Shown here: positions 1 through 64,000 of the stretch, in pieces
Position numbering within the stretch: position 1 is the stretch's first letter
Layout: every line of letters begins with the position of its first letter
DNA from: an uncultured Tateyamaria sp.
Lineage (GTDB): Bacteria; Pseudomonadota; Alphaproteobacteria; Rhodobacterales; Rhodobacteraceae
Length of the DNA: 64,000 nt
Assembly: GCF_947497045.1 (NCBI RefSeq)
Contig: NZ_CANMEU010000003.1
Span: 124,001-188,000 of the forward strand
Direction of reading: 5' to 3'
Notes under the pieces: model-generated
The model's input: only the letters and a program-made list of their open reading frames with translations
Databases searched by the model: none
What the model was told of the DNA's origin: nothing
Made by a program: the position numbers and the translations under genes

Positions 1-313
1 GGGTGTCTTCGGAAAATGCAAAGGTAATGCCCAAGTCTTTGCCCAAATCCTGCAAATGTGCTCGGGTTTGGGCGGATTGAGCAGGGGTCGAGCCATATTT
101 CTCGGTGATATGTTCGGTCAGGTTCTGGCCTTCGGGTGGCATTTGGGGGTTCAGCTCAAACGGATGCCACCGCACCCGCGCGCCCATGCCGGTGGCCCCC
201 AGGGCCTGTTCCAACTGACGGTATCCGACGATGCACCACGGGCACATGACGTCTGATACGATATCGACCTCTATGACAGGGCCGTCGGGGTGAGGGGTGT
301 TCGGATCGCTCAT
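1..313 (-). CDS. DsbA-family (FrnE-like) thiol oxidoreductase, 3' end cut off
   Basis: Only the first 104 codons are present; the rest lies beyond the left edge. Translation from the ATG at 313 begins MSDPNTPHPDG and then shows a beta strand followed by a CPWC motif (Cys24 and Cys27), the thioredoxin-fold redox pair of the DsbA/FrnE/2-hydroxychromene-2-carboxylate isomerase family. The following segment (WHPFELNP, then LTEHITEKYG) is typical of the FrnE branch, which is cytoplasmic; no signal peptide is visible, which agrees. Substrate unknown. Family assignment is firm, exact role is not. Confidence 0.8.
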   Translation of the reverse strand, partial: MSDPNTPHPDGPVIEVDIVSDVMCPWCIVGYRQLEQALGATGMGARVRWHPFELNPQMPPEGQNLTEHITEKYGSTPAQSAQTRAHLQDLGKDLGITFAFSEDT

Positions 314-396
314 TTGGGGCGCTTTCGATGGGGACAGGGCTGCCACCTACATCACGTGCACAGGCCCAAATATCAAGCGCAGGGCGGGTCGGTTTA

Positions 397-424
397 TAAA
401 GGTATGGAATTAAAGGTATGGAAT
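397..424. repeat. 14-bp perfect tandem duplication upstream of the peptidoglycan-binding gene
   Basis: The unit taaaggtatggaat occurs twice head to tail (397-410 and 411-424), about 60 bp before the start at 486. It is AT-rich compared with its surroundings and sits where a promoter would be. It could be a recent slippage duplication or a tandem regulator site. Confidence 0.7.
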
Positions 425-485
425 TAGTGACTTTTAGAATCTGGCAATGCTGATACACTGCTCGCGTATTCCTGGAGGGTAAGTT

Positions 486-1841
486 ATGTTCGCAAAGTCA
501 ATTGCAGCTTCAATTATAGCGGTGTCGGTCGCGATTGTTCCGGCCACACGCGTGTCCGCAGATGCAGGCGACTTTGTCGCCGGGGCCATTATTGGCGGGA
601 TCGTCGGCCATGCGGCCACGCGCCAGAACCAGCGCAAGAAAGCGACCACCACACGTCGTACATATAGCAAGAAAACGTACAAACCGCGCCTGCCGTCCAC
701 GCAGGAAGGGCGCGAAATCCAGGCCTCGCTGAACTATTTCGGGTTCAACGCAGGTACAGTTGATGGCCAATTGGGGGGCAAGTCGCGCAATGCGATTTCA
801 TCCTATCAGGCCTATCTCGGCTATCCGATCACCGGCCAGCTCAGCCCGTTTGAACAAAACCTGCTGATCAGTTCATATAACCGCGCCCAGGCGGGTGGCT
901 ATGCGGTCAATCAGCAGATTGCATCGAACCCTGAAGGCACGCGCGGCCTTCTTAAAACCTACCGTGCCGAATTGGCCGGGCAGACGGCAGCCCCCGTGGC
1001 CCCGACAACAATCGTGGTCGCGCCACAACCTGCGGCCCCTGCGGTCGGCACGACAACCACCACAACGGTCGTCGCCGCCACGCCTGAGGCCACCGCGCCC
1101 GAGACGCCTTCGTTTGCCGCCGGTCTGCCGACATTCCTTGACACAGGCGCGTCCAAATCGCTGGCCTCGCATTGCAATACCGTGTCGTTGCTGACCAATA
1201 CCAATGGCGGTTTCACCACATTGGGCGGCATGACGGACCCCAATGTTGCTTTGAACGAGCAGTTCTGCCTTGCGCGGACCTATGCGATTTCAGCGAGTGA
1301 AGAGCTGGTCTCCAAGGTCCAAGGCTTTACGCCTGACCAGATCGCCGTCCAGTGCAAACAGTTCGGCCCCGCGATGCAGCCCCATATCGCAGCGCTTCCA
1401 CTCAAGCCTCAAGCCGAAGTGGTGCAGGATGTGGCCGGGTTCATCCTGACCACTGGCATGTCACCGGCCCAGTTGAAAGGCACCGCAAGCATCTGCATGG
1501 GTGTGGGCTATCGCACCGATGACATGGATGTGGCCCTCGGGTCGGCTCTGATGTTGTATGCGATGGGCGATCATGTCTATGGCGAGTTGATGGGGCACCA
1601 CCTTGCTCAGGGCTTTGGCACACCGCAGCGTGTGGATGCGGCCCGCGTCTGGTACGCCGAAGGTCTGAATGCTGTCGACAAGGGTGCGCCAGCCGTCTTT
1701 GCCCCCGGCCAGCCCGAGCGGGTCGAGTTGCTGCGCCAGGCATCTTTGCGCCTTGGCACCTCCAATTCGGAAGTGTTCAACCCGGTGCAGCCACTGGTGC
1801 AGCCCGCCGCATTGCCCAGCTTTGGTGTGGTCAGCGAGTAA
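486..1841 (+). CDS. Exported peptidoglycan-binding-domain protein
   Basis: 451 residues. An N-terminal signal peptide (MFAKSIAASIIAVSVAIVP, likely cleaved near ATRVSADA) is followed by a glycine-rich hydrophobic stretch (GAIIGGIVGH), a basic linker, and a peptidoglycan-binding domain 1 fold at about residues 70-132 (the pattern REIQASLNYFGF, GTVDGQLG, ISSYQ). A Thr/Pro/Val-rich linker at about 170-210 leads to a C-terminal half with several cysteines that I do not recognise. The start is supported by a GGAGG at 473-477. It stands alone and is followed by a clear terminator. Probably periplasmic and cell-wall associated; catalytic activity not evident. Confidence 0.75.
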   Translation: MFAKSIAASIIAVSVAIVPATRVSADAGDFVAGAIIGGIVGHAATRQNQRKKATTTRRTYSKKTYKPRLPSTQEGREIQASLNYFGFNAGTVDGQLGGKSRNAISSYQAYLGYPITGQLSPFEQNLLISSYNRAQAGGYAVNQQIASNPEGTRGLLKTYRAELAGQTAAPVAPTTIVVAPQPAAPAVGTTTTTTVVAATPEATAPETPSFAAGLPTFLDTGASKSLASHCNTVSLLTNTNGGFTTLGGMTDPNVALNEQFCLARTYAISASEELVSKVQGFTPDQIAVQCKQFGPAMQPHIAALPLKPQAEVVQDVAGFILTTGMSPAQLKGTASICMGVGYRTDDMDVALGSALMLYAMGDHVYGELMGHHLAQGFGTPQRVDAARVWYAEGLNAVDKGAPAVFAPGQPERVELLRQASLRLGTSNSEVFNPVQPLVQPAALPSFGVVSE

Positions 1842-1868
1842 CACCGTTCACACGCTGCAAGTTCAGGA

Positions 1869-1898
1869 ACCGGGGCCCATGTGCGGCCCCGGTTTTTC
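1869..1898 (+). terminator. Rho-independent terminator after the peptidoglycan-binding gene
   Basis: A 9-bp perfect GC-rich stem (accggggcc / ggccccggt) with a 7-nt loop is followed by a T run, 27 bp after the stop codon. Confidence 0.85.
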
Positions 1899-1963
1899 TT
1901 TGCGGTTTCGCTCTTGGCAAGGGCTGCGTTCACGGTTAGAGACAGCGCACCAAGTCAAGGCGT

Positions 1964-2050
1964 GCGGCCGTGGCGGAATTGGTAGACGCGCAGCGTTGAG
2001 GTCGCTGTGAGGTAACACTCGTGCGAGTTCGAGTCTCGCCGGCCGCACCA
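1964..2050 (+). tRNA. tRNA-Leu (anticodon GAG), CCA encoded
   Basis: The 7-bp acceptor stem GCGGCCG/CGGCCGC closes a cloverleaf with a long variable arm, a TTCGAGT T-loop and a genomically encoded CCA at 2048-2050. The anticodon loop TTGAGGT (1996-2002) carries GAG at 1998-2000, which reads CUC/CUU leucine codons. Confidence 0.95.
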
Positions 2051-2209
2051 TATCTTATCGCCTATTGCCAACGGTCTTCTTCTGAGCCTGTGACCCGACA
2101 GCCCGCCTTGCGTGGTGCATCAGCCTCGACTGGTCATAGCTTCAAGTTGCGCGGGCGCGCTATCGCGCTATGGTTTGATGTCGACAGACTTGGGAAAGCA
2201 CCAACAGAC

Positions 2210-3109
2210 ATGAGCGAGCCGGTCACCTCTGCCAGCCCCCCAAAAGACGCGGCCCTGTGGTGGCGCGCCATCAGCCATGTGTTCCGGTTGATGGACGAAA
2301 AGAACCTCGGGTTGATCGCAGCCGGGGTGGCGTTTTATGCGATCCTCGCCATCTTTCCCGGACTTGCCGCCACCATTGCACTGTGGGGGATTGTGGGAGA
2401 TCCGGCACTTGCCCTTGTGCAGCTCGAAGAGTTTCAGGCCGTGATCCCGAGCGATGTCTATCGCCTGCTTGCCGGGCAGTTGGGCAAACTGGCGACAGCG
2501 GACGGGTTGACGCTTGGGTGGGCCTCGTTGTTGTCCTTCGGTTTTGCGCTTTGGTCGGCGCGGGCGGGGGTGGCGGCACTCATGCGCGGGCTGAACGCGA
2601 TCTATGAGGCCCCCAATCGCACAGGTCTGGCCCATTACATCCGGGCGCTGATGCTGACGGGTAGCTTGATTGGTGTGTTGTTGATGGCCATGGCCTGCAT
2701 TGTTGTCATTCCAGTGATCCTCGCGTTCTTTCCGCTCGGGCCATGGGCCGAATTTGGCATCGACGTGGTGCGGTGGGTGCTTGGGGTCGGGGTGTTGCTG
2801 ATCGGCTTTGCCATCATCTATCGGCTGGGGCCTAACCTGACGGGGCAGCGGCCCAAGCTGATTTCGCCCGGCGCGATGTTTGCGTCCGTCGGGTGGCTGG
2901 CTGCATCGGTGGGGTTCTCGATCTATCTGCGCAATTTCGGGACCTATAACGAGGTCTACGGCTCGATCGGGGCGGTGATCGTAATGTTGATGTGGCTGTT
3001 TATCAGCGCCTATCTGGTGCTGCTTGGGGGGGCGCTGAACGCGGAACTCGCCCGCGCGCGTCGGGCCAAGCTGGCTATCCCAGAACCATCAGCCACAGCC
3101 ACGCCGTGA
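2210..3109 (+). CDS. YihY/virulence factor BrkB family inner membrane protein
   Basis: 299 residues from the ATG at 2210. The frame is open further upstream into the tRNA, but MSEPVTSASPP is the first plausible start. Family hallmarks are visible: an amphipathic N-terminal helix with LGLIAAGVAFYAILAIFPG, an internal W-x-A-R-A-G helix (residues about 110-120), and the C-terminal VYGSIGAVIVMLMW helix, with about six membrane segments in all. The family was once misannotated as RNase BN; its transport substrate is unsettled. The 3' end overlaps the convergent AEC permease gene by 35 bp. Confidence 0.88.
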   Translation: MSEPVTSASPPKDAALWWRAISHVFRLMDEKNLGLIAAGVAFYAILAIFPGLAATIALWGIVGDPALALVQLEEFQAVIPSDVYRLLAGQLGKLATADGLTLGWASLLSFGFALWSARAGVAALMRGLNAIYEAPNRTGLAHYIRALMLTGSLIGVLLMAMACIVVIPVILAFFPLGPWAEFGIDVVRWVLGVGVLLIGFAIIYRLGPNLTGQRPKLISPGAMFASVGWLAASVGFSIYLRNFGTYNEVYGSIGAVIVMLMWLFISAYLVLLGGALNAELARARRAKLAIPEPSATATP

Positions 3110-4004
3110 TCACTGACGCCCCCGTCGCGACCAGTACGGAGGAGGCGGCCACCCGGCGCGCGCGCCCATACATGTTGGCAAAGATATAGCCGTTGACCCC
3201 CGGGGCCATGGCGGCTGTCAGCACACCCGGATTGAAGACCTCGCGCGGGACGGACAGCGTCGTACCCAATGTCCAAGTGATCGCGGGGTGGATCAGCAAG
3301 GACACGGCACAGATCATCAAGATCACCCGTGCATCCCCTTCGGGTCTGTATTGGATCAACACGCCGCCAAGCGCAAACAGGGCGGTGGGCAAGGCTGCCC
3401 GGATCACCAGATCAAGCCCGTCTGTCAGCACACCGGGCAGCGTGATCCCGGAGAGGTTCACCACGAACCCTGCCGCAATGGCCAGCACCAGCACGTTGCG
3501 GAACATTGCCCGCGCCACGCTGCGCACCATGACCAATGGGGATTGCCCGCGATTGCGCGTGATCTCCATCGCGGTGATGCCAAGCCCGTAGCAAAACGGC
3601 GAGTGGAAGGCGATGATCGAATAGGCCCCCGCAAGCGCCTCCGGCCCATAGGCCCGTTCGTTGATCGCAAGGCCCAACAGGACCGAGTTGGAAAAGAGGC
3701 AGCAAAAGCCGATGGCCACGCAATCCTCCCAATCCCGCTTGAAAATGATCCGCGCGCCAAGCAGGCCAATGAAAAACCCCGCCGTCGCCCCGACGTAGAA
3801 GCTGAACAGCAGGCCGGGGTTCAGGCTGACGGACAGATCAAGGTTGGCGATGGCGGAAAACAGCAGGCACGGAATGGCGAAGTGCTGCGAGAACTTCATC
3901 AGCGCATCGACCCCGGAGGTCGGGAAAAATCCGCGCCAGACCGCGACATAGCCGAACCCGATCACCAGAAACACAGGAAGGATGACGTCGAGGAGGGCTT
4001 GCAT
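3075..4004 (-). CDS. AEC (auxin efflux carrier) family permease
   Basis: 309 residues, almost entirely hydrophobic helices in the two five-helix halves typical of AEC carriers. It starts MQALLDVILPVFLVIGFGYV and contains the conserved MKFSQHFAIPCLLF segment in the first half and AAMAPGVNGYIFANMYG near the C terminus. Bacterial AEC members export or exchange small organic anions such as malate; the substrate here cannot be read from sequence. It is not in an obvious operon. Its stop codon lies inside the convergent BrkB gene. Confidence 0.88.
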   Translation of the reverse strand: MQALLDVILPVFLVIGFGYVAVWRGFFPTSGVDALMKFSQHFAIPCLLFSAIANLDLSVSLNPGLLFSFYVGATAGFFIGLLGARIIFKRDWEDCVAIGFCCLFSNSVLLGLAINERAYGPEALAGAYSIIAFHSPFCYGLGITAMEITRNRGQSPLVMVRSVARAMFRNVLVLAIAAGFVVNLSGITLPGVLTDGLDLVIRAALPTALFALGGVLIQYRPEGDARVILMICAVSLLIHPAITWTLGTTLSVPREVFNPGVLTAAMAPGVNGYIFANMYGRARRVAASSVLVATGASVITAWLWLMVLG

Positions 4005-4072
4005 GATCGGGCCTTGGGGTGCGCTGAAGCCGCGGGAGCCTCCGGCGGGAGTTTTGTGGGAACAATGAAAGG

Positions 4073-4876
4073 CTAGGGGGTGCGGGCTACGAGTGTCATC
4101 CCATCATAGGCAGGTTCGATATGGGCAGGCGTTTCGGCCATGACGGTGTCATAGTCGAGATCGTTGTGCATGTTGGTCAGGATCGCCTGCCTGGGTTTTG
4201 CCCGCTCGATCCAGTCTAGAGTGTTGGCCAGATGGCTGTGGGTCGGGTGCGGATCGCGCCGCAAGGCGTCCACGATCCAGCAGTCGAGATTGGTCAGATG
4301 CGCCCAGGCCGCGTCGGGAATTTCGGAGACATCCGGCAGATAGGCCACATCCCCGACCCGAAACCCGAGTGCGTCGATGCCGCCATGGGCTACTTCGAAC
4401 GGGGTGAGGGTGATTGGCCCGCCGGGTCCGTTGATTACCACGTCCCCGTCGATGGTGTTGAGGTCGAGGATGGGGGGATAGGGCGACCCGGCGGGCTGCA
4501 CGAACACATATCCAAACCGCGCGATCAGGTCGTTTTGGGTGTACCCATCCGCCCAGACCTGAAGCCGGGTGCGCATGTTGAACACGATCATGCGCAGATC
4601 ATCAATGCCGTGCACATGGTCCGCATGGGAGTGGGTGTAGATCACCCCGTCGAGCCGCCCGGTGCCTGTGGACAGCAACTGATTGCGCAAATCCGGTGAT
4701 GTGTCGATCAGCACCGTTGTGGTGCCATCTGCCCCTGTGCGCTCGATCAGAAGCGAGCAGCGTTGTCGCCGGTTCCTGGGATTGTCCGGATCACACGCCC
4801 CCCAATGCCCGCCCAGACGAGGCACCCCGCCGGAGGACCCGCATCCCAGGATTGTGAAGGTGGTCGTCACAGTCAT
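4073..4876 (-). CDS. MBL-fold metallo-hydrolase, PhnP-like
   Basis: 267 residues. The N-terminal GCGSSGGVPRLG loop and the dinuclear-metal motif HSHADH (residues about 82-87) place it in the beta-lactamase-fold phosphodiesterase branch near PhnP/RNase Z. The PhnP reaction is hydrolysis of phosphoribosyl cyclic phosphate, but in this gene order (dacA-tmk-holB-tatD-MBL) no phosphonate genes are present, so the true substrate is open. Its start ATGA overlaps the tatD stop by 4 bp, so the two are translationally coupled. Confidence 0.88.
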   Translation of the reverse strand: MTVTTTFTILGCGSSGGVPRLGGHWGACDPDNPRNRRQRCSLLIERTGADGTTTVLIDTSPDLRNQLLSTGTGRLDGVIYTHSHADHVHGIDDLRMIVFNMRTRLQVWADGYTQNDLIARFGYVFVQPAGSPYPPILDLNTIDGDVVINGPGGPITLTPFEVAHGGIDALGFRVGDVAYLPDVSEIPDAAWAHLTNLDCWIVDALRRDPHPTHSHLANTLDWIERAKPRQAILTNMHNDLDYDTVMAETPAHIEPAYDGMTLVARTP

Positions 4877-5673
4877 GGTTGTACTGTGTCGGTCCGCGCC
4901 CTGGAGAACAAGCGGTTGAAGTTCTTTTGCGTTTGGGCTGCAAAGTCCGGGTAGGGCATCCCGAACGTCTCGGCTGCTTTTTGGGCGGTATGTGCGGTGT
5001 AGGCCGGTTCGTTGCGTTTGCCCCGGTGCGGGGGCGGGGCCAGGTAGGGGGCGTCGGTTTCGACCAATATCCGCTCGATCGGGGCGCTGGCGAAGATGTC
5101 GCGCAACTCCTGCGATTTGGGGAAGGCGGTGATGCCGGACATGGACAGGTAAAACCCGAGGTCTAGGGCGGCATGAGCCAGTTCTTTGGACGAGGAAAAG
5201 CAGTGCATGACGCAGGTATAGGCACCGTTCCTGTATTCTTCGGTCAGGATTTGGGCCATGTCCTCATCCGCCGCGCGGGCGTGGATGATCAGCGGCAAAC
5301 CCGTCTCGCGTGCGGCGGTAATGTGGGTGCGCAGGGATGCCTTTTGGATATCCGCGCTCTCTGAGGTGTAGTGATAGTCAAGGCCCGTTTCGCCGATGCC
5401 GACGAATTTGGGATGCTCGGCCAGCGCGATCAGCTCGTCCGTGGTGGCAAGGGGTTCATCGGCTGCACTCATCGGGTGGGTGCCTGCGGCGTAGAACACG
5501 GGCGCGTGGGCTTCGGCGATGGCGCGCACCTGTGGTTCGAGCCGCAGTTTGGTGCAGATGGTGACCATGCGGGTGACGCCTGCGGTGGCTGCGTTCGCGA
5601 TGATCTGGTCCAACTGCCCCTCAAAGTCCGGGAAGTCGAGGTGGCAGTGGCTGTCGGTGATCTCTGGGGTCAT
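4873..5673 (-). CDS. TatD-family metal-dependent hydrolase (YcfH-like)
   Basis: 266 residues. Metal ligands are visible: DSHCHLDF (HxH) at the N terminus, the GLDYHY segment, MHCFSSS, and VETDAPYLAP toward the C terminus. TatD proteins are metal-dependent nucleases implicated in DNA repair and D-aminoacyl-tRNA processing. It sits inside the holB-tatD-MBL unit with 4-bp overlaps on both sides, a common arrangement in proteobacteria. Cytoplasmic. Confidence 0.93.
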   Translation of the reverse strand: MTPEITDSHCHLDFPDFEGQLDQIIANAATAGVTRMVTICTKLRLEPQVRAIAEAHAPVFYAAGTHPMSAADEPLATTDELIALAEHPKFVGIGETGLDYHYTSESADIQKASLRTHITAARETGLPLIIHARAADEDMAQILTEEYRNGAYTCVMHCFSSSKELAHAALDLGFYLSMSGITAFPKSQELRDIFASAPIERILVETDAPYLAPPPHRGKRNEPAYTAHTAQKAAETFGMPYPDFAAQTQKNFNRLFSRARTDTVQP

Positions 5674-6794
5674 CGTGGGGGGGCCGTCGCTGAAAGTTTG
5701 AACAGGGTATCAAGGACGAGGGCAGGCGGGTCAAGGTTCACCGCCCGCCCATGGCGCGCGCGCGCCAGTGCGGTTTGCGCGGTGTCCGCCCAGGCCCGCG
5801 CGTGGCCCTGACTGGCACACAGACGCGCAAAGATGGCCGCTTCATTGCGTGCCGCCTCGACCGTTGGCGGGTGCCCGGCCCCCGTGCGCGCCAATCGGCT
5901 GAGAGCCACGTCGATGAGGGTGTACAGCAGATCCAGTTTGACCTCGGCACCCCGCGCGCCTGCGGCCTCGGCCAAGGCCAGTGCGCGGGCACGGTCAAGG
6001 TTTGGCATGGTGTCCAGCAGGGCGACGACTTCGGTATAGGTCTTGAGCCCATCGAGCAGGGACAACCGCATGGCCTCGCCGACGGATCCTGCGCTGAGTT
6101 CGGCCAGCGCGGCCCCATCCGGGCCGGGATCAACGCCGGCGTTGGCCATGGCGGTGCCCATTTGCGCCGCATCAAGTGGCCCGAGCCGCAAGGTGCGGCA
6201 GCGTGATCGGATGGTGGGCAGCAACCGGCTGGGTTGGTGGCAGATCAGCAGCAGGGTGGTGCGCGCCGGCGGCTCTTCGAGCATTTTGAGCAGGGCGTTG
6301 GCGGCGTTCACGTTCATGTCGTCTGCGGCGTCGATGATCACCACACGCCGCCCGCCATCGGTGGCGGAGAGTTGGAAGAACCCCGACAGGGCGCGGATGT
6401 CGTCGATGGTGATCTGATCGCGCAGCCGCTTGGTCTTTTCGTTTTCGGTGCGGTGCACGGATTTCAGCCCCGGTTCGGCGTTGGCTGTGATGCGTCGCGC
6501 GATCGGGTGGTCCGGCGAGACGTCGAGGACGGTCGGGAACGGTGCCCCGAACATGTCGTCAGGGTCCGGGTCCGGTGTGGCAAGAAGGAAGCGCGCGATG
6601 CGCCATGCCAGTGTCGCCTTGCCCACTCCGCGCGGGCCGGTGATCAGCCACGCGTGGTGCAGCCGCCCGGTGGTGAAGGCATCCAGAAACGCCGCCTCGG
6701 CCTTGTCCTGCCCGATCAGCTGCGTGGTATCGCGGGGGTGCGGTGCGCCGGGGACGCGTGTGGGGTCGGGGGTCTCGTCAGCCATGTCTCGCAT
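5670..6794 (-). CDS. holB: DNA polymerase III subunit delta'
   Basis: 374 residues. An AAA+ fold with Walker A GPRGVGKATLAW near residue 55, and the clamp-loader region NAANALLKMLEEPP (where sensor and SRC-like residues lie), followed by TIRSRCRTLRL. Delta' is the stator of the clamp-loader complex that loads the beta sliding clamp. It lacks the Cys4 zinc motif common in tau/gamma and delta' of other phyla; here the region between Walker A and B is a loop of about 40 residues. ATG at 6794 or 6785 could be the start (MRDMADETPD). It overlaps tatD by 4 bp. Confidence 0.92.
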   Translation of the reverse strand: MRDMADETPDPTRVPGAPHPRDTTQLIGQDKAEAAFLDAFTTGRLHHAWLITGPRGVGKATLAWRIARFLLATPDPDPDDMFGAPFPTVLDVSPDHPIARRITANAEPGLKSVHRTENEKTKRLRDQITIDDIRALSGFFQLSATDGGRRVVIIDAADDMNVNAANALLKMLEEPPARTTLLLICHQPSRLLPTIRSRCRTLRLGPLDAAQMGTAMANAGVDPGPDGAALAELSAGSVGEAMRLSLLDGLKTYTEVVALLDTMPNLDRARALALAEAAGARGAEVKLDLLYTLIDVALSRLARTGAGHPPTVEAARNEAAIFARLCASQGHARAWADTAQTALARARHGRAVNLDPPALVLDTLFKLSATAPPR

Positions 6795-6879
6795 CTATCA
6801 GAGAGCCGGGGGGAAAGGGTAGGGGCATTGACCGGGCCGGGCGCGGTCAACCCGAGCCGTGATCTGAAGGGCGCTTGCG

Positions 6880-6994
6880 CGACGCTATTTTTTTGGGCTG
6901 CGCCCGCCCGCCAAAGGCGGGGATCTTTTTTGTTCAGGGGGCTCCGCCCCCATCGCTGGCGCGATTCCCCCGCGGTATTTGGGGTCAAAAGAAG
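6880..6994. repeat. Dispersed intergenic element between tmk and holB
   Basis: The 200-bp gap 6795-6995 holds no gene. It has a T-rich run, a gggggctccgccccc hairpin at about 6938-6952 and a motif, cccccgcggtatttgg followed by ggtcaaaagaag (6967-6994), which recurs in reverse complement with a 2-base change at 51014-51041. It looks like a copy of a dispersed intergenic sequence. Confidence 0.6.
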
Positions 6995-6995
6995 T

Positions 6996-7625
6996 TCAGG
7001 GGTTCAGATAGGCCTGCACTGTGTTGCGTACCTGTTCGGCCACACTATTCATGCTGGCCGCGCCATCGATAATCCGGTAGCGGGGTGCGAATTCTTCTGC
7101 CAGTGCAAGGAAGCCTGCACGCATTTTTGTTTGCAGATCGGTGCCGAAATCCTCAAACCGTTCCTCGTGGCCTTGCCGCCCCTTGGCGCGGGACAACCCT
7201 TGGCCGGGGTCCATGTCGATCAGGATCGTCAGGTCAGGTTCGCGCCCGATCATCAGATCGTGGAGTGCGTCGACCTTGCCGCGCAAATCGCCCCGGCTGA
7301 GCCCCTGATACATCCGTGTGCTGTCCGCAAAGCGGTCGCAGATCACGATCCTGCCCTCTGCCAGTGCGGGGTTGATTACCCGTTCCAGATGGTCGCGCCG
7401 CGCGGCTGTGAACAACAGCAATTCGGTTTCCGCAGACCATCGGTCCGGGTCCCCTTGCAGCACAAGCGCGCGGATTTCTTCGGCCCCCGCGCTGCCGCCG
7501 GGTTCGCGCGTCAGGATCACCTCGTGCCCGGCGGCGCGCAGATCATCGGCCAGCATCCGGGCTTGGGTGGACTTGCCTGACCCGTCGATTCCTTCAAAGC
7601 TGATAAAGTGGCCCTTTGCGCTCAC
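6996..7625 (-). CDS. tmk: Thymidylate kinase
   Basis: 209 residues, normal for the family. It phosphorylates dTMP to dTDP for DNA synthesis. The P-loop FEGIDGSGKSTQ lies at the N terminus, the DR motif at ICDRFADSTRMYQG and the lid region at AKGRQGHEERFE. I chose the GTG at 7625 as start: it overlaps the stop of the upstream carboxypeptidase gene (GTGA) and gives the expected length, whereas the ATG 11 codons upstream would lie inside that gene. Confidence 0.95.
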   Translation of the reverse strand: MSAKGHFISFEGIDGSGKSTQARMLADDLRAAGHEVILTREPGGSAGAEEIRALVLQGDPDRWSAETELLLFTAARRDHLERVINPALAEGRIVICDRFADSTRMYQGLSRGDLRGKVDALHDLMIGREPDLTILIDMDPGQGLSRAKGRQGHEERFEDFGTDLQTKMRAGFLALAEEFAPRYRIIDGAASMNSVAEQVRNTVQAYLNP

Positions 7626-8788
7626 GCGCCATCCTCGGACGGGGCCCGCGTGTTCCACTGGTCAATCAACGACAAGGCTGCGGTCGAGATTTTGGCAAGG
7701 AACCCGCCATGGGCGATGTCCGTTTCGGCCACCAGTGGAAAGCGCTGTTCAGGCAGTCCTTCGGGCTGGATGACCAGTTCGGCCAAGGTCGTTCCCGCCG
7801 TGATCGGGGCCTGCACCGGCCCGGTATAGACCACTTCGGCCGAGACGGTCTTGCCCGCAAGCACAGGCAGCAACACGGTGATATCTTCGGATGACACCAG
7901 CCCGACCTCGGGTTCGCCCCCTTCCCACACGCGCGCGGTGGCGACGCGTTCGCCTGCGTCCACCAATGTGCGCTGTGCGAACTGGCGGAAGGCCCAGTTG
8001 ACGATCGCTTCGGATTCCTGTGCGCGTGCGGCGGCCGTATCAAGGCCTGACAGCACGAAGATCACCCGTCGATCCCCCTGTTTGGCCGATCCGGTCAGGC
8101 CATAGCCTGCTTCCTGGGTGTGGCCGGTTTTCAACCCGTCTGCCCCGATGCCAAGGGTGAGCAGGGGGTTGCGGTTGAACCGGTTGGAGGATTCATTTTC
8201 GTCAAACAGGAACTCGGTTTCGGAAAACATCGGATAGTATTCGGGATAGTCCGTCAGCAGTCGTTGCGCCAGCAGGCCCAGATCGCGCATCGACATACGG
8301 TGCCCTGCGGCGGGCCAGCCGCTGGAATTGGCAAAGGTCGAGTTGGTCATGCCCATTTCCTGCGCCCGCCGGGTCATCAGCCGGGCAAAGCCGGCCTCGG
8401 TTCCGTCGGGGCTGAGCGCCTCGGCGATGACCACGCAGGCGTCGTTCCCCGACAGCACGATCACACCGCGCACCAGATCCTCGACCGACACCCGTTCGCC
8501 TTCCTTGAGAAACAGGGTCGAGCCGCCAAAGCTGTTGGCATGGGCCGAAACGGCCAGCTCGTCCGTCATCGACAGCTGGCCCCGTTCGATCGCCTCAAAC
8601 GCCATGTAGAGCGTCATCAGTTTGGACATGGAGGCGGGTGGCAGCGGCTCGTCCGCATCCTTGTTCAGCAACACGGTGCCGGTGGTGTGGTCAATGACAT
8701 AGGCCGCCTTGGCCCGCGTCTCGAAGGCGGCAAGCGGCGGGGCGGTGGTTGAGATCAGCAAGGCGGCGGCAGCGAGGGTGCGGATCAC
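7622..8788 (-). CDS. dacA: D-alanyl-D-alanine carboxypeptidase (low-molecular-mass PBP, DacA type)
   Basis: 388 residues starting with GTG, preceded by AGGAG at good spacing. An N-terminal signal peptide (MIRTLAAAALLISTTAPPLAA) is followed by the serine-transpeptidase motifs in order: PASMSKLM (SxxK, nucleophile serine), VLSGNDACV (SxN) and DGLKTGHT (KTG). A C-terminal PBP5-type domain follows. It trims the terminal D-alanine from peptidoglycan stem peptides in the periplasm. It is translationally coupled to tmk. Confidence 0.93.
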   Translation of the reverse strand: MIRTLAAAALLISTTAPPLAAFETRAKAAYVIDHTTGTVLLNKDADEPLPPASMSKLMTLYMAFEAIERGQLSMTDELAVSAHANSFGGSTLFLKEGERVSVEDLVRGVIVLSGNDACVVIAEALSPDGTEAGFARLMTRRAQEMGMTNSTFANSSGWPAAGHRMSMRDLGLLAQRLLTDYPEYYPMFSETEFLFDENESSNRFNRNPLLTLGIGADGLKTGHTQEAGYGLTGSAKQGDRRVIFVLSGLDTAAARAQESEAIVNWAFRQFAQRTLVDAGERVATARVWEGGEPEVGLVSSEDITVLLPVLAGKTVSAEVVYTGPVQAPITAGTTLAELVIQPEGLPEQRFPLVAETDIAHGGFLAKISTAALSLIDQWNTRAPSEDGA

Positions 8789-8809
8789 GGGCGATGTCTC
8801 CTGTTACGG

Positions 8810-9718
8810 TCAGTTGCGAACGGCGTATGCGTCAGTAAACCCTTCGCCTTTGATCTTGGTCAACAGTTGTGCCCGCTCGGACTTGGTGGCGGCGGGGCCG
8901 ACCACGACACGCCAGAACGGCTTGCCATCGCGGTCGAAGGTTTTGACCGTGGGGATCACACCGGCGCTGCGCATCTGTTTGGCGGTGCGGTCGGCATTGG
9001 CTTGCACCGAAAAGATCCCGATCTGGATGAAGGGGCGATCAAGGCTGGACGCTGCGGGTCGGGTTGCAGCGGCCACAGGGGTTGGGGTTGGCGCGGTGGC
9101 GGGCTGGATACCCGAGGCGGCGGTTGTTTCAGGTGCAGGTGTGGGGGCGTCGATGGCCGCCGCCGCGCTTTCGATGGGGTCCAGCGTGGTCGCCGTCACA
9201 TCCGAGGGGGTGGCGACAGTGTCGGCATCAATCGGGGCCACATCGGGGGCGACGGTCACTTCTTCTTTGCGCAGGGCAGTCACGTTAAGCTGGGCCGGTG
9301 CGCCCGCCAACATCCCCAACGCTTCGGCGGCGTCCGAGCTGATTTGCAGGCGTGGGCCCGGAATGTCGCGTTCGCGGCGGAACAGGGCTCCGACCACGAA
9401 TTTGTCGTTGGTGGTGTTGCGGATGATGACCCGCTCGGGCTCGGTCACATCGGGGTGGGCGACCCATACGCCACCCAGGGACGGCCGTCCGTCCCACAGG
9501 CCCGCTTCGGTCGCGGAAAAGACGTCGGGGGATTCCACATCCCGTTCGATTGTTTCGATGGCCGCCCCTGCTTTGGGTGTCCCTTCGGTGGTCGTGTTGG
9601 ATTTGTTGGCCTGCATGGCCACGAATTGTCCGTTTTCGTCACACCCGGCCAAAAGACCAAGGGCAAGCACGATGGCTGCGCTGCTGCGGAGGGTGGAACG
9701 GGAAAATGCTCTGCTCAT
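8810..9718 (-). CDS. SPOR-domain lipoprotein
   Basis: 302 residues from the ATG at 9718, chosen because it places a clean lipoprotein signal (SSAAIVLALGLLAGC) at the N terminus; the frame extends 34 codons further upstream. The middle is a Pro/Ala/Thr-rich linker (about residues 165-225). The last 75 residues form a SPOR domain (FIQIGIFSVQANADRTAKQM, then PFWRVVVGP), which binds denuded glycan strands at the division septum. It lies just upstream of the D,D-carboxypeptidase (21-bp gap), so both may act on septal peptidoglycan. Confidence 0.88.
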   Translation of the reverse strand: MSRAFSRSTLRSSAAIVLALGLLAGCDENGQFVAMQANKSNTTTEGTPKAGAAIETIERDVESPDVFSATEAGLWDGRPSLGGVWVAHPDVTEPERVIIRNTTNDKFVVGALFRRERDIPGPRLQISSDAAEALGMLAGAPAQLNVTALRKEEVTVAPDVAPIDADTVATPSDVTATTLDPIESAAAAIDAPTPAPETTAASGIQPATAPTPTPVAAATRPAASSLDRPFIQIGIFSVQANADRTAKQMRSAGVIPTVKTFDRDGKPFWRVVVGPAATKSERAQLLTKIKGEGFTDAYAVRN

Positions 9719-9938
9719 GGACCGAGTCCTTGCCTGCTGTTGCCTGTGGGGCCGGTATCCGGCCAGTGCCGTTTTCGACACGATTTTTTGCCCCGCCACG
9801 CGGGGTTGTAGGCGCATCATAGCGCGCGCCGTGCGTTCTGAAAAGCGGGCGCGTGCAGGATCGGCACATTTCCCCAGGAAGTGAGTCTTTCGGGTGCCAT
9901 TTGCCGAATCGGGCGGGCTTGCCTAAAGCAGCATCAAC

Positions 9939-10028
9939 GGAGATTTGGCAGAGTGGTCGAATGCGGCGGTCTTGAAAACCGTTGGGCGTGAGAGCGTCCC
10001 GTGGGTTCGAATCCCACAGTCTCCGCCA
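9939..10028 (+). tRNA. tRNA-Ser (anticodon UGA), CCA encoded
   Basis: Acceptor stem GGAGATT/AGTCTCC (one U.G pair), long class II variable arm, T-loop GGTTCGAATCC, and encoded CCA at 10026-10028. The anticodon loop CTTGAAA (9971-9977) carries TGA at 9973-9975, reading UCN serine codons. Confidence 0.95.
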
Positions 10029-10082
10029 TATTACTTCTTGCGCGACCGCCTCAGCCGATGGGCTTGCAAGCAGGCATCTCAC

Positions 10083-10529
10083 CTAAATCGGTTTGCGGAA
10101 ATACACCACGCGGTCCATTTCGTCGAAGCCGAGGGCACGGTGAAAGGCGTGGCTTGCTGCGTTTTCGAGATGGGCGTCGGATGCCAGTTCCGAGCAGCCT
10201 TGCTCTTGTGCCCAGGATTGGACTGACCTCAACAATGCGCGGCCAATGCCGGACCCTTGATACCGGGGATGAACAAAGATGCCCTCAAGAAACGCCACCG
10301 GCGAGGTGTTGCATCCGTTGACGTGATCGTGGCGCAAGGTGGCTTCGGCGAAGGCACGGATACGGGTTCCATCGACAACGTCCAGACACACGATGGCGTT
10401 GTCCGGTGACTTGGCAAGCATTGCGGCGGCCTCGTCCCGGTGTTCGTCCATTGACGTGTCGGCCCAGAGTTGTGCGCGCAGCGCGACCCAACGCTCTATG
10501 TCCGACGGAGTGGCGGTGCGTATCGGCAT
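10083..10529 (-). CDS. GNAT acetyltransferase resembling aminoglycoside 6'-N-acetyltransferase
   Basis: 148 residues with the full GNAT core. The N-terminal IRTATPSDIERWVALRAQLW, central AFLEGIFVHPRYQG and acetyl-CoA loop GSGIGRALL, and the C-terminal SDAHLENAASHAFHRALGF with VVYFRKPI form the signature of the AAC(6')-I group rather than a generic GNAT. Members of that group acetylate the 6' amine of aminoglycosides, but many chromosomal relatives have unknown native substrates. It is a lone gene next to tRNA-Ser with host-like GC, so I see no sign of recent mobilisation. Resistance is untested. Confidence 0.8.
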   Translation of the reverse strand: MPIRTATPSDIERWVALRAQLWADTSMDEHRDEAAAMLAKSPDNAIVCLDVVDGTRIRAFAEATLRHDHVNGCNTSPVAFLEGIFVHPRYQGSGIGRALLRSVQSWAQEQGCSELASDAHLENAASHAFHRALGFDEMDRVVYFRKPI

Positions 10530-10637
10530 AGGTCAATTCTGTGCAAATTCCCGGGCATCCGCAACGTGCCAATTCACAAAGGTCGGGGGCATCCCAGACG
10601 ATGGCCCAATCGGCGTCGGCAAGCGGCACGCAGGATA

Positions 10638-11354
10638 TCACCGGGATGCGTCGGACTTTGTATGGGTGCGCAGCACCCCGATCCCAATCACCGGGCGCTT
10701 GTTGCCGGGCAGGTTCGGATCACTGCCCCAGATCGCCTGATAGGTGTCCGCCGCGCGGCCCTGCGCCTGCAACCATGCAAACACCGCCACCAGCACAAGA
10801 TACCACAGCCCCAAGGCGATCCACATCCAGTTCGGCCCGTTGGATTGCCAAAGCCCGGTAAACACCGCAACACAGGACAACACCCACGCCACATAGCCCA
10901 ATGATTTATGCGCGTATTCAAACAGTAGCCGGCGCGGCGTCATATCGTAATGATCGCCCCGCATCTGGGTGTCCGTGGGGCCACCCTTGCTGCCGCGCAG
11001 GATGCCGCCCACAACCTGCGTCGCTGCCAGCGCTAACACCGTCCATCCGATAAACGCATGCGGGCCGGGCAGGACGGCCGCCAGTTGGGGGCGCCACAGG
11101 GTAAGGGTGAGGGCTGCGACCATAAACACGGTCGCGCCGTATTGGACGACCCGGTGAGTGATCCACCACGACTGATTGTCCAGCTCAAGCGGCCAGTTCT
11201 GCCGGGGCGTGATCTTGTAGAACCGGGCCGCGATAATACCAATGGGCACGCACACCGCCCAGGCCAGCACCATCAACCGCGCGTGATAGGCCAGCGCAAC
11301 TCCGACATCATGGGCGCGGGATGGATCGACCGGAGCCAGCAGCCACTCCCACAT
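10638..11354 (-). CDS. Cytochrome b561-type membrane protein
   Basis: About 238 residues from the ATG at 11354 (an ATG at 11375 would overlap the preceding permease gene). There are about five membrane helices with conserved heme-type histidines in ALAYHARLMV, WWITHRVVQYG, PHAFIGWTVL and YAHKSLGYVAW, the pattern of the cytochrome b561/ferric reductase transmembrane family. It probably moves electrons across the inner membrane with two b hemes. It follows the sugar ABC permease by 4 bp and could be co-transcribed with it, although no functional link to sugar uptake is evident. Confidence 0.82.
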   Translation of the reverse strand: MWEWLLAPVDPSRAHDVGVALAYHARLMVLAWAVCVPIGIIAARFYKITPRQNWPLELDNQSWWITHRVVQYGATVFMVAALTLTLWRPQLAAVLPGPHAFIGWTVLALAATQVVGGILRGSKGGPTDTQMRGDHYDMTPRRLLFEYAHKSLGYVAWVLSCVAVFTGLWQSNGPNWMWIALGLWYLVLVAVFAWLQAQGRAADTYQAIWGSDPNLPGNKRPVIGIGVLRTHTKSDASR

Positions 11355-11358
11355 CGGG

Positions 11359-12297
11359 TCAACCTTTGACCGCACCGGCTGTCATGCCGGTGATGATCTG
11401 ACGCGAAGCGAACAGGGTGAAGATGATCGGCGGGATCGCCAGCAACATCCCCGTGGCCATGATGACCCCCCATTCGACGTTGAATTCGGACATGTTGTTC
11501 ACGATCAGGATCGGCACCGTCTTGGTGTCGCGATCCGACAGGGCAGAGGCGAGCAGGTATTCGTTCCACGCGATCCGGAACGTAAAGATGGCGGCGGCTG
11601 CAAGGCCTGGTTTTATCAGGGGCAGAACCACCCGGAAAAAGACTTGGAAAGGCGTGGCCCCATCGACCCGTGCGGCCTCTTCCAGTGAATAGGGAACCTG
11701 TACGATAAAGCTTTGCAGGATCCAGATCACGAAAGGCAGGTTCATTGCCACATAGATCAGGATGATGCCGCTGTGCGTGCCCGCCAGACAGACATCGCCG
11801 CGCCCGCCAAAAGTCTCGCGGATCAGCCCACCCAGGAACGCATCATTGTCGAGGCAGAACTCGTTGTTCCACAACCCAAAAACCGGCACCAAAAGCACCG
11901 CCGGAGGCACCATGCGCACCATCAGGGTCGTCAGCGACGCGGTATCGCGCCCCATGAACCGAAAGCGCACAAGGGCATAGGCCGCCATACACCCGATCAC
12001 CAACGTCAGCACGGTCGACACGAGCGCAATGATGAGCGAGTTGATGAAGGCCCCGCCGAACTTCAGCGCACAAAAGTCGAGGTGGTCCAGCTCATACGGC
12101 AGAATATCACAAAGCGCGGTTTCATAGTTCTGGATCGTCGGCATGAAGAGAAGGCCGGATGTGCCTGAAATAATGTCCACATCCAGCTTGAATGAGTTGA
12201 TGAACATCAGCGCGATGGGGCCGACAGCCATAAAGATCAGTGTGATCAGAAGGGCATAGTAGCCAGGATGTTGTCGGTCATATGTGGGATGGGCCAT
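11359..12297 (-). CDS. Carbohydrate ABC transporter permease, MalG type
   Basis: 312 residues, about six membrane helices. The EAA loop that contacts the ATPase is visible as EEAARVDGATPFQVFFRVVLP. A sizeable periplasmic loop (about residues 45-75) with cysteines follows the first helix and is unusual among MalG homologues. It starts one base into the stop of the MalF-type gene (TGATG), so the two permeases are made together. The substrate is probably a mono- or oligosaccharide or polyol. Confidence 0.9.
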   Translation of the reverse strand: MAHPTYDRQHPGYYALLITLIFMAVGPIALMFINSFKLDVDIISGTSGLLFMPTIQNYETALCDILPYELDHLDFCALKFGGAFINSLIIALVSTVLTLVIGCMAAYALVRFRFMGRDTASLTTLMVRMVPPAVLLVPVFGLWNNEFCLDNDAFLGGLIRETFGGRGDVCLAGTHSGIILIYVAMNLPFVIWILQSFIVQVPYSLEEAARVDGATPFQVFFRVVLPLIKPGLAAAAIFTFRIAWNEYLLASALSDRDTKTVPILIVNNMSEFNVEWGVIMATGMLLAIPPIIFTLFASRQIITGMTAGAVKG

Positions 12298-13205
12298 CAG
12301 CCTTCCTCCGATGCGGCGCGCAGACGGGCAGCGCGGACTTCTTGCAGCTTAGTGTAGGCAAACATCGCACCCGTCAGGATCAACAGCAGGATCAGCAGGT
12401 AGTTCGACATGGCTGCCGCCACCCCAAGTTCACGAAATTCAGTCGCGGTGCGCGAAATGCGCAGCGCCAGGATTTCGGTCGACAGACCGGGGCCGCCCTC
12501 GGTCATCACAAGGATCACCTCAAGCACCTTGAACGCATCAATCAGACGCAACAGGGCGGTCACGATCAGAACGGGCATCATCAGGGGCAGTTTGATGTGC
12601 CAGATCTGCTGCCAGCCTGTGGCCCCGTCGATGCGCGAGGCCTCAAGTGCGGATTGGGGCAGGGACTGAAGTGCGGCCAGCGACAGGATGAAGATAAACG
12701 GGGTCCACTGCCAGATATCGGCCACGATCACCGAAAACAGGGCGTTCTGACCCAGCCAATCGATACCGTCGATGCCCACCTTTTCGAGCATCCGGTTAAA
12801 CGTGCCCACAGTCGGGTGATACATGTAGCGCCACATCAGGCCCACCACGACGGGGGCGATCATCATGGGCAGAATGAACAGGGTGCGCAGCACCGACATG
12901 CCCCGGATATTGCGATCCAGAAGCAGGGCAAGACCCACGCCCAACAGCATCTCGATGCTGACGACGGACACCGCAAATTTCAGGGTGACCCCAAGGCTTT
13001 CGCGAAAGGCCGCGTCGTTCCACAGGGTGATGTAGTTCTTGAGGCCGACAAACTCGGTCTCGCCGATTTGCTGGCTGGGGTTCCAGGCGCGGAAGCTGCC
13101 CCAGACCATGTAGGCCAGTGGGTAAAGCAACGCGATGCCCATAATCACGGCGGCGGGGGCCATGAACATGTAAGGGGTCAGGCGGTTGAGCCGGGCAGTG
13201 CGCAT
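12297..13205 (-). CDS. Carbohydrate ABC transporter permease, MalF/UgpA type
   Basis: 302 residues, six predicted helices, with the EAA motif at ALEASRIDGATGWQQIWHIKLP. It pairs with the MalG-type subunit downstream to form the membrane channel. An AGGA about 10 bases before the ATG supports the start. It is separated from the binding-protein gene by a 63-bp gap that contains a strong hairpin. Confidence 0.9.
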   Translation of the reverse strand: MRTARLNRLTPYMFMAPAAVIMGIALLYPLAYMVWGSFRAWNPSQQIGETEFVGLKNYITLWNDAAFRESLGVTLKFAVSVVSIEMLLGVGLALLLDRNIRGMSVLRTLFILPMMIAPVVVGLMWRYMYHPTVGTFNRMLEKVGIDGIDWLGQNALFSVIVADIWQWTPFIFILSLAALQSLPQSALEASRIDGATGWQQIWHIKLPLMMPVLIVTALLRLIDAFKVLEVILVMTEGGPGLSTEILALRISRTATEFRELGVAAAMSNYLLILLLILTGAMFAYTKLQEVRAARLRAASEEG

Positions 13206-13232
13206 CTGAATATGTCCTGAGAAGTCAAAGAT

Positions 13233-13257
13233 GGGCGGGCCCTTTACAGGCCCACCC
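13233..13257 (-). promoter_or_regulatory. Hairpin between sugar-binding-protein and permease genes
   Basis: On the transcript the arms gggtgggcc and ggcccgccc form a 9-bp stem (one U.G) with a 7-nt loop and no U tract. Its place, just after the substrate-binding-protein gene and before the permeases, fits an mRNA-stabilising or attenuating element that sets subunit ratios. Confidence 0.65.
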
Positions 13258-13268
13258 GAGGGAGAGGT

Positions 13269-14597
13269 TTACTGCCAGGTGTAGTAGCCGGCATCGTCCA
13301 TCACTGCGCGCGTGCGCTCGGCAACACTGTCCAAAGCCTCTTGAATATCAAGACCTTCGGTCAGCACTTTGGACATGGTCGTGCCGATATCGGCATTGAT
13401 CTTGCCCCAGACGGGGATGATCGGACGCCAGTCGGGATCAGCATATTTCAGCGCCTCACCAAAGGTGGCCGAGAAGGGGTATTTCTCGTTCAGGCCTGCA
13501 TCCTGATAGGTCGAGAACCGCGATGGGTTGCCGCCGTTCATCGCGACCATCAGGTCACCCTGTCTGGAGGTCAGCCACTGTGCCAAAAGGAATGCGGCCT
13601 CTTTGTTTTCGGCGTTCTTGGGAATGCCGATGCCAAAGCCACCGGTCTGGCTGCCGCGGCGCACGCCCATGGGGTGCATCGCATATCCGACCTTGCCCAC
13701 GACCTTGGACCGCTCGGGATCCTCAAAACCGGGCATGAAGGCAATGGAGTCAAGGAACATCGCCGCATCCCCATTCGAGAACGCATTGGCCGCTTCGGAC
13801 GGACCAAAGGCCAGCGAGCCTTCGGGGCCGCAGTCGACGATGGTTTTCAGGGCTGTTGCGGCCTCAACACCGGCGGCGTTGTTGATGATGGGGTTCCACG
13901 CCTCGTCAAATACGCGACCGCCAAGGGGTGCCAGGTGCAACAGGAATGCGTGAGAGGCCTGGTGACCGGATGCGGCCCGCGAGGCCATGCCGCCCATGCC
14001 ATCCTCAAGCTCGGGGATCTTGCAGGCGGCATCAAGCATCTGGTCATAGGTTTCCGGCTCGGGCAGCCCGTGCTTTTCAAAGACGTCCTTGCGATAGGCC
14101 AGAACCGATGTCTCGGAGCCGAACGGGATGCCAAAGAGCGAACCGGTCGGACCGGGCAGATACCCTTTTGTGCCACCCGCCACGCCGATGTTCTGGACAT
14201 AGCCGTCGATCAGATCATCCGCATCATAGGCCGGGTCCGCCAGCTTTGGATCCATGAAATACTTGGCGAGGTTTTCGAGCTGGTCGGCAAACACATAATC
14301 CGCCTTGGAAAAAACAACGTAGGCAATCAGGTCATACTCACCCTCATCCTGCGCCAGTTCGAGCGTTTGGCGTTCACGCATCTTGAGGTAGGGCAGCTGA
14401 TCCACCTCGACCTCGATGCCGGTCTGTTTGGTGAATTCGGGCAGCACCTTGATCGCCGCATTGTAATGCGGATGCGCGGGGAAGTTCACGACCAGCGTCG
14501 TGCCCTCGTATTCCGCATATGGATTGGCAAACAGCGCGCCTGCCCCGAGGGCCAGTGCGGCTGTTGTCGCCGTCAGGGTCGTCTTGAAGTTCAGCAT
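13269..14597 (-). CDS. Sugar ABC transporter substrate-binding protein
   Basis: 442 residues from the ATG at 14597, which is preceded by GGGAGGA and opens a signal peptide (LNFKTTLTATTAALALGAGALFA). The mature protein is a family 1 extracellular solute-binding protein: VEVDQLPYLKMRERQ, SLFGIPFGSETSVLAYRKDVF, and the NGDAAMFLDSIAFMPG segment. It captures the sugar in the periplasm and hands it to the MalF/MalG-type permeases. Placed second in the operon after the ATPase. Confidence 0.9.
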   Translation of the reverse strand: MLNFKTTLTATTAALALGAGALFANPYAEYEGTTLVVNFPAHPHYNAAIKVLPEFTKQTGIEVEVDQLPYLKMRERQTLELAQDEGEYDLIAYVVFSKADYVFADQLENLAKYFMDPKLADPAYDADDLIDGYVQNIGVAGGTKGYLPGPTGSLFGIPFGSETSVLAYRKDVFEKHGLPEPETYDQMLDAACKIPELEDGMGGMASRAASGHQASHAFLLHLAPLGGRVFDEAWNPIINNAAGVEAATALKTIVDCGPEGSLAFGPSEAANAFSNGDAAMFLDSIAFMPGFEDPERSKVVGKVGYAMHPMGVRRGSQTGGFGIGIPKNAENKEAAFLLAQWLTSRQGDLMVAMNGGNPSRFSTYQDAGLNEKYPFSATFGEALKYADPDWRPIIPVWGKINADIGTTMSKVLTEGLDIQEALDSVAERTRAVMDDAGYYTWQ

Positions 14598-14634
14598 ATT
14601 TGGTTCCTCCCTAATGCTGTCGTTTTTTAAGTGT

Positions 14635-15720
14635 TCACAGGCGCAGACCGCTGGCGCGATCAAAGACCATGATTTCGTCCGTATTCACTGCAAATGTGTG
14701 GGTCTGGCCGGCGGGCAGGGGCGCGATGCTTGGGATTTCGACCAGCAGTTCGGCCGACCCGCAGCGTGTGGACAGGACCGATTGGGCCCCCAGATATTCA
14801 GACACCACGATGTGCAGGTCCATCGTCGCCTCAGCCTCCGGCGTGTGCGTTGCAAAGGCCGAGGGGCGCAACCCGATCGTGACATCGCGCGCCGTCGCAT
14901 CCTTGACCCGCGCCGCCGTTTCCGCCCCAAGCGGCAGATGAAAGCCCGCACCCTTGACGCCGGTCATGCCGCCATCCTCTACGATCTGCCCCTCGACGAA
15001 ATTCATCGGAGGCGAGCCGATAAAGCCGGCCACGAACAGATTGACGGGGGATTTGAACAACTCTTCGGGCGTGCCCTGTTGCTGTACAACCCCTTCGGAC
15101 ATCACGATAATCCGGTCGCCCAATGTCATAGCTTCGACTTGGTCATGGGTGACATAGACCATGTTCTTGTCGATACGGTCGCGCATCTCGGCCAGTTCGG
15201 TGCGCATCTTGCCTCGCAGCTTGGCATCAAGATTTGACAGCGGTTCATCAAACAGGAAGGTGCCCGCATCGCGCACCAGAGCGCGGCCCATGGCGACGCG
15301 CTGACGCTGACCGCCGGACAGTTCAGCCGGTTTGCGTTCCAGCAGGTGGCCGATCCCAAGGATGTCGGCCACGTTGCGGACCTTTTCATCAATCTCGGCC
15401 TTGGGGGCCTTGGCCAGACGCAGGGCAAACGACATGTTGCGTGCGATGTTCATGTGTGGGTACAGCGCGTAATCCTGAAACACCATCGCGATATCGCGTT
15501 CCTTGGGTTCCAACGCGCCGATGGGCTTTCCGTCGAAATAGATTTCGCCACCCGACAGCGTCTCGAGACCCGCCAGAATGCGCAGGGTCGTTGATTTGCC
15601 ACATCCCGAGGGACCAACCAGAACCGTGAATTCACCGTCATTCAATGTGAGGTCAAGCGGAGGCAAGACCCGCACCGACCCATAGCTTTTCTCGACCTTG
15701 TCGAAGACGATTTCTGGCAC
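14635..15720 (-). CDS. Sugar ABC transporter ATP-binding protein, MalK/UgpC type
   Basis: 361 residues if the GTG at 15720 is the start; it follows a GGGGGGA ribosome site and begins VPEIVFDKVEKSYG. The frame is open to 15837 but that would run through the operator. Walker A GPSGCGKSTTLR, Q-loop FQDYALYPH, signature LSGGQRQRVAMGRAL, Walker B FLFDEPLSNLD, and a C-terminal TOBE-like domain with GLRPSAF are all visible. First gene of the operon and so the one nearest to LacI-type control. Confidence 0.92.
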   Translation of the reverse strand: MPEIVFDKVEKSYGSVRVLPPLDLTLNDGEFTVLVGPSGCGKSTTLRILAGLETLSGGEIYFDGKPIGALEPKERDIAMVFQDYALYPHMNIARNMSFALRLAKAPKAEIDEKVRNVADILGIGHLLERKPAELSGGQRQRVAMGRALVRDAGTFLFDEPLSNLDAKLRGKMRTELAEMRDRIDKNMVYVTHDQVEAMTLGDRIIVMSEGVVQQQGTPEELFKSPVNLFVAGFIGSPPMNFVEGQIVEDGGMTGVKGAGFHLPLGAETAARVKDATARDVTIGLRPSAFATHTPEAEATMDLHIVVSEYLGAQSVLSTRCGSAELLVEIPSIAPLPAGQTHTFAVNTDEIMVFDRASGLRL

Positions 15721-15806
15721 GTTTCCCCCCGAGCACTTCACCAAATCCTTGAGCCCGAAGGTGGCACGGTCCGCACAAACCACAAACCCCGCTTGCTGAT
15801 TTACAG

Positions 15807-15820
15807 CGTTAACGTTAACG
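15807..15820. promoter_or_regulatory. LacI-type operator palindrome between the sugar operon and its regulator
   Basis: The 14-bp sequence cgttaacgttaacg is a perfect palindrome with the central CG of LacI/GalR operators. It lies in the 138-bp divergent region, 39 bp before the regulator start and 87 bp before the ATPase start, suited to repress both directions. Confidence 0.78.
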
Positions 15821-15858
15821 TATCTGCGCAGGTTCAATGACCGAAAGACGCATCACAC

Positions 15859-16890
15859 ATGCCGCGACGGCGCACGGAAAAAGATACCGTTCTCAAAGAC
15901 ATAGCTGATGTGGCGCAGGTCAGTCTTATGACCGTGTCACGCGCCTTGCGTGGTGTGGATGGTGTGTCGGAAGCCCGGCGCGCGCATATCCTGAAGATTG
16001 CGCGACGCCTGAATTACACCCCCAACAGCAGCGCGCGATCACTGGTCACGATGAACTCGGACCTGATTGGGATTACGGTGCCCAACCTGTTCAACAATGT
16101 CTTTGCCGAGATCATGGCGAGCATGCGCGGCACCTTTGACAGCGCGGGGTTTTCGAGCGTTGTGGACACGTCCGAATATGATGTGGATATCGAATTTGCT
16201 TGGGCCGAACGGCTGCTGACATGGCGTCCGGCCGGTATGATCCTGACGGGCACGCACCACCACCCCGCATTGCGCGACGCGCTGCGCCGTGCTGGTGTGC
16301 CAACGCTTCAGATCTGGGACGTCACTGATGACCCGATTGATGTGTGTGTGGGCATTGATCACCATGCCGCCGGTCAGGAGGTCGCGCAATATTGCCTTGA
16401 TCTGGGTTACATGCGACCCGGGTTTGTCGGTACGACCGAAGGGCGCGACACACGGGCCGAGGCGCGCTTGACCGGCTTTGCTGCACGCTATGCCTCGGCC
16501 GGGATGGGCGCGGTGCGGATTGCACGATCAGATGAGCGCAACCCGTTTGTGGCCGGTCAAAATGCGACCCGAGACATCCTTGATGGGCCTGCGCACAGCG
16601 GTCCGGATGTTATCTTTTATCTCAACGACCATCTTGCCTTTGGGGGGCTGACGGCGTGCCAGACTGCCGGGTTGTCGGTGCCGGATGATATCGGCATCAT
16701 CGGCTTTAACTCGCTGGATCTGACGGCGGTCCTGCCTGTGCCATTGACCACGGTGCGCACCCCGTTGCGGGCGATGGGGACCACGGGCGCGCGTCATTTG
16801 CTGGCGCGCATTCATGGTGTGGCTGCTGTGCGGCGGGTGGCGCTGCCTGTTGAGTTGGTGGCGGGGGCGACGACGAGGCGACAGGCTTAG
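15859..16890 (+). CDS. LacI-family transcriptional regulator of the sugar ABC operon
   Basis: 343 residues. The N-terminal helix-turn-helix and hinge are visible (LKDIADVAQVSLMTVSRALR, then LNYTPNSSARSLV), followed by a periplasmic-binding-protein-like effector domain ending with DDIGIIGFNSLDL and a conserved threonine-rich strand. It is divergent from the sugar transporter, which it most likely represses until its sugar effector binds. Target inferred from position and the palindrome between the genes. Confidence 0.92.
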   Translation: MPRRRTEKDTVLKDIADVAQVSLMTVSRALRGVDGVSEARRAHILKIARRLNYTPNSSARSLVTMNSDLIGITVPNLFNNVFAEIMASMRGTFDSAGFSSVVDTSEYDVDIEFAWAERLLTWRPAGMILTGTHHHPALRDALRRAGVPTLQIWDVTDDPIDVCVGIDHHAAGQEVAQYCLDLGYMRPGFVGTTEGRDTRAEARLTGFAARYASAGMGAVRIARSDERNPFVAGQNATRDILDGPAHSGPDVIFYLNDHLAFGGLTACQTAGLSVPDDIGIIGFNSLDLTAVLPVPLTTVRTPLRAMGTTGARHLLARIHGVAAVRRVALPVELVAGATTRRQA

Positions 16891-17010
16891 GTTTGCCCAT
16901 CCCATGTTGGTGGGCTGAGCGGCACTGTTTCTCCACCCCATATTGCAGCTTGCCGCGCCTTGGTCGAAATGCCACCGTCCCGCGGAAACCAGATCACACG
17001 CGGTGCGCAT

Positions 17011-17826
17011 ATGACCGATCATCACGGGGCCAAACTCGATTTTGCCAAGGACATGTCTTACGGCGACTACCTTGAGTTGGACGCGCTGTTGACAGCGCAA
17101 CACCCCCGATCTGACGCCCATGACGAAATGCTGTTCATTATTCAGCACCAAACCTCGGAATTATGGATGCGCCTTGCCATCCACGAGCTTCAGATTGCAC
17201 GCAACGCAATCAGTGGCGGTGATCTGCGGCCTGCGTTTAAAATGCTTGCCCGTGTGACCCGGATATTCGAGCAGCTGAATGGGGCATGGGATGTGTTGCG
17301 CACGATGACGCCAAGTGAATACACGACGTTTCGGCCCAGCCTTGGGAACTCGTCCGGCTTTCAGTCCCATCAATATCGGATGATCGAATTTTTGCTTGGA
17401 AATCGGCAGGTCGCGCTGAAAAAAGTACATGAACACAGACCAGAAGCCCATGCCGTTCTTGAGGCGGAATTGGTGCAACCGAGCCTTTATCAGGTTGCCC
17501 TGACCTTGCTGGCGCATCGCCTTGAGGTGCCTGATCCGGCAGGCGCACCGGGCAACAGCGCGTGGGTCGCGCAACCCGTCGTTCAGGACCTTTGGCAGCG
17601 GGTCTATGAGAACCCGCGCGCGCATTGGGAACTGTACGAATTGGCTGAAAAACTCGTCGATCTTGAAGATTACTTTCGCCGCTGGCGCTTCAATCATGTG
17701 ACCACGGTGGAACGGATCATCGGGTTCAAGCGGGGCACAGGTGGTACGGCTGGCGTTGCCTACTTGCGCAAAATGCTCGAGGTTGAGCTGTTTCCCGAAC
17801 TCTGGCACGTGAGAGGTGCGTTGTAG
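17011..17826 (+). CDS. kynA: Tryptophan 2,3-dioxygenase
   Basis: 271 residues from the ATG at 17011; upstream ATGs at 16960 and 16969 are in frame, and none has a strong ribosome site. The protein has the heme dioxygenase signatures [15 protein letters not shown] (with the proximal substrate-pocket residues), [16 protein letters not shown] and [16 protein letters not shown]. It opens the indole ring of L-tryptophan to N-formylkynurenine, the first step of the kynurenine pathway. Kynureninase should follow, but the next gene is broken, so the pathway may be interrupted here or completed elsewhere. Confidence 0.93.
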
Positions 17827-18115
17827 ATGGTTCTGAATAAAGCGTTTTTTTGATCTGCCCGAGGGAATGATCTATCTGGATGGCAACTCGCTTGGGTCGT
17901 TGTCCAAATCGGCCAGGGCACGGGTTGCCTCGATGCTGTCGGACGAATGGGGTACGCAGCTGATCAAAGGATGGAACGGTGCGGGCTGGATGGCGCAACC
18001 CGATCAGATAGGGGACCGCGCGGGTCGCCTGATCGGGGCACCTCGGGGCACGGTGGCGATGCGCGACCGGCTGTGGGCTGATCCCAAATACCAGACCAAG
18101 GCGCGCGTGACGTAA
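17827..18115 (+). pseudogene. kynU: Kynureninase remnant (frameshift plus large internal deletion)
   Basis: The ATG at 17827 directly follows the kynA stop and reads MVLNKAFF before a stop. Removing one T from the seven-T run at 17845-17851 restores a frame reading FFDLPEGMIYLDGNSLGSLS and on through LSDEWGTQLIKGWNGAGWM and PDQIGDRAGRLIG, the N-terminal 75 or so residues of kynureninase. After GTVAM (about 18058) the next expected segment, including the PLP lysine region, is absent; the frame instead ends RDRLWADPKYQTKARVT, which looks like the enzyme's C-terminal tail. A normal enzyme has about 400 residues. Whatever the exact junction, this cannot encode an active enzyme. Confidence 0.8.
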
Positions 18116-18385
18116 GGACCGGGATCATCTGGTCCAACTTCGCTATGGCCGAGGTGCCGTCCGCAACCGTGCAGGGTAAATTCCACGTCATCTCTATGCG
18201 GATCCGTCCGTGCTGGCATGCAAGGGGACCATCCGCATTGGTTCGATGTCGCATGGGAAAACCGTGCCCGTCACGAAGCTGCCTGCACGTGGGTGGCTGA
18301 AAATGGCGTGAAAGGCGCAGGGTATGATCCGGGGCGCTGGCCGGACGCTGTTTGCTGGCGCAAAGTCGCCCCGCCCACCGACCCA
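18116..18385. other. Unexplained 270-bp gap after the kynU remnant
   Basis: No intact gene is seen. Short open stretches on the plus strand (for example PHWFDVAWENRARHEAAC near 18235 and CKGTIRIGSMSHGKTVPV in another frame near 18220) look protein-like but are not recognised. The next gene, znuB, converges from the right. This may be further debris from the deletion that hit kynU. Confidence 0.4.
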
Positions 18386-19183
18386 TTACCCGGTCTGGCG
18401 GCCAAACCGTCCCACCAGGGTGGTGATCGTGAAAATGCCCGCCGCCACGCAGACGATTGTCGGCCCCGTGGGCGTGTCGAACTGAAACGCGGCACCCAAA
18501 CCCGCGATGGCGGCGACACTGCCGATCAGCGCAGTCAGCAGCGCCATGACCTCGGGCGTGCGTGCGAGGGGACGGGCGGCAGCAGGGGGGATGACCAACA
18601 GCGCACCGATCAGTAAGGCCCCGACCGCCTTGATCGCAACAGCGACGGTGATGGCGAGGGCGATGGTGATCACCAGTTGCTCGGTGCGAAACGAAATGCC
18701 GCTGGCCTGGGCCAGATCGGGGTTCAACGTGGCGGTAAGCAGCCGGTGCCACCGCCACAGCATCAACCCGATCACAACCGCAGCGCCGCCCCAGATCACG
18801 GCGAGATCCGTCTTGGACACCGCCAGGATATCACCAAACAGATAGGCCATCAGATCGACCCGCACGCCGGACAGGAACGACACGGCCACCAGGCCGACCG
18901 CGAGCGCCGAATGGGCCGCAACCCCCAGCAATGTATCCTCGGCCAGCCCGCGCCCTGACAAGGTCTGCACCATCAACGCCATCAGCAGCGCAGCGCATAA
19001 CACCCCCAGCATGATCGGCCCTTGCAGCGCCAGCGACATCGCTACGCCAAGAAGGGCCGCGTGGGCTGTCGCGTCTCCAAAATAGGCCATGCGCCGCCAC
19101 ACCACAAAGCAGCCAAGCGGGGCCGCAGTCAGTGCCGTACCAATCCCCGCGAGGCCTGCGCGAACCAGAAAATCGTCAAGCAT
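18386..19183 (-). CDS. znuB: Zinc ABC transporter permease
   Basis: About 265 residues from ATG 19183 (ATG 19189 is equally possible; both lie within the end of znuC). An ABC-3 family permease with about eight helices: MAYFGDATAHAALLGVAMSL, LMAYLFGDILAV, and GALLIGALLVIPPAAARPL. It moves Zn(II) from ZnuA across the inner membrane using ZnuC. It shares a short overlap with znuC. Confidence 0.92.
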   Translation of the reverse strand: MLDDFLVRAGLAGIGTALTAAPLGCFVVWRRMAYFGDATAHAALLGVAMSLALQGPIMLGVLCAALLMALMVQTLSGRGLAEDTLLGVAAHSALAVGLVAVSFLSGVRVDLMAYLFGDILAVSKTDLAVIWGGAAVVIGLMLWRWHRLLTATLNPDLAQASGISFRTEQLVITIALAITVAVAIKAVGALLIGALLVIPPAAARPLARTPEVMALLTALIGSVAAIAGLGAAFQFDTPTGPTIVCVAAGIFTITTLVGRFGRQTG

Positions 19184-19922
19184 GGTCATGTTCATCGTGG
19201 TGATGGTGGGTATGATCGTGCGCGTGGTCGTGATCGTGGCGGTAAATCGCAAACGCGCCTTGGGTGCCTGTGCCAAACAGGGCCTGATATTCGGGTGCGT
19301 CCTGCACCACGTCCGGTGTGCCTTCGCAACAGACATGTCCATTCAGGCACAAGACCCGGTCCGAGGCGGCCATGACCACATGCAGATCATGGCTGACCAT
19401 CAGCACGGCGCAGCCCAGATCGCGCCGTACATTTGCGATCTGTTGGTAAAATGCTGCGGCACCCGGTTGGTCCAGCCCCTGCGTTGCCTCATCAAGGATC
19501 AAAAGGTCGGGGGCCATCAACAGCGCCCGCGCCAGCAGGACGCGCTGAAACTGCCCGCCGGACAGGGCGCGCATCTGGGTGCCCGCCAGATTGGGCACGC
19601 CGGCCTCCGTCAATGCCCGCGCCATCGCATCCTTGCTGTGGCGGTGGGGCAGGCACAGGAACCGCGCAACGGTCAGCGGCAACAACCCATCCATATGAAG
19701 CGTTTGCGGTACATAGCCGATGCGCAGGTTGTGCAGGGTATCCACGGTACCGGATTCCGGTTTAAGTGCGCCAATCAACCCTTTGACCAGGGTGGATTTT
19801 CCAGATCCGTTGGGGCCGACAAGTGTGACGATCTCGCCGCGGTCGATGTGCATGTCCACATCGCGCAAGACCGTCTTGCCCGCCTGCTTCAGCGTCAGTC
19901 CCGTTGTTGTGATCAGGCGCAT
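19176..19922 (-). CDS. znuC: Zinc ABC transporter ATP-binding protein
   Basis: 248 residues from ATG 19922, which has AGAGG just upstream. Walker A VGPNGSGKSTLVKG, signature LSGGQFQRVLLARAL, Walker B LLILDEATQGLD and switch His in LMVSHDLHVV are present. The C-terminal tail is rich in His and Asp (HDHDHAHDHTHHHHDEHDHA), suggesting metal sensing or buffering in the cytoplasm. The start lies within the end of zur. Confidence 0.93.
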   Translation of the reverse strand: MRLITTTGLTLKQAGKTVLRDVDMHIDRGEIVTLVGPNGSGKSTLVKGLIGALKPESGTVDTLHNLRIGYVPQTLHMDGLLPLTVARFLCLPHRHSKDAMARALTEAGVPNLAGTQMRALSGGQFQRVLLARALLMAPDLLILDEATQGLDQPGAAAFYQQIANVRRDLGCAVLMVSHDLHVVMAASDRVLCLNGHVCCEGTPDVVQDAPEYQALFGTGTQGAFAIYRHDHDHAHDHTHHHHDEHDHA

Positions 19923-20395
19923 GGAGCCTCTTGGCATTGCGGGCACAGGCCCAACGCCTCGACCACTGTGCGGCTGATGGTGAACCCGGCGGCGCGCGCC
20001 GCTTCACCCAAGCGCCCCTGGGTGGCTGTGGTTTCCGCTTCGGCCACCGACTTGCAGGAGGTGCAGATCAGGAAGGCGGGGCTGTGATCCGCCCCGAAAT
20101 GGGCGCAGGCAATATAGGCATTCAACCCTTCGATCTTGTGCGCAAACCCCGCAGAGGTCAGGAAATCAAGTGCGCGGTAGGCGACAGGAGGGGCGGTGCC
20201 AAGTCCGTCCTCGGCCAACACGGCCAGCAAATCATAGGCTCCAAGCGCGCGATGTTCGGCCAGCAGAATCTCCAGCGCACGGCGCCGAATGGGCGTCAGC
20301 TTCAGCTTGTGCTGCGCGCAATAGGCGTCGGCCTGCGCCAGCGTCGTGCGAATACAGTCGGCGTGATCGTGGGGCTGGAACCCGAAGGCTGGCAT
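19913..20395 (-). CDS. zur: Zinc uptake regulator (Fur family)
   Basis: 160 residues. The winged helix is at about residues 28-85 (LTPIRRRALEILLAEH, GTAPPVAYRALDFL) and the dimer domain carries the structural Cys4 zinc site as CTSC and CPQC pairs. His residues in HKIEGLNAYIACAH complete the regulatory site. With zinc bound it should block znuA and its own operon. It is the first gene of zur-znuC-znuB and divergent from znuA. Confidence 0.92.
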   Translation of the reverse strand: MPAFGFQPHDHADCIRTTLAQADAYCAQHKLKLTPIRRRALEILLAEHRALGAYDLLAVLAEDGLGTAPPVAYRALDFLTSAGFAHKIEGLNAYIACAHFGADHSPAFLICTSCKSVAEAETTATQGRLGEAARAAGFTISRTVVEALGLCPQCQEAPCA

Positions 20396-20435
20396 GGCGC
20401 TGTCCTGTATGAAAACCGCATTTTCCGGCTTGATA

Positions 20436-20452
20436 TGTTATAGTATTACATT
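20436..20452. promoter_or_regulatory. Zur-like operator, upstream copy
   Basis: The 17-bp atgttatagtattacat is an imperfect palindrome centred in the zur/znuA divergent region, 41 bp before the zur start. It resembles the second site at 20471-20483 in the TTAT/ATAA half-site core. Confidence 0.6.
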
Positions 20453-20470
20453 TAGCAAGGGTGCTGAAGT

Positions 20471-20483
20471 GTTATGATATAAC
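20471..20483. promoter_or_regulatory. Zur-like operator, znuA-proximal copy
   Basis: The sequence gttatgatataac is a perfect 5-bp inverted repeat around a 3-bp centre (GTTAT-N3-ATAAC), the style of alphaproteobacterial Zur boxes. It ends 19 bp before the znuA start, overlapping where RNA polymerase would bind. Confidence 0.7.
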
Positions 20484-20502
20484 GTACAGATTGGAGGCCG
20501 GG

Positions 20503-21639
20503 ATGCGGGCAATTCTTGTGACAGCGTGTGTATGGGGCGGGGCGGCTGCGGCCGATATCCCACGGGTTGCGGTCGATATCGCACCGGTCCATTCGATTGT
20601 GGCCGCAGTGATGGGGGATCTGGGGCAGCCGAACTTGATCGTCTCTCCCGGTGCGTCGCCGCACGGCTACAGCATGCGCCCTTCGGAAGCGCGCGCGCTG
20701 GATCAGGCTGATGTGGTTGTCTGGGTGGGCGAGGGGCTGGCCTCATGGCTCTCCGGCCCGATCACGGAACTCGCGGCAGGGGCGGAGGTGATCGAACTGC
20801 TGGATCTGCCGGGCACTCAGCTGCTTGAGATACGTGAGAACGCGGCCTTTGGCAGTCACGACGACCACGGTCATGGGGCGGCACATGATGGTGATGATCA
20901 CGATGATCACGAGGCGAAGGTGGATGATGACCATGATGAGAATGGCCATGAGGACCACGCAGATGAGGTGAAGGCGGATGCCGATCACGACCACGCCCAT
21001 GATGACCATGCCCAGGACGATCACGATGATCATGCGCCGGAGGCCCACGACGACCATGCCGCTGAAGCCCACGACGACCACGACGACCATGAAGGCGAAG
21101 ACCATGCAGATGCGCATGCGGACCACGATCACGGGGCCTTTGATCCGCATGCTTGGCTCGACCCGCAAAATGCGGTGATCTGGGCGCAGACGATCGCGCA
21201 GGTGTTGGCGGAGAAAGACCCCGAAAACAGTGCTGTCTATACGTCAAATGCAGAAGCTTTCGCATCTGATATGAATGCGTTGCAGGACGAAGTTACAGCG
21301 ATCCTCGCCCCCGTTACGGATCGTCCCTTTGTCGTGTTTCACGACGCCTATCACTACTTCGAAAATCGGTTCGGGGTCGAAGCTGTTGGCGCGGTATCCG
21401 CAAGCGACGCCGCGGCGCCCAGCCCCGCACGGGTTGCCGCGTTGCGCGATGAGGTCGCCGGGTTTGAGGCGGTCTGTGCGATGCGCGAGCCACAGTTTGC
21501 GGGTGGCATGCTCGAATCGCTTGGCACGGTCAAACTCGGAGAGATGGACCCGATGGGTGCAGCCCTTGAGGTGGGGCCGACGCTTTATTCAGAGTTGCTG
21601 CGCGGCATGGCGACTTCGCTGGCCAACTGCCTGAAATAA
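20503..21639 (+). CDS. znuA: Zinc ABC transporter periplasmic binding protein with long His/Asp-rich loop
   Basis: 378 residues from the ATG at 20503, which follows GGAGG and opens a signal peptide (RAILVTACVWGGAAA). Zinc ligand regions are DIAPVHSIVAAVMG, the DPHAWLDPQ segment and FHDAYHYFENRFG. Between the first two, from about residue 122 to 215, lies a loop made mostly of His, Asp, Glu and Ala, with dozens of His residues. Such loops are known in ZnuA as zinc-buffering elements but this one is longer than usual. It scavenges periplasmic zinc for ZnuBC. Confidence 0.93.
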   Translation: MRAILVTACVWGGAAAADIPRVAVDIAPVHSIVAAVMGDLGQPNLIVSPGASPHGYSMRPSEARALDQADVVVWVGEGLASWLSGPITELAAGAEVIELLDLPGTQLLEIRENAAFGSHDDHGHGAAHDGDDHDDHEAKVDDDHDENGHEDHADEVKADADHDHAHDDHAQDDHDDHAPEAHDDHAAEAHDDHDDHEGEDHADAHADHDHGAFDPHAWLDPQNAVIWAQTIAQVLAEKDPENSAVYTSNAEAFASDMNALQDEVTAILAPVTDRPFVVFHDAYHYFENRFGVEAVGAVSASDAAAPSPARVAALRDEVAGFEAVCAMREPQFAGGMLESLGTVKLGEMDPMGAALEVGPTLYSELLRGMATSLANCLK

Positions 21640-21646
21640 CACGCTG

Positions 21647-22873
21647 TCAAAGGGTCATCTTCGCGCGCATATGATCCAGCAGCGCGGGGATTTCCTTTTT
21701 GAAGCGAAAGAACCCATGGCTGGCATGCGGCCACGCTGCGCCGTCATAGGGGCGGCGGAGCTGCACAAGGTCCGGCGCATCCGGCATATTGGATATTGCG
21801 CCAAACAGATCAGCAACAGGCCCCACGGGCGCGTAGGGGGTGATGATCTGGTCCGCGCCTGTGGTCGCGATCCATGCCATCAGTTCATCGGGTGTTGCAG
21901 CCGTTTGGGAAACACTCCCAAGGCGTGACGCATACCGATCCGTCATGTCCCCGAGGGCGGCGTCGGCAAAGGCGGTGACATGTGGTGCGACCTCAAGCGG
22001 AGAGAGGTGCGATCGGGCGCACAGGATGGCTGTTGCCACAGGGCGTACACCGGCCTCAAACAGATATGATGGGCTCATATCCTCGTCATGCAGGACCAGT
22101 GCGGTCCGTTTGGCGGGATCAAACCGCCTCATCTCGGGCAAAGCAGAGGCTGGCGGTACAGGTGATCCGGGAACCGCCACAGCCTCGCCTGCAAGCTGCC
22201 ATTTCGGTGCAAATCGTCCTTCGGTGAATTTCGAGATGTTGGAAGTGCGCGCGAGGTATGTTTTGCCCGGTGTCTGAATGCCCGCCACCCACCGCCAGCC
22301 AAGCGTGTTGGACGCCGGGTCGCCGTCCAGCAAATGGCGCAGGAAAAAGTCGGCCCCCAACTCCCACGGCAGACGCAATGTGAAAATCCAGATCGAGGCG
22401 AACCACATCCGGGCGTGATTGTGAAGATATCCCGTATCCACAAGCTCTTGCGCCCAAGCGTTAAAGCACTCGATCTCGGTTTGACCGGCATAGGCTGCGG
22501 CCCATCTGTCGCGCAGGCCCGCCTGTGTCTGTACATCGTTCAGCGCCCGTTTCAGCGCGCTTTTGTACTGGTGCCAAACGGTCGGGCGCATCTCGAGCCA
22601 ACCTTTCCAATAGGTCCGCCAGAACACCTCTTGAATGAACTTTTCTGCGGCTTCGGGGCTGTGGTGCCCAAGGGTGGCGTGCAACACCTCGGTCTCGGTG
22701 ATCAGGCGCGCGCGCAGATAGGGCGACAGGGTCGACACGCCCGTGTGCCCATCCCGGCCCAGATCATAGTTGCGCCGCGCCGCATAGTCGCGCCCGGCCT
22801 GCGGGACGAAGCGTTGCAAACGGTCAGGGGCGGCGGCACGGGCGGGGGCAAAGCGGATCAATGCGTCAGTCAT
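21647..22873 (-). CDS. Photolyase/cryptochrome-related protein with domains in inverted order
   Basis: 408 residues. The N-terminal two thirds match the FAD-binding helical domain of DNA photolyases: GVSTLSPYLRARLIT, EKFIQEVFWRTYWKGW, ECFNAWAQELVDTGYLHNHARMWFASIWIF, and DGDPASNTLGWRWVAGIQTPGKTY, with the FAD-contact Asn and Trp positions. Normally this domain is C-terminal. Here an alpha/beta domain resembling the photolyase antenna domain (RTALVLHDEDMSPSYLF through ATTGADQIITPY) comes after it. Relatives are annotated only as FAD-binding-domain proteins, so repair or signalling cannot be decided. It converges on znuA with 7 bp between. Confidence 0.75.
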   Translation of the reverse strand: MTDALIRFAPARAAAPDRLQRFVPQAGRDYAARRNYDLGRDGHTGVSTLSPYLRARLITETEVLHATLGHHSPEAAEKFIQEVFWRTYWKGWLEMRPTVWHQYKSALKRALNDVQTQAGLRDRWAAAYAGQTEIECFNAWAQELVDTGYLHNHARMWFASIWIFTLRLPWELGADFFLRHLLDGDPASNTLGWRWVAGIQTPGKTYLARTSNISKFTEGRFAPKWQLAGEAVAVPGSPVPPASALPEMRRFDPAKRTALVLHDEDMSPSYLFEAGVRPVATAILCARSHLSPLEVAPHVTAFADAALGDMTDRYASRLGSVSQTAATPDELMAWIATTGADQIITPYAPVGPVADLFGAISNMPDAPDLVQLRRPYDGAAWPHASHGFFRFKKEIPALLDHMRAKMTL

Positions 22874-23006
22874 GGCGCAGAAGTTAGCGGGCAGTTAAGC
22901 GGCTTCAAGCGCGCAGGTGCCCTTGCAGGTCCCAAACGGCGATACTAAGACTCGGGTAACTTGTTTGCGGGTATGGTCTCGCAAATATTCGACGAGGCAG
23001 AACTCC

Positions 23007-23648
23007 ATGCGCGATCCCATTGAACAATTCCAATACGTCACCAACAATCTGGTCCCGATGGTGGTCGAACAGACCAGCCGGGGCGAACGGGCCTATGACA
23101 TCTTTTCGCGCCTGCTCAAAGAGCGGATCATTTTCATCAACGGCCCGGTCCATAGCGGGATGAGCCACCTGATTGTCGCTCAGTTGCTGCACCTTGAGGC
23201 CGAAAATCCGTCCAAGGAAATCAGTATGTATGTGAACTCGCCCGGTGGCGAGGTGACGGCTGGCTTTTCGATCTATGACACGATGCAATATATCAAACCC
23301 AAAGTGTCGACGCTGATTTGCGGGATGGCTGCGTCCATGGGCTCGGCCATTGCGATTGGGGGCGAGCCGGGGATGCGGTTTGCGCTGCCCAATTCCGAAA
23401 TCATGGTCCACCAGCCGTCAGGCGGTTCGCAGGGTATGGCGGCTGATATTCTGATTTCGGCCCGTCACATCGAACAGACCCGCGAGCGGATGTATCAGAT
23501 GTATGTCAAACACTCCGGCCAGGACTATGAAACGGTCCAAAAGGCGATGGACCGTGACACATGGATGACCCCTGAAGAGGCGAAGGAATGGGGCCACGTC
23601 GATGAAATCGTCGAAAGCCGCGGCAAGGCGGATGACGCCGACGCCTGA
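23007..23648 (+). CDS. clpP: ATP-dependent Clp protease proteolytic subunit
   Basis: 213 residues from the ATG at 23007 ([11 protein letters not shown]). Conserved core [20 protein letters not shown], the strand [10 protein letters not shown], nucleophile Ser in CGMAASMGS, catalytic His in IMVHQPSGG and the Asp region [12 protein letters not shown]. It forms the barrel-shaped protease that ClpX feeds. It is followed by clpX after a 175-bp gap that may hold a separate promoter. Confidence 0.93.
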
Positions 23649-23823
23649 CGGGTGCACGCCCCTGTGACAGGGGGGTCCGTGACGCGGTCTGCGTTGACGC
23701 AAGGGCCGCATAAAAAGACGATTGTGGACCCCGCGGGGCTGGCCTAAGCTGGCAGTCACGCGGGGCGCGCCGGGCCAGATTCCGGCACCAGAAATTGCGG
23801 TATCCAGCCGGGAAGGACGCGAC

Positions 23824-25089
23824 ATGGCCACGAATTCGAGCGGCGACAGCAAAAATACCCTCTATTGCAGCTTTTGCGGCAAGAGCCAGCACGAGGTGCG
23901 CAAGCTGATTGCGGGCCCGACCGTGTTCATCTGTGATGAATGTGTCGAGCTGTGCATGGACATCATTCGCGAGGAAACAAAGGCGTCGGGGCTGAAATCC
24001 ACCGATGGTGTGCCCACGCCCAAGGACATTTGCGGCGTTCTTGACGACTATGTGATCGGTCAGGCCATGGCCAAGCGCGTGTTGTCGGTCGCCGTGCACA
24101 ACCATTACAAACGTCTCAACCATGCCCAGAAGGGTGGGGATATTGAACTGGCGAAATCCAACATCCTGCTGATCGGCCCCACGGGCTGCGGCAAGACGCT
24201 GCTGGCGCAGACACTGGCGCGCATTCTGGATGTGCCGTTCACCATGGCCGACGCCACGACCCTTACCGAAGCGGGCTATGTCGGTGAGGATGTGGAAAAC
24301 ATCATTCTCAAGCTGCTCCAGTCTTCGGAGTACAACGTCGAACGTGCCCAACGCGGCATCGTCTACATCGACGAGGTCGACAAGATCACGCGCAAGTCCG
24401 AAAACCCCTCGATCACCCGCGATGTGTCGGGTGAAGGCGTGCAGCAAGCGCTGCTGAAACTGATGGAAGGCACCGTTGCCTCTGTTCCCCCGCAAGGCGG
24501 GCGGAAACATCCGCAGCAGGAATTCCTGCAAGTGGACACAACCAACATCCTGTTCATCTGCGGCGGGGCCTTTGCGGGTCTCGACAAGATCATCGCGGCG
24601 CGCGGCAAAGGCTCGGCCATGGGCTTTGGCGCGGACGTGCGTGACAACGATGATCGCGGCGTGGGCGAAATCTTTACCGATCTCGAACCCGAGGATCTGC
24701 TGAAATTCGGGTTGATCCCTGAATTCGTCGGTCGTTTGCCGGTTCTGGCCACGCTTGAGGATCTGGATGAGGATGCGCTTGTTACCATCCTGACCGCGCC
24801 CAAGAACGCGCTGGTCAAACAGTATCAGCGCCTGTTCGAGCTGGAAGACACCGAGCTGACCTTTACCGACGACGCCCTTAGCGCCATCGCCAAGCGCGCG
24901 ATTGAACGCAAAACAGGCGCGCGGGGGCTGCGCTCGATCCTCGAAGACATCCTGCTCGACACGATGTTCGAATTGCCGGGCCTTGAGTCGGTGACCGAAG
25001 TGGTCGTGAACGAAGAGGCGGTGAACTCGGATGCAGCGCCGCTGATGATCCACGCGGATGCGGAAAAAGAACCGGCCTCGGCAGGCTGA
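23824..25089 (+). CDS. clpX: ATP-dependent Clp protease ATPase subunit ClpX
   Basis: 421 residues. N-terminal Cys4 zinc-binding domain ([11 protein letters not shown] ... CDECVELC), Walker [16 protein letters not shown], Walker [10 protein letters not shown], the ClpP-docking IGF-type loop region near [12 protein letters not shown], and sensor [12 protein letters not shown]. It unfolds tagged proteins and passes them to ClpP. It ends in a clear terminator. Confidence 0.96.
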
Positions 25090-25108
25090 TCCCCGCGCGC
25101 AGGTGAAC

Positions 25109-25139
25109 AAAAAAGGCGTGCTTACGGGCGCGCCTTTTT
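25109..25139 (+). terminator. Rho-independent terminator after clpX
   Basis: A stem aaaaaggcg / cgccttttt with a GC-rich inner part and a T run, 20 bp after the clpX stop. Confidence 0.85.
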
Positions 25140-25190
25140 CACATCCCCCGTAAGGCGTGCCTGTGGCACGCCCAACAGCAGAGGCCGCAC

Positions 25191-25553
25191 ATGACCATCA
25201 AGCGCATTTCCTCGGGCGGTGAATATGAGCCGAAAGTGGGCTATTGCCGCGCGGTCGTCGCAGGCGGTTGGGTGCATGTGGCGGGCACCGTTGGGCAGGG
25301 CGAGACGGTCACCGATCAATGCCGCGATGCGCTCAAGACGATCCACGCCGCCTTGCTGGAGGCGGGAGCCGACTGGCAGGACGTGGTGCGCGTCATCTAT
25401 ATGCTGCCTGACCGGGCCGAGTTTAAACCGTGCTGGCCGATCCTGTCGGCGGCCTTTGGCGCGCATCCACCTGCGGCCACGATGATCGAATGCGGGCTGC
25501 TGGATCCCAAGTTTCGGATCGAGATCGAGGTGACTGCGCTGATCCCTGCCTGA
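25191..25553 (+). CDS. RidA/YjgF-family protein
   Basis: 120 residues, the normal size. It has the family fold pattern GYCRAVVAGGWVHVAGTVGQG, the QDVVRVIYMLPDRAEF segment and the C-terminal PAATMIECGLL with FRIEIEVTALIP. RidA-type proteins hydrolyse reactive enamine or imine intermediates; the usual active-site arginine near the C terminus is not plainly seen here, so this may be a divergent subfamily. AGAGG precedes the ATG. Confidence 0.88.
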   Translation: MTIKRISSGGEYEPKVGYCRAVVAGGWVHVAGTVGQGETVTDQCRDALKTIHAALLEAGADWQDVVRVIYMLPDRAEFKPCWPILSAAFGAHPPAATMIECGLLDPKFRIEIEVTALIPA

Positions 25554-25625
25554 TGTGCGCGCGTGTCCTCTGGACGGGGCGCGCGCGATACGGCATAGAC
25601 TTAACCAAAGCGTCGGAGGCGAAAC

Positions 25626-26009
25626 ATGGGCATTCTCAACACTTTGCTGCGGTCAGTGACCTGGTGGAACGGACAGACGCTGAACACGCAGCTGTTCACG
25701 TGGCGCAAGGGTGCCAAAGTCGGCACCGACAGCGAGGGCAACACATTCTACAAGAACGCCGATGACAGCAAGCGGTGGGTGATTTTCAACGGCGAGGCCG
25801 AGGCAAGCCGCATTGATCCCGAATGGCACGGCTGGTTGCACCGCACATGGGACGAACCGCCCACTGACAAGCCGTTCAAACACAAAGACTGGGAAAAGCC
25901 GCATCAGCCAAACCTGACAGGGACCGCGATGGCCTATGCGCCCGCGGGATCGCTGCGCCGGGTTGCGCCTGCGGATCGGTCCGACTACGAAGCCTGGACT
26001 CCGGAATAG
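25626..26009 (+). CDS. NADH:ubiquinone oxidoreductase accessory subunit, NDUFA12 family
   Basis: 127 residues. The opening [21 protein letters not shown] and the motif [13 protein letters not shown]...RRWVIF-type strand and [15 protein letters not shown] are the signature of the B17.2/NDUFA12 family, an accessory subunit of alphaproteobacterial and mitochondrial complex I. It sits at the peripheral arm and does no catalysis itself. GGAGG precedes the ATG. The gene is away from the main nuo operon, as is usual in this group. Confidence 0.92.
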
Positions 26010-26019
26010 GCGCGCGGCC

Positions 26020-26472
26020 GTGGCGGAAAACACCACCGAAGTGCTTGTGGGGGGCGTCGTTTTGGCGGCGGCCATCGGCTTTGCGGTCTATGGTGCGCAG
26101 GTCGCCGGCTTGGGCAATGCGGGTGCCGCCACATACCCGCTGAGTGCCAGCTTTCGCAGCCTCGAAGGCGTGACTGTGGGCACGGATGTGCGTCTGGCCG
26201 GCGTCAAGGTCGGCACTGTGACGGATGTGGATTTGAACCCCGAAACCTACCGCGCCGACACGACCGTATCCCTGCGCGCGACCACCCAAATCCCCGATGA
26301 CAGCGCCATCGTGATCAGTTCCGAAGGGTTGCTGGGCGGTAATTTCGTGGAAATCGTGCCCGGCGGATCGCCATTCTATTACGAGGCCGGGGACGAGATC
26401 ACAGACACCCAAGGGGCCGTCAGCCTGATCTCGCTGTTGCTGAAATTCGTCTCCGGGGGCGACAGCGAATGA
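26020..26472 (+). CDS. mlaD: MlaD-type lipid transport protein (MCE domain)
   Basis: 150 residues from the GTG at 26020, 10 bp after the NDUFA12 stop. One N-terminal membrane helix (VLVGGVVLAAAIGFAVYG) is followed by an MCE domain: PLSASFRSLEGVTVGTDVRLAGVKVGTV, and EGLLGGNFVEIVPGGS. MlaD forms the periplasmic hexamer of the phospholipid-trafficking Mla system. The other mla genes are not nearby, so it must assemble with products made elsewhere. The 3' end overlaps the DUF2155 gene by 4 bp. Confidence 0.9.
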   Translation: MAENTTEVLVGGVVLAAAIGFAVYGAQVAGLGNAGAATYPLSASFRSLEGVTVGTDVRLAGVKVGTVTDVDLNPETYRADTTVSLRATTQIPDDSAIVISSEGLLGGNFVEIVPGGSPFYYEAGDEITDTQGAVSLISLLLKFVSGGDSE

Positions 26473-26831
26473 AGATGCGTGCGGCACTTGTCGGTGGCAT
26501 GTTGCTGGCCACCAGTGCTGGTGCACAGCAAGAGACCGAGACCGCAACGGGCGCGGTATTGCGCGGCCTCGACAAATTCAGCGGCAACGTGGTCGATATC
26601 GAACTGGCATCCGGGTCCACGGCGACGTTTGAACGTCTGAATATCACCCTCACCGAATGTCGCTATCCGGCTGGAAACCTGTCCGGTAACGCCTTTGCAG
26701 GTCTTGAGATCACCGAGACGGGCCGCGACGACACCGTGTTTTCCGGCTGGATGATCGCCTCCGCCCCGGCGCTCAACGCGATGGAACACGCCCGCTATGA
26801 CGTTTGGGTCATCCGCTGTACAACCTCCTGA
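26469..26831 (+). CDS. DUF2155-domain exported protein
   Basis: 120 residues. A signal peptide (MRAALVGGMLLATSAGAQ) precedes a compact domain with AVLRGLDKFSGNVVDIEL, LTECRYPAGN and TVFSGWMIASAPALNAMEHARYDVWVIRC, the DUF2155 pattern seen across alphaproteobacteria. Two cysteines may form a disulfide. Function unknown. It is coupled to mlaD by an ATGA overlap, so a role in the cell envelope is likely but not shown. The 3' end overlaps the convergent aat gene by 37 bp. Confidence 0.88.
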   Translation: MKMRAALVGGMLLATSAGAQQETETATGAVLRGLDKFSGNVVDIELASGSTATFERLNITLTECRYPAGNLSGNAFAGLEITETGRDDTVFSGWMIASAPALNAMEHARYDVWVIRCTTS

Positions 26832-27436
26832 AGCGTCGCCGCAGGCACGTTTGAAAACGCTGTATCATGGCGCATGGCTTGCGCCAGTTGCCGATGATAC
26901 GCGGCGCGGGTGATTTCAATCGCACCAAGGCTTGCCAGATGTGGCGTGATGAACTGGGTGTCAAACAATGTGAATTTGGCACGCGACAGGTGATCGACCG
27001 CCGCGGCAAGCGCCATTTTTGACCCATTGGTGGCGCGCGAGAACATGCTTTCGCCGAAAAACGCGGTGCCAAGCGTCACCCCGTAGACCCCGCCGACAAG
27101 CTGCGCCCCGTTCCAGATTTCAAAGGAATGCGCATGCCCGATCTGGTGTAATTCCAGATAAAGGCGGTAAATATCGGGGTTGATCCAGGTATCAATCCGG
27201 TCGGCGCAGCCGTCGACCACGGCCTCAAAAGCGGTATCAATCCGCAAGCGCCAATCGGTGCGCCGCATATCGCGCGTCAGGGACCGCGACAAGTGGAACC
27301 TGTCCAGCGGCAGCACACCGCGCATCTTGGGATCGACCCAGAAAATCTCGGGATCATCGCGCGATTCTGCCATGGGAAAGATGCCCGAGGCGTAGCCTTG
27401 CAGCAGCAGTTCCGGGGTCAGCACCCGCTCTGTCAT
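26795..27436 (-). CDS. aat: Leucyl/phenylalanyl-tRNA--protein transferase
   Basis: 213 residues from the ATG at 27436. Conserved blocks: LLLQGYASGIFPMAE, IFWVDPKMRGVLPLD, FHLSRSLTRDM, QIGHAHSFEIWN, LVGGVYGVTLGTAFFGESMFSR and FTLFDTQFITPHLASLGA. It adds Leu or Phe to N-terminal Arg/Lys, marking proteins for the N-end-rule Clp pathway, notably close to clpP-clpX. It lies just downstream of accC on the same strand. Confidence 0.95.
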   Translation of the reverse strand: MTERVLTPELLLQGYASGIFPMAESRDDPEIFWVDPKMRGVLPLDRFHLSRSLTRDMRRTDWRLRIDTAFEAVVDGCADRIDTWINPDIYRLYLELHQIGHAHSFEIWNGAQLVGGVYGVTLGTAFFGESMFSRATNGSKMALAAAVDHLSRAKFTLFDTQFITPHLASLGAIEITRAAYHRQLAQAMRHDTAFSNVPAATLQEVVQRMTQTS

Positions 27437-27482
27437 GTCATCCCATTGCCTTGCCAGACAGGCTTGGGCCGGGTGCGTCCGG

Positions 27483-28829
27483 TCACTCCGCCTGTGCGTC
27501 CAGCCACTTTTCAAGCCAATGGATGTTGTAATCCCCGGTGTGCACGTCTTTTTCAGCCAGCAGCGCGTGGAACAGCGGCACCGTGGTGTCGACCCCGTCC
27601 ACGATCAACTCGCCCAAGGCACGGTTGAGCCGGGCCAACGCCTCGGCCCGGTCGCGCCCGTGCACGATCAGCTTGCCGATCAGGCTGTCGTAATAGGGCG
27701 GGATCGAATAGCCGTCATAAAGCGCCGAGTCCATCCGCACGCCCAGACCGCCGGGCGCATGATATTGCGTGATCTTGCCGGGGCAGGGCCGGAACTCCGG
27801 CAGCTTTTCGGCGTTGATGCGCACCTCGATGGCGTGGCCGCGAATGGAAAGATCGTCTTGCGTGAACGACATGTCCATGCCGGACGCCACACGGATCTGT
27901 TCGCGTACAAGGTCTACGTCAAAGATCGCTTCGGTCACAGGATGTTCGACCTGTAGGCGGGTGTTCATCTCGATGAAATAGAACTCGCCGTTTTCATAGA
28001 GGAACTCGATGGTGCCTGCGCCGATATAGTTGATCCGTGCCACCGCATCCGCGCAGACCTTACCGATGGCGGCCCGTTCTTCGGCAGAAATGCTGGGGCC
28101 GGGTGCCTCCTCGAACACTTTCTGGTGGCGGCGTTGCAGCGAGCAGTCCCGCTCACCCAGATGCACCGCACGCCCCTTGCCGTCGCCAAAGACCTGGATT
28201 TCGATGTGGCGGGGCGTCGTCAGGTACTTTTCGATATAGACTTCGTCATTGCCGAAGTTTGATTTGCCCTCGGCCCGTGCGGTCATAAAGGCGCGTTCCA
28301 TGTCCGTTGCCGTTTCGGCCACTTTCATGCCGCGCCCACCGCCGCCCGCCGTCGCCTTGATGATGACCGGATAGCCCATTTCGGCCCCGATCGCCTGCGC
28401 CTCTTCGAGCGTTGCGACGCCGCCATCCGATCCGGGCACGCAGGGCACGCCGAGCGCCTTCATCGTCTCTTTGGCGGTGATCTTGTCGCCCATCACACGG
28501 ATATGTTCGGCGGTCGGGCCGATAAAGGTCAGGTCGTGATCTTCGACGATCTGCACGAATTGCGCGTTCTCGGACAGGAAGCCATAGCCGGGGTGGATCG
28601 CCTCGGCCCCGGTGATTTCGCAGGCCGAAATGATCGCCGGAAAGCTAAGGTAGGATTGCGGCGATGCGGGTGGGCCGATGCACACGGATTCATCGGCCAT
28701 ACGCACATGCATGGCGTCGGCATCCGCCGTGGAATGGACCGCAACCGTGGCCACACCCATCTCGCGCGCAGCCCTTATCACACGCAGCGCAATCTCTCCG
28801 CGGTTGGCAATCAGGATTTTCTTGAACAT
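27483..28829 (-). CDS. accC: Acetyl-CoA carboxylase, biotin carboxylase subunit
   Basis: 448 residues, the standard length. Begins [23 protein letters not shown]-grasp loop [12 protein letters not shown], catalytic stretch [14 protein letters not shown], and IEVRINAE. It carboxylates biotin on AccB, the first half-reaction of malonyl-CoA synthesis. It lies 10 bp after accB. Confidence 0.97.
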
Positions 28830-28839
28830 GCTCAGCCCC

Positions 28840-29328
28840 TTATTCGAGGATCACCAAAGGTGCGCCAAATTCGACCGCAGCGCCATCATCCACGAGGATG
28901 CGTTTGACAGTGCCTGCGCGGGGGGCGGGGATGTGGTTCATGGTTTTCATCGCCTCAACGATGAGAAGGGTGTCGCCTTCGCCCACTTGCTGGCCGACCT
29001 TGATAAAGGCGGGCGCGCCGGGCTCGGCCTGCATGTAGATCGTGCCGACCATGGGTGAGGTCACGGCACCGGGGTCGCTGGCCGGATCGGCGGGCGCTGC
29101 TGCTGCCGTCGGTGCCGGGGCTGCTGCGGGCGCAGGTGCTGCAACTGGTGCAGGGGCGGCCACCTGGGCTGACACCTGCTGAATGATCTGACGAGAGACG
29201 CGCACATTCAGGCTGTCATCTTCGCCGTATTCCCGTTTCACCTGCAATTCGGTCAGGTCGTTCTCGCGCAGCAATTCGGCCAGTGCCTGAATAAAGGCCA
29301 CGTCCGCGTCATGGGGTTTTTTTGTCAT
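28840..29328 (-). CDS. accB: Acetyl-CoA carboxylase, biotin carboxyl carrier protein
   Basis: 162 residues from the ATG at 29328. An N-terminal helical region is followed by a flexible Ala/Pro linker (residues about 70-100) and the biotinyl domain with the target lysine in the EAMKTMN motif and the [13 protein letters not shown] strand. It carries carboxybiotin between AccC and the carboxyltransferase. Confidence 0.95.
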
Positions 29329-29465
29329 TCTTGTCCTCAACAGATGGCTTGTAGCTGCCTGCCCTAGGGGCACGCGCCAATGCTCGGCCTTGTGTATAGC
29401 GACTGGAATAGGATGTGAAAAGCGCAGTTGAACCGGTTCTTTGGTCTGCGTGGACGTTGGGGAAC

Positions 29466-29495
29466 GCAAAAACCCGGCCCCTTGGGACCGGATTT
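29466..29495 (-). terminator. Rho-independent terminator of the liv operon
   Basis: On the minus-strand transcript, a 12-bp stem (two U.G pairs) with a 3-nt loop is followed by TTTTTG, beginning about 23 bp after the stop of the LivF-type gene. Confidence 0.8.
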
Positions 29496-29518
29496 GTGCA
29501 TCGCACCTCAAAATGGGC

Positions 29519-30274
29519 TCAGATCGCGAGGTATTCGGCGCGCAATTCCTCGTTTTCCAGCACTTCGGCGGCGGTGCCGTCAAAGACGATCCCGCCGGTG
29601 TCGAGGATCACGGCCCGGTCTGCCAGTTGCAGGGCGCGCACGGCGTTCTGTTCGACGATGATGGTGGTGATCCCCTGTTCCTTGATGATCCCGAGCGTCT
29701 TTTCGATCTCGTCCACGATCACCGGGGCCAGCCCTTCATAGGGTTCGTCCAGCAGCAGCACCTTGATGTCGCGGGCCAGCGCGCGGGCGATGGCGAGCAT
29801 CTGTTGCTCGCCGCCCGACAGGGTCGTGCCCTCCTGGCTGCGGCGTTCGCCCAAGCGGGGGAATAAATCGTAAAGCCGCTCGATGGACCAGCCGATGGGT
29901 GGCGCGATCTGGGCGAGCTTGAGGTTTTCCTCGACCGTGAGGCCGGGAATGATGCGCCGGTCTTCGGGGACAAGCCCAAGGCCCGCCTGGCTGGCCTCGT
30001 GGCTCGACATGTTGTGCAGCGGTTTGTGATCGAGCCAGATTTCACCATGGGTGACTTCCGGATCGCCAATGCGCGCGATAGAGCGCAAGGTCGAAGTCTT
30101 GCCCGCCCCGTTGCGCCCCAGAAGTGCGAGGATCTCGCCCTCGTGCACGTTAAAGCTGATGCCTTGCACGATATAGCTTTCGCCGTAATAGGCGTGCATG
30201 TCCCAGACCGACAGAAAAGCAGGGGCGGTGGCGGCGTGATTCACGCCTTTTTCGAAGGATGGTTTGACGTTCAT
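29519..30274 (-). CDS. livF: Branched-chain-type ABC transporter ATP-binding protein, LivF type
   Basis: 251 residues. Walker [15 protein letters not shown], signature [15 protein letters not shown], Walker [14 protein letters not shown], and the LivF hallmark [15 protein letters not shown]. Last gene of the operon. An 84-bp gap with two hairpins separates it from the LivG-type gene. Confidence 0.92.
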
Positions 30275-30294
30275 GGGGCCGTCCTCAAATTCGG

Positions 30295-30325
30295 GCTGAT
30301 GGTGGGCAAATTGCCCACCATCAGC
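30295..30325. repeat. Perfect 13-bp hairpin between livG and livF
   Basis: The arms gctgatggtgggc and gcccaccatcagc enclose a 5-nt loop. A second, smaller hairpin (gtgggca / tgcccac, 3-nt loop) follows at 30341-30357. Both share the GTGGGC/GCCCAC core found in other intergenic gaps of this window. Confidence 0.75.
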
Positions 30326-30358
30326 GGGTGTCGGGGTAGCGTGGGCACGCTGCCCACC

Positions 30359-31123
30359 TCATGCGGCGTCCTGGGATTCGCCCAGATAAGCTTCGCGCAC
30401 CTTGGGGTGGCCCTTGATCTTGTCGGGCGTGTCTTCGACCAGCGGCGTGCCTTGTGCCAGCACCGTGATCCGTTCGGCCAGCGAGAACACCACATGCATG
30501 TCATGTTCGATGATGGCAATGGTGATATCGCGGTCGTCCTTGATCTGTTTGAGCAGATCGATGGTGTTGTTCGTATCCGCCCGCGCCATTCCGGCGGTCG
30601 GTTCGTCCAGCAGCAACAGGCGTGGTTCCTGTGACAGGCACATCCCGATCTCAAGCCGCCGTTTGTCGCCGCGCGAGAGGGACGCTGCATGCATGTGCCG
30701 CTTGTCCGCCATGTTCATCTCTTCGAGCATGTGGCTTGCCCGGTCGAACATTTCGCCGTCCTTGCGCATTGCCGCGAAAGCGTTGGGCGTGAATGCCCCG
30801 TCCCGTTTGGCGAAACAGGGGATCAGCATGTTTTCCATCACCGTCAGGTCGCCGAAGATTTCGGGCGTTTGAAACACGCGCGAAATACCCATCTGGTTGA
30901 TCTCGTAGGGTTTGCGCCCCAGCACCGATTGCCCGTCGAACATGACGGAGCCTGTGTCGGGGATCAGCTTGCCCACAAGGCAGTTCAGGAGCGTGGACTT
31001 GCCCGCGCCGTTGGGTCCGATGATCGCATGGACCGAGTTTTCCGCCACGCTCAGGTTCACGTCCCCGAGGGCCTGAAGCCCGCCGAACCGTTTGCCGACA
31101 CCTTTGACGTCGAGAATTCCCAT
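30359..31123 (-). CDS. livG: Branched-chain-type ABC transporter ATP-binding protein, LivG type
   Basis: 254 residues, preceded by AGGAGG. Walker A GPNGAGKSTLLN, a long helical insert (FTPNAFAAMRKDGEMFDRA), signature SLSRGDKRRLEIGM, Walker B LLLLDEPTAGMA, and the C-terminal KIKGHPKVREAYLG tail typical of LivG. The SRGDKRR signature is a variant of the usual SGGQ motif, seen in LivG-type relatives of this group. Confidence 0.92.
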   Translation of the reverse strand: MGILDVKGVGKRFGGLQALGDVNLSVAENSVHAIIGPNGAGKSTLLNCLVGKLIPDTGSVMFDGQSVLGRKPYEINQMGISRVFQTPEIFGDLTVMENMLIPCFAKRDGAFTPNAFAAMRKDGEMFDRASHMLEEMNMADKRHMHAASLSRGDKRRLEIGMCLSQEPRLLLLDEPTAGMARADTNNTIDLLKQIKDDRDITIAIIEHDMHVVFSLAERITVLAQGTPLVEDTPDKIKGHPKVREAYLGESQDAA

Positions 31124-31137
31124 GATCGTTCCTCCTC

Positions 31138-32334
31138 TTATTCCGCAGGTGTGGTTTTGCCGTCAGGCGTGTTGTCGGATGGTTTCTTGCGCTTGAACAG
31201 GGCGGCGACCCGCTGTCCGCCTTCGACCAGCCCGCCGGGCAGGAAGATGACCACGGCCATGAAGATCAGCCCCAGTGTCAGGTGCCAGCCTTTGCCGATG
31301 AACGGATAGACCAGCGTGATGACAAAGTCCTGCAACCCATCCGGCATGAAGGCGAACCATTCATAAAGGATGTCCTTGTTGATCTTGGACAGGATGTTTT
31401 CCATGTACTTGATCGCCCCTGCGCCAAGGACCGGCCCGATCAACGTGCCGACACCGCCAAGGATCGACATCAGAACCACTTCGCCCGAGGCCGTCCAGAA
31501 CATCCGTTCCGCCCCCACTTGCGTGTCCATCGCCACCATCAGACCGCCCGCAAGCCCGGCATACATGCCCGAGATCACAAAGGCCGCCAGCGTGTAGGGC
31601 TTGGCGTTGAGCCCGGTATAGTTCAGCCGCTGCTGATTGGATTTGACTGCGCGCAGCATCATTCCGAAGGGCGAGCGGAAGATGCGGATCGACATGTAAA
31701 ACGCAAAGATCATCACCACAGCCGCGACGTAGTAGCCGACGTTGAACGTAAAGACCCATCCGCCCATGGCCAGTTCCGTGCTGCTGCCCATTTCCAGCCC
31801 GAACAGGTTTGCCTTGGGCGCATTGCCCGTCAGCGCCGCGTCCAGAATGCGCGGGTCGGTCACCTTGGGTTGCAAGCCGGTTTCTCCACCCGTGATCGGT
31901 GTCAGCACCGAATAGGCCAGCGAATAGGACATCTGCGCAAAGGCCAGCGTCAGGATCGAAAAGTAGATGCCCGAGCGGCGGAGGCTGATCCACCCAACCG
32001 CAAGGCTGAAGATACCGGCTACGATCACCGATACCACGATGCCGGGGATCACGTTCATCGTCAGAAGCTTCATCATCCACATCGCCGCATAGGATCCGAC
32101 CCCGAGGAAGGCCGCGTGCCCAAAGGACAGGTACCCCGTCAGCCCGAACAGGATGTTGAACCCGATGGCGAAGATCCCGAAGATCACGAACCGCTGCATC
32201 AGGTCCGGGTAGCCCGCGTTGAACTGGGCCATGCCGGAGTCGACCGGAAAGGGGTTGAGGATGAAGGGCGCGGCCATGGTCAGCAGCGTGACCAGCAACA
32301 GAAGGCGAAAGTCTTTGGCTTCAAGTCCGAACAT
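31138..32334 (-). CDS. livM: Branched-chain-type ABC transporter permease, LivM type
   Basis: 398 residues, about ten helices. LivM features: [25 protein letters not shown] near residue 60 and [21 protein letters not shown] as the cytoplasmic coupling loop, then [13 protein letters not shown]. Forms the translocation pore with the LivH-type subunit. Confidence 0.92.
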
Positions 32335-32337
32335 GGC

Positions 32338-33369
32338 TTAGTCCTCCATCACGCCCTTGCGGCCCATAAGGCCCCGAGGACGGGTCAACAGAATGATGAT
32401 TGCGACAAGATAGATGATGATCTGGTTGAGGCCGGGCAGCACGTCCAGCACTTCGCGCATCGACGCAAAGCTTTCGAGGATGCCAAGCAGGAAGCCTGCG
32501 GCGACCGCACCGGGCAGTGAGCCCATGCCGCCCACGACGACGACCACAAAGGACAGCACAAGGAAGTCCATGCCCATGTGGTAATTGGGCGAGTTTATCG
32601 GGGTATACATTACCCCCGCCAGCCCCGCGACAGCTGCCGCGATCCCGAACATGAGCGTAAAGCGTCGGTCGATGTTGATGCCAAGCAGTTGTACCGTCTC
32701 GCGGTCCGCCATCCCGGCCCGCACGACCATCCCGAAGGTGGTGAATTGCAAGAAGGCAAAGACCGCACCGATGATCACGGCCGCAAAGCCGAAATAGATG
32801 ATCCGCCAGTAGGGGTAGATGATGACATTGGGATCAAAACCCATCATCGCGCCAAAGTCGAACGATCCCTTGAACGCCGATGGGGCAGGGGTCGGGATCG
32901 GGTTGGCTCCGTAGTAATATTTGATGATCTCTTGCAGCACAATGGCGAGGCCGAAGGTCACAAGGATCTGGTCCGCATGGGGACGCTTGTAAAAGTGTTT
33001 GATCAGCCCTCGCTCCATCAGGACGCCGATGGAGACCATGACCGGAATCGCGAAGATGATCGACAGCGGCACGGCCCAATCGATGATCGCATCCCCCGTG
33101 GCTTGTCCGAACCAGTCATAGACATAGGGCACATCCACCTTCAGCGGATTGCCAAGAAAGTCGGTTTGGGTCTCGTCCACCACCTCGTGGCTCAGCGAAA
33201 TGATCCGGCTGAGCGTCACCGCACAGAACGCGCCGATCATAAACAGTGCCCCGTGGGCAAAGTTGACCACACCCAACGTGCCGAAGATGAGCGTAAGGCC
33301 AAGCGCAATCAGCGCATAGGCAGAGCCCTTGTCGAGCCCGTTGAGTACTTGAAGGATGATCGCTTCCAT
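32338..33369 (-). CDS. livH: Branched-chain-type ABC transporter permease, LivH type
   Basis: 343 residues from ATG 33369 (MEAIILQVLNGLDKGSAYAL); the frame is open 12 codons further upstream. LivH signatures ALIALGLTLIFGTLGVVNFAHGA and FVVVVVGGMGSLPGAVAAG are clear. A longer-than-usual extracytoplasmic insert (residues about 55-95) distinguishes it from amino-acid LivH. Spaced 3 bp from livM. Confidence 0.92.
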   Translation of the reverse strand: MEAIILQVLNGLDKGSAYALIALGLTLIFGTLGVVNFAHGALFMIGAFCAVTLSRIISLSHEVVDETQTDFLGNPLKVDVPYVYDWFGQATGDAIIDWAVPLSIIFAIPVMVSIGVLMERGLIKHFYKRPHADQILVTFGLAIVLQEIIKYYYGANPIPTPAPSAFKGSFDFGAMMGFDPNVIIYPYWRIIYFGFAAVIIGAVFAFLQFTTFGMVVRAGMADRETVQLLGINIDRRFTLMFGIAAAVAGLAGVMYTPINSPNYHMGMDFLVLSFVVVVVGGMGSLPGAVAAGFLLGILESFASMREVLDVLPGLNQIIIYLVAIIILLTRPRGLMGRKGVMED

Positions 33370-33427
33370 CGGACTGACCTTTGGTTTGAGCAATAGGTGC
33401 CACACCAGCGTGCGCCGGGGCAGGGCA

Positions 33428-33453
33428 GGGTGGGCCAGTCAGGCGGCCCACCC
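33428..33453 (-). promoter_or_regulatory. Hairpin after the Liv-type binding-protein gene
   Basis: A perfect 9-bp stem (gggtgggcc / ggcccaccc) with an 8-nt loop in the 103-bp gap between the binding-protein and permease genes, without a strong T tract. Position and sequence match the hairpin in the sugar operon at 13233. Confidence 0.7.
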
Positions 33454-33472
33454 AGATCTTTCAAAGGATCGC

Positions 33473-34813
33473 TTAGGCGCCTGGGTTGCAGGAGCCCAGT
33501 TCGCCACCAAAGATCGACGCGTCATACGTGACCTGGCTGGTGGGTGTGACTTCCACGATCTCCAGAAGGTCGAACTCGGATGTCGGGTTCTCTTTTCCTT
33601 TCACGACCAGCACGTCCTTGAAGCACTGGTGGTCTTCGCCACGATAGAGCGTCGGGCCGTTGCCCATGCCGTCGAACTGGAAGTCCTCGAGGGCTTCGCC
33701 GACCGCGCATGGGTTGAACGAACCGGCCCGCTCGACCGCATCCGCATAAAGCAGCGCCTGCACGTAGCAGGTGTGTGCTGCCTGGCTGGGTGGGAAGCCG
33801 TATTTGGTGCCGAAGGATTGCACGAACGCTTTGGAGCCTTCGTCCTGCAACGACCAGTGCCAGTTGGTGGACCCGAAGATGCCTTTGACGTTTGCGCCCG
33901 CACCCTTCGCCATGAGGCGCGAGTAGAGCGGCACGACGATCTCGAAGTTCTTGTTGTTCACCAGCTTGTCGCGCAGGCCGAACTGAACCGCGTTTGTCAG
34001 CGAATTCACCATGTTCCCGCCGTAGTGGTTCAGAACCAGCACGTCCGCGCCCGATTGCAGAACCGGCGCGATGTAGGAGGAGAAGTCGGTTTGTGTCAGC
34101 GGTGTTTTCACAGCCGCAACAGTTTCCCAACCCATGGCTTCGGTCGAGGTCCGCACCGCTTCTTCTGTGGTATAGCCCCAGTTGTAGTCCGCCGTCAGGT
34201 GATAGGCCTTGCGGTCCGTGCCGTAGTTATTGGCAAGGATTGGGGCCAGCGCCGCACCGGACATGTAGGAATTGAAGAAATGGCGGAAGCCATTGGCCTT
34301 CTTGTCCTTGCCGGTGGTGTCGTTGGAGTGGGTCAGGCCGGCCATGAAGATCACGCCCGCCTCTTGGCAGAGCGCCTGCACGGCCACAGCCACACCGGAG
34401 GACGAGCCGCCCGTGATCATCACGGCACCGTCTTTTTCGATCATGGAGCGGGCCGAGGCGCGGGCCGCATCCGATTTCGTCTGCGTGTCGCCGGTGACGT
34501 ATTCGACTTTCTTGCCCAGGATGCCGTTGCCTTGCAGGGCCTTGGACGAGAACGTGTTCATCAGGCCGCCGTCGCCGCCGCCGTTCAGGTGTTCGACCGC
34601 CAGTTCGTAGGCGCGCAACTCGTCCGCGCCCTCATCCGCGTAGGGGCCGGTCTGTGGCACGTTGAAACCCAGTGTGACCGAGCTGCCTTCGGGCGCGTTG
34701 GTAAAGCCCGAATGGCCGTCCGCGCGCAGATACGTTGGCAACGTGAGACCAGCAGCGCCGGCCACTGCGCCGGTCTGGATCACGCCACGACGTGTCAGGT
34801 TCATCTTGGACAT
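33473..34813 (-). CDS. Liv-type ABC transporter substrate-binding protein
   Basis: 446 residues. A Tat-like leader (NLTRRGVIQTGAVAGAAGLT) suggests export in folded form. The mature part is a type 1 periplasmic binding fold of the Leu/Ile/Val family: LGFNVPQTGPYADEGADELR, ITGGSSSGVAVAVQALCQEAGV and DYNWGYTTEEAVRTS. The substrate is not deducible; family members bind amino acids, amides, urea or short organic acids. It is first in the operon. Confidence 0.9.
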   Translation of the reverse strand: MSKMNLTRRGVIQTGAVAGAAGLTLPTYLRADGHSGFTNAPEGSSVTLGFNVPQTGPYADEGADELRAYELAVEHLNGGGDGGLMNTFSSKALQGNGILGKKVEYVTGDTQTKSDAARASARSMIEKDGAVMITGGSSSGVAVAVQALCQEAGVIFMAGLTHSNDTTGKDKKANGFRHFFNSYMSGAALAPILANNYGTDRKAYHLTADYNWGYTTEEAVRTSTEAMGWETVAAVKTPLTQTDFSSYIAPVLQSGADVLVLNHYGGNMVNSLTNAVQFGLRDKLVNNKNFEIVVPLYSRLMAKGAGANVKGIFGSTNWHWSLQDEGSKAFVQSFGTKYGFPPSQAAHTCYVQALLYADAVERAGSFNPCAVGEALEDFQFDGMGNGPTLYRGEDHQCFKDVLVVKGKENPTSEFDLLEIVEVTPTSQVTYDASIFGGELGSCNPGA

Positions 34814-35047
34814 AAATATCCTCCCAAATGTTGAAATGCACCTCCCCGCTTCTTCGGGCAGGGGTGTGCGGCACCTTTTGATGCAAAGCAGTTATGCCGT
34901 CGCTTCGGAAAATTGCGCAATAACCCCCTTGTTTTTCACGATTATTTTGTAAATATATCCACAAGTTCGCGGCTCACTTTGTAAACTTCATTATGTTGCG
35001 TCGCAGAAACGCGTTGAAATGGAACACGAAACCAAAGGATGCAGCCC
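34814..35047. promoter_or_regulatory. Divergent promoter region with two TTTGTAAA motifs
   Basis: The 234-bp gap between the liv operon and the acyl-CoA-type regulator is AT-rich for this genome. TTTGTAAA occurs exactly at 34946-34953 and 34978-34985, and a 10-bp palindrome, attgcgcaat, at 34912-34921. The family of the adjacent regulator (RamB/PccR) is known to bind TTTGCAAA-like sites, so these are candidate operators. Confidence 0.6.
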
Positions 35048-36346
35048 ATGGCTCGTGAGGCATTGACCGGCACCCGCATCCGCGAACGCCGCGTGATGGC
35101 AGGCTACAAACAGTCCGATCTGGCCCGTCAGATCGGCATTTCCGCCTCATATCTGAACCTGATCGAACACAACCGGCGCAGAATCGGAGGCAAGCTGCTG
35201 CTCGACATTGCGCAGGCCCTTGCAGTTGAGGCATCGGCCCTGACCGAAGGGGCCGAAGCCGCCCTGATCGCGGCCCTGCGCGACGCGGGCGAGGGCACTC
35301 CCATGACCGAGGCCGAAGCGATGCGTGCCGAGGAATTCGCGGGCCGTTTTCCCGGCTGGGCCGAGGCGTTGGCGGCGGCCCATCGCAAGATCGCCGGACT
35401 TGAGCGCACGGTCGAATCCCTCAGTGACCGGCTGGCCCATGACCCGGCCCTCGCGGCGTCGGTGCACGAGGTTCTGTCCACCGCTGCCTCGATCCGGTCC
35501 ACCGCGTCGATCCTGGCCGGAGACAAGGACATCGCACCGGAATGGCGCGACCGCTTTCACGCCAATATCGACGCCGACAGCCGCCGCCTTGCGGAAAGTT
35601 CCAAAACCCTTGTCGGCTTTCTGGATGCCGAAACCGGCGAGGCGGCCTCGACCAGTTCCCCCCAGGAAGAGGTCGAGGCGTTTCTGCTGGCTCACGATTA
35701 CAGCTTTGAGGCCTTGGAAAAGGGGCGCACGGATGTCCCCACCTTGATCGCCGCCGCCCCCGAATTGTCGTCCCATGCCTCTCGTCACATCGCCGCTGGT
35801 ATCCTGACCCGCCTCAAGGCCGACAGCACGCGGGTGGCCATGTCCGATCTGCGCGCCGCGCTGGCGGCCAATATCACCGATCCGATCGATTTGTCGGAAA
35901 AGTTCGGTGTATCGATTGCGCGGATCATGCGCCGCCTCGCGTCAGTGCCCGAATATGGCTGCGGCCTTGTGGTGTCGGACCGGTCGGGCAGTCTGTTGTT
36001 TCGCAAAGGCATCGAGGGGTTCACGATTCCCCGCTTTGGGGCGGCCTGTCCGCTGTGGCCGCTGTTTCAGGGCTTGAGCCAGCCGGGGCAGGTCGTGCAC
36101 CAGCGGGTCCGCATGGCAGGGCGGGCGGACGCGGTGTTTGATTGCTATGCCACGGCCCAACCGATGGGCCGGGTTGTGCTGAACGTGCCCCCGCTGATCG
36201 AGGCCACGATGCTGATCGTGCGCGCGCCGAACGCGGCCCGGAACGAGGGCACCCCTGCCACTGAAATCGGGGCGGCTTGCCGGATTTGTCCGGTTGCCGG
36301 ATGCGCGGCGCGGCGCGAACCGTCGATCCTCAGCGACGGGTTCTGA
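35048..36346 (+). CDS. XRE-family short-chain acyl-CoA responsive regulator (PccR/ScfR/RamB type)
   Basis: 432 residues from ATG 35048, well spaced from AAAGGA. The N-terminal XRE helix-turn-helix (TRIRERRVMAGYKQSDLA, GISASYLNLIEHNRRRIGG) is joined to a long sensor region of the DUF2083 type ending in a Cys-rich tail (ACRICPVAGCAAR). In characterised relatives this family controls propionyl-CoA or acetate and glyoxylate genes. Divergent from the liv operon, so it probably controls that operon and itself; the link to acsA at 49 kb is inferred from shared motifs. Confidence 0.85.
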   Translation: MAREALTGTRIRERRVMAGYKQSDLARQIGISASYLNLIEHNRRRIGGKLLLDIAQALAVEASALTEGAEAALIAALRDAGEGTPMTEAEAMRAEEFAGRFPGWAEALAAAHRKIAGLERTVESLSDRLAHDPALAASVHEVLSTAASIRSTASILAGDKDIAPEWRDRFHANIDADSRRLAESSKTLVGFLDAETGEAASTSSPQEEVEAFLLAHDYSFEALEKGRTDVPTLIAAAPELSSHASRHIAAGILTRLKADSTRVAMSDLRAALAANITDPIDLSEKFGVSIARIMRRLASVPEYGCGLVVSDRSGSLLFRKGIEGFTIPRFGAACPLWPLFQGLSQPGQVVHQRVRMAGRADAVFDCYATAQPMGRVVLNVPPLIEATMLIVRAPNAARNEGTPATEIGAACRICPVAGCAARREPSILSDGF

Positions 36347-36351
36347 GGCTT

Positions 36352-36380
36352 TTGACAGAACGCCCAAAACCTCACATAGT
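36352..36380 (+). promoter_or_regulatory. Candidate sigma-70 promoter for the response regulator operon
   Basis: TTGACA at 36352-36357 and CATAGT at 36375-36380 are separated by exactly 17 bp, 65 bp before the response-regulator start. The -35 is perfect, the -10 is 4 of 6. Confidence 0.55.
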
Positions 36381-36445
36381 CAAGACGCGCCGCGGGAGAG
36401 GTCGAAGACCACGGGGGGGCGGCGCGATCAGGGAGGAAAAAGAGC

Positions 36446-36820
36446 ATGGGCAAGCATGTTCTGCTCGTCGAAGACGAGACCAACATCATTGAAGCGATCC
36501 GTTTTCTGCTGAGCCGGGAAGGCTGGCAGGTCGATACCCATTCGGATGGGGCGACGGCGGTGGACACGATCCAGTCCATGCGCCCCGATCTGGTGATCCT
36601 CGATTATATGCTGCCGGGCAAAAGTGGGCTGGATATTCTGACCGAAGTGCGCGCCGATCCCGATTTTGCCAAGATGCCGGTGTTGATGCTGACGGCACGG
36701 GGGCAGTCGCGCGACCGCGAACAGGCTGAAAAGGCGGGGGTCAGCCGCTTTATGACCAAACCGTATTCCAATACCGAAGTCATGACGGCCGTGCGTGACC
36801 TTGTTCAACTGGCCCAATGA
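36446..36820 (+). CDS. Single-domain response regulator (CheY-like receiver)
   Basis: 124 residues, receiver domain only: acidic pocket VEDE at residues 8-11, phospho-acceptor Asp53 in VILDYMLPG, switch Thr in MLTARG and Lys in MTKPYS. No output domain. It is first in a three-gene unit with a membrane protein and a large histidine kinase, so it probably takes phosphate from that kinase and acts through protein contact. GGAGG precedes the start. Confidence 0.9.
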   Translation: MGKHVLLVEDETNIIEAIRFLLSREGWQVDTHSDGATAVDTIQSMRPDLVILDYMLPGKSGLDILTEVRADPDFAKMPVLMLTARGQSRDREQAEKAGVSRFMTKPYSNTEVMTAVRDLVQLAQ

Positions 36821-37116
36821 GTGACACTGGCACCTCTCCTCCTGTGTTCCTTGAGCAGCGCGGGTATCGTCGCCGCCGCTTGATGGATGCGTTGCGCCTG
36901 TTGCCGATTGCGGGCATCGCCTTGTGGCTGTTGCCGGTGTTCTGGCCGACCGTTGCGGATGGCCCTGACGCGCCCGAGCCGATGGCGATGTCGTCGGCGA
37001 TTGTCTATGTCTTTGTAGTGTGGATCGGTCTGATCATGGCGGCCTTTGCGCTGTGGGCGACATTGTTTGCCCATCGCGACACCTCCACCGACCAAGACGG
37101 CGAGGCCCCTAGGTGA
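36817..37116 (+). CDS. Small two-helix membrane protein between response regulator and kinase
   Basis: 99 residues with two hydrophobic segments (residues about 27-45 and 57-85) and a basic N-terminal stretch YRRRRLMDALR. Not recognised with certainty. Its position directly before a sodium/solute-symporter domain, with start and stop codons overlapping both neighbours (ATGA, GTGA), is that of the small DUF485/DUF4212-type partners of such transporters. Confidence 0.75.
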   Translation: MSDTGTSPPVFLEQRGYRRRRLMDALRLLPIAGIALWLLPVFWPTVADGPDAPEPMAMSSAIVYVFVVWIGLIMAAFALWATLFAHRDTSTDQDGEAPR

Positions 37117-39794
37117 CCTCCGTCAATCAGCTGATCGGCGTCAGCCTTGGCTATGTCATCTTTCTGTTTGCCATCGCCTATCTCGCGGAGCGTGCCGCGC
37201 AGCGGGGCAAGGGGGGGTGGCTGCGCTCTCCGCTCGTTTATACCCTGTCCCTGTCGATCTATTGCACCGCGTGGACGTTTTACGGTGCCGTCGGCTATGC
37301 GGCCCGGTCAGGGATGGAGTTCGTCACGATTTATCTGGGCCCCAGCCTTGTGATGATCGGCTGGTGGTGGGCCTTGCGCAAATTGGTGCGCATTGGGCGG
37401 GCGCAGCGGGCCACATCGGTGGCGGACCTGATTTCCGCCCGCTATGGCAAGTCCAACCTGCTTGCCATTGTGGTCACCATCATGGCCGTGATCGGCGTGA
37501 CCCCTTACATTGCGCTCCAATTGCAGTCAGTCACCCTGTCGCTGTCGATCTTTTCCGAACCCGGCGGGGATGCCCCGCTCAACCAGTTGATCGCGGGATT
37601 TTGGGTCGCCTTTGGCCTTGCGATCTTTACCGTCCTGTTCGGAACCCGGAACCTCAACGCCAACGAACGCCATGATGGCGTCGTGATCGCCATTGCGGTC
37701 GAAGCGGTTGTCAAGCTGATTGCACTGTTGGCGGTGGGCATCTTTGTGGTCTGGGGCGTGGCGGGGGGGCTTGCCCCGATGATGGAGCAGATTGACGCCT
37801 CGCCCATTGGCGCGTGGGACATGGATCGCAGCCGGTGGGTGGCGCTGACGGCCCTGTCTGCCGCGGCCTTTCTGGCACTGCCCCGCATGTTTCAGGTCAT
37901 GGTGGTCGAGAATGAGGACGAGCGGCACCTGCAAATCGCAAGCTGGGCGTTTCCGGTCTATTTGCTGCTGATGAGCCTGTTTGTGGTGCCCATCGCAGTC
38001 GTCGGCCTTGATCTGATGCCTGCGGGGTCCAATCCCGACCTGTTCGTGTTGACCGTGCCCTTGGCGCAGGGGCAGGTGGGGCTGGCTACTCTCAGTTTCC
38101 TGGGCGGATTTTCGTCGGCCACGTCGATGGTGATTGTGGCCACGCTGGCGCTGTCGACGATGATGTCCAACCATGTGGTGATGCCTGTGTGGCTCAACCT
38201 GCAAGGGCCGGGTGCGCAGGTGTCGGGGGATGTGCGCAATGTGGTGATCCTGTCGCGGCGCGCCTCGATCCTGATGATCATCGGGCTTGGCTATCTCTAT
38301 TACCGCTTTTCGGGCGGTGGCTCGGCGCTGGCGGCGATGGGTTTGATCTCATTTGCGGGGGTGGCGCAGTTCCTGCCTGCGATGATGGGCGGTATTTTCT
38401 GGCGGGGGGCGACGCGGTGGGGAGCATTGGCGGGGCTGTGTGTCGGTTTTTCCGTCTGGGTCTTTTGTTCGCTGCTGCCCAGCTTTGGCCCCGGTGCGGT
38501 GCTGAGTGTTGCCACCTTCGACACCGGGTTGTTTGGCCTATCATGGTTGCGCCCGCAGGCCCTGTTCGGGATCAGCGGGCTGGACCCGACCGTCCACGCC
38601 ATCGTGTGGTCGATCACGCTGAACACGACGGCCTTCGTGATCGTGTCGCTGTTCACCTTTCCCGGCCCGCTTGAGCGGTTGCAGGGCGCGCAATTCGTCA
38701 ACGTCTTTGATCATTCCACCCAAGCCCGGGGCTGGGACGCCGCCCTTGCCACCTCCGAAGATCTGCTGATTATGACGCAGCGGATATTGGGGGCTACCGA
38801 GGCGCTTGACCTGTTCCGTGCCGAGGCTGCGCGCCAGGGCGTACAGGGCCATCTGCCCGAACCCACACCGGGTTTTCTGCAACAGCTTGAGCGTGAATTG
38901 ACCGGCTCGGTCGGAGCCGCAACTGCGCATGCCATGATCAGCCAATTGGTCGGGGGCGCATCGGTGTCGGTGCAGGATTTGATGGCGGTGGCGGACGAGT
39001 CCGCGCAGATCCTCGAATATTCCAACCAGCTTGAGGCAAAATCGTCCGAACTCAGCCGCACAGCGCGCAAGCTGCGTGACGCCAACGCGAAACTGACCGC
39101 GCTTTCGGTGCAGAAGGATGCATTCCTCAGCCAGATCAGTCACGAATTGCGCACGCCCATGACCTCGATCCGCTCGTTTTCGGAAATCCTGCGGGATACG
39201 GATGGGTTGGGGCAGGTCGAAAAGACGAAATATGCCTCCATCATCCATGGTGAGGCGATCCGTCTGACGCGGTTGCTGGATGATCTGCTGGACCTCAGTG
39301 TGTTGGAAAACGGGCAGGTCAATCTGAACTTCGAGACCGGGACACTCAGCACTGTTCTGGAAAAGGCGATCCTGACGGCGCAGGCCAGCGGGACCGGCCC
39401 GTTGGACATCCGGCGTCGTCATCTGGACGAGGCGGTGACCCTGACCACCGACCTTGATCGGCTGACGCAGGTCTTCATCAATCTGATTACAAATGCACAG
39501 AAATATTGTCAGGCGGACGAGCCGCGGCTGGTGATTGAAGTGCGTCAGGACGACGGTGCGATTGCGGTCGTCTTCTCGGACAACGGCATGCCGATCCCCC
39601 CTGCGGCGCGTGCGCTGATTTTTGAAAAATTCGCCCGGATCAGTGACAATGACGAGGCGGGCGCGGGTCTTGGCCTCGCGATTTGCCGCGAGATCATGAC
39701 GCGGCTTGGGGGCGAAATCTCGTTTCAGGGCGGGCCGTCGGGCAATGCGTTTACCGTTCATCTGCCGACACAGGCGGCGCTGGCTGCTCAATAG
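37113..39794 (+). CDS. Histidine kinase fused to a sodium/solute-symporter domain
   Basis: 893 residues starting with GTG. Residues 1 to about 500 form a sodium/solute symporter-type transporter with about 13 helices (IYCTAWTFYGAVGYAARSGMEF, SVADLISARYGKS, SATSMVIVATLALSTMMSNH). A linker of about 150 residues leads to a histidine kinase: phospho-His677 in ISHELRTPM, N-box NLITNAQKYC, and G-box GAGLGLAI. This is the CbrA-like architecture in which the transporter module senses or carries the signal solute. Signal unknown. Confidence 0.9.
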   Translation: MTSVNQLIGVSLGYVIFLFAIAYLAERAAQRGKGGWLRSPLVYTLSLSIYCTAWTFYGAVGYAARSGMEFVTIYLGPSLVMIGWWWALRKLVRIGRAQRATSVADLISARYGKSNLLAIVVTIMAVIGVTPYIALQLQSVTLSLSIFSEPGGDAPLNQLIAGFWVAFGLAIFTVLFGTRNLNANERHDGVVIAIAVEAVVKLIALLAVGIFVVWGVAGGLAPMMEQIDASPIGAWDMDRSRWVALTALSAAAFLALPRMFQVMVVENEDERHLQIASWAFPVYLLLMSLFVVPIAVVGLDLMPAGSNPDLFVLTVPLAQGQVGLATLSFLGGFSSATSMVIVATLALSTMMSNHVVMPVWLNLQGPGAQVSGDVRNVVILSRRASILMIIGLGYLYYRFSGGGSALAAMGLISFAGVAQFLPAMMGGIFWRGATRWGALAGLCVGFSVWVFCSLLPSFGPGAVLSVATFDTGLFGLSWLRPQALFGISGLDPTVHAIVWSITLNTTAFVIVSLFTFPGPLERLQGAQFVNVFDHSTQARGWDAALATSEDLLIMTQRILGATEALDLFRAEAARQGVQGHLPEPTPGFLQQLERELTGSVGAATAHAMISQLVGGASVSVQDLMAVADESAQILEYSNQLEAKSSELSRTARKLRDANAKLTALSVQKDAFLSQISHELRTPMTSIRSFSEILRDTDGLGQVEKTKYASIIHGEAIRLTRLLDDLLDLSVLENGQVNLNFETGTLSTVLEKAILTAQASGTGPLDIRRRHLDEAVTLTTDLDRLTQVFINLITNAQKYCQADEPRLVIEVRQDDGAIAVVFSDNGMPIPPAARALIFEKFARISDNDEAGAGLGLAICREIMTRLGGEISFQGGPSGNAFTVHLPTQAALAAQ

Positions 39795-39888
39795 CTGTGC
39801 TTAAAATACTGTTGTGTTGTAAAGCGGTTGGTAACCAATCTGGCCTAGACCTGAGCGCGTAATGGCGAGCCGCGCGGCGGCGGAGGAT

Positions 39889-41070
39889 ATGGGCGACACC
39901 AAACCAGACACCGTGTTGGGGCGCATCGCGGCCGCTGGTCGCCAAGAGCGTGACGCGCGCGCAATGACGCTGCAAAAGGCGATGCGTCTCAGCGTGGCCA
40001 AGGTGGCGGATACGCTGATGGATCTGCCCATGGCCGTGATCGGGGCCGTGGTTCAGGGGGTCAGCGGTGAAAACGTGCCCGATATGCTGGACGACGAGGT
40101 GCTGTTGATGTTGATGGACGGACCGCGGGGCTGCGTCGGGGCGGCGATGATTGATCCGGTTGTGGTGGGCGGGCTGATCCAGCAGCAAACCATGGGTAAG
40201 GTACAGCCCGACAAGGGGGACAGTCGGCCGATGACCCGCACCGATGCCGCTGTGTGTGCGCCCCTTTTGGACGCGGTGATTGCACGGGTTGCGGGGATAT
40301 TGGATGACGCGGGCGATCGCGCCCTGATTGATGGGTTTTGTTTTGGGGCCAAGGCGGAGTCGGGGCGCACGCTGGCCATGGCGCTTGAGGCGTCAGACTA
40401 TACCGCGATCAAACTGACGGTGGATATGGCGCGCGGCGCACGGCAGGGCGAGATCACGCTGATTCTGCCCAATCCCGAGGCCCGGGAAGAGCCGCATGAC
40501 AGCGCAGAAGACGGCACGGCCCCCCAAGCACCGGCGGCTGACCTGTCGTCGACGGTGATGGGTCTGCATGCAGAGTTGAACATGGTGATCTGCCAGATGG
40601 ATCTGCCGCTGAGTGCGGTGCGCGCGCTTGAGGTCGGTGACGCCTTCCCGCTCACACCGGGGCAGTTCCCGTCTGTTCAGATCACGACGACAACGGGGCG
40701 CATCATCGGGCGTGGCATTGTCGGGCAGGTCGATGGAATGCGCGCCGTCAAGCCACAGCGCAAACCGCTCCATGCCTCGCAACCCTTGCGCAGGGCCAGC
40801 GATGAGCCGCTGGTCGACATGCCCCAGGTCGAGGAGTTTGTGACCGCCCGGCGGCGCGAAGAGGACGCGGATGAGGTCAGCGATCAGGAGTTGGAGGCGA
40901 CCATGGCCGCGCTTGACGCGGAGCTTACGGCGTCAGACCTGCCTGATCTTGCAACGCCTGTTGCGGTGGCGGACGACACATCGCTGCCGGATCTGGATGA
41001 TCTGCCGGACCTCGCCGACTTACCGGACCTTGCGGATTTGCCCGATCTCGCCATGCAAAATGTAGGTTAG
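39889..41070 (+). CDS. Orphan FliM/FliN-like protein with Asp-Leu-Pro repeat tail
   Basis: 393 residues from ATG 39889 (ATG 39862 in frame is the alternative; GGAGG sits close before 39889). The N-terminal part has the FliM-like middle region (RLSVAKVADTLMDLPMAVIGAVVQG). A surface-presentation-of-antigens (SpoA) domain of the FliM/FliN C-terminal type occupies about residues 215-290 (MDLPLSAVRALEVGDAFPL). The tail holds about four tandem DLPDLA units. No other flagellar gene is near, so whether it works in motility or in a signalling output of the kinase upstream is open. Confidence 0.8.
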   Translation: MGDTKPDTVLGRIAAAGRQERDARAMTLQKAMRLSVAKVADTLMDLPMAVIGAVVQGVSGENVPDMLDDEVLLMLMDGPRGCVGAAMIDPVVVGGLIQQQTMGKVQPDKGDSRPMTRTDAAVCAPLLDAVIARVAGILDDAGDRALIDGFCFGAKAESGRTLAMALEASDYTAIKLTVDMARGARQGEITLILPNPEAREEPHDSAEDGTAPQAPAADLSSTVMGLHAELNMVICQMDLPLSAVRALEVGDAFPLTPGQFPSVQITTTTGRIIGRGIVGQVDGMRAVKPQRKPLHASQPLRRASDEPLVDMPQVEEFVTARRREEDADEVSDQELEATMAALDAELTASDLPDLATPVAVADDTSLPDLDDLPDLADLPDLADLPDLAMQNVG

Positions 41071-41501
41071 GGGGCCTTGGCCCGCGCAATCGCCACAAGC
41101 GTCGGGCGCAGGTTGTCCAGATCATATCCGCCTGCGCGGGCCGCCGCCAGAATGTCGTCGGCCGCCATCTGTCTGGCCTGACCCAGACACCACACCACGG
41201 TCGAGCGTGTTCCGGAGGCGCAATAGGCCAGCACCGCACCCTGCGCGTGCGCGGCTATGTCCATCTGTGCGCCCACATTTTCCGGGTTCATCGTCTGGTG
41301 CGTCAGCGGCAGCCGCACAAATTCCAGCCCCGCCGCCCGTGCCGCCTGTTCAACCGCATCGGCCTGGAAGGCGGGCGGCACCTCGGCGTCGGGGCGGTTG
41401 CAGATCACGGTTGTGATGCCTGCGGCGGCCACGGCTTGCATATCCGTGGGGTCAACTTGCGGGGCCACAAAATAGGTTGGGGTGATTTGTCGGATGTCCA
41501 T
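41067..41501 (-). CDS. TIGR01244-type phosphatase/sulfurtransferase-like domain protein
   Basis: 144 residues. DIRQITPTYFVAPQVDPTDM, ICNRPDAEVPPAF and the loop YCASGTRSTVVW (a CX5R phosphatase-like cysteine loop) identify the beta-lactamase-hydrolase-associated domain. It usually occurs with sulfane-sulfur and sulfide genes, which fits the YeeE/YedE pair 9 bp upstream. The activity in the cell is unproven. Confidence 0.85.
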   Translation of the reverse strand: MDIRQITPTYFVAPQVDPTDMQAVAAAGITTVICNRPDAEVPPAFQADAVEQAARAAGLEFVRLPLTHQTMNPENVGAQMDIAAHAQGAVLAYCASGTRSTVVWCLGQARQMAADDILAAARAGGYDLDNLRPTLVAIARAKAP

Positions 41502-41510
41502 GGTCGCAGG

Positions 41511-41942
41511 CTATGCCGCCCTCTCGGCACTGTCCAGCGCGCGGCGCAGACGCGGGACAGCTCCCATGCCCGTCAGCATTGCCGCAAGGAACAGGGCCCC
41601 CTGCCATCCGCCATAGCTCAGCGATGCCAGCGCAGGGCCGGGGCACAATCCAACAAGGCCCCAGCCAATGCCAAACAGCACCGAGCCGACGATCAACGGA
41701 CGGGTTATCTCGTGCCGGGGCGGGGCCGGAAAGGTGCCGCCCGACAGCGGAGCCCGCCCCCGCGTCACCCGCCATGCCACTGCCATCGGCAGGATCGCGC
41801 CCCCCATCACAAAGGCCAGCGTCGGATCCCACGCGCCCGCAAAATCCAGAAACCCCCGCACCTTTGTTGTATCGGTCATGCCCGAGATGTGCAGGCCTGC
41901 GCCAAAGAGTGCCCCGCTGAGCGCTGCAATCATCAAACGCAT
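41511..41942 (-). CDS. YeeE/YedE-family sulfur transport protein, second half (DUF6691 type)
   Basis: 143 residues from ATG 41942, four helices. GALFGAGLHISGMTDTTKVRGFLDF and FGIGWGLVGLCPGPAL are the repeated YeeE/YedE motif with the conserved Cys of the transport path. Together with the next gene it makes the equivalent of one full-length YeeE (thiosulfate or persulfide import). Confidence 0.88.
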   Translation of the reverse strand: MRLMIAALSGALFGAGLHISGMTDTTKVRGFLDFAGAWDPTLAFVMGGAILPMAVAWRVTRGRAPLSGGTFPAPPRHEITRPLIVGSVLFGIGWGLVGLCPGPALASLSYGGWQGALFLAAMLTGMGAVPRLRRALDSAERAA

Positions 41943-42361
41943 CACAGACCCAACCCGATCCGCATCGCCGTGACCGTCATCGCGCCCGCGCCGATATAGG
42001 CCAGCGTCGCCGCAAAACCACGTACCGACAGGCGCGACATCCCGCACACCCCGTGCCCGGATGTGCATCCGTTGGCAAAGCGTGTGCCGATCCCGACGGC
42101 CAGCCCGCCTGTGATCAACAGCACCGGGGCCGAGGCTGCCTGCGTGTCGACCTGCCAGCCACCAAGGCTCATCAGCGCGGGCATCCCGATCAGCCCTGCA
42201 ATGAATGCAAGTGTTGAACCCCGATCGGTTGCGGACCCGTCAATCAGTCCACCGACAATGCCGCTTGCCCCCATGATGCGTCCGTTGCCCAGTAACATCA
42301 GCGCCGCTGCACTGCCGATCAGCAGACCGCCGATCAACCCGTATATCCACTCTATCTGCAT
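41942..42361 (-). CDS. YeeE/YedE-family sulfur transport protein, first half
   Basis: 139 residues, four helices: GLIGGLLIGSAAALMLLGNGRIMGASGIVGG and FANGCTSGHGVCGMSRLSVRG, with the Gly-rich cysteine motif of YeeE. It overlaps the second half-gene by one base (TGATG). Confidence 0.88.
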   Translation of the reverse strand: MQIEWIYGLIGGLLIGSAAALMLLGNGRIMGASGIVGGLIDGSATDRGSTLAFIAGLIGMPALMSLGGWQVDTQAASAPVLLITGGLAVGIGTRFANGCTSGHGVCGMSRLSVRGFAATLAYIGAGAMTVTAMRIGLGL

Positions 42362-42372
42362 ACCTGCGATCC

Positions 42373-42615
42373 CTACGCCAGAAAGATGCCGACGATGACC
42401 AGCATCAGCCCGATCACCGACAAGAACAGCGCACCCATGTTCAACGGCAAGACCCGCGCCATGACGGTCCGCATCCCTTCGTCATCCAATTGCGCCCGCC
42501 GCGCGCGCCACACTTTGACGATGCACCAGATCAACCCCGCAAGACCGACCACAGACACCGCAGCGCCGCTCCAGATCAACGCATCAAACACACCAAAAGC
42601 CGTCGTATTTTCCAT
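42373..42615 (-). CDS. Small two-helix membrane protein upstream of the YeeE pair
   Basis: 80 residues from ATG 42615, with two hydrophobic helices around residues 8-30 and 55-78 and a basic, charged loop between. Not recognised. Spaced 11 bp from the YeeE gene, hence probably in the same operon. Confidence 0.7.
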   Translation of the reverse strand: MENTTAFGVFDALIWSGAAVSVVGLAGLIWCIVKVWRARRAQLDDEGMRTVMARVLPLNMGALFLSVIGLMLVIVGIFLA

Positions 42616-42734
42616 GCGCGCAGGGCTACCGCAGGCCCGGGCGGTTGGCAAGAACGCTGCGGCCCCAAACCCTCTTGCAGGGCGGGATGCACCCGGCTAT
42701 CCCGCGAGTCACCCTCAAGCGCCAGGAGCCTGAC

Positions 42735-42998
42735 ATGACCGACACCGCCACCAATGCCGAAAGCTATCGCGTCACCGCCGACGAGCTGCGCCAGTTCATC
42801 GAGCGTATCGAGCGTCTGGATATGGAAAAACGCGATCTGGCGGATCAGCAAAAAGAGGTGATGGCCGAGGCCAAGGCCCGCGGCTATGACACCAAGGTCA
42901 TGCGCAAGGTCATCGCGCTGCGCAAACGTGACAAGGACGACATTGCCGAAGAAGAAGCGGTGTTGGAGATGTATAAAGAGGCGCTTGGCATGAGCTGA
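42735..42998 (+). CDS. GapR-like DUF2312/UPF0335 protein
   Basis: 87 residues from ATG 42735 with AGGAG upstream. The coiled-coil core LRQFIERIERLDMEKRDLAD, then RGYDTKVMRKVIALRK and EEEAVLEMYKEALG match GapR of Caulobacter, a chromosome-associated protein that binds overtwisted AT-rich DNA and supports replication and division. Orthology is inferred from sequence pattern alone. Confidence 0.9.
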   Translation: MTDTATNAESYRVTADELRQFIERIERLDMEKRDLADQQKEVMAEAKARGYDTKVMRKVIALRKRDKDDIAEEEAVLEMYKEALGMS

Positions 42999-43040
42999 TG
43001 CGCCCAAGGGCGATGCGGCGATAAGACACCTTAAGGCGCC

Positions 43041-43916
43041 CTAAGGCGCGATGAACGTGACCCCGGGAATCCGCGCCACCCGCGTCATGTCTTCTTCATA
43101 GATCTCGGTGAGTGCCTCAATCGTGCTGTCATCCCACCCGGGTGCGTCCAGTTCTTCCTCGATCTCGTCATCAATGGCGAACTTGTCGAGGAACGCCGCA
43201 ATCACGCGCCGTTTCTGCATTTCAGTCATGGTGGGGTGGGAGTGCAGGTAGGCGCGAAACCGCTGCATCCCTTCGGCGGACATGATCTCTGACAACAGAT
43301 CAAAGCCGCCAATGATTTTTTCACCATGTTCGAGCCCGGCCATCTCACGGATGATCTGAGCCCACAACATCGGCATGTCCTCAAAACACCATGTGGTGAG
43401 TGTGATGCGGGGCACCGCGGCGCGGATTTGGTCGATGGTGTCGGACCAGCGGATTGCGCCGGGGTCGGCCCTGCGCAGAAAACTGTCCATATCGGCCTGA
43501 GGGGCATTGGTGAACAAGGCGGGCAGGAAGGTTGCGGGATTGCGCATGGCCAGAAACACTTCGATATCATCATGCGGGAACAGCGATGACAAATGCGCCA
43601 GCCGCCGGGGCGCGTCGTGATAAATCATCCCGTTCCGCACGCAGGCCCTGGGGGCACCGAACAGATACATGTGACTGAGAATCATGCGATCCGCACTTTC
43701 CTCGTCGAGGATGGCATCCAGCAGGATATCGCGCGCTTCGGGGGCGGGGGGCGCGTCCTCAAGGGCGTCGAGCGTTTCACGCAATAACACCCGGTACTTG
43801 CCTGGCGCGGGGACAGCCACACCCCGGCTTGAGAACTGTTCCTTGTTGCGCAGCAAACAGCGCATAAGCCGTTCATTTTCGGTAAAATGCGCACCTGCAT
43901 GCAGAACCAGTTGCAT
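43041..43916 (-). CDS. Sulfotransferase-like protein of unknown function
   Basis: 291 residues from ATG 43916 (an open frame reaches 44075 into the tRNA). The start MQLVLHAGAHFTENERLMRCL recalls the phosphosulfate-binding loop of sulfotransferases but lacks the usual Lys/Gly pair, and IEVFLAMRNPATFLPALF resembles their second motif. The C-terminal part is acidic. Function not assigned; conservation among Rhodobacterales is likely but unproven. Confidence 0.55.
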   Translation of the reverse strand: MQLVLHAGAHFTENERLMRCLLRNKEQFSSRGVAVPAPGKYRVLLRETLDALEDAPPAPEARDILLDAILDEESADRMILSHMYLFGAPRACVRNGMIYHDAPRRLAHLSSLFPHDDIEVFLAMRNPATFLPALFTNAPQADMDSFLRRADPGAIRWSDTIDQIRAAVPRITLTTWCFEDMPMLWAQIIREMAGLEHGEKIIGGFDLLSEIMSAEGMQRFRAYLHSHPTMTEMQKRRVIAAFLDKFAIDDEIEEELDAPGWDDSTIEALTEIYEEDMTRVARIPGVTFIAP

Positions 43917-44048
43917 CGTTTGTGACCTCGATCTTGTCTGGTGAGTTCGGTAACGAGGTATACCTGTTTTGCGACAGGATAAAACCTCTGCTCGTGATGC
44001 AAAACCATCTTGCACGCACGCGCGACTTTGATTAGACCCGCGCCGAAT

Positions 44049-44124
44049 GCCCCTATAGCTCAGCTGGTAGAGCAACTGATTTGTAATCAGTAGGTCCGCG
44101 GTTCGAGTCCGTGTGGGGGCACCA
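44049..44124 (+). tRNA. tRNA-Thr (anticodon UGU), CCA encoded
   Basis: Acceptor GCCCCTA/TGGGGGC (one U.G pair), D-arm, T-loop GGTTCGAGTCC, and encoded CCA at 44122-44124. Anticodon loop TTTGTAA carries TGT, reading ACA/ACG threonine codons. Confidence 0.96.
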
Positions 44125-44807
44125 TTTCACACTGAGAATTATCGTTTTTAGCTGGGTTTCAGGTACTGCGGGGCTTTTGGTCTCTCTTCTGATCCCTCCG
44201 CAGATAGCGCCACACAGTGTGCTGCGATGTTTTTCCCGGGGGCACCTTACCTTCTTTCATGTGCTCGTCGGCCTCCAAATCCGCTTTCAAAGCAGTCAAG
44301 GCGTGATTAACGCTCACCCGTATTTGCTGGCGACTCAAAAACTGCGTGTCGGGCGGGACATGGCCCAAGCCCTCTTGACTGTGTTCCAACCAACTTTGCG
44401 CAATCCGCCGAGCGGGCATTTGTTGGCATTCTTTGGATCAGGATCGCCAATGCTTCGGCTAAGCCATTGTAAATCAACCGGATTGATCGAGACCTAAATT
44501 CGATGACAGTGTTGGATATGGCTACCTCATAACATCCATTTTGATTTGGGATGTGATCCGATTGTCCAATTCCATCTGCAACGGACCGACCTGTTCTTGC
44601 GTCAGTCTTTCGACGTCAACAGCTATTTGGTCTGTCCACGTTTGTCGATTTGCCCCTACGGTCATTACATGGATCAACCACACGGTCTTTGGGGGTGAAA
44701 GCACCCATGGCAGATCGACCTTCAGGATGGGCATCACCTACGGATAGGGGTGTAGTTCCCGATATCGCCAAATATACTCCCGAAAGATAGTAAAGGGTGA
44801 GGGGCCT
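44125..44807. other. Lower-GC, gene-poor patch after tRNA-Thr
   Basis: 683 bp with no recognisable gene. The base composition is more AT-rich than either side. A reverse-strand frame at 44159-44419 (86 residues, with a short basic HTVWRYLRRD stretch) and another at 44522-44737 are open but unrecognised. Sited directly downstream of a tRNA 3' end, this could be the remnant of an integrated element. No integrase or attachment duplicate was found by eye. Confidence 0.4.
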
Positions 44808-45923
44808 ATGCCGGGACCGTTGGACAGTCTGAAAGTGGTGGAGTTTTCGGGACTTGGGCCTGCGCCGCTGGCGGGGCAATTGCTGGCGGATCTGGGCGCG
44901 CAGGTCTGCGTGATCGACAGGGTTTCCGGCCCTGCGCACGCCCATGACATCAACCGGCGGGGCAAGTCATCCGTTGCGCTGAACCTCAAATCACCTGCCG
45001 GACAAAGGGTCGCGCGGCAGATGATGGCGGCGGCCGATATCGTGATCGAAGGGTTCCGGCCCGGCGTGATGGAGCGGTTGGGCCTTGGCCCCGAAACCTG
45101 TCCCGACACTGTCATTTACGGGCGCATGACCGGGTGGGGGCAGGCGGGGCCGATGGCCCATGTGGCGGGCCACGACATCACATATCTTGCGACCACGGGT
45201 GTCTTGCACATGATGGGCACGCCCGAGGCCCCGCCGAAACCGCCGCTGAACCTTGTGGCGGATTACGGCGGCGGCACGATGTTTCTGCTTTATGGGCTGC
45301 TTGCGGCTGTGATCTCGCGCGGGGTGACAGGGCGGGGTCAGGTGGTTGATGCGGCCATGATCGACGGGGTGCCTGCGATGATGGGCTTGATCCACGGGCT
45401 GATGGCGCAGGGCGTGTGGGGCGCGCCGGGGGCCAATTGGCTGGATGGTGGTGCACCGTTTTATCGCTGCTATCGCTGCGCGGATGGGCGTGATGTGGCT
45501 GTGGGCGCGCTTGAGCCGCAGTTTTACGCGCTGTTGCTGCGGGGACTGGGGCTGGAGCACGCGGCGCTGCCCGCACAGATGGACCGGGCGGCATGGCCAC
45601 GGGTGACGGCGCGACTGGCAGATATCTTTGCCACGCGCACGCGGGATGAATGGGCGGCGGCCTTTGAAGGGACTGATGCCTGTGTCGCCCCGGTTCTGAG
45701 CATGGAGGAGGCGGCAGAGCACCCGCATCTGGGGCCACGTGGTGTTTATGCGGACCTTGATGGGGTGCGCCAAAGTGCGCCCGCGCCACGGTTTTCCGGC
45801 ACGCCTGCGCCGAAACCGCGCCCGCCGGGTGTGCGGGGCGGCGACACCGACACGGTAATGCGCGACCTTGGCTATCACGCTGATCAGGTTGCGCAAATGC
45901 GCGCTGATGGTGTCCTGACATGA
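44808..45923 (+). CDS. CaiB/BaiF family CoA-transferase (alpha-methylacyl-CoA racemase-like)
   Basis: 371 residues. VVEFSGLGPAPLAGQLLADLGA, KSSVALNLKSPAGQRVARQM, GRMTGWGQAGPMAHVAGHDITY and GQVVDAAMIDGV (catalytic Asp region) are class III family hallmarks; the segment order is that of alpha-methylacyl-CoA racemase. It either epimerises branched-chain acyl-CoA or transfers CoA between acids. It is coupled (ATGA) to an FAD monooxygenase gene. Confidence 0.88.
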   Translation: MPGPLDSLKVVEFSGLGPAPLAGQLLADLGAQVCVIDRVSGPAHAHDINRRGKSSVALNLKSPAGQRVARQMMAAADIVIEGFRPGVMERLGLGPETCPDTVIYGRMTGWGQAGPMAHVAGHDITYLATTGVLHMMGTPEAPPKPPLNLVADYGGGTMFLLYGLLAAVISRGVTGRGQVVDAAMIDGVPAMMGLIHGLMAQGVWGAPGANWLDGGAPFYRCYRCADGRDVAVGALEPQFYALLLRGLGLEHAALPAQMDRAAWPRVTARLADIFATRTRDEWAAAFEGTDACVAPVLSMEEAAEHPHLGPRGVYADLDGVRQSAPAPRFSGTPAPKPRPPGVRGGDTDTVMRDLGYHADQVAQMRADGVLT

Positions 45924-47119
45924 AAGCGATGATCGCAGGGGGCGGCATCGGCGGGCTGGCCAGTGCCATTGCGCTGCGCCTGCGGGGGTGGGATGTGAGC
46001 GTGTTCGAACAGGCCCCGGCCCTGGGCGACGTGGGGGCGGGGCTGCAAATCTCACCCAATGGCTGGCGGGTGCTGGAGGGTTTGGGCGTCGTTCCGCATC
46101 TGGAGCACGCCGCGTTCGAACCCGAAGCCATCGAAATGCGTATGGGGCGCTCGGGCCGGCAGGTGTTCCACTTGCCGATGAAAGCATACGCCCGCGAGCG
46201 TTGGCGCGCGCCCTATATGCATGTTCATCGCGCGGATTTGGCGGATGCGCTGGCAGCGCGGCTGGCCACACTTGCGCCGGATGCGGTGCAGACGGGGCGG
46301 GTTGTCGCGGGCTTTGCCCAAGCGGGTCGTACCGCCACGCTGCGCTTTGGGGATGGCAGCACTGCTGACGGCGACTGCATCATCGGGGCTGATGGGCTGC
46401 ATTCGGTTGTTCGCGCGCAAATGCTGGGGCCGGATCATCCGCGCTATACCGGCAATGTGGCGTGGCGTGCGGTGGTCCCGGTGGACGCTTTGGGAGATTT
46501 TGCGCCGCCCCCCACCGCCTGTGTCTGGGCGGGGGACCGACGGCATGCGGTCACGACGCGGTTGCGTGGCGGGATGCTGGCGAATTTTGTCGGGATGGTT
46601 GAACAGGTCGAACCCGCGCGCGAAGGCTGGCGGATCGAAGGCAGCAAAGCCGACGCACAGGCTGCGTTTGCAGGCTGGCATCCGGTGATTTCGACGCTGA
46701 TCTCCAAGGCCGGCACGCTGAACCGATGGGCGCTGTTTGATCGGGCCCCTTTGCCGCGATGGCATGATGGGCGGGTGGGTCTGATGGGGGATGCGGCGCA
46801 TCCGATGTTGCCCTCAATGGCGCAAGGGGCGGTGCAAGCCCTTGAGGATGCGTGGGTTTTGGCCGAGGCGCTGGGTGATGCAGCCTCGATCGATGCAGGG
46901 TTTGCGCGCCACTTCGAGGCCCGCATCGCACGCACCAGTCGCATCCAGAAAGGCTCGGCTGCGAACGCGCGCCTGTTTCACAAAGGCTCTGTCTTGGGAC
47001 GCATGGGTTTCTATGGACCTATGGCGATAGGGGCCCGGTTGGTGCCGGGGCTGATCCATGCCCGCCAGGACTGGGTCTATCGCTATGACGCGCGCACTGC
47101 GCTTCAGGGCGCACCCTGA
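45920..47119 (+). CDS. FAD-dependent aromatic hydroxylase (salicylate-hydroxylase-like)
   Basis: 399 residues. Dinucleotide fold GGGIGGLASAIALRLRGWDV, the GAGLQISPNGWRVLEGLGV segment, and the GLMGDAAHPMLPSMAQGA motif binding FAD ribityl phosphate. Group A flavin monooxygenase, probably NAD(P)H-dependent, acting on an aromatic acid. Its partner CoA-transferase suggests a short catabolic operon, substrate unknown. Confidence 0.86.
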   Translation: MKAMIAGGGIGGLASAIALRLRGWDVSVFEQAPALGDVGAGLQISPNGWRVLEGLGVVPHLEHAAFEPEAIEMRMGRSGRQVFHLPMKAYARERWRAPYMHVHRADLADALAARLATLAPDAVQTGRVVAGFAQAGRTATLRFGDGSTADGDCIIGADGLHSVVRAQMLGPDHPRYTGNVAWRAVVPVDALGDFAPPPTACVWAGDRRHAVTTRLRGGMLANFVGMVEQVEPAREGWRIEGSKADAQAAFAGWHPVISTLISKAGTLNRWALFDRAPLPRWHDGRVGLMGDAAHPMLPSMAQGAVQALEDAWVLAEALGDAASIDAGFARHFEARIARTSRIQKGSAANARLFHKGSVLGRMGFYGPMAIGARLVPGLIHARQDWVYRYDARTALQGAP

Positions 47120-47450
47120 CCGCGCACAGCCATTGGGGTCTGTCCCGTCCACCCCTGAAACGCCCGGCCAAACGAATTGGGATCGCGACAGGCCAGCAGA
47201 TAGCTGATCTCTTCGACTTGCAGATCGGTGTTGCACAGATACTGACGGGCGAGAACCTCGGGGGTACCGAGGCGCAAGCGATTAGCGACGGTCTGAACAC
47301 CGGCCTCACCCGCTGGCAACATGTCGGGCAGGGCGGTGACGGGGATGTCGGCGGGAAAGCGCATGCGCCGCAGGAGATCGGCAGGATCAATGCGCAACAG
47401 GCCACACATTTGCTGGGCGGTGCGTGCGATTTTGTAGTGGATGTGATCAG
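47104..47450 (-). pseudogene. Decayed AraC-family regulator
   Basis: The readable frame of about 100 codons ends QYLCNTDLQVEEISYLLACRD, SFGRAFQGWTGQTPMAVRG, which is the second half of an AraC helix-turn-helix. Upstream it reads VANRLRLGTPEVLARQYL, with about 20 residues of the first helix-turn-helix missing, and before that only some 45 residues of an N-terminal domain. A working AraC regulator would need about 300. It overlaps the monooxygenase end by 16 bp and may once have controlled that pair. Confidence 0.65.
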
Positions 47451-47472
47451 CAGCTGACCCTGCATCCCACGA

Positions 47473-47513
47473 GCCCTGGTGCGCCAGTGTTGGCGCACCA
47501 CCCAGATCAGGGC
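47473..47513 (-). promoter_or_regulatory. Nested inverted repeat at the 3' end of acsA
   Basis: A 9-bp perfect stem (ggtgcgcca / tggcgcacc) with a 4-nt loop at 47478-47499 lies within wider GCCCTG/CAGGGC arms. There is no T tract, so it may stabilise or end the acsA transcript in a Rho-dependent way. Confidence 0.55.
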
Positions 47514-49462
47514 CGCTTGTTCATACGGTTTTCGATCAGGTCATCAACCACGCTTGGGTCCGCCAAGGTCGAGGTGTCGCCAAGGGCTGCAAAGTCATCC
47601 TCGGCGATCTTGCGCAGGATGCGCCGCATGATCTTGCCGGACCGGGTTTTCGGCAGGCCGGGTGCCCATTGGATCAGATCAGGCGAGGCGATGGGCCCAA
47701 TCTCGTTGCGCACCCATGTGCGCAGCTCTTTGCGCAACGCCTCATCCGGTTCCTGCCCATTCATCAGCGTGACATAGCAATAGATGCCTTGCCCTTTGAT
47801 ATCATGGGGATAGCCGACCACTGCGGCCTCAGCGACCTTGGCATGGGCCACCAGTGCGCTTTCGACCTCGGCGGTGCCCATCCGGTGGCCCGAGACGTTG
47901 ATCACGTCATCGACGCGGCCTGTGATCCAGTAGTCACCATCCTCGTCCCGGCGGCACCCGTCACCGGTAAAGTAATAGCCTTTGTAGTCGCTGAAATAGG
48001 TTTTTTCGAAGCGCTCGTGATCTTCCCACACGGTGCGCATCTGGCCGGGCCAGCTGTCGGCAATGCACAGCACTCCCTCGACCCCGTTGCCTTCGATGAT
48101 GTCGCCGGTGGCAGGTTCCAGCACAACCGGTTTGATGCCAAAAAACGGCTTCATCGCGGAGCCGGGCTTGGTCGCATGCGCACCGGGCAGGGGGGTCATC
48201 AAATGCCCGCCCGTTTCGGTCTGCCACCACGTGTCCACAATCGGACAGCGTCCGCCCCCGACCACGTCATTGTACCAGTTCCACGCTTCGGGATTGATCG
48301 GCTCGCCCACGGTGCCAAGCAGTTTCAGGCTGCTCAGATCACATTTCGCGACCGGGTCGTTGCCATGGGCCATCAGCGCGCGGATCGCGGTTGGGGCGGT
48401 GTAAAACTGCGCCACCCTGTGCTTTTCACAGACCTGCCAGAACCGCGAGGCATCGGGGTATGTCGGCACCCCTTCAAACATCAGCGTCGTCGCCCCATTC
48501 GCCAGAGGCCCATAGACGATATAACTGTGGCCCGTGACCCAGCCCACATCGGCCGTGCACCAGTAGACGTCGCCATCGTGGTAATCGAAGGTGATTTCAT
48601 GGGTGAGGGCGGCATAGACGATGTAGCCCCCGGTCGTGTGAACGACGCCCTTGGGCTGCCCGGTCGAGCCCGAGGTATAAAGGATGAACAGTGGGTCTTC
48701 GGCGTTCATTTCCTCGGGCGGGCAGTCGGCATCGACCCCTTCGGCAGCCTCGTGCAGCCAGTGATCCAGCCCGTCGCGCCATGCGATCTGCTGGCCTGTG
48801 CGTTTGACCACAAGACAATGTGTGTCGTGCATCACGTTGATGAGCGCCTGATTGACGTTGTCCTTGAGGTTGGTGGTCCGCCCGCCGCGCGGGGCCCCGT
48901 CGGATGTGATCACCACCTTGGCGTCGCAGCCTGAAACGCGGGCGGCCAGCGCGTCGGGCGAAAAGCCTGCGAATACGATGGAATGAATGGCCCCGATCCG
49001 CGTACAGGCCAGCATCGCATAAGCGGCCTCGGGGATCATCGGCATGTAAAGAACAACCCGATCCCCCCGCCCAACACCCAATGATTTCAACACATTGGCC
49101 ATCTTGCATGTCTCGGCATGCAATTGTTTGTAGGTGATGTGTAGCGCGTCTTCGTCGGGGCTGTCTGGTTCCCAGATGATGGCCGTCTGATCGCCGCGGG
49201 TTGCCAGATGCCGGTCAATGCAGTTGGCCGAGACGTTCAACGTCCCATCAGCGTACCAGTTGATGTTGACGTTCCCGAACGCATAGCTGACGTCCTTGAC
49301 CGTCTTATAAGGGTTGATCCAGTCGATGCGCTTGCCATGCTGGTCCCAAAACGCTTCCGGGTCGCTGATCGAGGCGGCATACATCGCATCATATTTGGCG
49401 GCGTCCACATGGGTGCTGGCCACCATTTCGGGGGATGGGGCATAGGTTTTGGTGTTGGGCAT
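47507..49462 (-). CDS. acsA: Acetate--CoA ligase (acetyl-CoA synthetase)
   Basis: 651 residues from ATG 49462, preceded by GGAGGA. AMP-forming family: [19 protein letters not shown] loop, [18 protein letters not shown], the [17 protein letters not shown] hinge region, and the C-terminal regulatory lysine in [13 protein letters not shown], a usual acetylation site. It activates acetate for central metabolism. The upstream region carries TTGTAAAT-like motifs. Confidence 0.97.
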
Positions 49463-49906
49463 GGGGTCCTCCACGGGGTCTTGTGTTTGATATGTCGAAG
49501 GGGCGTCCGGGTGCGGCCATCCTCCTGTGGCGGCGCAGTCGGGCGCGGGTCCCCCTCCATTTGGCTGCGATCATAGCCAAAGCGATAAAGAATGAAATAA
49601 AACGCTGAAGGTGCGCGGCTTTGTTGTAAATATGTTTCCGAAAAACTGTAAAGTCTGTAAATATACAATCTAACTATTCATATAAATGCAAGTATTACAG
49701 ATGATTAGAGGTTAATGTGAAGGTGATCCTATCCCGACAAAAGCCACCCCTGCACCGCCTTGCCCCGACCTCGCGCCGCCCGGAACCACACCCCGCATCG
49801 GCCCCACGTTACACATCACCATTGCAACATCCTGAAACGAGGCCCTATTCCTGTGCGCTGAATTGCGATCAGATGGCCCTCCGACACCCATAAGGAGCTT
49901 TGACAG
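49463..49906. promoter_or_regulatory. AT-rich region upstream of acsA
   Basis: 444 bp without a gene. The part at about 49590-49730 is markedly AT-rich and contains ttgtaaat at 49624-49631, ctgtaaag near 49646 and ctgtaaat at 49655-49662. These resemble the TTTGTAAA motifs at 34946 and 34978 next to the PccR/ScfR-like regulator, and may be its operators. Confidence 0.5.
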
Positions 49907-51001
49907 ATGAGCCTGCCCGATACGATGAATGCCTTTGTGCTGCACGCGCATGGCGACATGGATGCGCTCAAATACCACGCCGATTGGCCAATGCCGTCTG
50001 TCGGCCCGGACGATGTGTTGATCAAGGTCGGGGCTTGCGGGCTCAACAACACGGACGTCAACACGCGCGTGGGGTGGTATTCCAAGGCGGTGACGGCGGC
50101 CACGTCGGGGGATGGATACGACGCCATCGATGATGAGGATCCCAGTTGGGGTGGGGCTCCCATCACCTTTCCGCGCATTCAGGGCGCGGATGCTGTGGGC
50201 ACCGTCATCGCGGTCGGAGCCAACGCGCCGTCCGATCTGATCGGCAGGCGGGTGATGACGGACGGGTGGCTACGCGACTGGTCCGATCCGATGAACCGGG
50301 ACAAGACGGGGTATTACGGCAGCGAACGGGACGGGGGCTTTGCACAATATACCACCGCGGATCACCGTGGGGTCGGGGTGGTCAACAGCGCACTCAGCGA
50401 TGCGGAACTGGCCACGTTCATCTGCTCCTACACCACAGCCGAAGGTATGCTGGCGCGCGCCGATGTCGGTGCCGATGACGTGGTGCTGGTCACCGGGGCA
50501 TCAGGCGGCGTCGGCTCGGCGCTTGTCCAACTGGCCAAACGGCGCGGGGCAGTGGTGGTGGGCATGGCATCCGGGGCAAAGCACGCAGATATGGCCGCTT
50601 TGGGCGCGGATGCGCTGCTGCCGCGTCAGCCAGACAACCTCAAACACGCGCTCAAAAGGGCAATCGGGCGCGACACGGTCACGGTGGTAGCCGATATCGT
50701 GGGTGGCCCGGCCTTCGGTGGCATCATCGATGTGCTCGCACGGGGTGGGCGTTACACCTGCTCGGGTGCGATCGCCGGGCCACTGGTCGAACTGGACTTG
50801 CGTACGTTCTATCTGCGCGACCTGACATTTACAGGCTCGACTGTCGTGCCGCTCAACATATTTGGGGACGTCATCGAATATATCGAACGGGGCGAGGTGA
50901 AACCGCTTCTGGCCGCTACATATCCTCTGAGCGAGTTGCACGCCGCGCAAACCGCCTTCATCGACAAGACCCATGTGGGCAATATCGTGGTGGTGCCCTG
51001 A
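49907..51001 (+). CDS. Zinc-type alcohol dehydrogenase-like (MDR) oxidoreductase
   Basis: 364 residues, with AAGGAG 9 bases before the ATG. The catalytic-domain pattern VLIKVGACGLNNTDVNTRVGW is present, and the cofactor fold appears as VLVTGASGGVGSALVQLAKRRGA followed by the DALLPRQ strand. It lacks the structural Cys4 zinc loop, as in the quinone-oxidoreductase branch of the superfamily. An NADPH-type quinone or enone reductase role is likely but substrate is unknown. Confidence 0.85.
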   Translation: MSLPDTMNAFVLHAHGDMDALKYHADWPMPSVGPDDVLIKVGACGLNNTDVNTRVGWYSKAVTAATSGDGYDAIDDEDPSWGGAPITFPRIQGADAVGTVIAVGANAPSDLIGRRVMTDGWLRDWSDPMNRDKTGYYGSERDGGFAQYTTADHRGVGVVNSALSDAELATFICSYTTAEGMLARADVGADDVVLVTGASGGVGSALVQLAKRRGAVVVGMASGAKHADMAALGADALLPRQPDNLKHALKRAIGRDTVTVVADIVGGPAFGGIIDVLARGGRYTCSGAIAGPLVELDLRTFYLRDLTFTGSTVVPLNIFGDVIEYIERGEVKPLLAATYPLSELHAAQTAFIDKTHVGNIVVVP

Positions 51002-51013
51002 ACGCCCCGACAT

Positions 51014-51041
51014 CTTCTTTTGACCAGAAATACCGCGGGGG
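51014..51041. repeat. Copy of the intergenic element seen at 6967-6994
   Basis: cttcttttgacc, two variable bases and aaataccgcgggggag match the reverse complement of 6967-6994 with only two internal mismatches. It lies just after the MDR gene stop. Confidence 0.7.
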
Positions 51042-51195
51042 AGGCCTCTGGCCAGGGCAGCGCCCCTTGTACTTAAGGAGTCCGGCCTCTGGCCGGGGGC
51101 GGAGCCCCTTTTCTTAACAAGTCCGGCCTCTGGCCGAGGGCGGAGCCCCCTTTCTTAACAAGTCCGGCCTCTGGCCGGGGGGGCAGAGCCCCCAT
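51042..51195. repeat. About four tandem copies of a 41-bp GC-rich hairpin unit
   Basis: Units at 51042-51081, 51082-51122, 51123-51163 and a partial last one. Each has ggcctctggcc, a ggcggagcccc or similar hairpin and a short AT-rich spacer (ttcttaacaagt). Copies two and three differ at only two positions. The same cggagcccc core hairpin occurs at 6938. It fills the gap before the TRAP transporter. Confidence 0.8.
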
Positions 51196-51292
51196 GCGCT
51201 CTATCCACCCCTTGGCCCTTGGCAGCGCTGCAATGCCACGCTAGCTTCTGGCTCAAGCGGGCCACCACGTCCCGCATTTCAGGGAGAAACAC

Positions 51293-52309
51293 ATGAACAA
51301 ATTTGCAATCGGCGCCGTTGTCACTGCGATTTCGGGCACGTTCGCACTCGAAGCCGCGGCCACCGAATGGAACGTATCGGTCTGGGGCAAACGCCGCGCC
51401 TTCACCGAACATGTCGAAAAGCTGGCCGAGCTGGTCAGTGAAAAGACCAACGGCGAGTTCACCATGAACATCAGCTATGGGGGCCTCTCCAAGAACCGCG
51501 AGAACCTTGACGGGATCAGCATCGGCGCGTTCGAGATGGCGCAGTTCTGTGCGGGCTACCACCGGGACAAGAACCGCGTGATCACCGTTCTTGAACTGCC
51601 CTTCCTCGGGGTCGAGAACCTCGAACAGGAAGTGGCCGTATCCGCCGCCGTCTATGCCCACCCCGCCGCGACCGAGGAAATGGCGCAGTGGAATGCCAAG
51701 CTGCTGATGACGTCGCCCATGCCGCAATATAACCTTGTTGGCACCGGCGAACCGCGTGCCAGCCTCGCGGATTTTGAAGGCATGCGCGTGCGTGCGACAG
51801 GTGGTATCGGCAACGCCTTTGCTGCCGTGGGCGGTGTGCCCACATCCGTGACCGCGACCGAGGCATATCAGGCCATGGAATCGGGTGTCGTGGACACGGT
51901 CGCCTTTGCGCAGCACGCCCACTTGTCCTTCGGTACGATCAATCAGGCCGAATGGTGGACGGCGAACCTGAACCCCGGCACCGTGAACTGCCCTGTTGTG
52001 GTGAACATCGACGCCTACGAGGCGCTGTCGGATGCGGAGCGCGAGGCGCTGGACAGCTCGGTGCCCGAAGCGATTGACCACTACCTCGCCAACTACGCCG
52101 AACTGCTTCAGCGTTGGGATTCGGTGCTGGAAGAGAAAGGCGTGCAGAAGGTCGAAATTGATGCTGGTGTGATCGACGAATTCCGCGCCAAGGCCGCGGA
52201 TCCGATCCGCGACGAGTGGATTGCCGACATGGAAGGGCAAGGCCTGCCCGGTCAGGAACTCTATGACCTCGTGGTCAAGACACTGGCCGACGCCAAGTCC
52301 GGCAGCTGA
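51293..52309 (+). CDS. dctP: TRAP transporter substrate-binding protein, DctP type
   Basis: 338 residues, signal peptide (NKFAIGAVVTAISGTFALEAAA) then a DctP fold: EKLAELVSEKTNGEFTMNISYGG, DFEGMRVRATGGIGNAF with the conserved Arg that binds carboxylate, and YQAMESGVVDTVAF. GGGAG precedes the ATG. Binds an organic acid in the periplasm; the substrate is not deducible from sequence. Confidence 0.92.
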   Translation: MNKFAIGAVVTAISGTFALEAAATEWNVSVWGKRRAFTEHVEKLAELVSEKTNGEFTMNISYGGLSKNRENLDGISIGAFEMAQFCAGYHRDKNRVITVLELPFLGVENLEQEVAVSAAVYAHPAATEEMAQWNAKLLMTSPMPQYNLVGTGEPRASLADFEGMRVRATGGIGNAFAAVGGVPTSVTATEAYQAMESGVVDTVAFAQHAHLSFGTINQAEWWTANLNPGTVNCPVVVNIDAYEALSDAEREALDSSVPEAIDHYLANYAELLQRWDSVLEEKGVQKVEIDAGVIDEFRAKAADPIRDEWIADMEGQGLPGQELYDLVVKTLADAKSGS

Positions 52310-52315
52310 GCCAAC

Positions 52316-52343
52316 GTAGGGTGGGCAATATTGCCCACCCTAC
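52316..52343. repeat. Perfect 28-bp palindrome between dctP and dctQ
   Basis: The 14-base half gtagggtgggcaat is followed by its exact reverse complement. It starts 7 bp after the dctP stop and shares the GTGGGC/GCCCAC core of the hairpins at 13233, 30295 and 33428, again right behind the binding-protein gene. Confidence 0.8.
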
Positions 52344-52373
52344 ATCCAGACATATCCTAAAAAGGGACCAGAT

Positions 52374-53003
52374 ATGGCGGGAACCTCAACGGTCCTCGAA
52401 GATTCAAGCCTGCTCAGCCGGCTGGATCGTGGCCTTGTGCCCATCGAGCGGGTCATGGCGCTGCTCAGCGGTCTGGCCGCCTTTTCGCTGATGTTTCTTG
52501 CGGCCTATTCCGTGACGGGCCGTGAATTTTTCGAAAAACCGCTTCTCGGCTATGTTGATCTGATCGAAATGTTGATGCCGCTGATCGCGATCATGGGGGT
52601 CTCCTATGTGCAGCGCAATGGCGGGCATATCCGAATGGACATCATCATCGGTGCGATGAAGGGGCGCTGGCTGTGGTTCTTTGAACTGGTGTCGATCCTG
52701 CTGATCCTGATGCTGATGATCGCGCTTGTGTGGGGCTCATGGGCCCATTTCGACCGCTCCTTTGATTGTGCGCGACCCCTGTGCAGCCGCGACAGCTCTA
52801 TCGACATCTCGCTGCCCATCTGGCCCAGCAAATTGATCGTACCCGTAGCTTTTGCGGTGCTGTGCCTGCGCCTTGTCCTGCAAGCTTTCGGTTACGGCCG
52901 CGCCTTCTGGCTGAACCTCGAGCGGCCCGTGGCCGTCCCCCTGATCCAAAGCGTGGCTGAACAGGCCATCGCCGAGGCCAAGTCCTTGGAAGGGGCAGAC
53001 TGA
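52374..53003 (+). CDS. dctQ: TRAP transporter small permease, DctQ type
   Basis: 209 residues with four helices: ERVMALLSGLAAFSLMFLAAYSVTGREF, GYVDLIEMLMPLIAIMGVSY, and WLWFFELVSILLILMLMIALVW. The long cysteine-bearing periplasmic loop (CARPLCSRD) is an unusual addition. Stop and next start overlap as TGATG. Confidence 0.9.
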   Translation: MAGTSTVLEDSSLLSRLDRGLVPIERVMALLSGLAAFSLMFLAAYSVTGREFFEKPLLGYVDLIEMLMPLIAIMGVSYVQRNGGHIRMDIIIGAMKGRWLWFFELVSILLILMLMIALVWGSWAHFDRSFDCARPLCSRDSSIDISLPIWPSKLIVPVAFAVLCLRLVLQAFGYGRAFWLNLERPVAVPLIQSVAEQAIAEAKSLEGAD

Positions 53004-54403
53004 TGGATCCGATCACGATTGGTCTGTGGACCACCGGCGGCATGCTGTTCATGGTGTTCATGGGTATGCGCGTCGCCTTTGCCGCCGGTCTGGCCGGGTT
53101 CTTCGGCCTTGTCTGGCTGCGCTGGAACGGGTTCGACTATGACCCTGCGCGCCTTGGCAAGTCGATTGAAATCAGCGTGAAGATCGCAGGCCAAGTCCCT
53201 CATTCCAAAGTATCTTCGCAAGCTTTGTCCCTGATTCCCACCTTCATCCTGATCGGATATCTCGCCTATTACGCCAAGCTGACGACGGCCCTGTTTGAGG
53301 CTGCAAAACGCTGGATCGCGTGGGTGCCGGGTGGCTTGGCCGTCTCGACAGTGTTCGCGACCGCAGGCTTTGCCGCCGTGTCAGGGGCGTCCGTGGCGAC
53401 GGCGGCGGTCTTTGCACGCATCGCCATCCCCGAAATGCTCAAGATCGGGTACAACAAACAATTCGCAGCCGGAGTTGTGGCGGCAGGCGGCACGCTGGCC
53501 TCGCTGATCCCGCCGTCGGCCATCCTCGTGATCTATGCGATCATCGTGGAACAGGACGTGGGCAAGCTGCTGCTGGCCGGGTTCATCCCCGGCGCGTTCT
53601 CGGCCATCATCTATGCCGCGATGATCATCGGGATCGCGCTGATCTGGAAGAATGTCGGCCCGCCCGTGTCCGGCTTTACGTGGAAAGAGCGGCTGGTCTC
53701 GCTGCCCCCGGCACTGCCCATTGTGGCGGTGGTCGTGATCATTATCTTCTTTGTCTACAACCCGTTCGGTGACGCCTGGGGCACCCCGACCGAGGGCGGG
53801 GCCGTGGGTGCCTTCATCGTGTTCCTGATGGCACTCTATCGCGGCATGCGTCTGAAGGAACTCAAGGATGCGCTGATTGAAACGGCCAAGCTGACGGTGA
53901 TGATCTTCACCATCATCTGGGGGGTGCTGATCTATGTGCGCTTCCTTGGCTTCGCGGACCTGCCGGGTGCGTTTTCGGACTGGATCACATCGCTGACGGT
54001 GTCCCCGATGCTGATCCTGATCTGCATCCTGCTGGCCTATGCGGTGTTGGGTATGTTCATGGACGCCATCGGGATGCTGCTGTTGACCTTGCCGGTGGTC
54101 TATCCGGCGGTCATGGCGCTGAACGGAGGCGAGTTCGTGAGTGCGGCGGACAGCACATTCGGCATGTCCGGGCCCATGTGTGCGATCTGGTTCGGCATCC
54201 TCGTCGTCAAGATGGCCGAGTTCTGCCTGATCACTCCGCCCATTGGCCTCAACTGTTTCGTGGTGGCGGGCGTGCGTGATGATCTGAGCGTGCAGGACGT
54301 GTTCAAGGGCGTCACCCCATTCTTTGTGGCGGACGCCTTTACCATCGCCGGGTTGGTCGCCTTTCCGGGGATCGTGTTGTGGTTGCCGTCACTGGCGGGC
54401 TAG
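53003..54403 (+). CDS. dctM: TRAP transporter large permease, DctM type
   Basis: 466 residues, about 12 helices, with the family block SGASVATAAVFARIAIPEMLK, LIPPSAILVIYAIIVEQDVG, GTPTEGGAVGAF and AEFCLITPPIGLNCFVVAG. It uses an ion gradient to move the substrate presented by DctP. Ends the operon. Confidence 0.93.
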   Translation: MDPITIGLWTTGGMLFMVFMGMRVAFAAGLAGFFGLVWLRWNGFDYDPARLGKSIEISVKIAGQVPHSKVSSQALSLIPTFILIGYLAYYAKLTTALFEAAKRWIAWVPGGLAVSTVFATAGFAAVSGASVATAAVFARIAIPEMLKIGYNKQFAAGVVAAGGTLASLIPPSAILVIYAIIVEQDVGKLLLAGFIPGAFSAIIYAAMIIGIALIWKNVGPPVSGFTWKERLVSLPPALPIVAVVVIIIFFVYNPFGDAWGTPTEGGAVGAFIVFLMALYRGMRLKELKDALIETAKLTVMIFTIIWGVLIYVRFLGFADLPGAFSDWITSLTVSPMLILICILLAYAVLGMFMDAIGMLLLTLPVVYPAVMALNGGEFVSAADSTFGMSGPMCAIWFGILVVKMAEFCLITPPIGLNCFVVAGVRDDLSVQDVFKGVTPFFVADAFTIAGLVAFPGIVLWLPSLAG

Positions 54404-54516
54404 GGAAGCGCAACGGCCTTGGGCGGGTCAAGCCATACGTCCCACGCAGATGTGTCTGGACGGGATCACGCCTAATTTGATCTAATGACTGAAATACCTG
54501 CCGGGGGGCACCACAC

Positions 54517-55179
54517 ATGTTGACACGACGCCATTTCATTATGACCAGCACCGCGCTGTTTTCGACGCCATTGACAGGGGTCGCGCTGGCGCAGGCGGCG
54601 CCGTCCGCATCATGGGCGCGGTGGGATGCGCAGGTGACACCTGCCAATTACGACCCCGCAACGTCGAACCCGTGGGGCTTTCACCCCCGTTATCTGCCCC
54701 AACGGGTCGAACATAATCCCGGCCTCACGCCCGGCGACATCCATGTGGATGCGGTGGCGCGCTATCTTTATCACATCGGCACCGACGGGACGGCGGCGCG
54801 CTATGGCGTGTCCATCGCGCGGGGCAATCTGTATGAGCCGGGCACCTATGACATTCGGCGCAAGGCCAAGTGGCCCAAATGGACGCCCACCGCGGATATG
54901 ATTGAACGCGACCCCGAACAGTTCGAGCAGTTCGCTGATGGGGTGCCGGGCGGGCCGACGAACCCGCTTGGCTCGCGCGCCCTTTACCTGTTTGTCGGCA
55001 ACCGCGACACCTATCTGCGCATTCACGGCACACCGCATCCCCGCTCAATCGGGGGGCGGGCAAGCTCGGGCTGCGTACGCATGGTAATGGCCCACATCAT
55101 CGGGCTTTATGAAGAGGTCACACCGGGTGCGCGTGCGATCCTCTACCCGGCAGAAAACGGTGTGACGGCAAGCAGTTAG
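54517..55179 (+). CDS. L,D-transpeptidase (YkuD domain)
   Basis: 220 residues. A Tat-like leader (TRRHFIMTSTALFSTPL) precedes a YkuD domain with YHIGTDGTAARYGVSI and the catalytic RIHGTPHPRSIG...SSGCVRMVMAHIIGLY motif (His, then Cys nucleophile). It forms 3-3 cross-links in peptidoglycan or attaches lipoproteins, in the periplasm. Confidence 0.9.
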   Translation: MLTRRHFIMTSTALFSTPLTGVALAQAAPSASWARWDAQVTPANYDPATSNPWGFHPRYLPQRVEHNPGLTPGDIHVDAVARYLYHIGTDGTAARYGVSIARGNLYEPGTYDIRRKAKWPKWTPTADMIERDPEQFEQFADGVPGGPTNPLGSRALYLFVGNRDTYLRIHGTPHPRSIGGRASSGCVRMVMAHIIGLYEEVTPGARAILYPAENGVTASS

Positions 55180-55463
55180 GAACTGGCGTTGGCGGCGGTG
55201 GTCTGCGCTTTGGTGCAGATCGGCGCGCCTGTCGTGGTGCGCAACGGAAGCAGTGTGGATTCCACCGGCCCCTTGTGTAGATACCAATAGCACCCATCCT
55301 CGGGCAGCAACCGCACCTGATTTAGGTTCTGGCCCGGTGCCGCAATGTCCACGACGCCTTCGGGCAACTGGCCGATATAACCCCCGGTGGCCGTGCCCGG
55401 CAGATCGGTGCACGCGGCCCCTGTCAGTGCAATCATCAGCGCAGCCTTGGTGCGGAGCAACAT
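55176..55463 (-). CDS. Small exported lipoprotein of unknown function
   Basis: 95 residues from ATG 55463. Signal with a possible lipobox (LTGAAC), then GYIGQLPEGVVDIAAPGQNLNQVRL and EDGCYWYLHKGPVE. Not recognised; it overlaps the convergent L,D-transpeptidase by 4 bp. Confidence 0.7.
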   Translation of the reverse strand: MLLRTKAALMIALTGAACTDLPGTATGGYIGQLPEGVVDIAAPGQNLNQVRLLPEDGCYWYLHKGPVESTLLPLRTTTGAPICTKAQTTAANASS

Positions 55464-56025
55464 GTGCGATCCTCTTTTGTCGGTTGGTATCTGATGCTTT
55501 GTCGCATTCTGCGCGCGTCCGTGCAATGCGGTGGCGTGTTGTGCTCTCCTGAATGCGCGGTCCGGTTCCATTCCCAAATATTTCTAAACCGCCTGATCTC
55601 CGGGCAAGGGCAGGGAAGTCGTCTCATTTTCGCAGCAGACCCCTTGCGTGTGATCCGGCCTGCGCTGATCCAGATGTAACTTTGCCAGCAAATGCGCCAA
55701 GACGGTGCTATGGCCCAAGACCTTCGCATCCCTGTTGTCGAACCCGACTCCGCGCGAGATCGTGGGCGCGCTGACCTTGGCCGGGTGGCGCGATGTCAAA
55801 GCGCCCGCTCAGATTTCTGGGCTTGATCGCATGGGCAAGGAGTTTGCGCCGGATATTGTGCTGATTTGTGAGCGATAGCCCAAGCGCCCCCTGTCACGCC
55901 TGGGACAGGGCGTTCATTGCGTCGGCGTGCTTTATGCGATGGATGGCGGGGTGGCAACGCCATCAGAAACGGTCGCCGCGAGAGCCGTGCAACATGGGGG
56001 CCCGATGCGGTGACGGGCCATCGTC
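55464..56025. other. Gene-poor interval between the lipoprotein and tungstate ABC genes
   Basis: 562 bp without a complete gene. A plus-strand open stretch of about 69 codons (55669-55878) ends PREIVGALTLAGWRDVKAPA, GKEFAPDIVLICER and has host-like codon use but no start of its own, so it may be the tail of a deleted gene. The rest shows nothing recognisable. The tungstate-binding gene tupA, expected near tupBC, is not here. Confidence 0.4.
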
Positions 56026-56742
56026 TCAATCAACGATGTCGCCATCAAGGAACGCCCTGGTTTCGGCCTTTGCCGGAGCATCAAATACCTGCGCTGCGGC
56101 CCCCTGTTCGTGCAGCCCCCCGTTCAGCAGAAACACCACATCGCTGCCCAGACGGCGCGCCTGACCCAGATCGTGTGTCGTCATTATGATGCGCGTTCCG
56201 CTGTGATGCGCGGCGCGCAACACCGCCTCGATCTCGCGGGTGGAGCGCCCGTCAAGGTTCGCGCAGGGTTCATCGAGGAACAGGACCGATGGTTGGCGGA
56301 TCAGCGCACGGGCGAGGGCAAGTTTCTGTTTCTCTCCGCCTGACAGGCGAGGGGCGGGTTGGTCCAGTACATCGGCCAATCCGACACGGCCTGCCCAGAT
56401 CGCAACCTGCTGTGCAATCGGCACCTTGGGTGTGCCCAGCAATTGTAACGGATAGGCCAGATTGTTGCGCACCGACCGGCGCAACATGATGGGGCGCTGA
56501 AACACGTAGGCCTGCGCCTGTTGCGCCTGATCCGCAGGCCGGGACCATTGAACCGTGCCGCCTGACACACGCTCGACCCCGTGCAGCACCTTGAGCAGGG
56601 TGGTTTTGCCCGCCCCATTGGGGCCAAGAACGACGGTGAACCCGGCTTCGCCCAGATCCATATCAATCGGCCCAAGGATCGTCTTGCCCCGCCGTTTGAC
56701 GGACACATTGCGCAGAGAGACGGACAGCGGAGGCATCACCAT
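56026..56742 (-). CDS. tupC: Tungstate-type ABC transporter ATP-binding protein
   Basis: 238 residues. Walker A LGPNGAGKTTLLK, signature LSGGEKQKLALARAL, Walker B VLFLDEPCANLD, and switch IIMTTHDLGQARRLG. The ATPase of a small oxyanion importer, paired with the permease whose 3' end it overlaps by 7 bp. Tungstate specificity is inferred from the permease type and the adjacent formate dehydrogenase. Confidence 0.85.
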   Translation of the reverse strand: MVMPPLSVSLRNVSVKRRGKTILGPIDMDLGEAGFTVVLGPNGAGKTTLLKVLHGVERVSGGTVQWSRPADQAQQAQAYVFQRPIMLRRSVRNNLAYPLQLLGTPKVPIAQQVAIWAGRVGLADVLDQPAPRLSGGEKQKLALARALIRQPSVLFLDEPCANLDGRSTREIEAVLRAAHHSGTRIIMTTHDLGQARRLGSDVVFLLNGGLHEQGAAAQVFDAPAKAETRAFLDGDIVD

Positions 56743-57440
56743 GTGCCGTGCCGTTCTGTGCGCGACAGGGTGTGGATGGCAAAGTTCACCATCAGCGCCA
56801 GCGCGATCAGGATAAAGCCGAGGCCAAGGGCGAGCGCAAAATCCCCCTTGCCGGTCTCAAGCGCGATGGCGGTGGTCAGCACGCGGGTCGCATGATCGAT
56901 GTTGCCGCCCACGATCATAATCGCACCCACCTCGCCGATGGCGCGCCCAAAGCCTGCCAGCGCTCCCGTCAGCAGCGCGCGCCGCCCGTCCCAGATCAGC
57001 GTAGCGATCCGCTGGCGTTGGGTGGTGTTCAGCGAAATCAGCAGGTCGTGATATTCGGCCCACAGCTCGCGCATCGCCTGATGGGTGATGGATGCGATGA
57101 GGGGCGTGATGATGATGACCTGGGCGATGATCATGGCCGCCGGTGTGAACAGCAGGCCCAGCACCCCGAACGGGCCAGAGCGGGACAAAAGCAGATAGAC
57201 GATCAGGCCAACCACCACGGGCGGTAAGCCCATCAGCGCGTTCAGCGTCGCAATCGTGGCGCGGCGAAACCGAAAGCGGCGAATGGCCAGCCACGTACCA
57301 AGGGGCAGGGCAATGGCCGAGGCGATCACAAGCGCTGACAGGCTCACCTGAAGCGAGCGCAACGTGATCTCGACCAGATCCGCGTCCAGCGACCAGATCA
57401 ACTGAAAGGCGGCCAGCATCCCGGCCCAGATGTCGTTCAT
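56736..57440 (-). CDS. tupB: Tungstate-type ABC transporter permease
   Basis: 234 residues from ATG 57440. Five to six helices with the EAA-like loop (LNTTQRQRIATLIWDGRRAL, GFGRAIGEVGAIMIVGGNI), as in TupB/ModB. The IGEVGAIMIVGG block is distinctive for the tungstate branch. No TupA binding protein is encoded in this window. Confidence 0.85.
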   Translation of the reverse strand: MNDIWAGMLAAFQLIWSLDADLVEITLRSLQVSLSALVIASAIALPLGTWLAIRRFRFRRATIATLNALMGLPPVVVGLIVYLLLSRSGPFGVLGLLFTPAAMIIAQVIIITPLIASITHQAMRELWAEYHDLLISLNTTQRQRIATLIWDGRRALLTGALAGFGRAIGEVGAIMIVGGNIDHATRVLTTAIALETGKGDFALALGLGFILIALALMVNFAIHTLSRTERHGTW

Positions 57441-57471
57441 TTCCGAAAACTGCCCTCGCGCGCCATCGACA

Positions 57472-57600
57472 TCAATCGTCGAGCCGGACAGCCGCACCAG
57501 AGCCGCGCTCCTGACTGGAAAACCCGGCCTCGTTCAGGATCAGGTACGCGCCCACTGAAACCACGCCCAGTGTCACAAACGCCAACAACATCGCTTTCAT
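57472..57600 (-). CDS. 42-residue membrane peptide in the formate dehydrogenase operon
   Basis: A short frame from ATG 57600 reads MKAMLLAFVTLGVVSVGAYL followed by ILNEAGFSSQERGSGAAVRLDD. It is one helix with a polar C-terminal tail. Its ATGA overlaps the stop of the WD40-cytochrome gene and it ends 31 bp before tupB, which supports real translation. Similar short peptides accompany membrane electron-transfer genes; function unknown. Confidence 0.7.
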   Translation of the reverse strand: MKAMLLAFVTLGVVSVGAYLILNEAGFSSQERGSGAAVRLDD

Positions 57601-58919
57601 TTCAGGTCTCTTTCTGCATCCGTGTTGGTGCGCAAGTAGTCGATCAGGTCATCGCGGTCCTGCGGGTCAACGATCCGCTGCATGGGCATCTTGGTGCCGG
57701 GAATATAGTGGTCCGGGCCTTGGTCGAACAGCGCATTTATGGTCTGCGCTGTCCAGATGATATCCGAGCCGCGCAAAGTCTCGGAATAGGTATAGTCCGC
57801 CACTGTGCCTGCGCGCCGCCCAAACAGCGCATGCAGGCTGGGCCCCGCCCGTCGTGCGCTGCCTTGGCGGAGGGTGTGGCAGATTGAACATTTGCGCTTG
57901 AACTGCCGTTCGCCATTGGCCAGCGTTTCGGGCTTTTCCAGAAAGCTGCGCGGTGTGTCGGCCATGGGATCGAGCGTGGTCATGGTATCCACAGGCCAGG
58001 AATAGACGATGTCCTCGATCCCGCCCGCATGCAGGTTCTGCCCATCGGGCGAAAAGGCCAGCGCCCAGACCGGTCCGTTGCGCGCTGCGCGAAAGTCGTG
58101 GGTGATCTGCATCGCCCCGGTGTCGATCAGCATGATAAAGCCCTGGCCATCGCCCACGGCAAGCGTTTTGGTTGCGGGTGCATAAGCCATCGACAGGATG
58201 GGGCGACGATCCAGGGTGAAGTCGGCAAGGGGGGCACCTGTCGCAAGGTCCAGTATCCGCGTGCCCCCGTCGGTTGCGCCATATGCCAACCACCCGTCAG
58301 CATCGTTCACCACCAGCTCGTTCACCCCGAACCCGTGTTTGGCGATGACGGTTGAGGCCGCAGTCGGGTCTTGCACGTTCCATGACCGGATCGTCCCATC
58401 GACGGATGCGGAATAAAGCGTGTTGCCATCCCCGCCGAAGGCCACGGCATTCACGCCCTGTTTGTGTCCGGTCATGTGGGCGGTGCTGATTTGCCAGTCT
58501 GGCAGGGGCGCGTCGCGTTGGGTCACACTGGTCAGGCCGATGCGGTGATCCCACGAGGCGGTTGCGATGGTCTGCCCGTCTGGTGACACAGCGATATCGA
58601 CAATCTTGGCGGTATGCGCCAAAGCCTTGCGCCCCGTGTCATCCGCCCAAAGCCACAGCTGGTTGTCATCCCCGCCCGACGCAAGCAGGCCCGTGTCCAC
58701 AAAGCGTACCACATTGACCGCCGCCCGGTGCCCTTCGTGCCATGCTGGTACGTCGCCCTGCCAGACCCCCACCGAGTTGTCAAAACTCGCCGTCGCGATC
58801 TGGCCCGAGGCCGACACGGTCACATCCATGATCGGACCGCCATGGCCCCTGAGCGTGAAAAACTCCTGCGCCGCCAGAGGGGTCGCGCCCAGCACCGCTA
58901 TGGCCAGTGCGCGCCACAT
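57597..58919 (-). CDS. Periplasmic WD40-repeat cytochrome c protein
   Basis: 440 residues. A signal peptide (MWRALAIAVLGATPLAAQ) leads a beta-propeller of about seven WD40-like blades (repeated GQTIATASWDHRIG, GNTLYSASVDGTIRSWN). Near residue 345 a c-type heme site CSICHTL precedes GPSLHALFGRRAGT and the distal methionine in IPGTKMPMQRI. It starts immediately after the FdhC-type gene stop. A heme-bearing propeller next to formate dehydrogenase suggests an electron acceptor or docking role, not shown. Confidence 0.85.
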   Translation of the reverse strand: MWRALAIAVLGATPLAAQEFFTLRGHGGPIMDVTVSASGQIATASFDNSVGVWQGDVPAWHEGHRAAVNVVRFVDTGLLASGGDDNQLWLWADDTGRKALAHTAKIVDIAVSPDGQTIATASWDHRIGLTSVTQRDAPLPDWQISTAHMTGHKQGVNAVAFGGDGNTLYSASVDGTIRSWNVQDPTAASTVIAKHGFGVNELVVNDADGWLAYGATDGGTRILDLATGAPLADFTLDRRPILSMAYAPATKTLAVGDGQGFIMLIDTGAMQITHDFRAARNGPVWALAFSPDGQNLHAGGIEDIVYSWPVDTMTTLDPMADTPRSFLEKPETLANGERQFKRKCSICHTLRQGSARRAGPSLHALFGRRAGTVADYTYSETLRGSDIIWTAQTINALFDQGPDHYIPGTKMPMQRIVDPQDRDDLIDYLRTNTDAERDLK

Positions 58920-60122
58920 CTATTCGGCGGGTGTGGCACTTTTGGGGGCGGCGGCCTTCTGGGCCTTCACCTCTTCGACCCAGAGCGAGTGGTGCTCACG
59001 CGCCCATTGTTCCTCGACCTCACCCGAACCCATGGCGTCATAGGCCCCCTCCATCCCCACGGTGCCGATGTAGATGTGCGCAAAGATGATCGCCATCAGC
59101 ACGAAGCTGACCATGGCGTGCCACAGTTGGGCGTATTGCATTTCCTCATGCGGGGCGAGGGTGGTGGGCAATTCGCCCAGACCCAACGCGCCCGAGATGC
59201 CAAAGCTGTTCAGTTTGGCAAAGGTCGCAGCGAACATGTTCAGCTCGAACGGGAAGAGCAGGGCGAGGCCGGACACGGAAATCGACGTCCCCAGCACGAT
59301 CACCGACCAGAAGATCAGCTTTTGGCCCGCATTGAATTTCTTGGCCGGAGGGTGCCCCTTGCCAAAGATACCACCGCCCTTGAGCAACCAGTTGATGTCC
59401 GAGCGGTGGGGCAGGTTGTGATAGACCCACATCACGAAGATCATCACCAGCGCGATCATAAACGCCCATGAGACGTTGTTGTGGATCCATTTGGAGGCCA
59501 GAGCGAGCGTCGCAAATGCCTCGTGACCAAAGGCCGGGATCAGCACCTTGCGCCCAAACAGCGACACAAGGCCGGTGATCCCAAGCAGGATGAACGAGCC
59601 CGCCAGCAGCCAGTGTCCGAACCGTTCAACAGCCTTGAAACGTTCGATGGTGCGCCCCGTTTTCTCGCCTTCGATGCGGATGCGACCCCGGATCAGAAAG
59701 AACAGGGCCAGCAGCGCAAGCGTGCCCCCAAGCAGATAGGCCCCATAGGTCGCAAGTGGCCCCTCGCGGAACAGCAGCCAGCGCATGCCGCCATCCTGAA
59801 TAAGCGTCGTGGCCGCGGGCCCATTGTTGGAGGCCGTGATATCAGCCGAGCCAAAGCGCAACGCGCGCCACAACTCTGGATCAGAAGCCCCGCCAAGCGT
59901 GCCAAGCTGGTTGGCGATGCCCGCCGCATTGTCCGGGTCGCCGGTCGCGCTGGATCGGAAAGTGTTGTCGACCACTTCGCCGCGCTGGCGGGCCAGAATG
60001 TCCTCAAGCGTTTGCGCACCCCCCGTGGCGGAGCGATCCGGGGCGGGGGCGGTGCCGTCCTGCGCCTGTGCGATTGTGGCAAACGACAGGGTCAGCAGCA
60101 GTGCGATCAACGTGCGAAACAT
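58920..60122 (-). CDS. Formate dehydrogenase gamma subunit (cytochrome b556)
   Basis: 400 residues, signal peptide (MFRTLIALLLTLSFATIAQA), a periplasmic N-terminal part of about 110 residues, then a helix LGGTLALLALFFLIRGRIRIEG and the FdoI/FdnI-like cytochrome domain with about four further helices carrying axial histidines (ERFGHWLLAGSFI, WHAMVSFVLMAIIFAHIYIG). It passes formate-derived electrons to the quinone pool. GGGAG precedes the start. Confidence 0.92.
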   Translation of the reverse strand: MFRTLIALLLTLSFATIAQAQDGTAPAPDRSATGGAQTLEDILARQRGEVVDNTFRSSATGDPDNAAGIANQLGTLGGASDPELWRALRFGSADITASNNGPAATTLIQDGGMRWLLFREGPLATYGAYLLGGTLALLALFFLIRGRIRIEGEKTGRTIERFKAVERFGHWLLAGSFILLGITGLVSLFGRKVLIPAFGHEAFATLALASKWIHNNVSWAFMIALVMIFVMWVYHNLPHRSDINWLLKGGGIFGKGHPPAKKFNAGQKLIFWSVIVLGTSISVSGLALLFPFELNMFAATFAKLNSFGISGALGLGELPTTLAPHEEMQYAQLWHAMVSFVLMAIIFAHIYIGTVGMEGAYDAMGSGEVEEQWAREHHSLWVEEVKAQKAAAPKSATPAE

Positions 60123-60151
60123 CCCGAACTCCCTTTGGTGGCGTGATGGTG

Positions 60152-60182
60152 AAAAAAGGGCGACCCGGTTCGGGGCCGCCCT
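60152..60182 (-). terminator. Terminator-like hairpin between the beta and gamma subunit genes
   Basis: On the minus-strand transcript, a 10-bp stem (agggcggccc / gggtcgccct, one G.U pair) with a 6-nt loop is followed by TTTTTTC. It lies downstream of the beta gene and before the gamma gene, so it may reduce expression of the distal genes. Confidence 0.75.
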
Positions 60183-60216
60183 GATCTCTGGTCTCTCGTG
60201 GTCCAGTCAGGGCCGA

Positions 60217-60813
60217 TTAGCCGCCTTGCCGACCATAGGCTGATCCCCAGCCCCATGCGCCCGATCCGAACCCGCGGGCGACAACGCGCTCGCGGTAGAT
60301 GCCCGACACCACATCGCCATCACCGGCCAGCAGGGCCTTGGTCGCGCACATCTCGGCGCAGATCGGCAATTTGCCTTCCGCGATCCGGTTGCGCCCGTAT
60401 TTGGCAAACTCGGCGGTCGAGTGGGTCTCTTCGGGGCCACCGGCACAGAAGGTGCACTTGTCCATCTTGCCGCGCGATCCGAAGTTGCCCGCCTGAGGGA
60501 ACTGTGGGGCACCAAAAGGGCAGGCATAGAAACAATAGCCACAACCGATGCACAGGTCCTTGGAATGCAGCACGACCCCTTCTTCGTTCTGATAGAAGCA
60601 ATCGACCGGGCAGACGGCCATGCAGGGCGCGTCCGAACAGTGCATGCACGCCACCGAGATGGAGCGTTCACCGGGACTGCCATCATTGATGGTGACAACC
60701 TTGCGGCGGTTGATGCCCCACGGCACTTCGTGTTCGTTTTTGCAGGCTGTAACGCAGGCGTTGCATTCAATGCAGCGTTCGGCGTCGACGAGAAATTTTG
60801 CTCTTGCGGCCAT
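60217..60813 (-). CDS. Formate dehydrogenase beta subunit (iron-sulfur protein)
   Basis: 198 residues from ATG 60813, which has GGAGG nine bases before. Four cysteine clusters for [4Fe-4S] centres are visible: CIECNACVTAC, CMHCSDAPCMAVCP, CIGCGYCFYACP and the KCTFC segment. It relays electrons from the catalytic subunit to the cytochrome. It follows the alpha gene by 14 bp. Confidence 0.94.
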   Translation of the reverse strand: MAARAKFLVDAERCIECNACVTACKNEHEVPWGINRRKVVTINDGSPGERSISVACMHCSDAPCMAVCPVDCFYQNEEGVVLHSKDLCIGCGYCFYACPFGAPQFPQAGNFGSRGKMDKCTFCAGGPEETHSTAEFAKYGRNRIAEGKLPICAEMCATKALLAGDGDVVSGIYRERVVARGFGSGAWGWGSAYGRQGG

Positions 60814-60827
60814 TTTCAATATCCTCC

Positions 60828-63722
60828 TTACGCTGTCCAGATTTTGCAGAGAGTGGCTTTGGTCTCTTGCATCTGGGTCACTGAATCATAGCCATAGGTC
60901 TGTGCCGTGTTGCTGCTTTCGCCCAACACATAGGGATCGGCCCCCTCTGGGTACTTGCCCCTCAGGTCTTCGCCCTCAAGATGGCCGCCAAAGTGGAACG
61001 GCATAAAGGCGACGCCCTCTCCGACCCGCTCTGTCACCATGGCCATCACCTTGACCTTGGCCCCTTCCGGGCCTTCGACCCAGACCTGCGCACCATCCCG
61101 GACACCGAGGTTGTTGGCATCGCGCGTGTTGATCTCGACGAACATGTCCTGCTGAAGCTCGGCCAGCCAGGGGTTGGAGCGGCTCTCATCACCACCCCCC
61201 TCATATTCGACCAGACGCCCGGATGTCAGAACGATGGGGTAATCCTTGGAAAAGTCGTTCTTCTGGATCGAGGCATATAGCGTTGGAAGGCGGTAGAACT
61301 TGCGATCCTCATATGTGGGATAGTCTTCGACCAGATCGCGACGGTTGGTATAAAGCGGCTCGCGGTGGAGCGGCACGGGGTCGGGGAAGGTCCAGACCAC
61401 GGCGCGGGCCTTGGCATTGCCGAAGGGTGCACATTCATGTGCGATGGCCACCCGCTGGATGCCGCCTGACAGGTCGGTTTTCCAGTTCGTCTCGGGACCG
61501 GCAATCGCGTCGATGGTGGCACGTTCCCCGGCCGTCAACTCGTTGTCCCAACCAAGGTCCATCAGCATTTGCATGGTGAATTCAGGATATCCGTCCTGAA
61601 TGTCGGACCCGGCGGAATAGACGCCCTCGGCCAGCAGGTTTTCGCCGTCCCGTTCCACGCCGAACCGGGCGCGGAAGGTCAGGCCCCCTTCGGAGACGGG
61701 CTTGGACATGTCATAGAGGTTCGGCGTGCCCGGATGGTTCATCTCGGGCGTGCCCCAGCTTGGCCATGGCAGACCGTAATAGTCGCCATCCGCCGGTCCC
61801 CCCACCGCTTGCAGCGTGGTGCGATCAAAGGTGTGCTGGTTGGCCATATGTGTCTTGATCCGCTCGGGGCTTTGCCCGGTATAGCCAACAGTCCACATGC
61901 CCCGGTTGAACTCACGTGTGATGCTTTCCACGTTCGGGGTGTCGGGACCGTCCATCTCGATGTTGCGGAACAGACGATCACCCCAGCCGAACTTGTTGGC
62001 GAACTTGGCCATGATGACCTCGTCGGGCAGCGACTCAAACAGCGGATCAACCACCTTGTCGCGCCATTGCAGGCTGCGGTTGGAGGCGGTGACAGACCCG
62101 CGCGTTTCGAACTGCGTACAGGCGGGCAGCAGGTACACCCCATCGGTGCGGTCATGCAGTACCGCGGACACGGTAGGGTAGGGATCGACCACGACAAGCA
62201 TATCCAGCTGCTCCATCGCGGTCTTCATTTCCTTCATCCGGGTCTGCGAGTTGGGCGCATGACCCCACAGGACCATGGCGCGCACCTTGTTGGGGTTGTC
62301 CATGTTGTCGGGGTCTTCAAGCACCCCGTCGATCCAGCGCGAGACGGGGATACCCGTCAGGTTTTGAAAGGTGGTGTCGTTGCCATCGGCATCCTTGCCG
62401 GTGGCGAACTGCGCCTTGAGCCAGTCGCCGTCCTCTTCCCAGACGCGGCCCCAGTGGGCCCAGGCCCCCGCGGACAGGCCATAATAGCCGGGCAGGGTGT
62501 GGGACAGGACGCCTAGGTCCGTGGCACCCTGCACGTTGTCATGGCCGCGGAAGATGTTGGTGCCACCCCCTGCGGTGCCCATGTTTCCAAGGGCCAGTTG
62601 CAGCACGCAATAGGCGCGTGTGTTGTTGTTGCCGTTGGTGTGCTGGGTGCCGCCCATGCACCAGATCACGGTGCCGGGGCGGTTGTTGGCCATGGTGCGG
62701 GCCACGCGTTTGAGTTGCGAGGCGGGCGCACCGGTGACACGTTCGACCTCGTCCGGGGTCCAGCGGGCAACTTCGTCCCTGATCTGGTCCATGCCCCAGA
62801 CGCGGGTGCGGATGAATTCCTTGTCCTCCCACCCGTTGTCAAAGATGTGCCATAGGATCCCCCACACAAGCGCCACATCCGTGCCGGGCCGGAAGCGCAC
62901 GTACTCGTCCGCATGGGCGGCTGTGCGGGTAAAGCGCGGATCGCACACGATCACGGGCGCGTTGTTCTGTTCCTTGGCGCGCAGCAGGTGCAGCAGCGAC
63001 ACGGGGTGCGCCTCGGCGGGGTTGCCGCCGATGATGAAGATCGCCTTGGAATTGTGGATATCATTGTAGCTGTTCGTCATGGCGCCGTAGCCCCATGTGT
63101 TGGCCACACCCGCCACCGTGGTCGAGTGGCAGATCCGGGCCTGATGATCCACGTTGTTGGTGCCCCAATAGGCCGCGAACTTGCGGAACAGATAGGCCTG
63201 TTCGTTGTTATGCTTGGCCGAGCCGAGCCAGTAGACCGAATCCGGCCCGCTTTCCTCGCGGATGTTCATCATGCCGTCGCCGATCTCGTCTATGGCCTGT
63301 TCCCAGCTGATGCGCTTCCACTCTCCGCCTTCTTTCTTCATCGGATACTTGAGGCGACGCTCGCCATGGGCGTGTTCGCGCACCGCCGCCCCCTTGGCGC
63401 AGTGGGCTCCGAGGTTGAAGGGGCTGTCCCATCCGGGTTCCTGCCCCGTCCAGACGCCATTGCTGACCTCAGCGATGACGGTGCAGCCGACCGAACAGTG
63501 GGTGCAGACCGATTTGATGGTCTCGACCGCGCCGGTAAAGGCAGTGGCCGCCTGAGCCTGGGTGACGGTGCCCCCGGTTGCGGAAATTGCGGCAAGGCCC
63601 CCGATCGCCAACCCGGACCCGCGCAGGAAGGCCCGGCGATCTACGGATGTTTCGGCAATATCGGACAGGACGCCGGTGCGTTGAGGGCGTCGCGCGGTTC
63701 CGTTGGTTTTCTTCTTCAGCAT
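60828..63722 (-). CDS. Formate dehydrogenase alpha (catalytic) subunit, Mo/W-bis-MGD
   Basis: 964 residues. A Tat-type leader (SVDRRAFLRGSGLAIGG), [4Fe-4S] cysteines C73, C76, C80 and C108, and the active-site segment ARICHSTTVAG with Cys198 in the place of selenocysteine, followed by His199. No in-frame UGA. Further hallmarks NNTRAYCVLQLALGN and VWVEGPEGAKVKV lie in the cofactor domains. The tungstate transporter at the end of the operon suggests W or Mo in the active site. Oxidises formate in the periplasm. Confidence 0.94.
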   Translation of the reverse strand: MLKKKTNGTARRPQRTGVLSDIAETSVDRRAFLRGSGLAIGGLAAISATGGTVTQAQAATAFTGAVETIKSVCTHCSVGCTVIAEVSNGVWTGQEPGWDSPFNLGAHCAKGAAVREHAHGERRLKYPMKKEGGEWKRISWEQAIDEIGDGMMNIREESGPDSVYWLGSAKHNNEQAYLFRKFAAYWGTNNVDHQARICHSTTVAGVANTWGYGAMTNSYNDIHNSKAIFIIGGNPAEAHPVSLLHLLRAKEQNNAPVIVCDPRFTRTAAHADEYVRFRPGTDVALVWGILWHIFDNGWEDKEFIRTRVWGMDQIRDEVARWTPDEVERVTGAPASQLKRVARTMANNRPGTVIWCMGGTQHTNGNNNTRAYCVLQLALGNMGTAGGGTNIFRGHDNVQGATDLGVLSHTLPGYYGLSAGAWAHWGRVWEEDGDWLKAQFATGKDADGNDTTFQNLTGIPVSRWIDGVLEDPDNMDNPNKVRAMVLWGHAPNSQTRMKEMKTAMEQLDMLVVVDPYPTVSAVLHDRTDGVYLLPACTQFETRGSVTASNRSLQWRDKVVDPLFESLPDEVIMAKFANKFGWGDRLFRNIEMDGPDTPNVESITREFNRGMWTVGYTGQSPERIKTHMANQHTFDRTTLQAVGGPADGDYYGLPWPSWGTPEMNHPGTPNLYDMSKPVSEGGLTFRARFGVERDGENLLAEGVYSAGSDIQDGYPEFTMQMLMDLGWDNELTAGERATIDAIAGPETNWKTDLSGGIQRVAIAHECAPFGNAKARAVVWTFPDPVPLHREPLYTNRRDLVEDYPTYEDRKFYRLPTLYASIQKNDFSKDYPIVLTSGRLVEYEGGGDESRSNPWLAELQQDMFVEINTRDANNLGVRDGAQVWVEGPEGAKVKVMAMVTERVGEGVAFMPFHFGGHLEGEDLRGKYPEGADPYVLGESSNTAQTYGYDSVTQMQETKATLCKIWTA

Positions 63723-63789
63723 GTGTCTTACTCCCTTGGTGCCTGAGCGCGGAGCGCCCGGTGCCTGAAAAGTGTTAACGTCCGATCAC

Positions 63790-63993
63790 TCAGAACCGGG
63801 CGCTGTCGAGATAGGCGCGGGTATGCGCGGTGTCCTGCATGGTCTCGGATGTCGGATCCACAGGCTGGGCCTCAGCCGCGTCTGCGCCCGCAGCCAGTGC
63901 CACAGCAGCAGCAGGGGCGGACGTCCCGGCCAGTTTCAGAAAGTCGCGGCGGTTCTTGCCGCGGGCCTTTTCGGTCAGGGCTTTCTTCGTCAT
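63790..63993 (-). CDS. Formate dehydrogenase-associated Tat leader peptide protein
   Basis: 67 residues. The twin-arginine motif NRRDFLKLAGTSAPAAAVALAAG is followed by a short acidic tail. Such small Tat-leader proteins recur directly upstream of formate dehydrogenase genes; the role is unknown. It lies 67 bp before the alpha subunit. Confidence 0.85.
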   Translation of the reverse strand: MTKKALTEKARGKNRRDFLKLAGTSAPAAAVALAAGADAAEAQPVDPTSETMQDTAHTRAYLDSARF

Positions 63994-64000
63994 GGGATGT

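Follow-up and report, generated by a model that had tools for sequence, protein, structure and literature searches.

The window, a stretch of 64,000 nucleotides from an uncultured Tateyamaria species (contig NZ_CANMEU010000003.1, positions 124,001 to 188,000), harbors consecutive open reading frames for a receiver, a small protein, a histidine kinase and a SpoA-domain protein, each located where a preliminary description of this DNA had put it. The locus and its flanks comprise the following features.

33473–34813, reverse strand: periplasmic binding protein of a branched-chain-amino-acid-type ABC transporter (Peripla_BP_6, 2.2e-71)
35039–36346, forward strand: ScfR/RamB-type regulator with HTH_3 (1.3e-10) and short-chain fatty acyl-CoA regulator C-terminal (ScfRs, 3.5e-13) domains
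36352–36380, forward strand: sigma-70-like promoter match TTGACA-17-CATAGT before the receiver gene (consensus match only)
36446–36820, forward strand: stand-alone receiver without output domain, phospho-acceptor Asp53 (Pfam Response_reg, 1.6e-26)
36817–37116, forward strand: two-helix membrane protein, CbrX-like by position and topology (hydropathy, model, profile)
37113–39794, forward strand: predicted SLC5-STAC-HisKA-HATPase_c histidine kinase (transceptor), GTG start (Pfam, profile match to 10ed_A)
39820–39836, forward strand: CtrA-like element TAAAG-CGG-TTGGTAACC between the kinase gene and fliM (motif match)
39889–41070, forward strand: most likely FliM, motor switch protein of the ancestral (fla1-type) flagellum (frame open from 39862)
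41067–41501, reverse strand: beta-lactamase-hydrolase-like phosphatase, convergent with fliM (BLH_phosphatase, 8.3e-30)

The receiver, small membrane protein and symporter-type kinase genes are joined, as had been described, by 4-bp overlaps at both junctions (36817–36820 and 37113–37116). The first product, of 124 residues, is a receiver only; in the Pfam search Response_reg alone exceeded its cut-off and no second domain did, which agrees with the earlier view of a CheY-like receiver without an output domain. Residues E9, D10, D53, T83 and K105 are invariant in 20/20 aligned receivers, and the best NCBIfam matches are PhoB/OmpR-type models, every one of them under its cut-off. The small protein matches no Pfam or NCBIfam family above its cut-off. 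Its hydrophobic stretches span residues 26–42 and 61–77, and its structural model, which is of low-to-moderate confidence (mean pLDDT 65), contains helices at residues 15–37 and 59–88. The kinase harbors HisKA (3.2e-17) and HATPase_c (3e-21) domains with the phospho-acceptor His677 in an SHELRTPM motif starting at residue 676, and a PAS domain was not found in the Pfam search. The sigma-70-like match is one of 3 in the scanned region, compared to 1.2 in shuffles.

The order receiver–small protein–kinase–SpoA protein is kept in 78 of the 80 named loci, which were found using the SpoA protein as query. In the remaining two, one of which is a short contig, the receiver and/or small gene was undetected. 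A small-protein profile match adjoins the kinase start in 129/133 genera. For comparisons between genera, a genus was called flagellated when FliF or FlhA matched at E<=0.001 (122/149 genera), a set that includes G091, G104, G111 and G133 by FlhA only and G089 on weak, probably secretion-type matches alone; 27/149 genera showed neither match, and the negative sets in the genus tallies were completed by subtraction. At the level of the named loci, FlhA was tested in 50/80 and FliF in none.

The kinase profile (residues 1–650) matched, over positions 1–609, residues 6–590 of 10ed_A (E=7.2e-83), a solved 606-residue chain named 'histidine kinase' that we take to be Pseudomonas CbrA because its lysine sits at position 196, as published. 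Lys201 of the Tateyamaria kinase occupies the position of CbrA K196, the Na2-site lysine, and is invariant in 10/10 aligned kinases. A direct precedent for the small protein is CbrX, described as a two-helix membrane protein whose gene lies upstream of and overlaps cbrA (PMC13022988). Since CbrX is a two-helix partner in the same gene position, the proposal that the sensor is a transporter complex with a two-helix companion gains support from this precedent, as it does from the 10ed_A match and the conserved lysine. Among solved chains the small protein itself resembled none convincingly, its one weak match being the OTOP2 proton channel (E=0.02). On these sequence comparisons we assign the receiver, two-helix protein and kinase to an SLC5-STAC transceptor two-component unit.

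This unit resembles the CbrX-CbrA(-CbrB) system of Pseudomonas in having an SLC5-STAC kinase with an overlapping upstream two-helix gene, but here the receiver gene precedes the small gene. Moreover, CbrB is described as an AAA+/HTH sigma-54-type regulator (PMC13022988), whereas the Tateyamaria receiver lacks an output domain. The likeness to the CrbS/CrbR (acetate) and RpuS/RpuR (pyruvate) systems lies in the SLC5-STAC-kinase architecture and in carbon-source sensing; their regulators are described as DNA-binding proteins of the LuxR type, and PAS domains occur in the rhizobial kinases (PMC9100948). The DNA-binding output known from the CbrAB, CrbSR and RpuSR regulators is absent from the 124-residue receiver.

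By analogy with characterised relatives, the SLC5 domain would bind or transport a small molecule, with a carboxylate or an amino acid as the probable solute, and because the Na2-site lysine is kept this would probably be coupled to protons. The two-helix protein may, judging from its position and topology, pack against the SLC5 domain like CbrX, while STAC would relay movement to the kinase and phosphate would be transferred to Asp53 of the receiver. As it has no output domain, the receiver would then have to act through protein contact or onward phosphotransfer, and ScfR, its constant upstream neighbour, is one candidate partner. The receiver might also be a phosphate sink or phosphorelay step rather than an output carrier, which is in keeping with its single-domain form, its invariant phospho-site residues and the fact that ScfR is the only near-constant potential-effector neighbour apart from the kinase unit; we consider such a role possible but less than probable.

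The SpoA gene starts 67 bases past the kinase gene or, from the ATG at 39889, 94 bases past it; this ATG is the favoured start, being preceded by GGAGG and fitting the MGET-type start of most relatives. The SpoA domain (PF01052) scored 23.1 bits, narrowly missing the 23.8 cut-off, and 26.1 bits, above it, in a six-frame search, and 52/52 aligned proteins, the window's own included, match it at E<=0.01. An AlphaFold model of the protein has a mean pLDDT of 81, with block values of 92–98 for residues 31–200. The seven PDB chains that match it best all belong to the C ring or motor and align over both domains (276–283 columns). They include 8umd_C, named FliM, and are followed by middle domains of FliM and by CheC and SpoA chains. 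Whole-chain TM-scores are low (0.34–0.47, rmsd about 20 Å) because the two domains are placed differently, and agreement improves for isolated FliM middle domains (target TM 0.57–0.69). The fold matches reveal a CheC-like middle domain followed by a C-terminal SpoA domain, as in the Salmonella C-ring FliM (e.g. 8umd), to which a profile match reached 1.7e-9; identity in the fold matches is however 14–16%, and the Tateyamaria protein differs by a long C-terminal tail with LPDL repeats. FliM usually bears an N-terminal CheY-P-binding motif, which was unrecognisable by eye in an alignment of 14 relatives. The FliG-binding motif of FliM is GG-x-G, and the stretch aligned to it lacks the GG, in a weak alignment to Salmonella FliM of 2.9 bits.

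Within its own genome PF01052 matches just this protein and a 98-residue FliN, leaving it the only FliM candidate, and FliF, FlhA and FliN are encoded together on another contig. The fliG gene lies ~73 kb from fliM on the same contig, both outside the flagellar cluster. Thus, the earlier statement that no flagellar genes lie nearby is correct for the stretch read, 33–46 kb, but not for the genome, which has FliF, FliN, FlhA and fliG. In one divergent genus (G136) a FliM homologue (A3 profile, 7e-23) ends a run with fliF, fliP, fliG, flgI and flgK, while in a second divergent genus (G128) ~6 kb separate a weaker homologue (4e-14) from fliP, fliF and a gene with FliG_N/M domains; in both, the kinase is encoded elsewhere and not beside the FliM homologue. 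The fold, the lack of any other FliM candidate in this genome, which does encode FliF, FlhA and FliN, and the homologues in or near flagellar clusters together indicate that the SpoA protein, previously regarded as an orphan FliM/FliN-like protein, most likely represents the FliM of the cell's own flagellum, which is of the ancestral Rhodobacterales type. Cereibacter (Rhodobacter) sphaeroides FliM2 and Roseibacterium elongatum FliM, likened here by genomic placement from published descriptions, are also encoded away from the flagellar cluster. In R. sphaeroides, where the ancestral flagellum is named Fla2, its fliM and fliG lie 'elsewhere in chromosome I' and are among the CtrA-activated genes (PMC7277832), and in R. 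elongatum the two genes are not part of the flagellar cluster (PMC4149021). A P. inhibens transposon screen does not list fliM among the motility genes, and fliN was not hit either (PMC12363192, sections 7 and 8); in the main text of a 2025 survey of the Rhodobacterales flagellum, 'FliM' occurs once, in a reference title.

The CtrA-like element before fliM is the only match in the window (0.04 expected) to a pattern drawn from this site itself and its relatives. Its GTAACC/TTAACC core is present in the kinase–fliM gap of 53/87 flagellated genera (2.7 expected from mononucleotide shuffles) and of 9/13 FliF/FlhA-negative genera (0.4 expected), a count that left out 3 of 103 gaps, each shorter than 40 bases. 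The motif shows no enrichment across 20 kb of the genome's own flagellar cluster (5 compared to 3.3 expected), and the core is not clear upstream of fliG (3/16 compared to 0.9 expected). We infer from the motif that the site may be under CtrA control.

The locus very probably combines two independent neighbours, a transceptor two-component unit and the cell's own FliM with its own CtrA-like element. The preliminary description had proposed a chain in which the transceptor kinase phosphorylates the receiver and the receiver binds FliM, so that solute sensing reaches the SpoA protein. FliM is well established to bind CheY-type receivers, the receiver carries no output domain, and the kinase adjoins FliM (match at E<=1e-20) in 88/101 flagellated and 13/14 FliF/FlhA-negative genera. 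However, of the 12 FliF/FlhA-negative genera that lack a FliM of the Tateyamaria type, seven retain the kinase (G150, with a weak linked FliM, is not among them), and the receiver and small gene are present in all five of these seven whose upstream region was examined. The kinase is likewise kept in genera whose flagella use another FliM, and in four loci without fliM (L146, L148, L150 and L151) the phosphatase gene directly follows the kinase gene. The flanking genes are, moreover, about as fixed as fliM: ScfR, the upstream gene of the conserved block, is found in 79/80 named loci and 24/25 further kinase loci, the Peripla_BP_6 transporter gene in 75/80 and 23/25, and the phosphatase in 75/80 and 17/25. 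Because the sensor unit persists without FliM and the flanks are conserved to about the same degree, adjacency does not support the receiver–FliM chain, and we rejected it as evidence of such a pathway. The conserved element upstream of fliM, the PhoB/OmpR-type character of the receiver's best, sub-threshold NCBIfam matches and the unrecognisable CheY-binding motif also speak against the chain, which we regard as highly improbable. The view that the receiver has the SpoA protein as its dedicated target is not supported; this protein is most likely FliM, it has its own CtrA-like element, and the kinase can persist without it.

Among the 27 FliF/FlhA-negative genera, 15 have both FliM and FliG and 12 have neither (Fisher 5.8e-8); in the 23 that are at least 90% complete the numbers are 13 and 10 (Fisher 8.7e-7). 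One of the 12 (G068, 74% complete), with other-type FliM and FliN matches, is probably flagellated. The 15 genera are counter-examples to FliM being retained only alongside flagella, and the SpoA gene is not confined to complete flagellar loci. Motor FliM alone leaves this retention unexplained. The LPDL tail was considered as a flagellum-linked feature and discarded as too loose, as at least one such motif was present in 60% of the 83 flagellated genera and in 33% of the 12 FliF/FlhA-negative ones (rows without a recognised SpoA end left out). On the kinase tree, a quick one-gene tree, FliM/FliG losses are scattered (21 changes, at least 12 forced). Without correction for relatedness, flagellum loss and FliM loss are associated (Fisher 0.0016), but over independent pairs they are not (median p 0.375).

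The chances are roughly even that flagella-less genera carry FliM and FliG as leftovers that decay later. As fliM and fliG both lie outside the cluster, its deletion would leave both behind; in other lineages fliM has been cleanly excised between kinase and phosphatase, and the upstream motif core persists in the 9/13 FliF/FlhA-negative genera. The FliM rate relative to the kinase is mildly higher in FliF/FlhA-negative than in flagellated genera (medians 2.66 and 2.22, p=0.02, with one piece of the broken G179 fliM used), and fliM of G179 is interrupted by an in-frame TAG. Against the leftover reading, the reading frames are otherwise uninterrupted (FliM 14/15, FliG 15/15), FliM and FliG are concordant in 27/27 genera with none keeping one alone, and dN/dS is far below 1 (FliM 0.16–0.17, FliG 0.05–0.15) in genus g146, where FlhA, the only such protein tested in the genus-mates, is present in 0/5 genomes, FliG in 5/5 and FliM in 3/5.

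The joint presence or absence, the scattered losses, the low g146 ratios and the uncoupling of FliM loss from flagellum loss over independent pairs would suit a pair that has a flagellum-independent role in some lineages and is kept or lost jointly. Pseudosulfitobacter pseudonitzschiae was FlhA-negative, and Pseudosulfitobacter-type pairs give dN/dS values of 0.09–0.24 (pair L047-L049, with a FliM dN of 1.98, was dropped as a frame fault, and L104, L105, L110 and L101, partners in the flagellated control pairs, were outside the FlhA testing). Yet FliM–FliG co-retention after correction for relatedness reaches p=0.0625 (5/5 pairs agree), completeness falls below 90% for three of the five g146 genomes, and the match to one of the g146 FliG proteins begins only at residue 137. 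The higher FliM rates and the broken G179 gene also weigh against such a role, the pair has no FliN, FliF or FlhA partner, and recent losses could account for the retention. A flagellum-independent role is possible, though we hold it to be on the unlikely side. It is a rather doubtful further step that, in several flagella-less Rhodobacterales lineages, FliM and FliG under purifying selection without FliN, FliF and FlhA form a stand-alone switch module, conceivably read by the transceptor's lone receiver.

Our analysis adds an SLC5-STAC system that occurs family-wide and combines a CbrX-like companion with a receiver lacking an output domain, and it places the likely fliM of the common Rhodobacterales flagellum beside this conserved sensor locus. 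That FliM and FliG survive together in genera without FliF and FlhA would not be predicted from their known function.

The four genes reported in the preliminary description were confirmed at their positions, with a 4-bp overlap at both the receiver/small gene and the small gene/kinase gene junctions, and the kinase end is separated from the SpoA gene by 67 bases, or by 94 if the better ATG at 39889 is the start. The locus consists of the following features.

36446-36820, receiver
36817-37116, small protein predicted to form two helices
37113-39794, SLC5-STAC histidine kinase
39820-39836, CtrA-like element in the kinase-fliM gap
39862-41070, SpoA-domain protein
Upstream of the sensor unit, ScfR/RamB-type regulator
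Upstream, divergent, ABC-transporter binding protein gene
Downstream, convergent, BLH-type phosphatase gene

Among named relatives, the closest one found comes from an uncultured Tateyamaria and shares 90% identity in the SpoA protein. Nearby in the window are a gene for a GapR-type DNA-binding protein (42645-42998, Pfam 4.9e-33) and a minus-strand pair encoding DUF6691 and YeeE/YedE-type (Sulf_transp) proteins (41511-42361), present in 54 and 52, respectively, of the 80 named loci found with the SpoA protein as query.

A profile of kinase residues 1–650 (alignment A2) matched 10ed_A, a solved "histidine kinase", over 609 positions at 7.2e-83. We assume that it is the Pseudomonas CbrA, because the lysine at its position 196 fits K196 in the available text of the CbrA paper (PMC13022988). 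The equivalent residue, Lys201, is unchanged in all 10 aligned kinases, which suggests that the SLC5 kinase may be proton coupled. According to the same text, CbrX is a two-helix protein that packs on the SLC5 domain of CbrA, is encoded just upstream by an overlapping gene and is not needed for growth on histidine. The small protein here is like CbrX in gene position and in its predicted two helices; no convincing sequence kinship to any solved chain was found. The kinase is present in 133 of the 149 genomes sampled across the family (one per genus; E ≤ 1e-60), and the small-protein profile matches beside the kinase start in 129 of these 133 genera. The earlier reading of the sensor as a transporter complex stands, with CbrX-CbrA as its direct structural precedent. 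The receiver consists of a receiver domain alone, with no second domain, and 20/20 relatives, FliM-less ones included, have its phospho-site residues unchanged. The absent output domain is a real difference, since known SLC5-STAC systems are served by DNA-binding regulators in the text available (PMC9100948), as is CbrA by CbrB (PMC13022988, available text). ScfR is a near-constant neighbour of the receiver, small gene and kinase trio.

The most likely identity of the SpoA protein is FliM. An AlphaFold model of it, built from 52 aligned rows of window and locus proteins (mean pLDDT 81), has as its top PDB matches seven C-ring or motor chains, among them 8umd_C, named FliM, aligned over 276–283 columns and hence over both domains. 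Whole-chain TM-scores are low (0.34–0.47; 0.57–0.69 for single FliM middle domains) because the two domains are placed differently. The SpoA-protein profile also matched Salmonella FliM at 1.7e-9. In its own genome FliF, FlhA and a 98-aa FliN all lie on another contig, and PF01052 has two matches only, this FliN and the SpoA gene. The protein taken for an orphan is oddly placed but of ordinary identity. Its tail of LPDL/DLPDL repeats (window 40950-41060), loosely conserved and in the same place in other Tateyamaria loci, is possibly a relocated receiver-binding segment.

Two genera have homologues of this FliM close to flagellar genes. The G136 homologue (A3 profile, 7e-23) closes a run of fliF, fliP, fliG, flgI and flgK, and a weaker one in G128 (4e-14) lies ~6 kb, with other genes between, from a FliG_N/M-domain gene, fliP and fliF; the kinase unit is elsewhere in both genera. 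A transfer of fliM out of the flagellar cluster and into the kinase locus is thus likely to have taken place inside the family. The FliG_N/M gene of G128 (L143 13059-13658, beside fliP) has a 200-aa product that matches FliG_N and FliG_M but not FliG_C, which is matched elsewhere in that genome. According to the available texts, the fliM and fliG genes of this flagellum are set apart from its cluster in R. sphaeroides (PMC7277832) and likewise in R. elongatum (PMC4149021). The R. sphaeroides "Fla2" (PMC7277832) corresponds to the fla1-type of a 2025 survey (PMC12363192), in whose available text FliM appears only in a reference title. A CtrA-like core occurs in the kinase-fliM gap of 53/87 flagellated genera (2.7 expected from mononucleotide shuffles) and 9/13 genera without FliF or FlhA (0.4 expected). 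The R. sphaeroides fla2 set, fliM named among its members, is under CtrA control (PMC7277832, available text), and we infer such control for the site at 39820-39836; the motif was not enriched in the examined part of the genome's own flagellar cluster.

Neither FliF nor FlhA was matched (E ≤ 0.001) in 27 of the 149 genera. The SpoA gene is kept in 15 of these 27, 14 at E ≤ 1e-20 and one at 6.7e-14. FliN was not detected by PF01052 search in the 15, as each has exactly one match. FliG is present in the same 15 and in 0/12 of the others (loci L126–L141 and L271–L285 for the joint retention); one of the 12 (G068), whose genome is incomplete and has FliM and FliN matches of another type, should not count as flagella-less. 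Restricting the count to the 23 negative genera with a completeness of 90% or more leaves 13 with both proteins and 10 with neither. FliM and FliG agree in 5/5 independent pairs (p = 0.0625, corrected for relatedness). The uncorrected table ties the flagellum to FliM (101/122 vs 14/27, Fisher 0.0016), a tie that is not significant when corrected (median p 0.375).

A serious rival reading is that FliM and FliG are leftovers of recent flagellum losses. The flagellum label changes 21 times on a tree built from 133 kinases, at least 12 of them by well-supported branches, so losses were many and scattered. Frames are uninterrupted in 15/15 FliG and 14/15 FliM genes of negative genera, the exception being a fliM broken by an in-frame TAG (G179; L141 3772-5142), and the FliM rate relative to the kinase is mildly raised in these genera (medians 2.66, n = 15, vs 2.22, n = 93; p = 0.02). 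In genus g146, sampled by five genomes of which only two are at least 90% complete, FlhA is found in 0/5, FliG in 5/5 (one matched from residue 137 onward only, one cut by the locus end) and FliM in 3/5, with dN/dS of 0.16–0.17 for FliM and 0.05–0.15 for FliG (three pairs each). There, ~60 bp after fliG (841-1863), L292 1926-2817 reads by eye like a lipid A acyltransferase. Among 50 tested named genomes with FliM, 10 have no FlhA match, including Pseudosulfitobacter koreensis, P. pseudonitzschiae, Aestuariivita boseongensis and Tateyamaria sp. Alg231-49. FliM dN/dS in Pseudosulfitobacter-type loci (no FlhA in L058 and L060, a sub-cut-off match in L062, L085 outside the FlhA check) is 0.09–0.24 vs 0.04–0.21 in nine control pairs, one faulty pair having been dropped. 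The genomes of L047, L056, L062, L089 and L106 (G184, G193, G198, G215 and G224) have FlhA-like matches, either additional ones or the only ones present, that score far under the flagellar cut-off and perhaps come from non-flagellar type III secretion.

Relatives commonly keep the kinase beside FliM, in 88/101 flagellated and 13/14 negative genera with a FliM match at E ≤ 1e-20; yet the kinase is kept in 7/12 negative genera without FliM, with receiver and small gene in all five of those seven whose upstream region was examined. The flanking genes are kept about as well: of the 80 named loci, 75 have the transporter gene, 79 have ScfR and 75 have the phosphatase, against 23, 24 and 17 of 25 further kinase loci. 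In L146, L148, L150 and L151, which lack fliM, the phosphatase gene comes right after the kinase gene. Adjacency is therefore weak evidence for a common pathway, and the proposed chain from solute to receiver to SpoA protein is unlikely as an obligate one. The open-access literature searched, as far as its text was available, held no report of such joint retention in non-flagellated or non-motile bacteria, and what deserves to be followed is that FliM and FliG survive together once the flagellum is lost.
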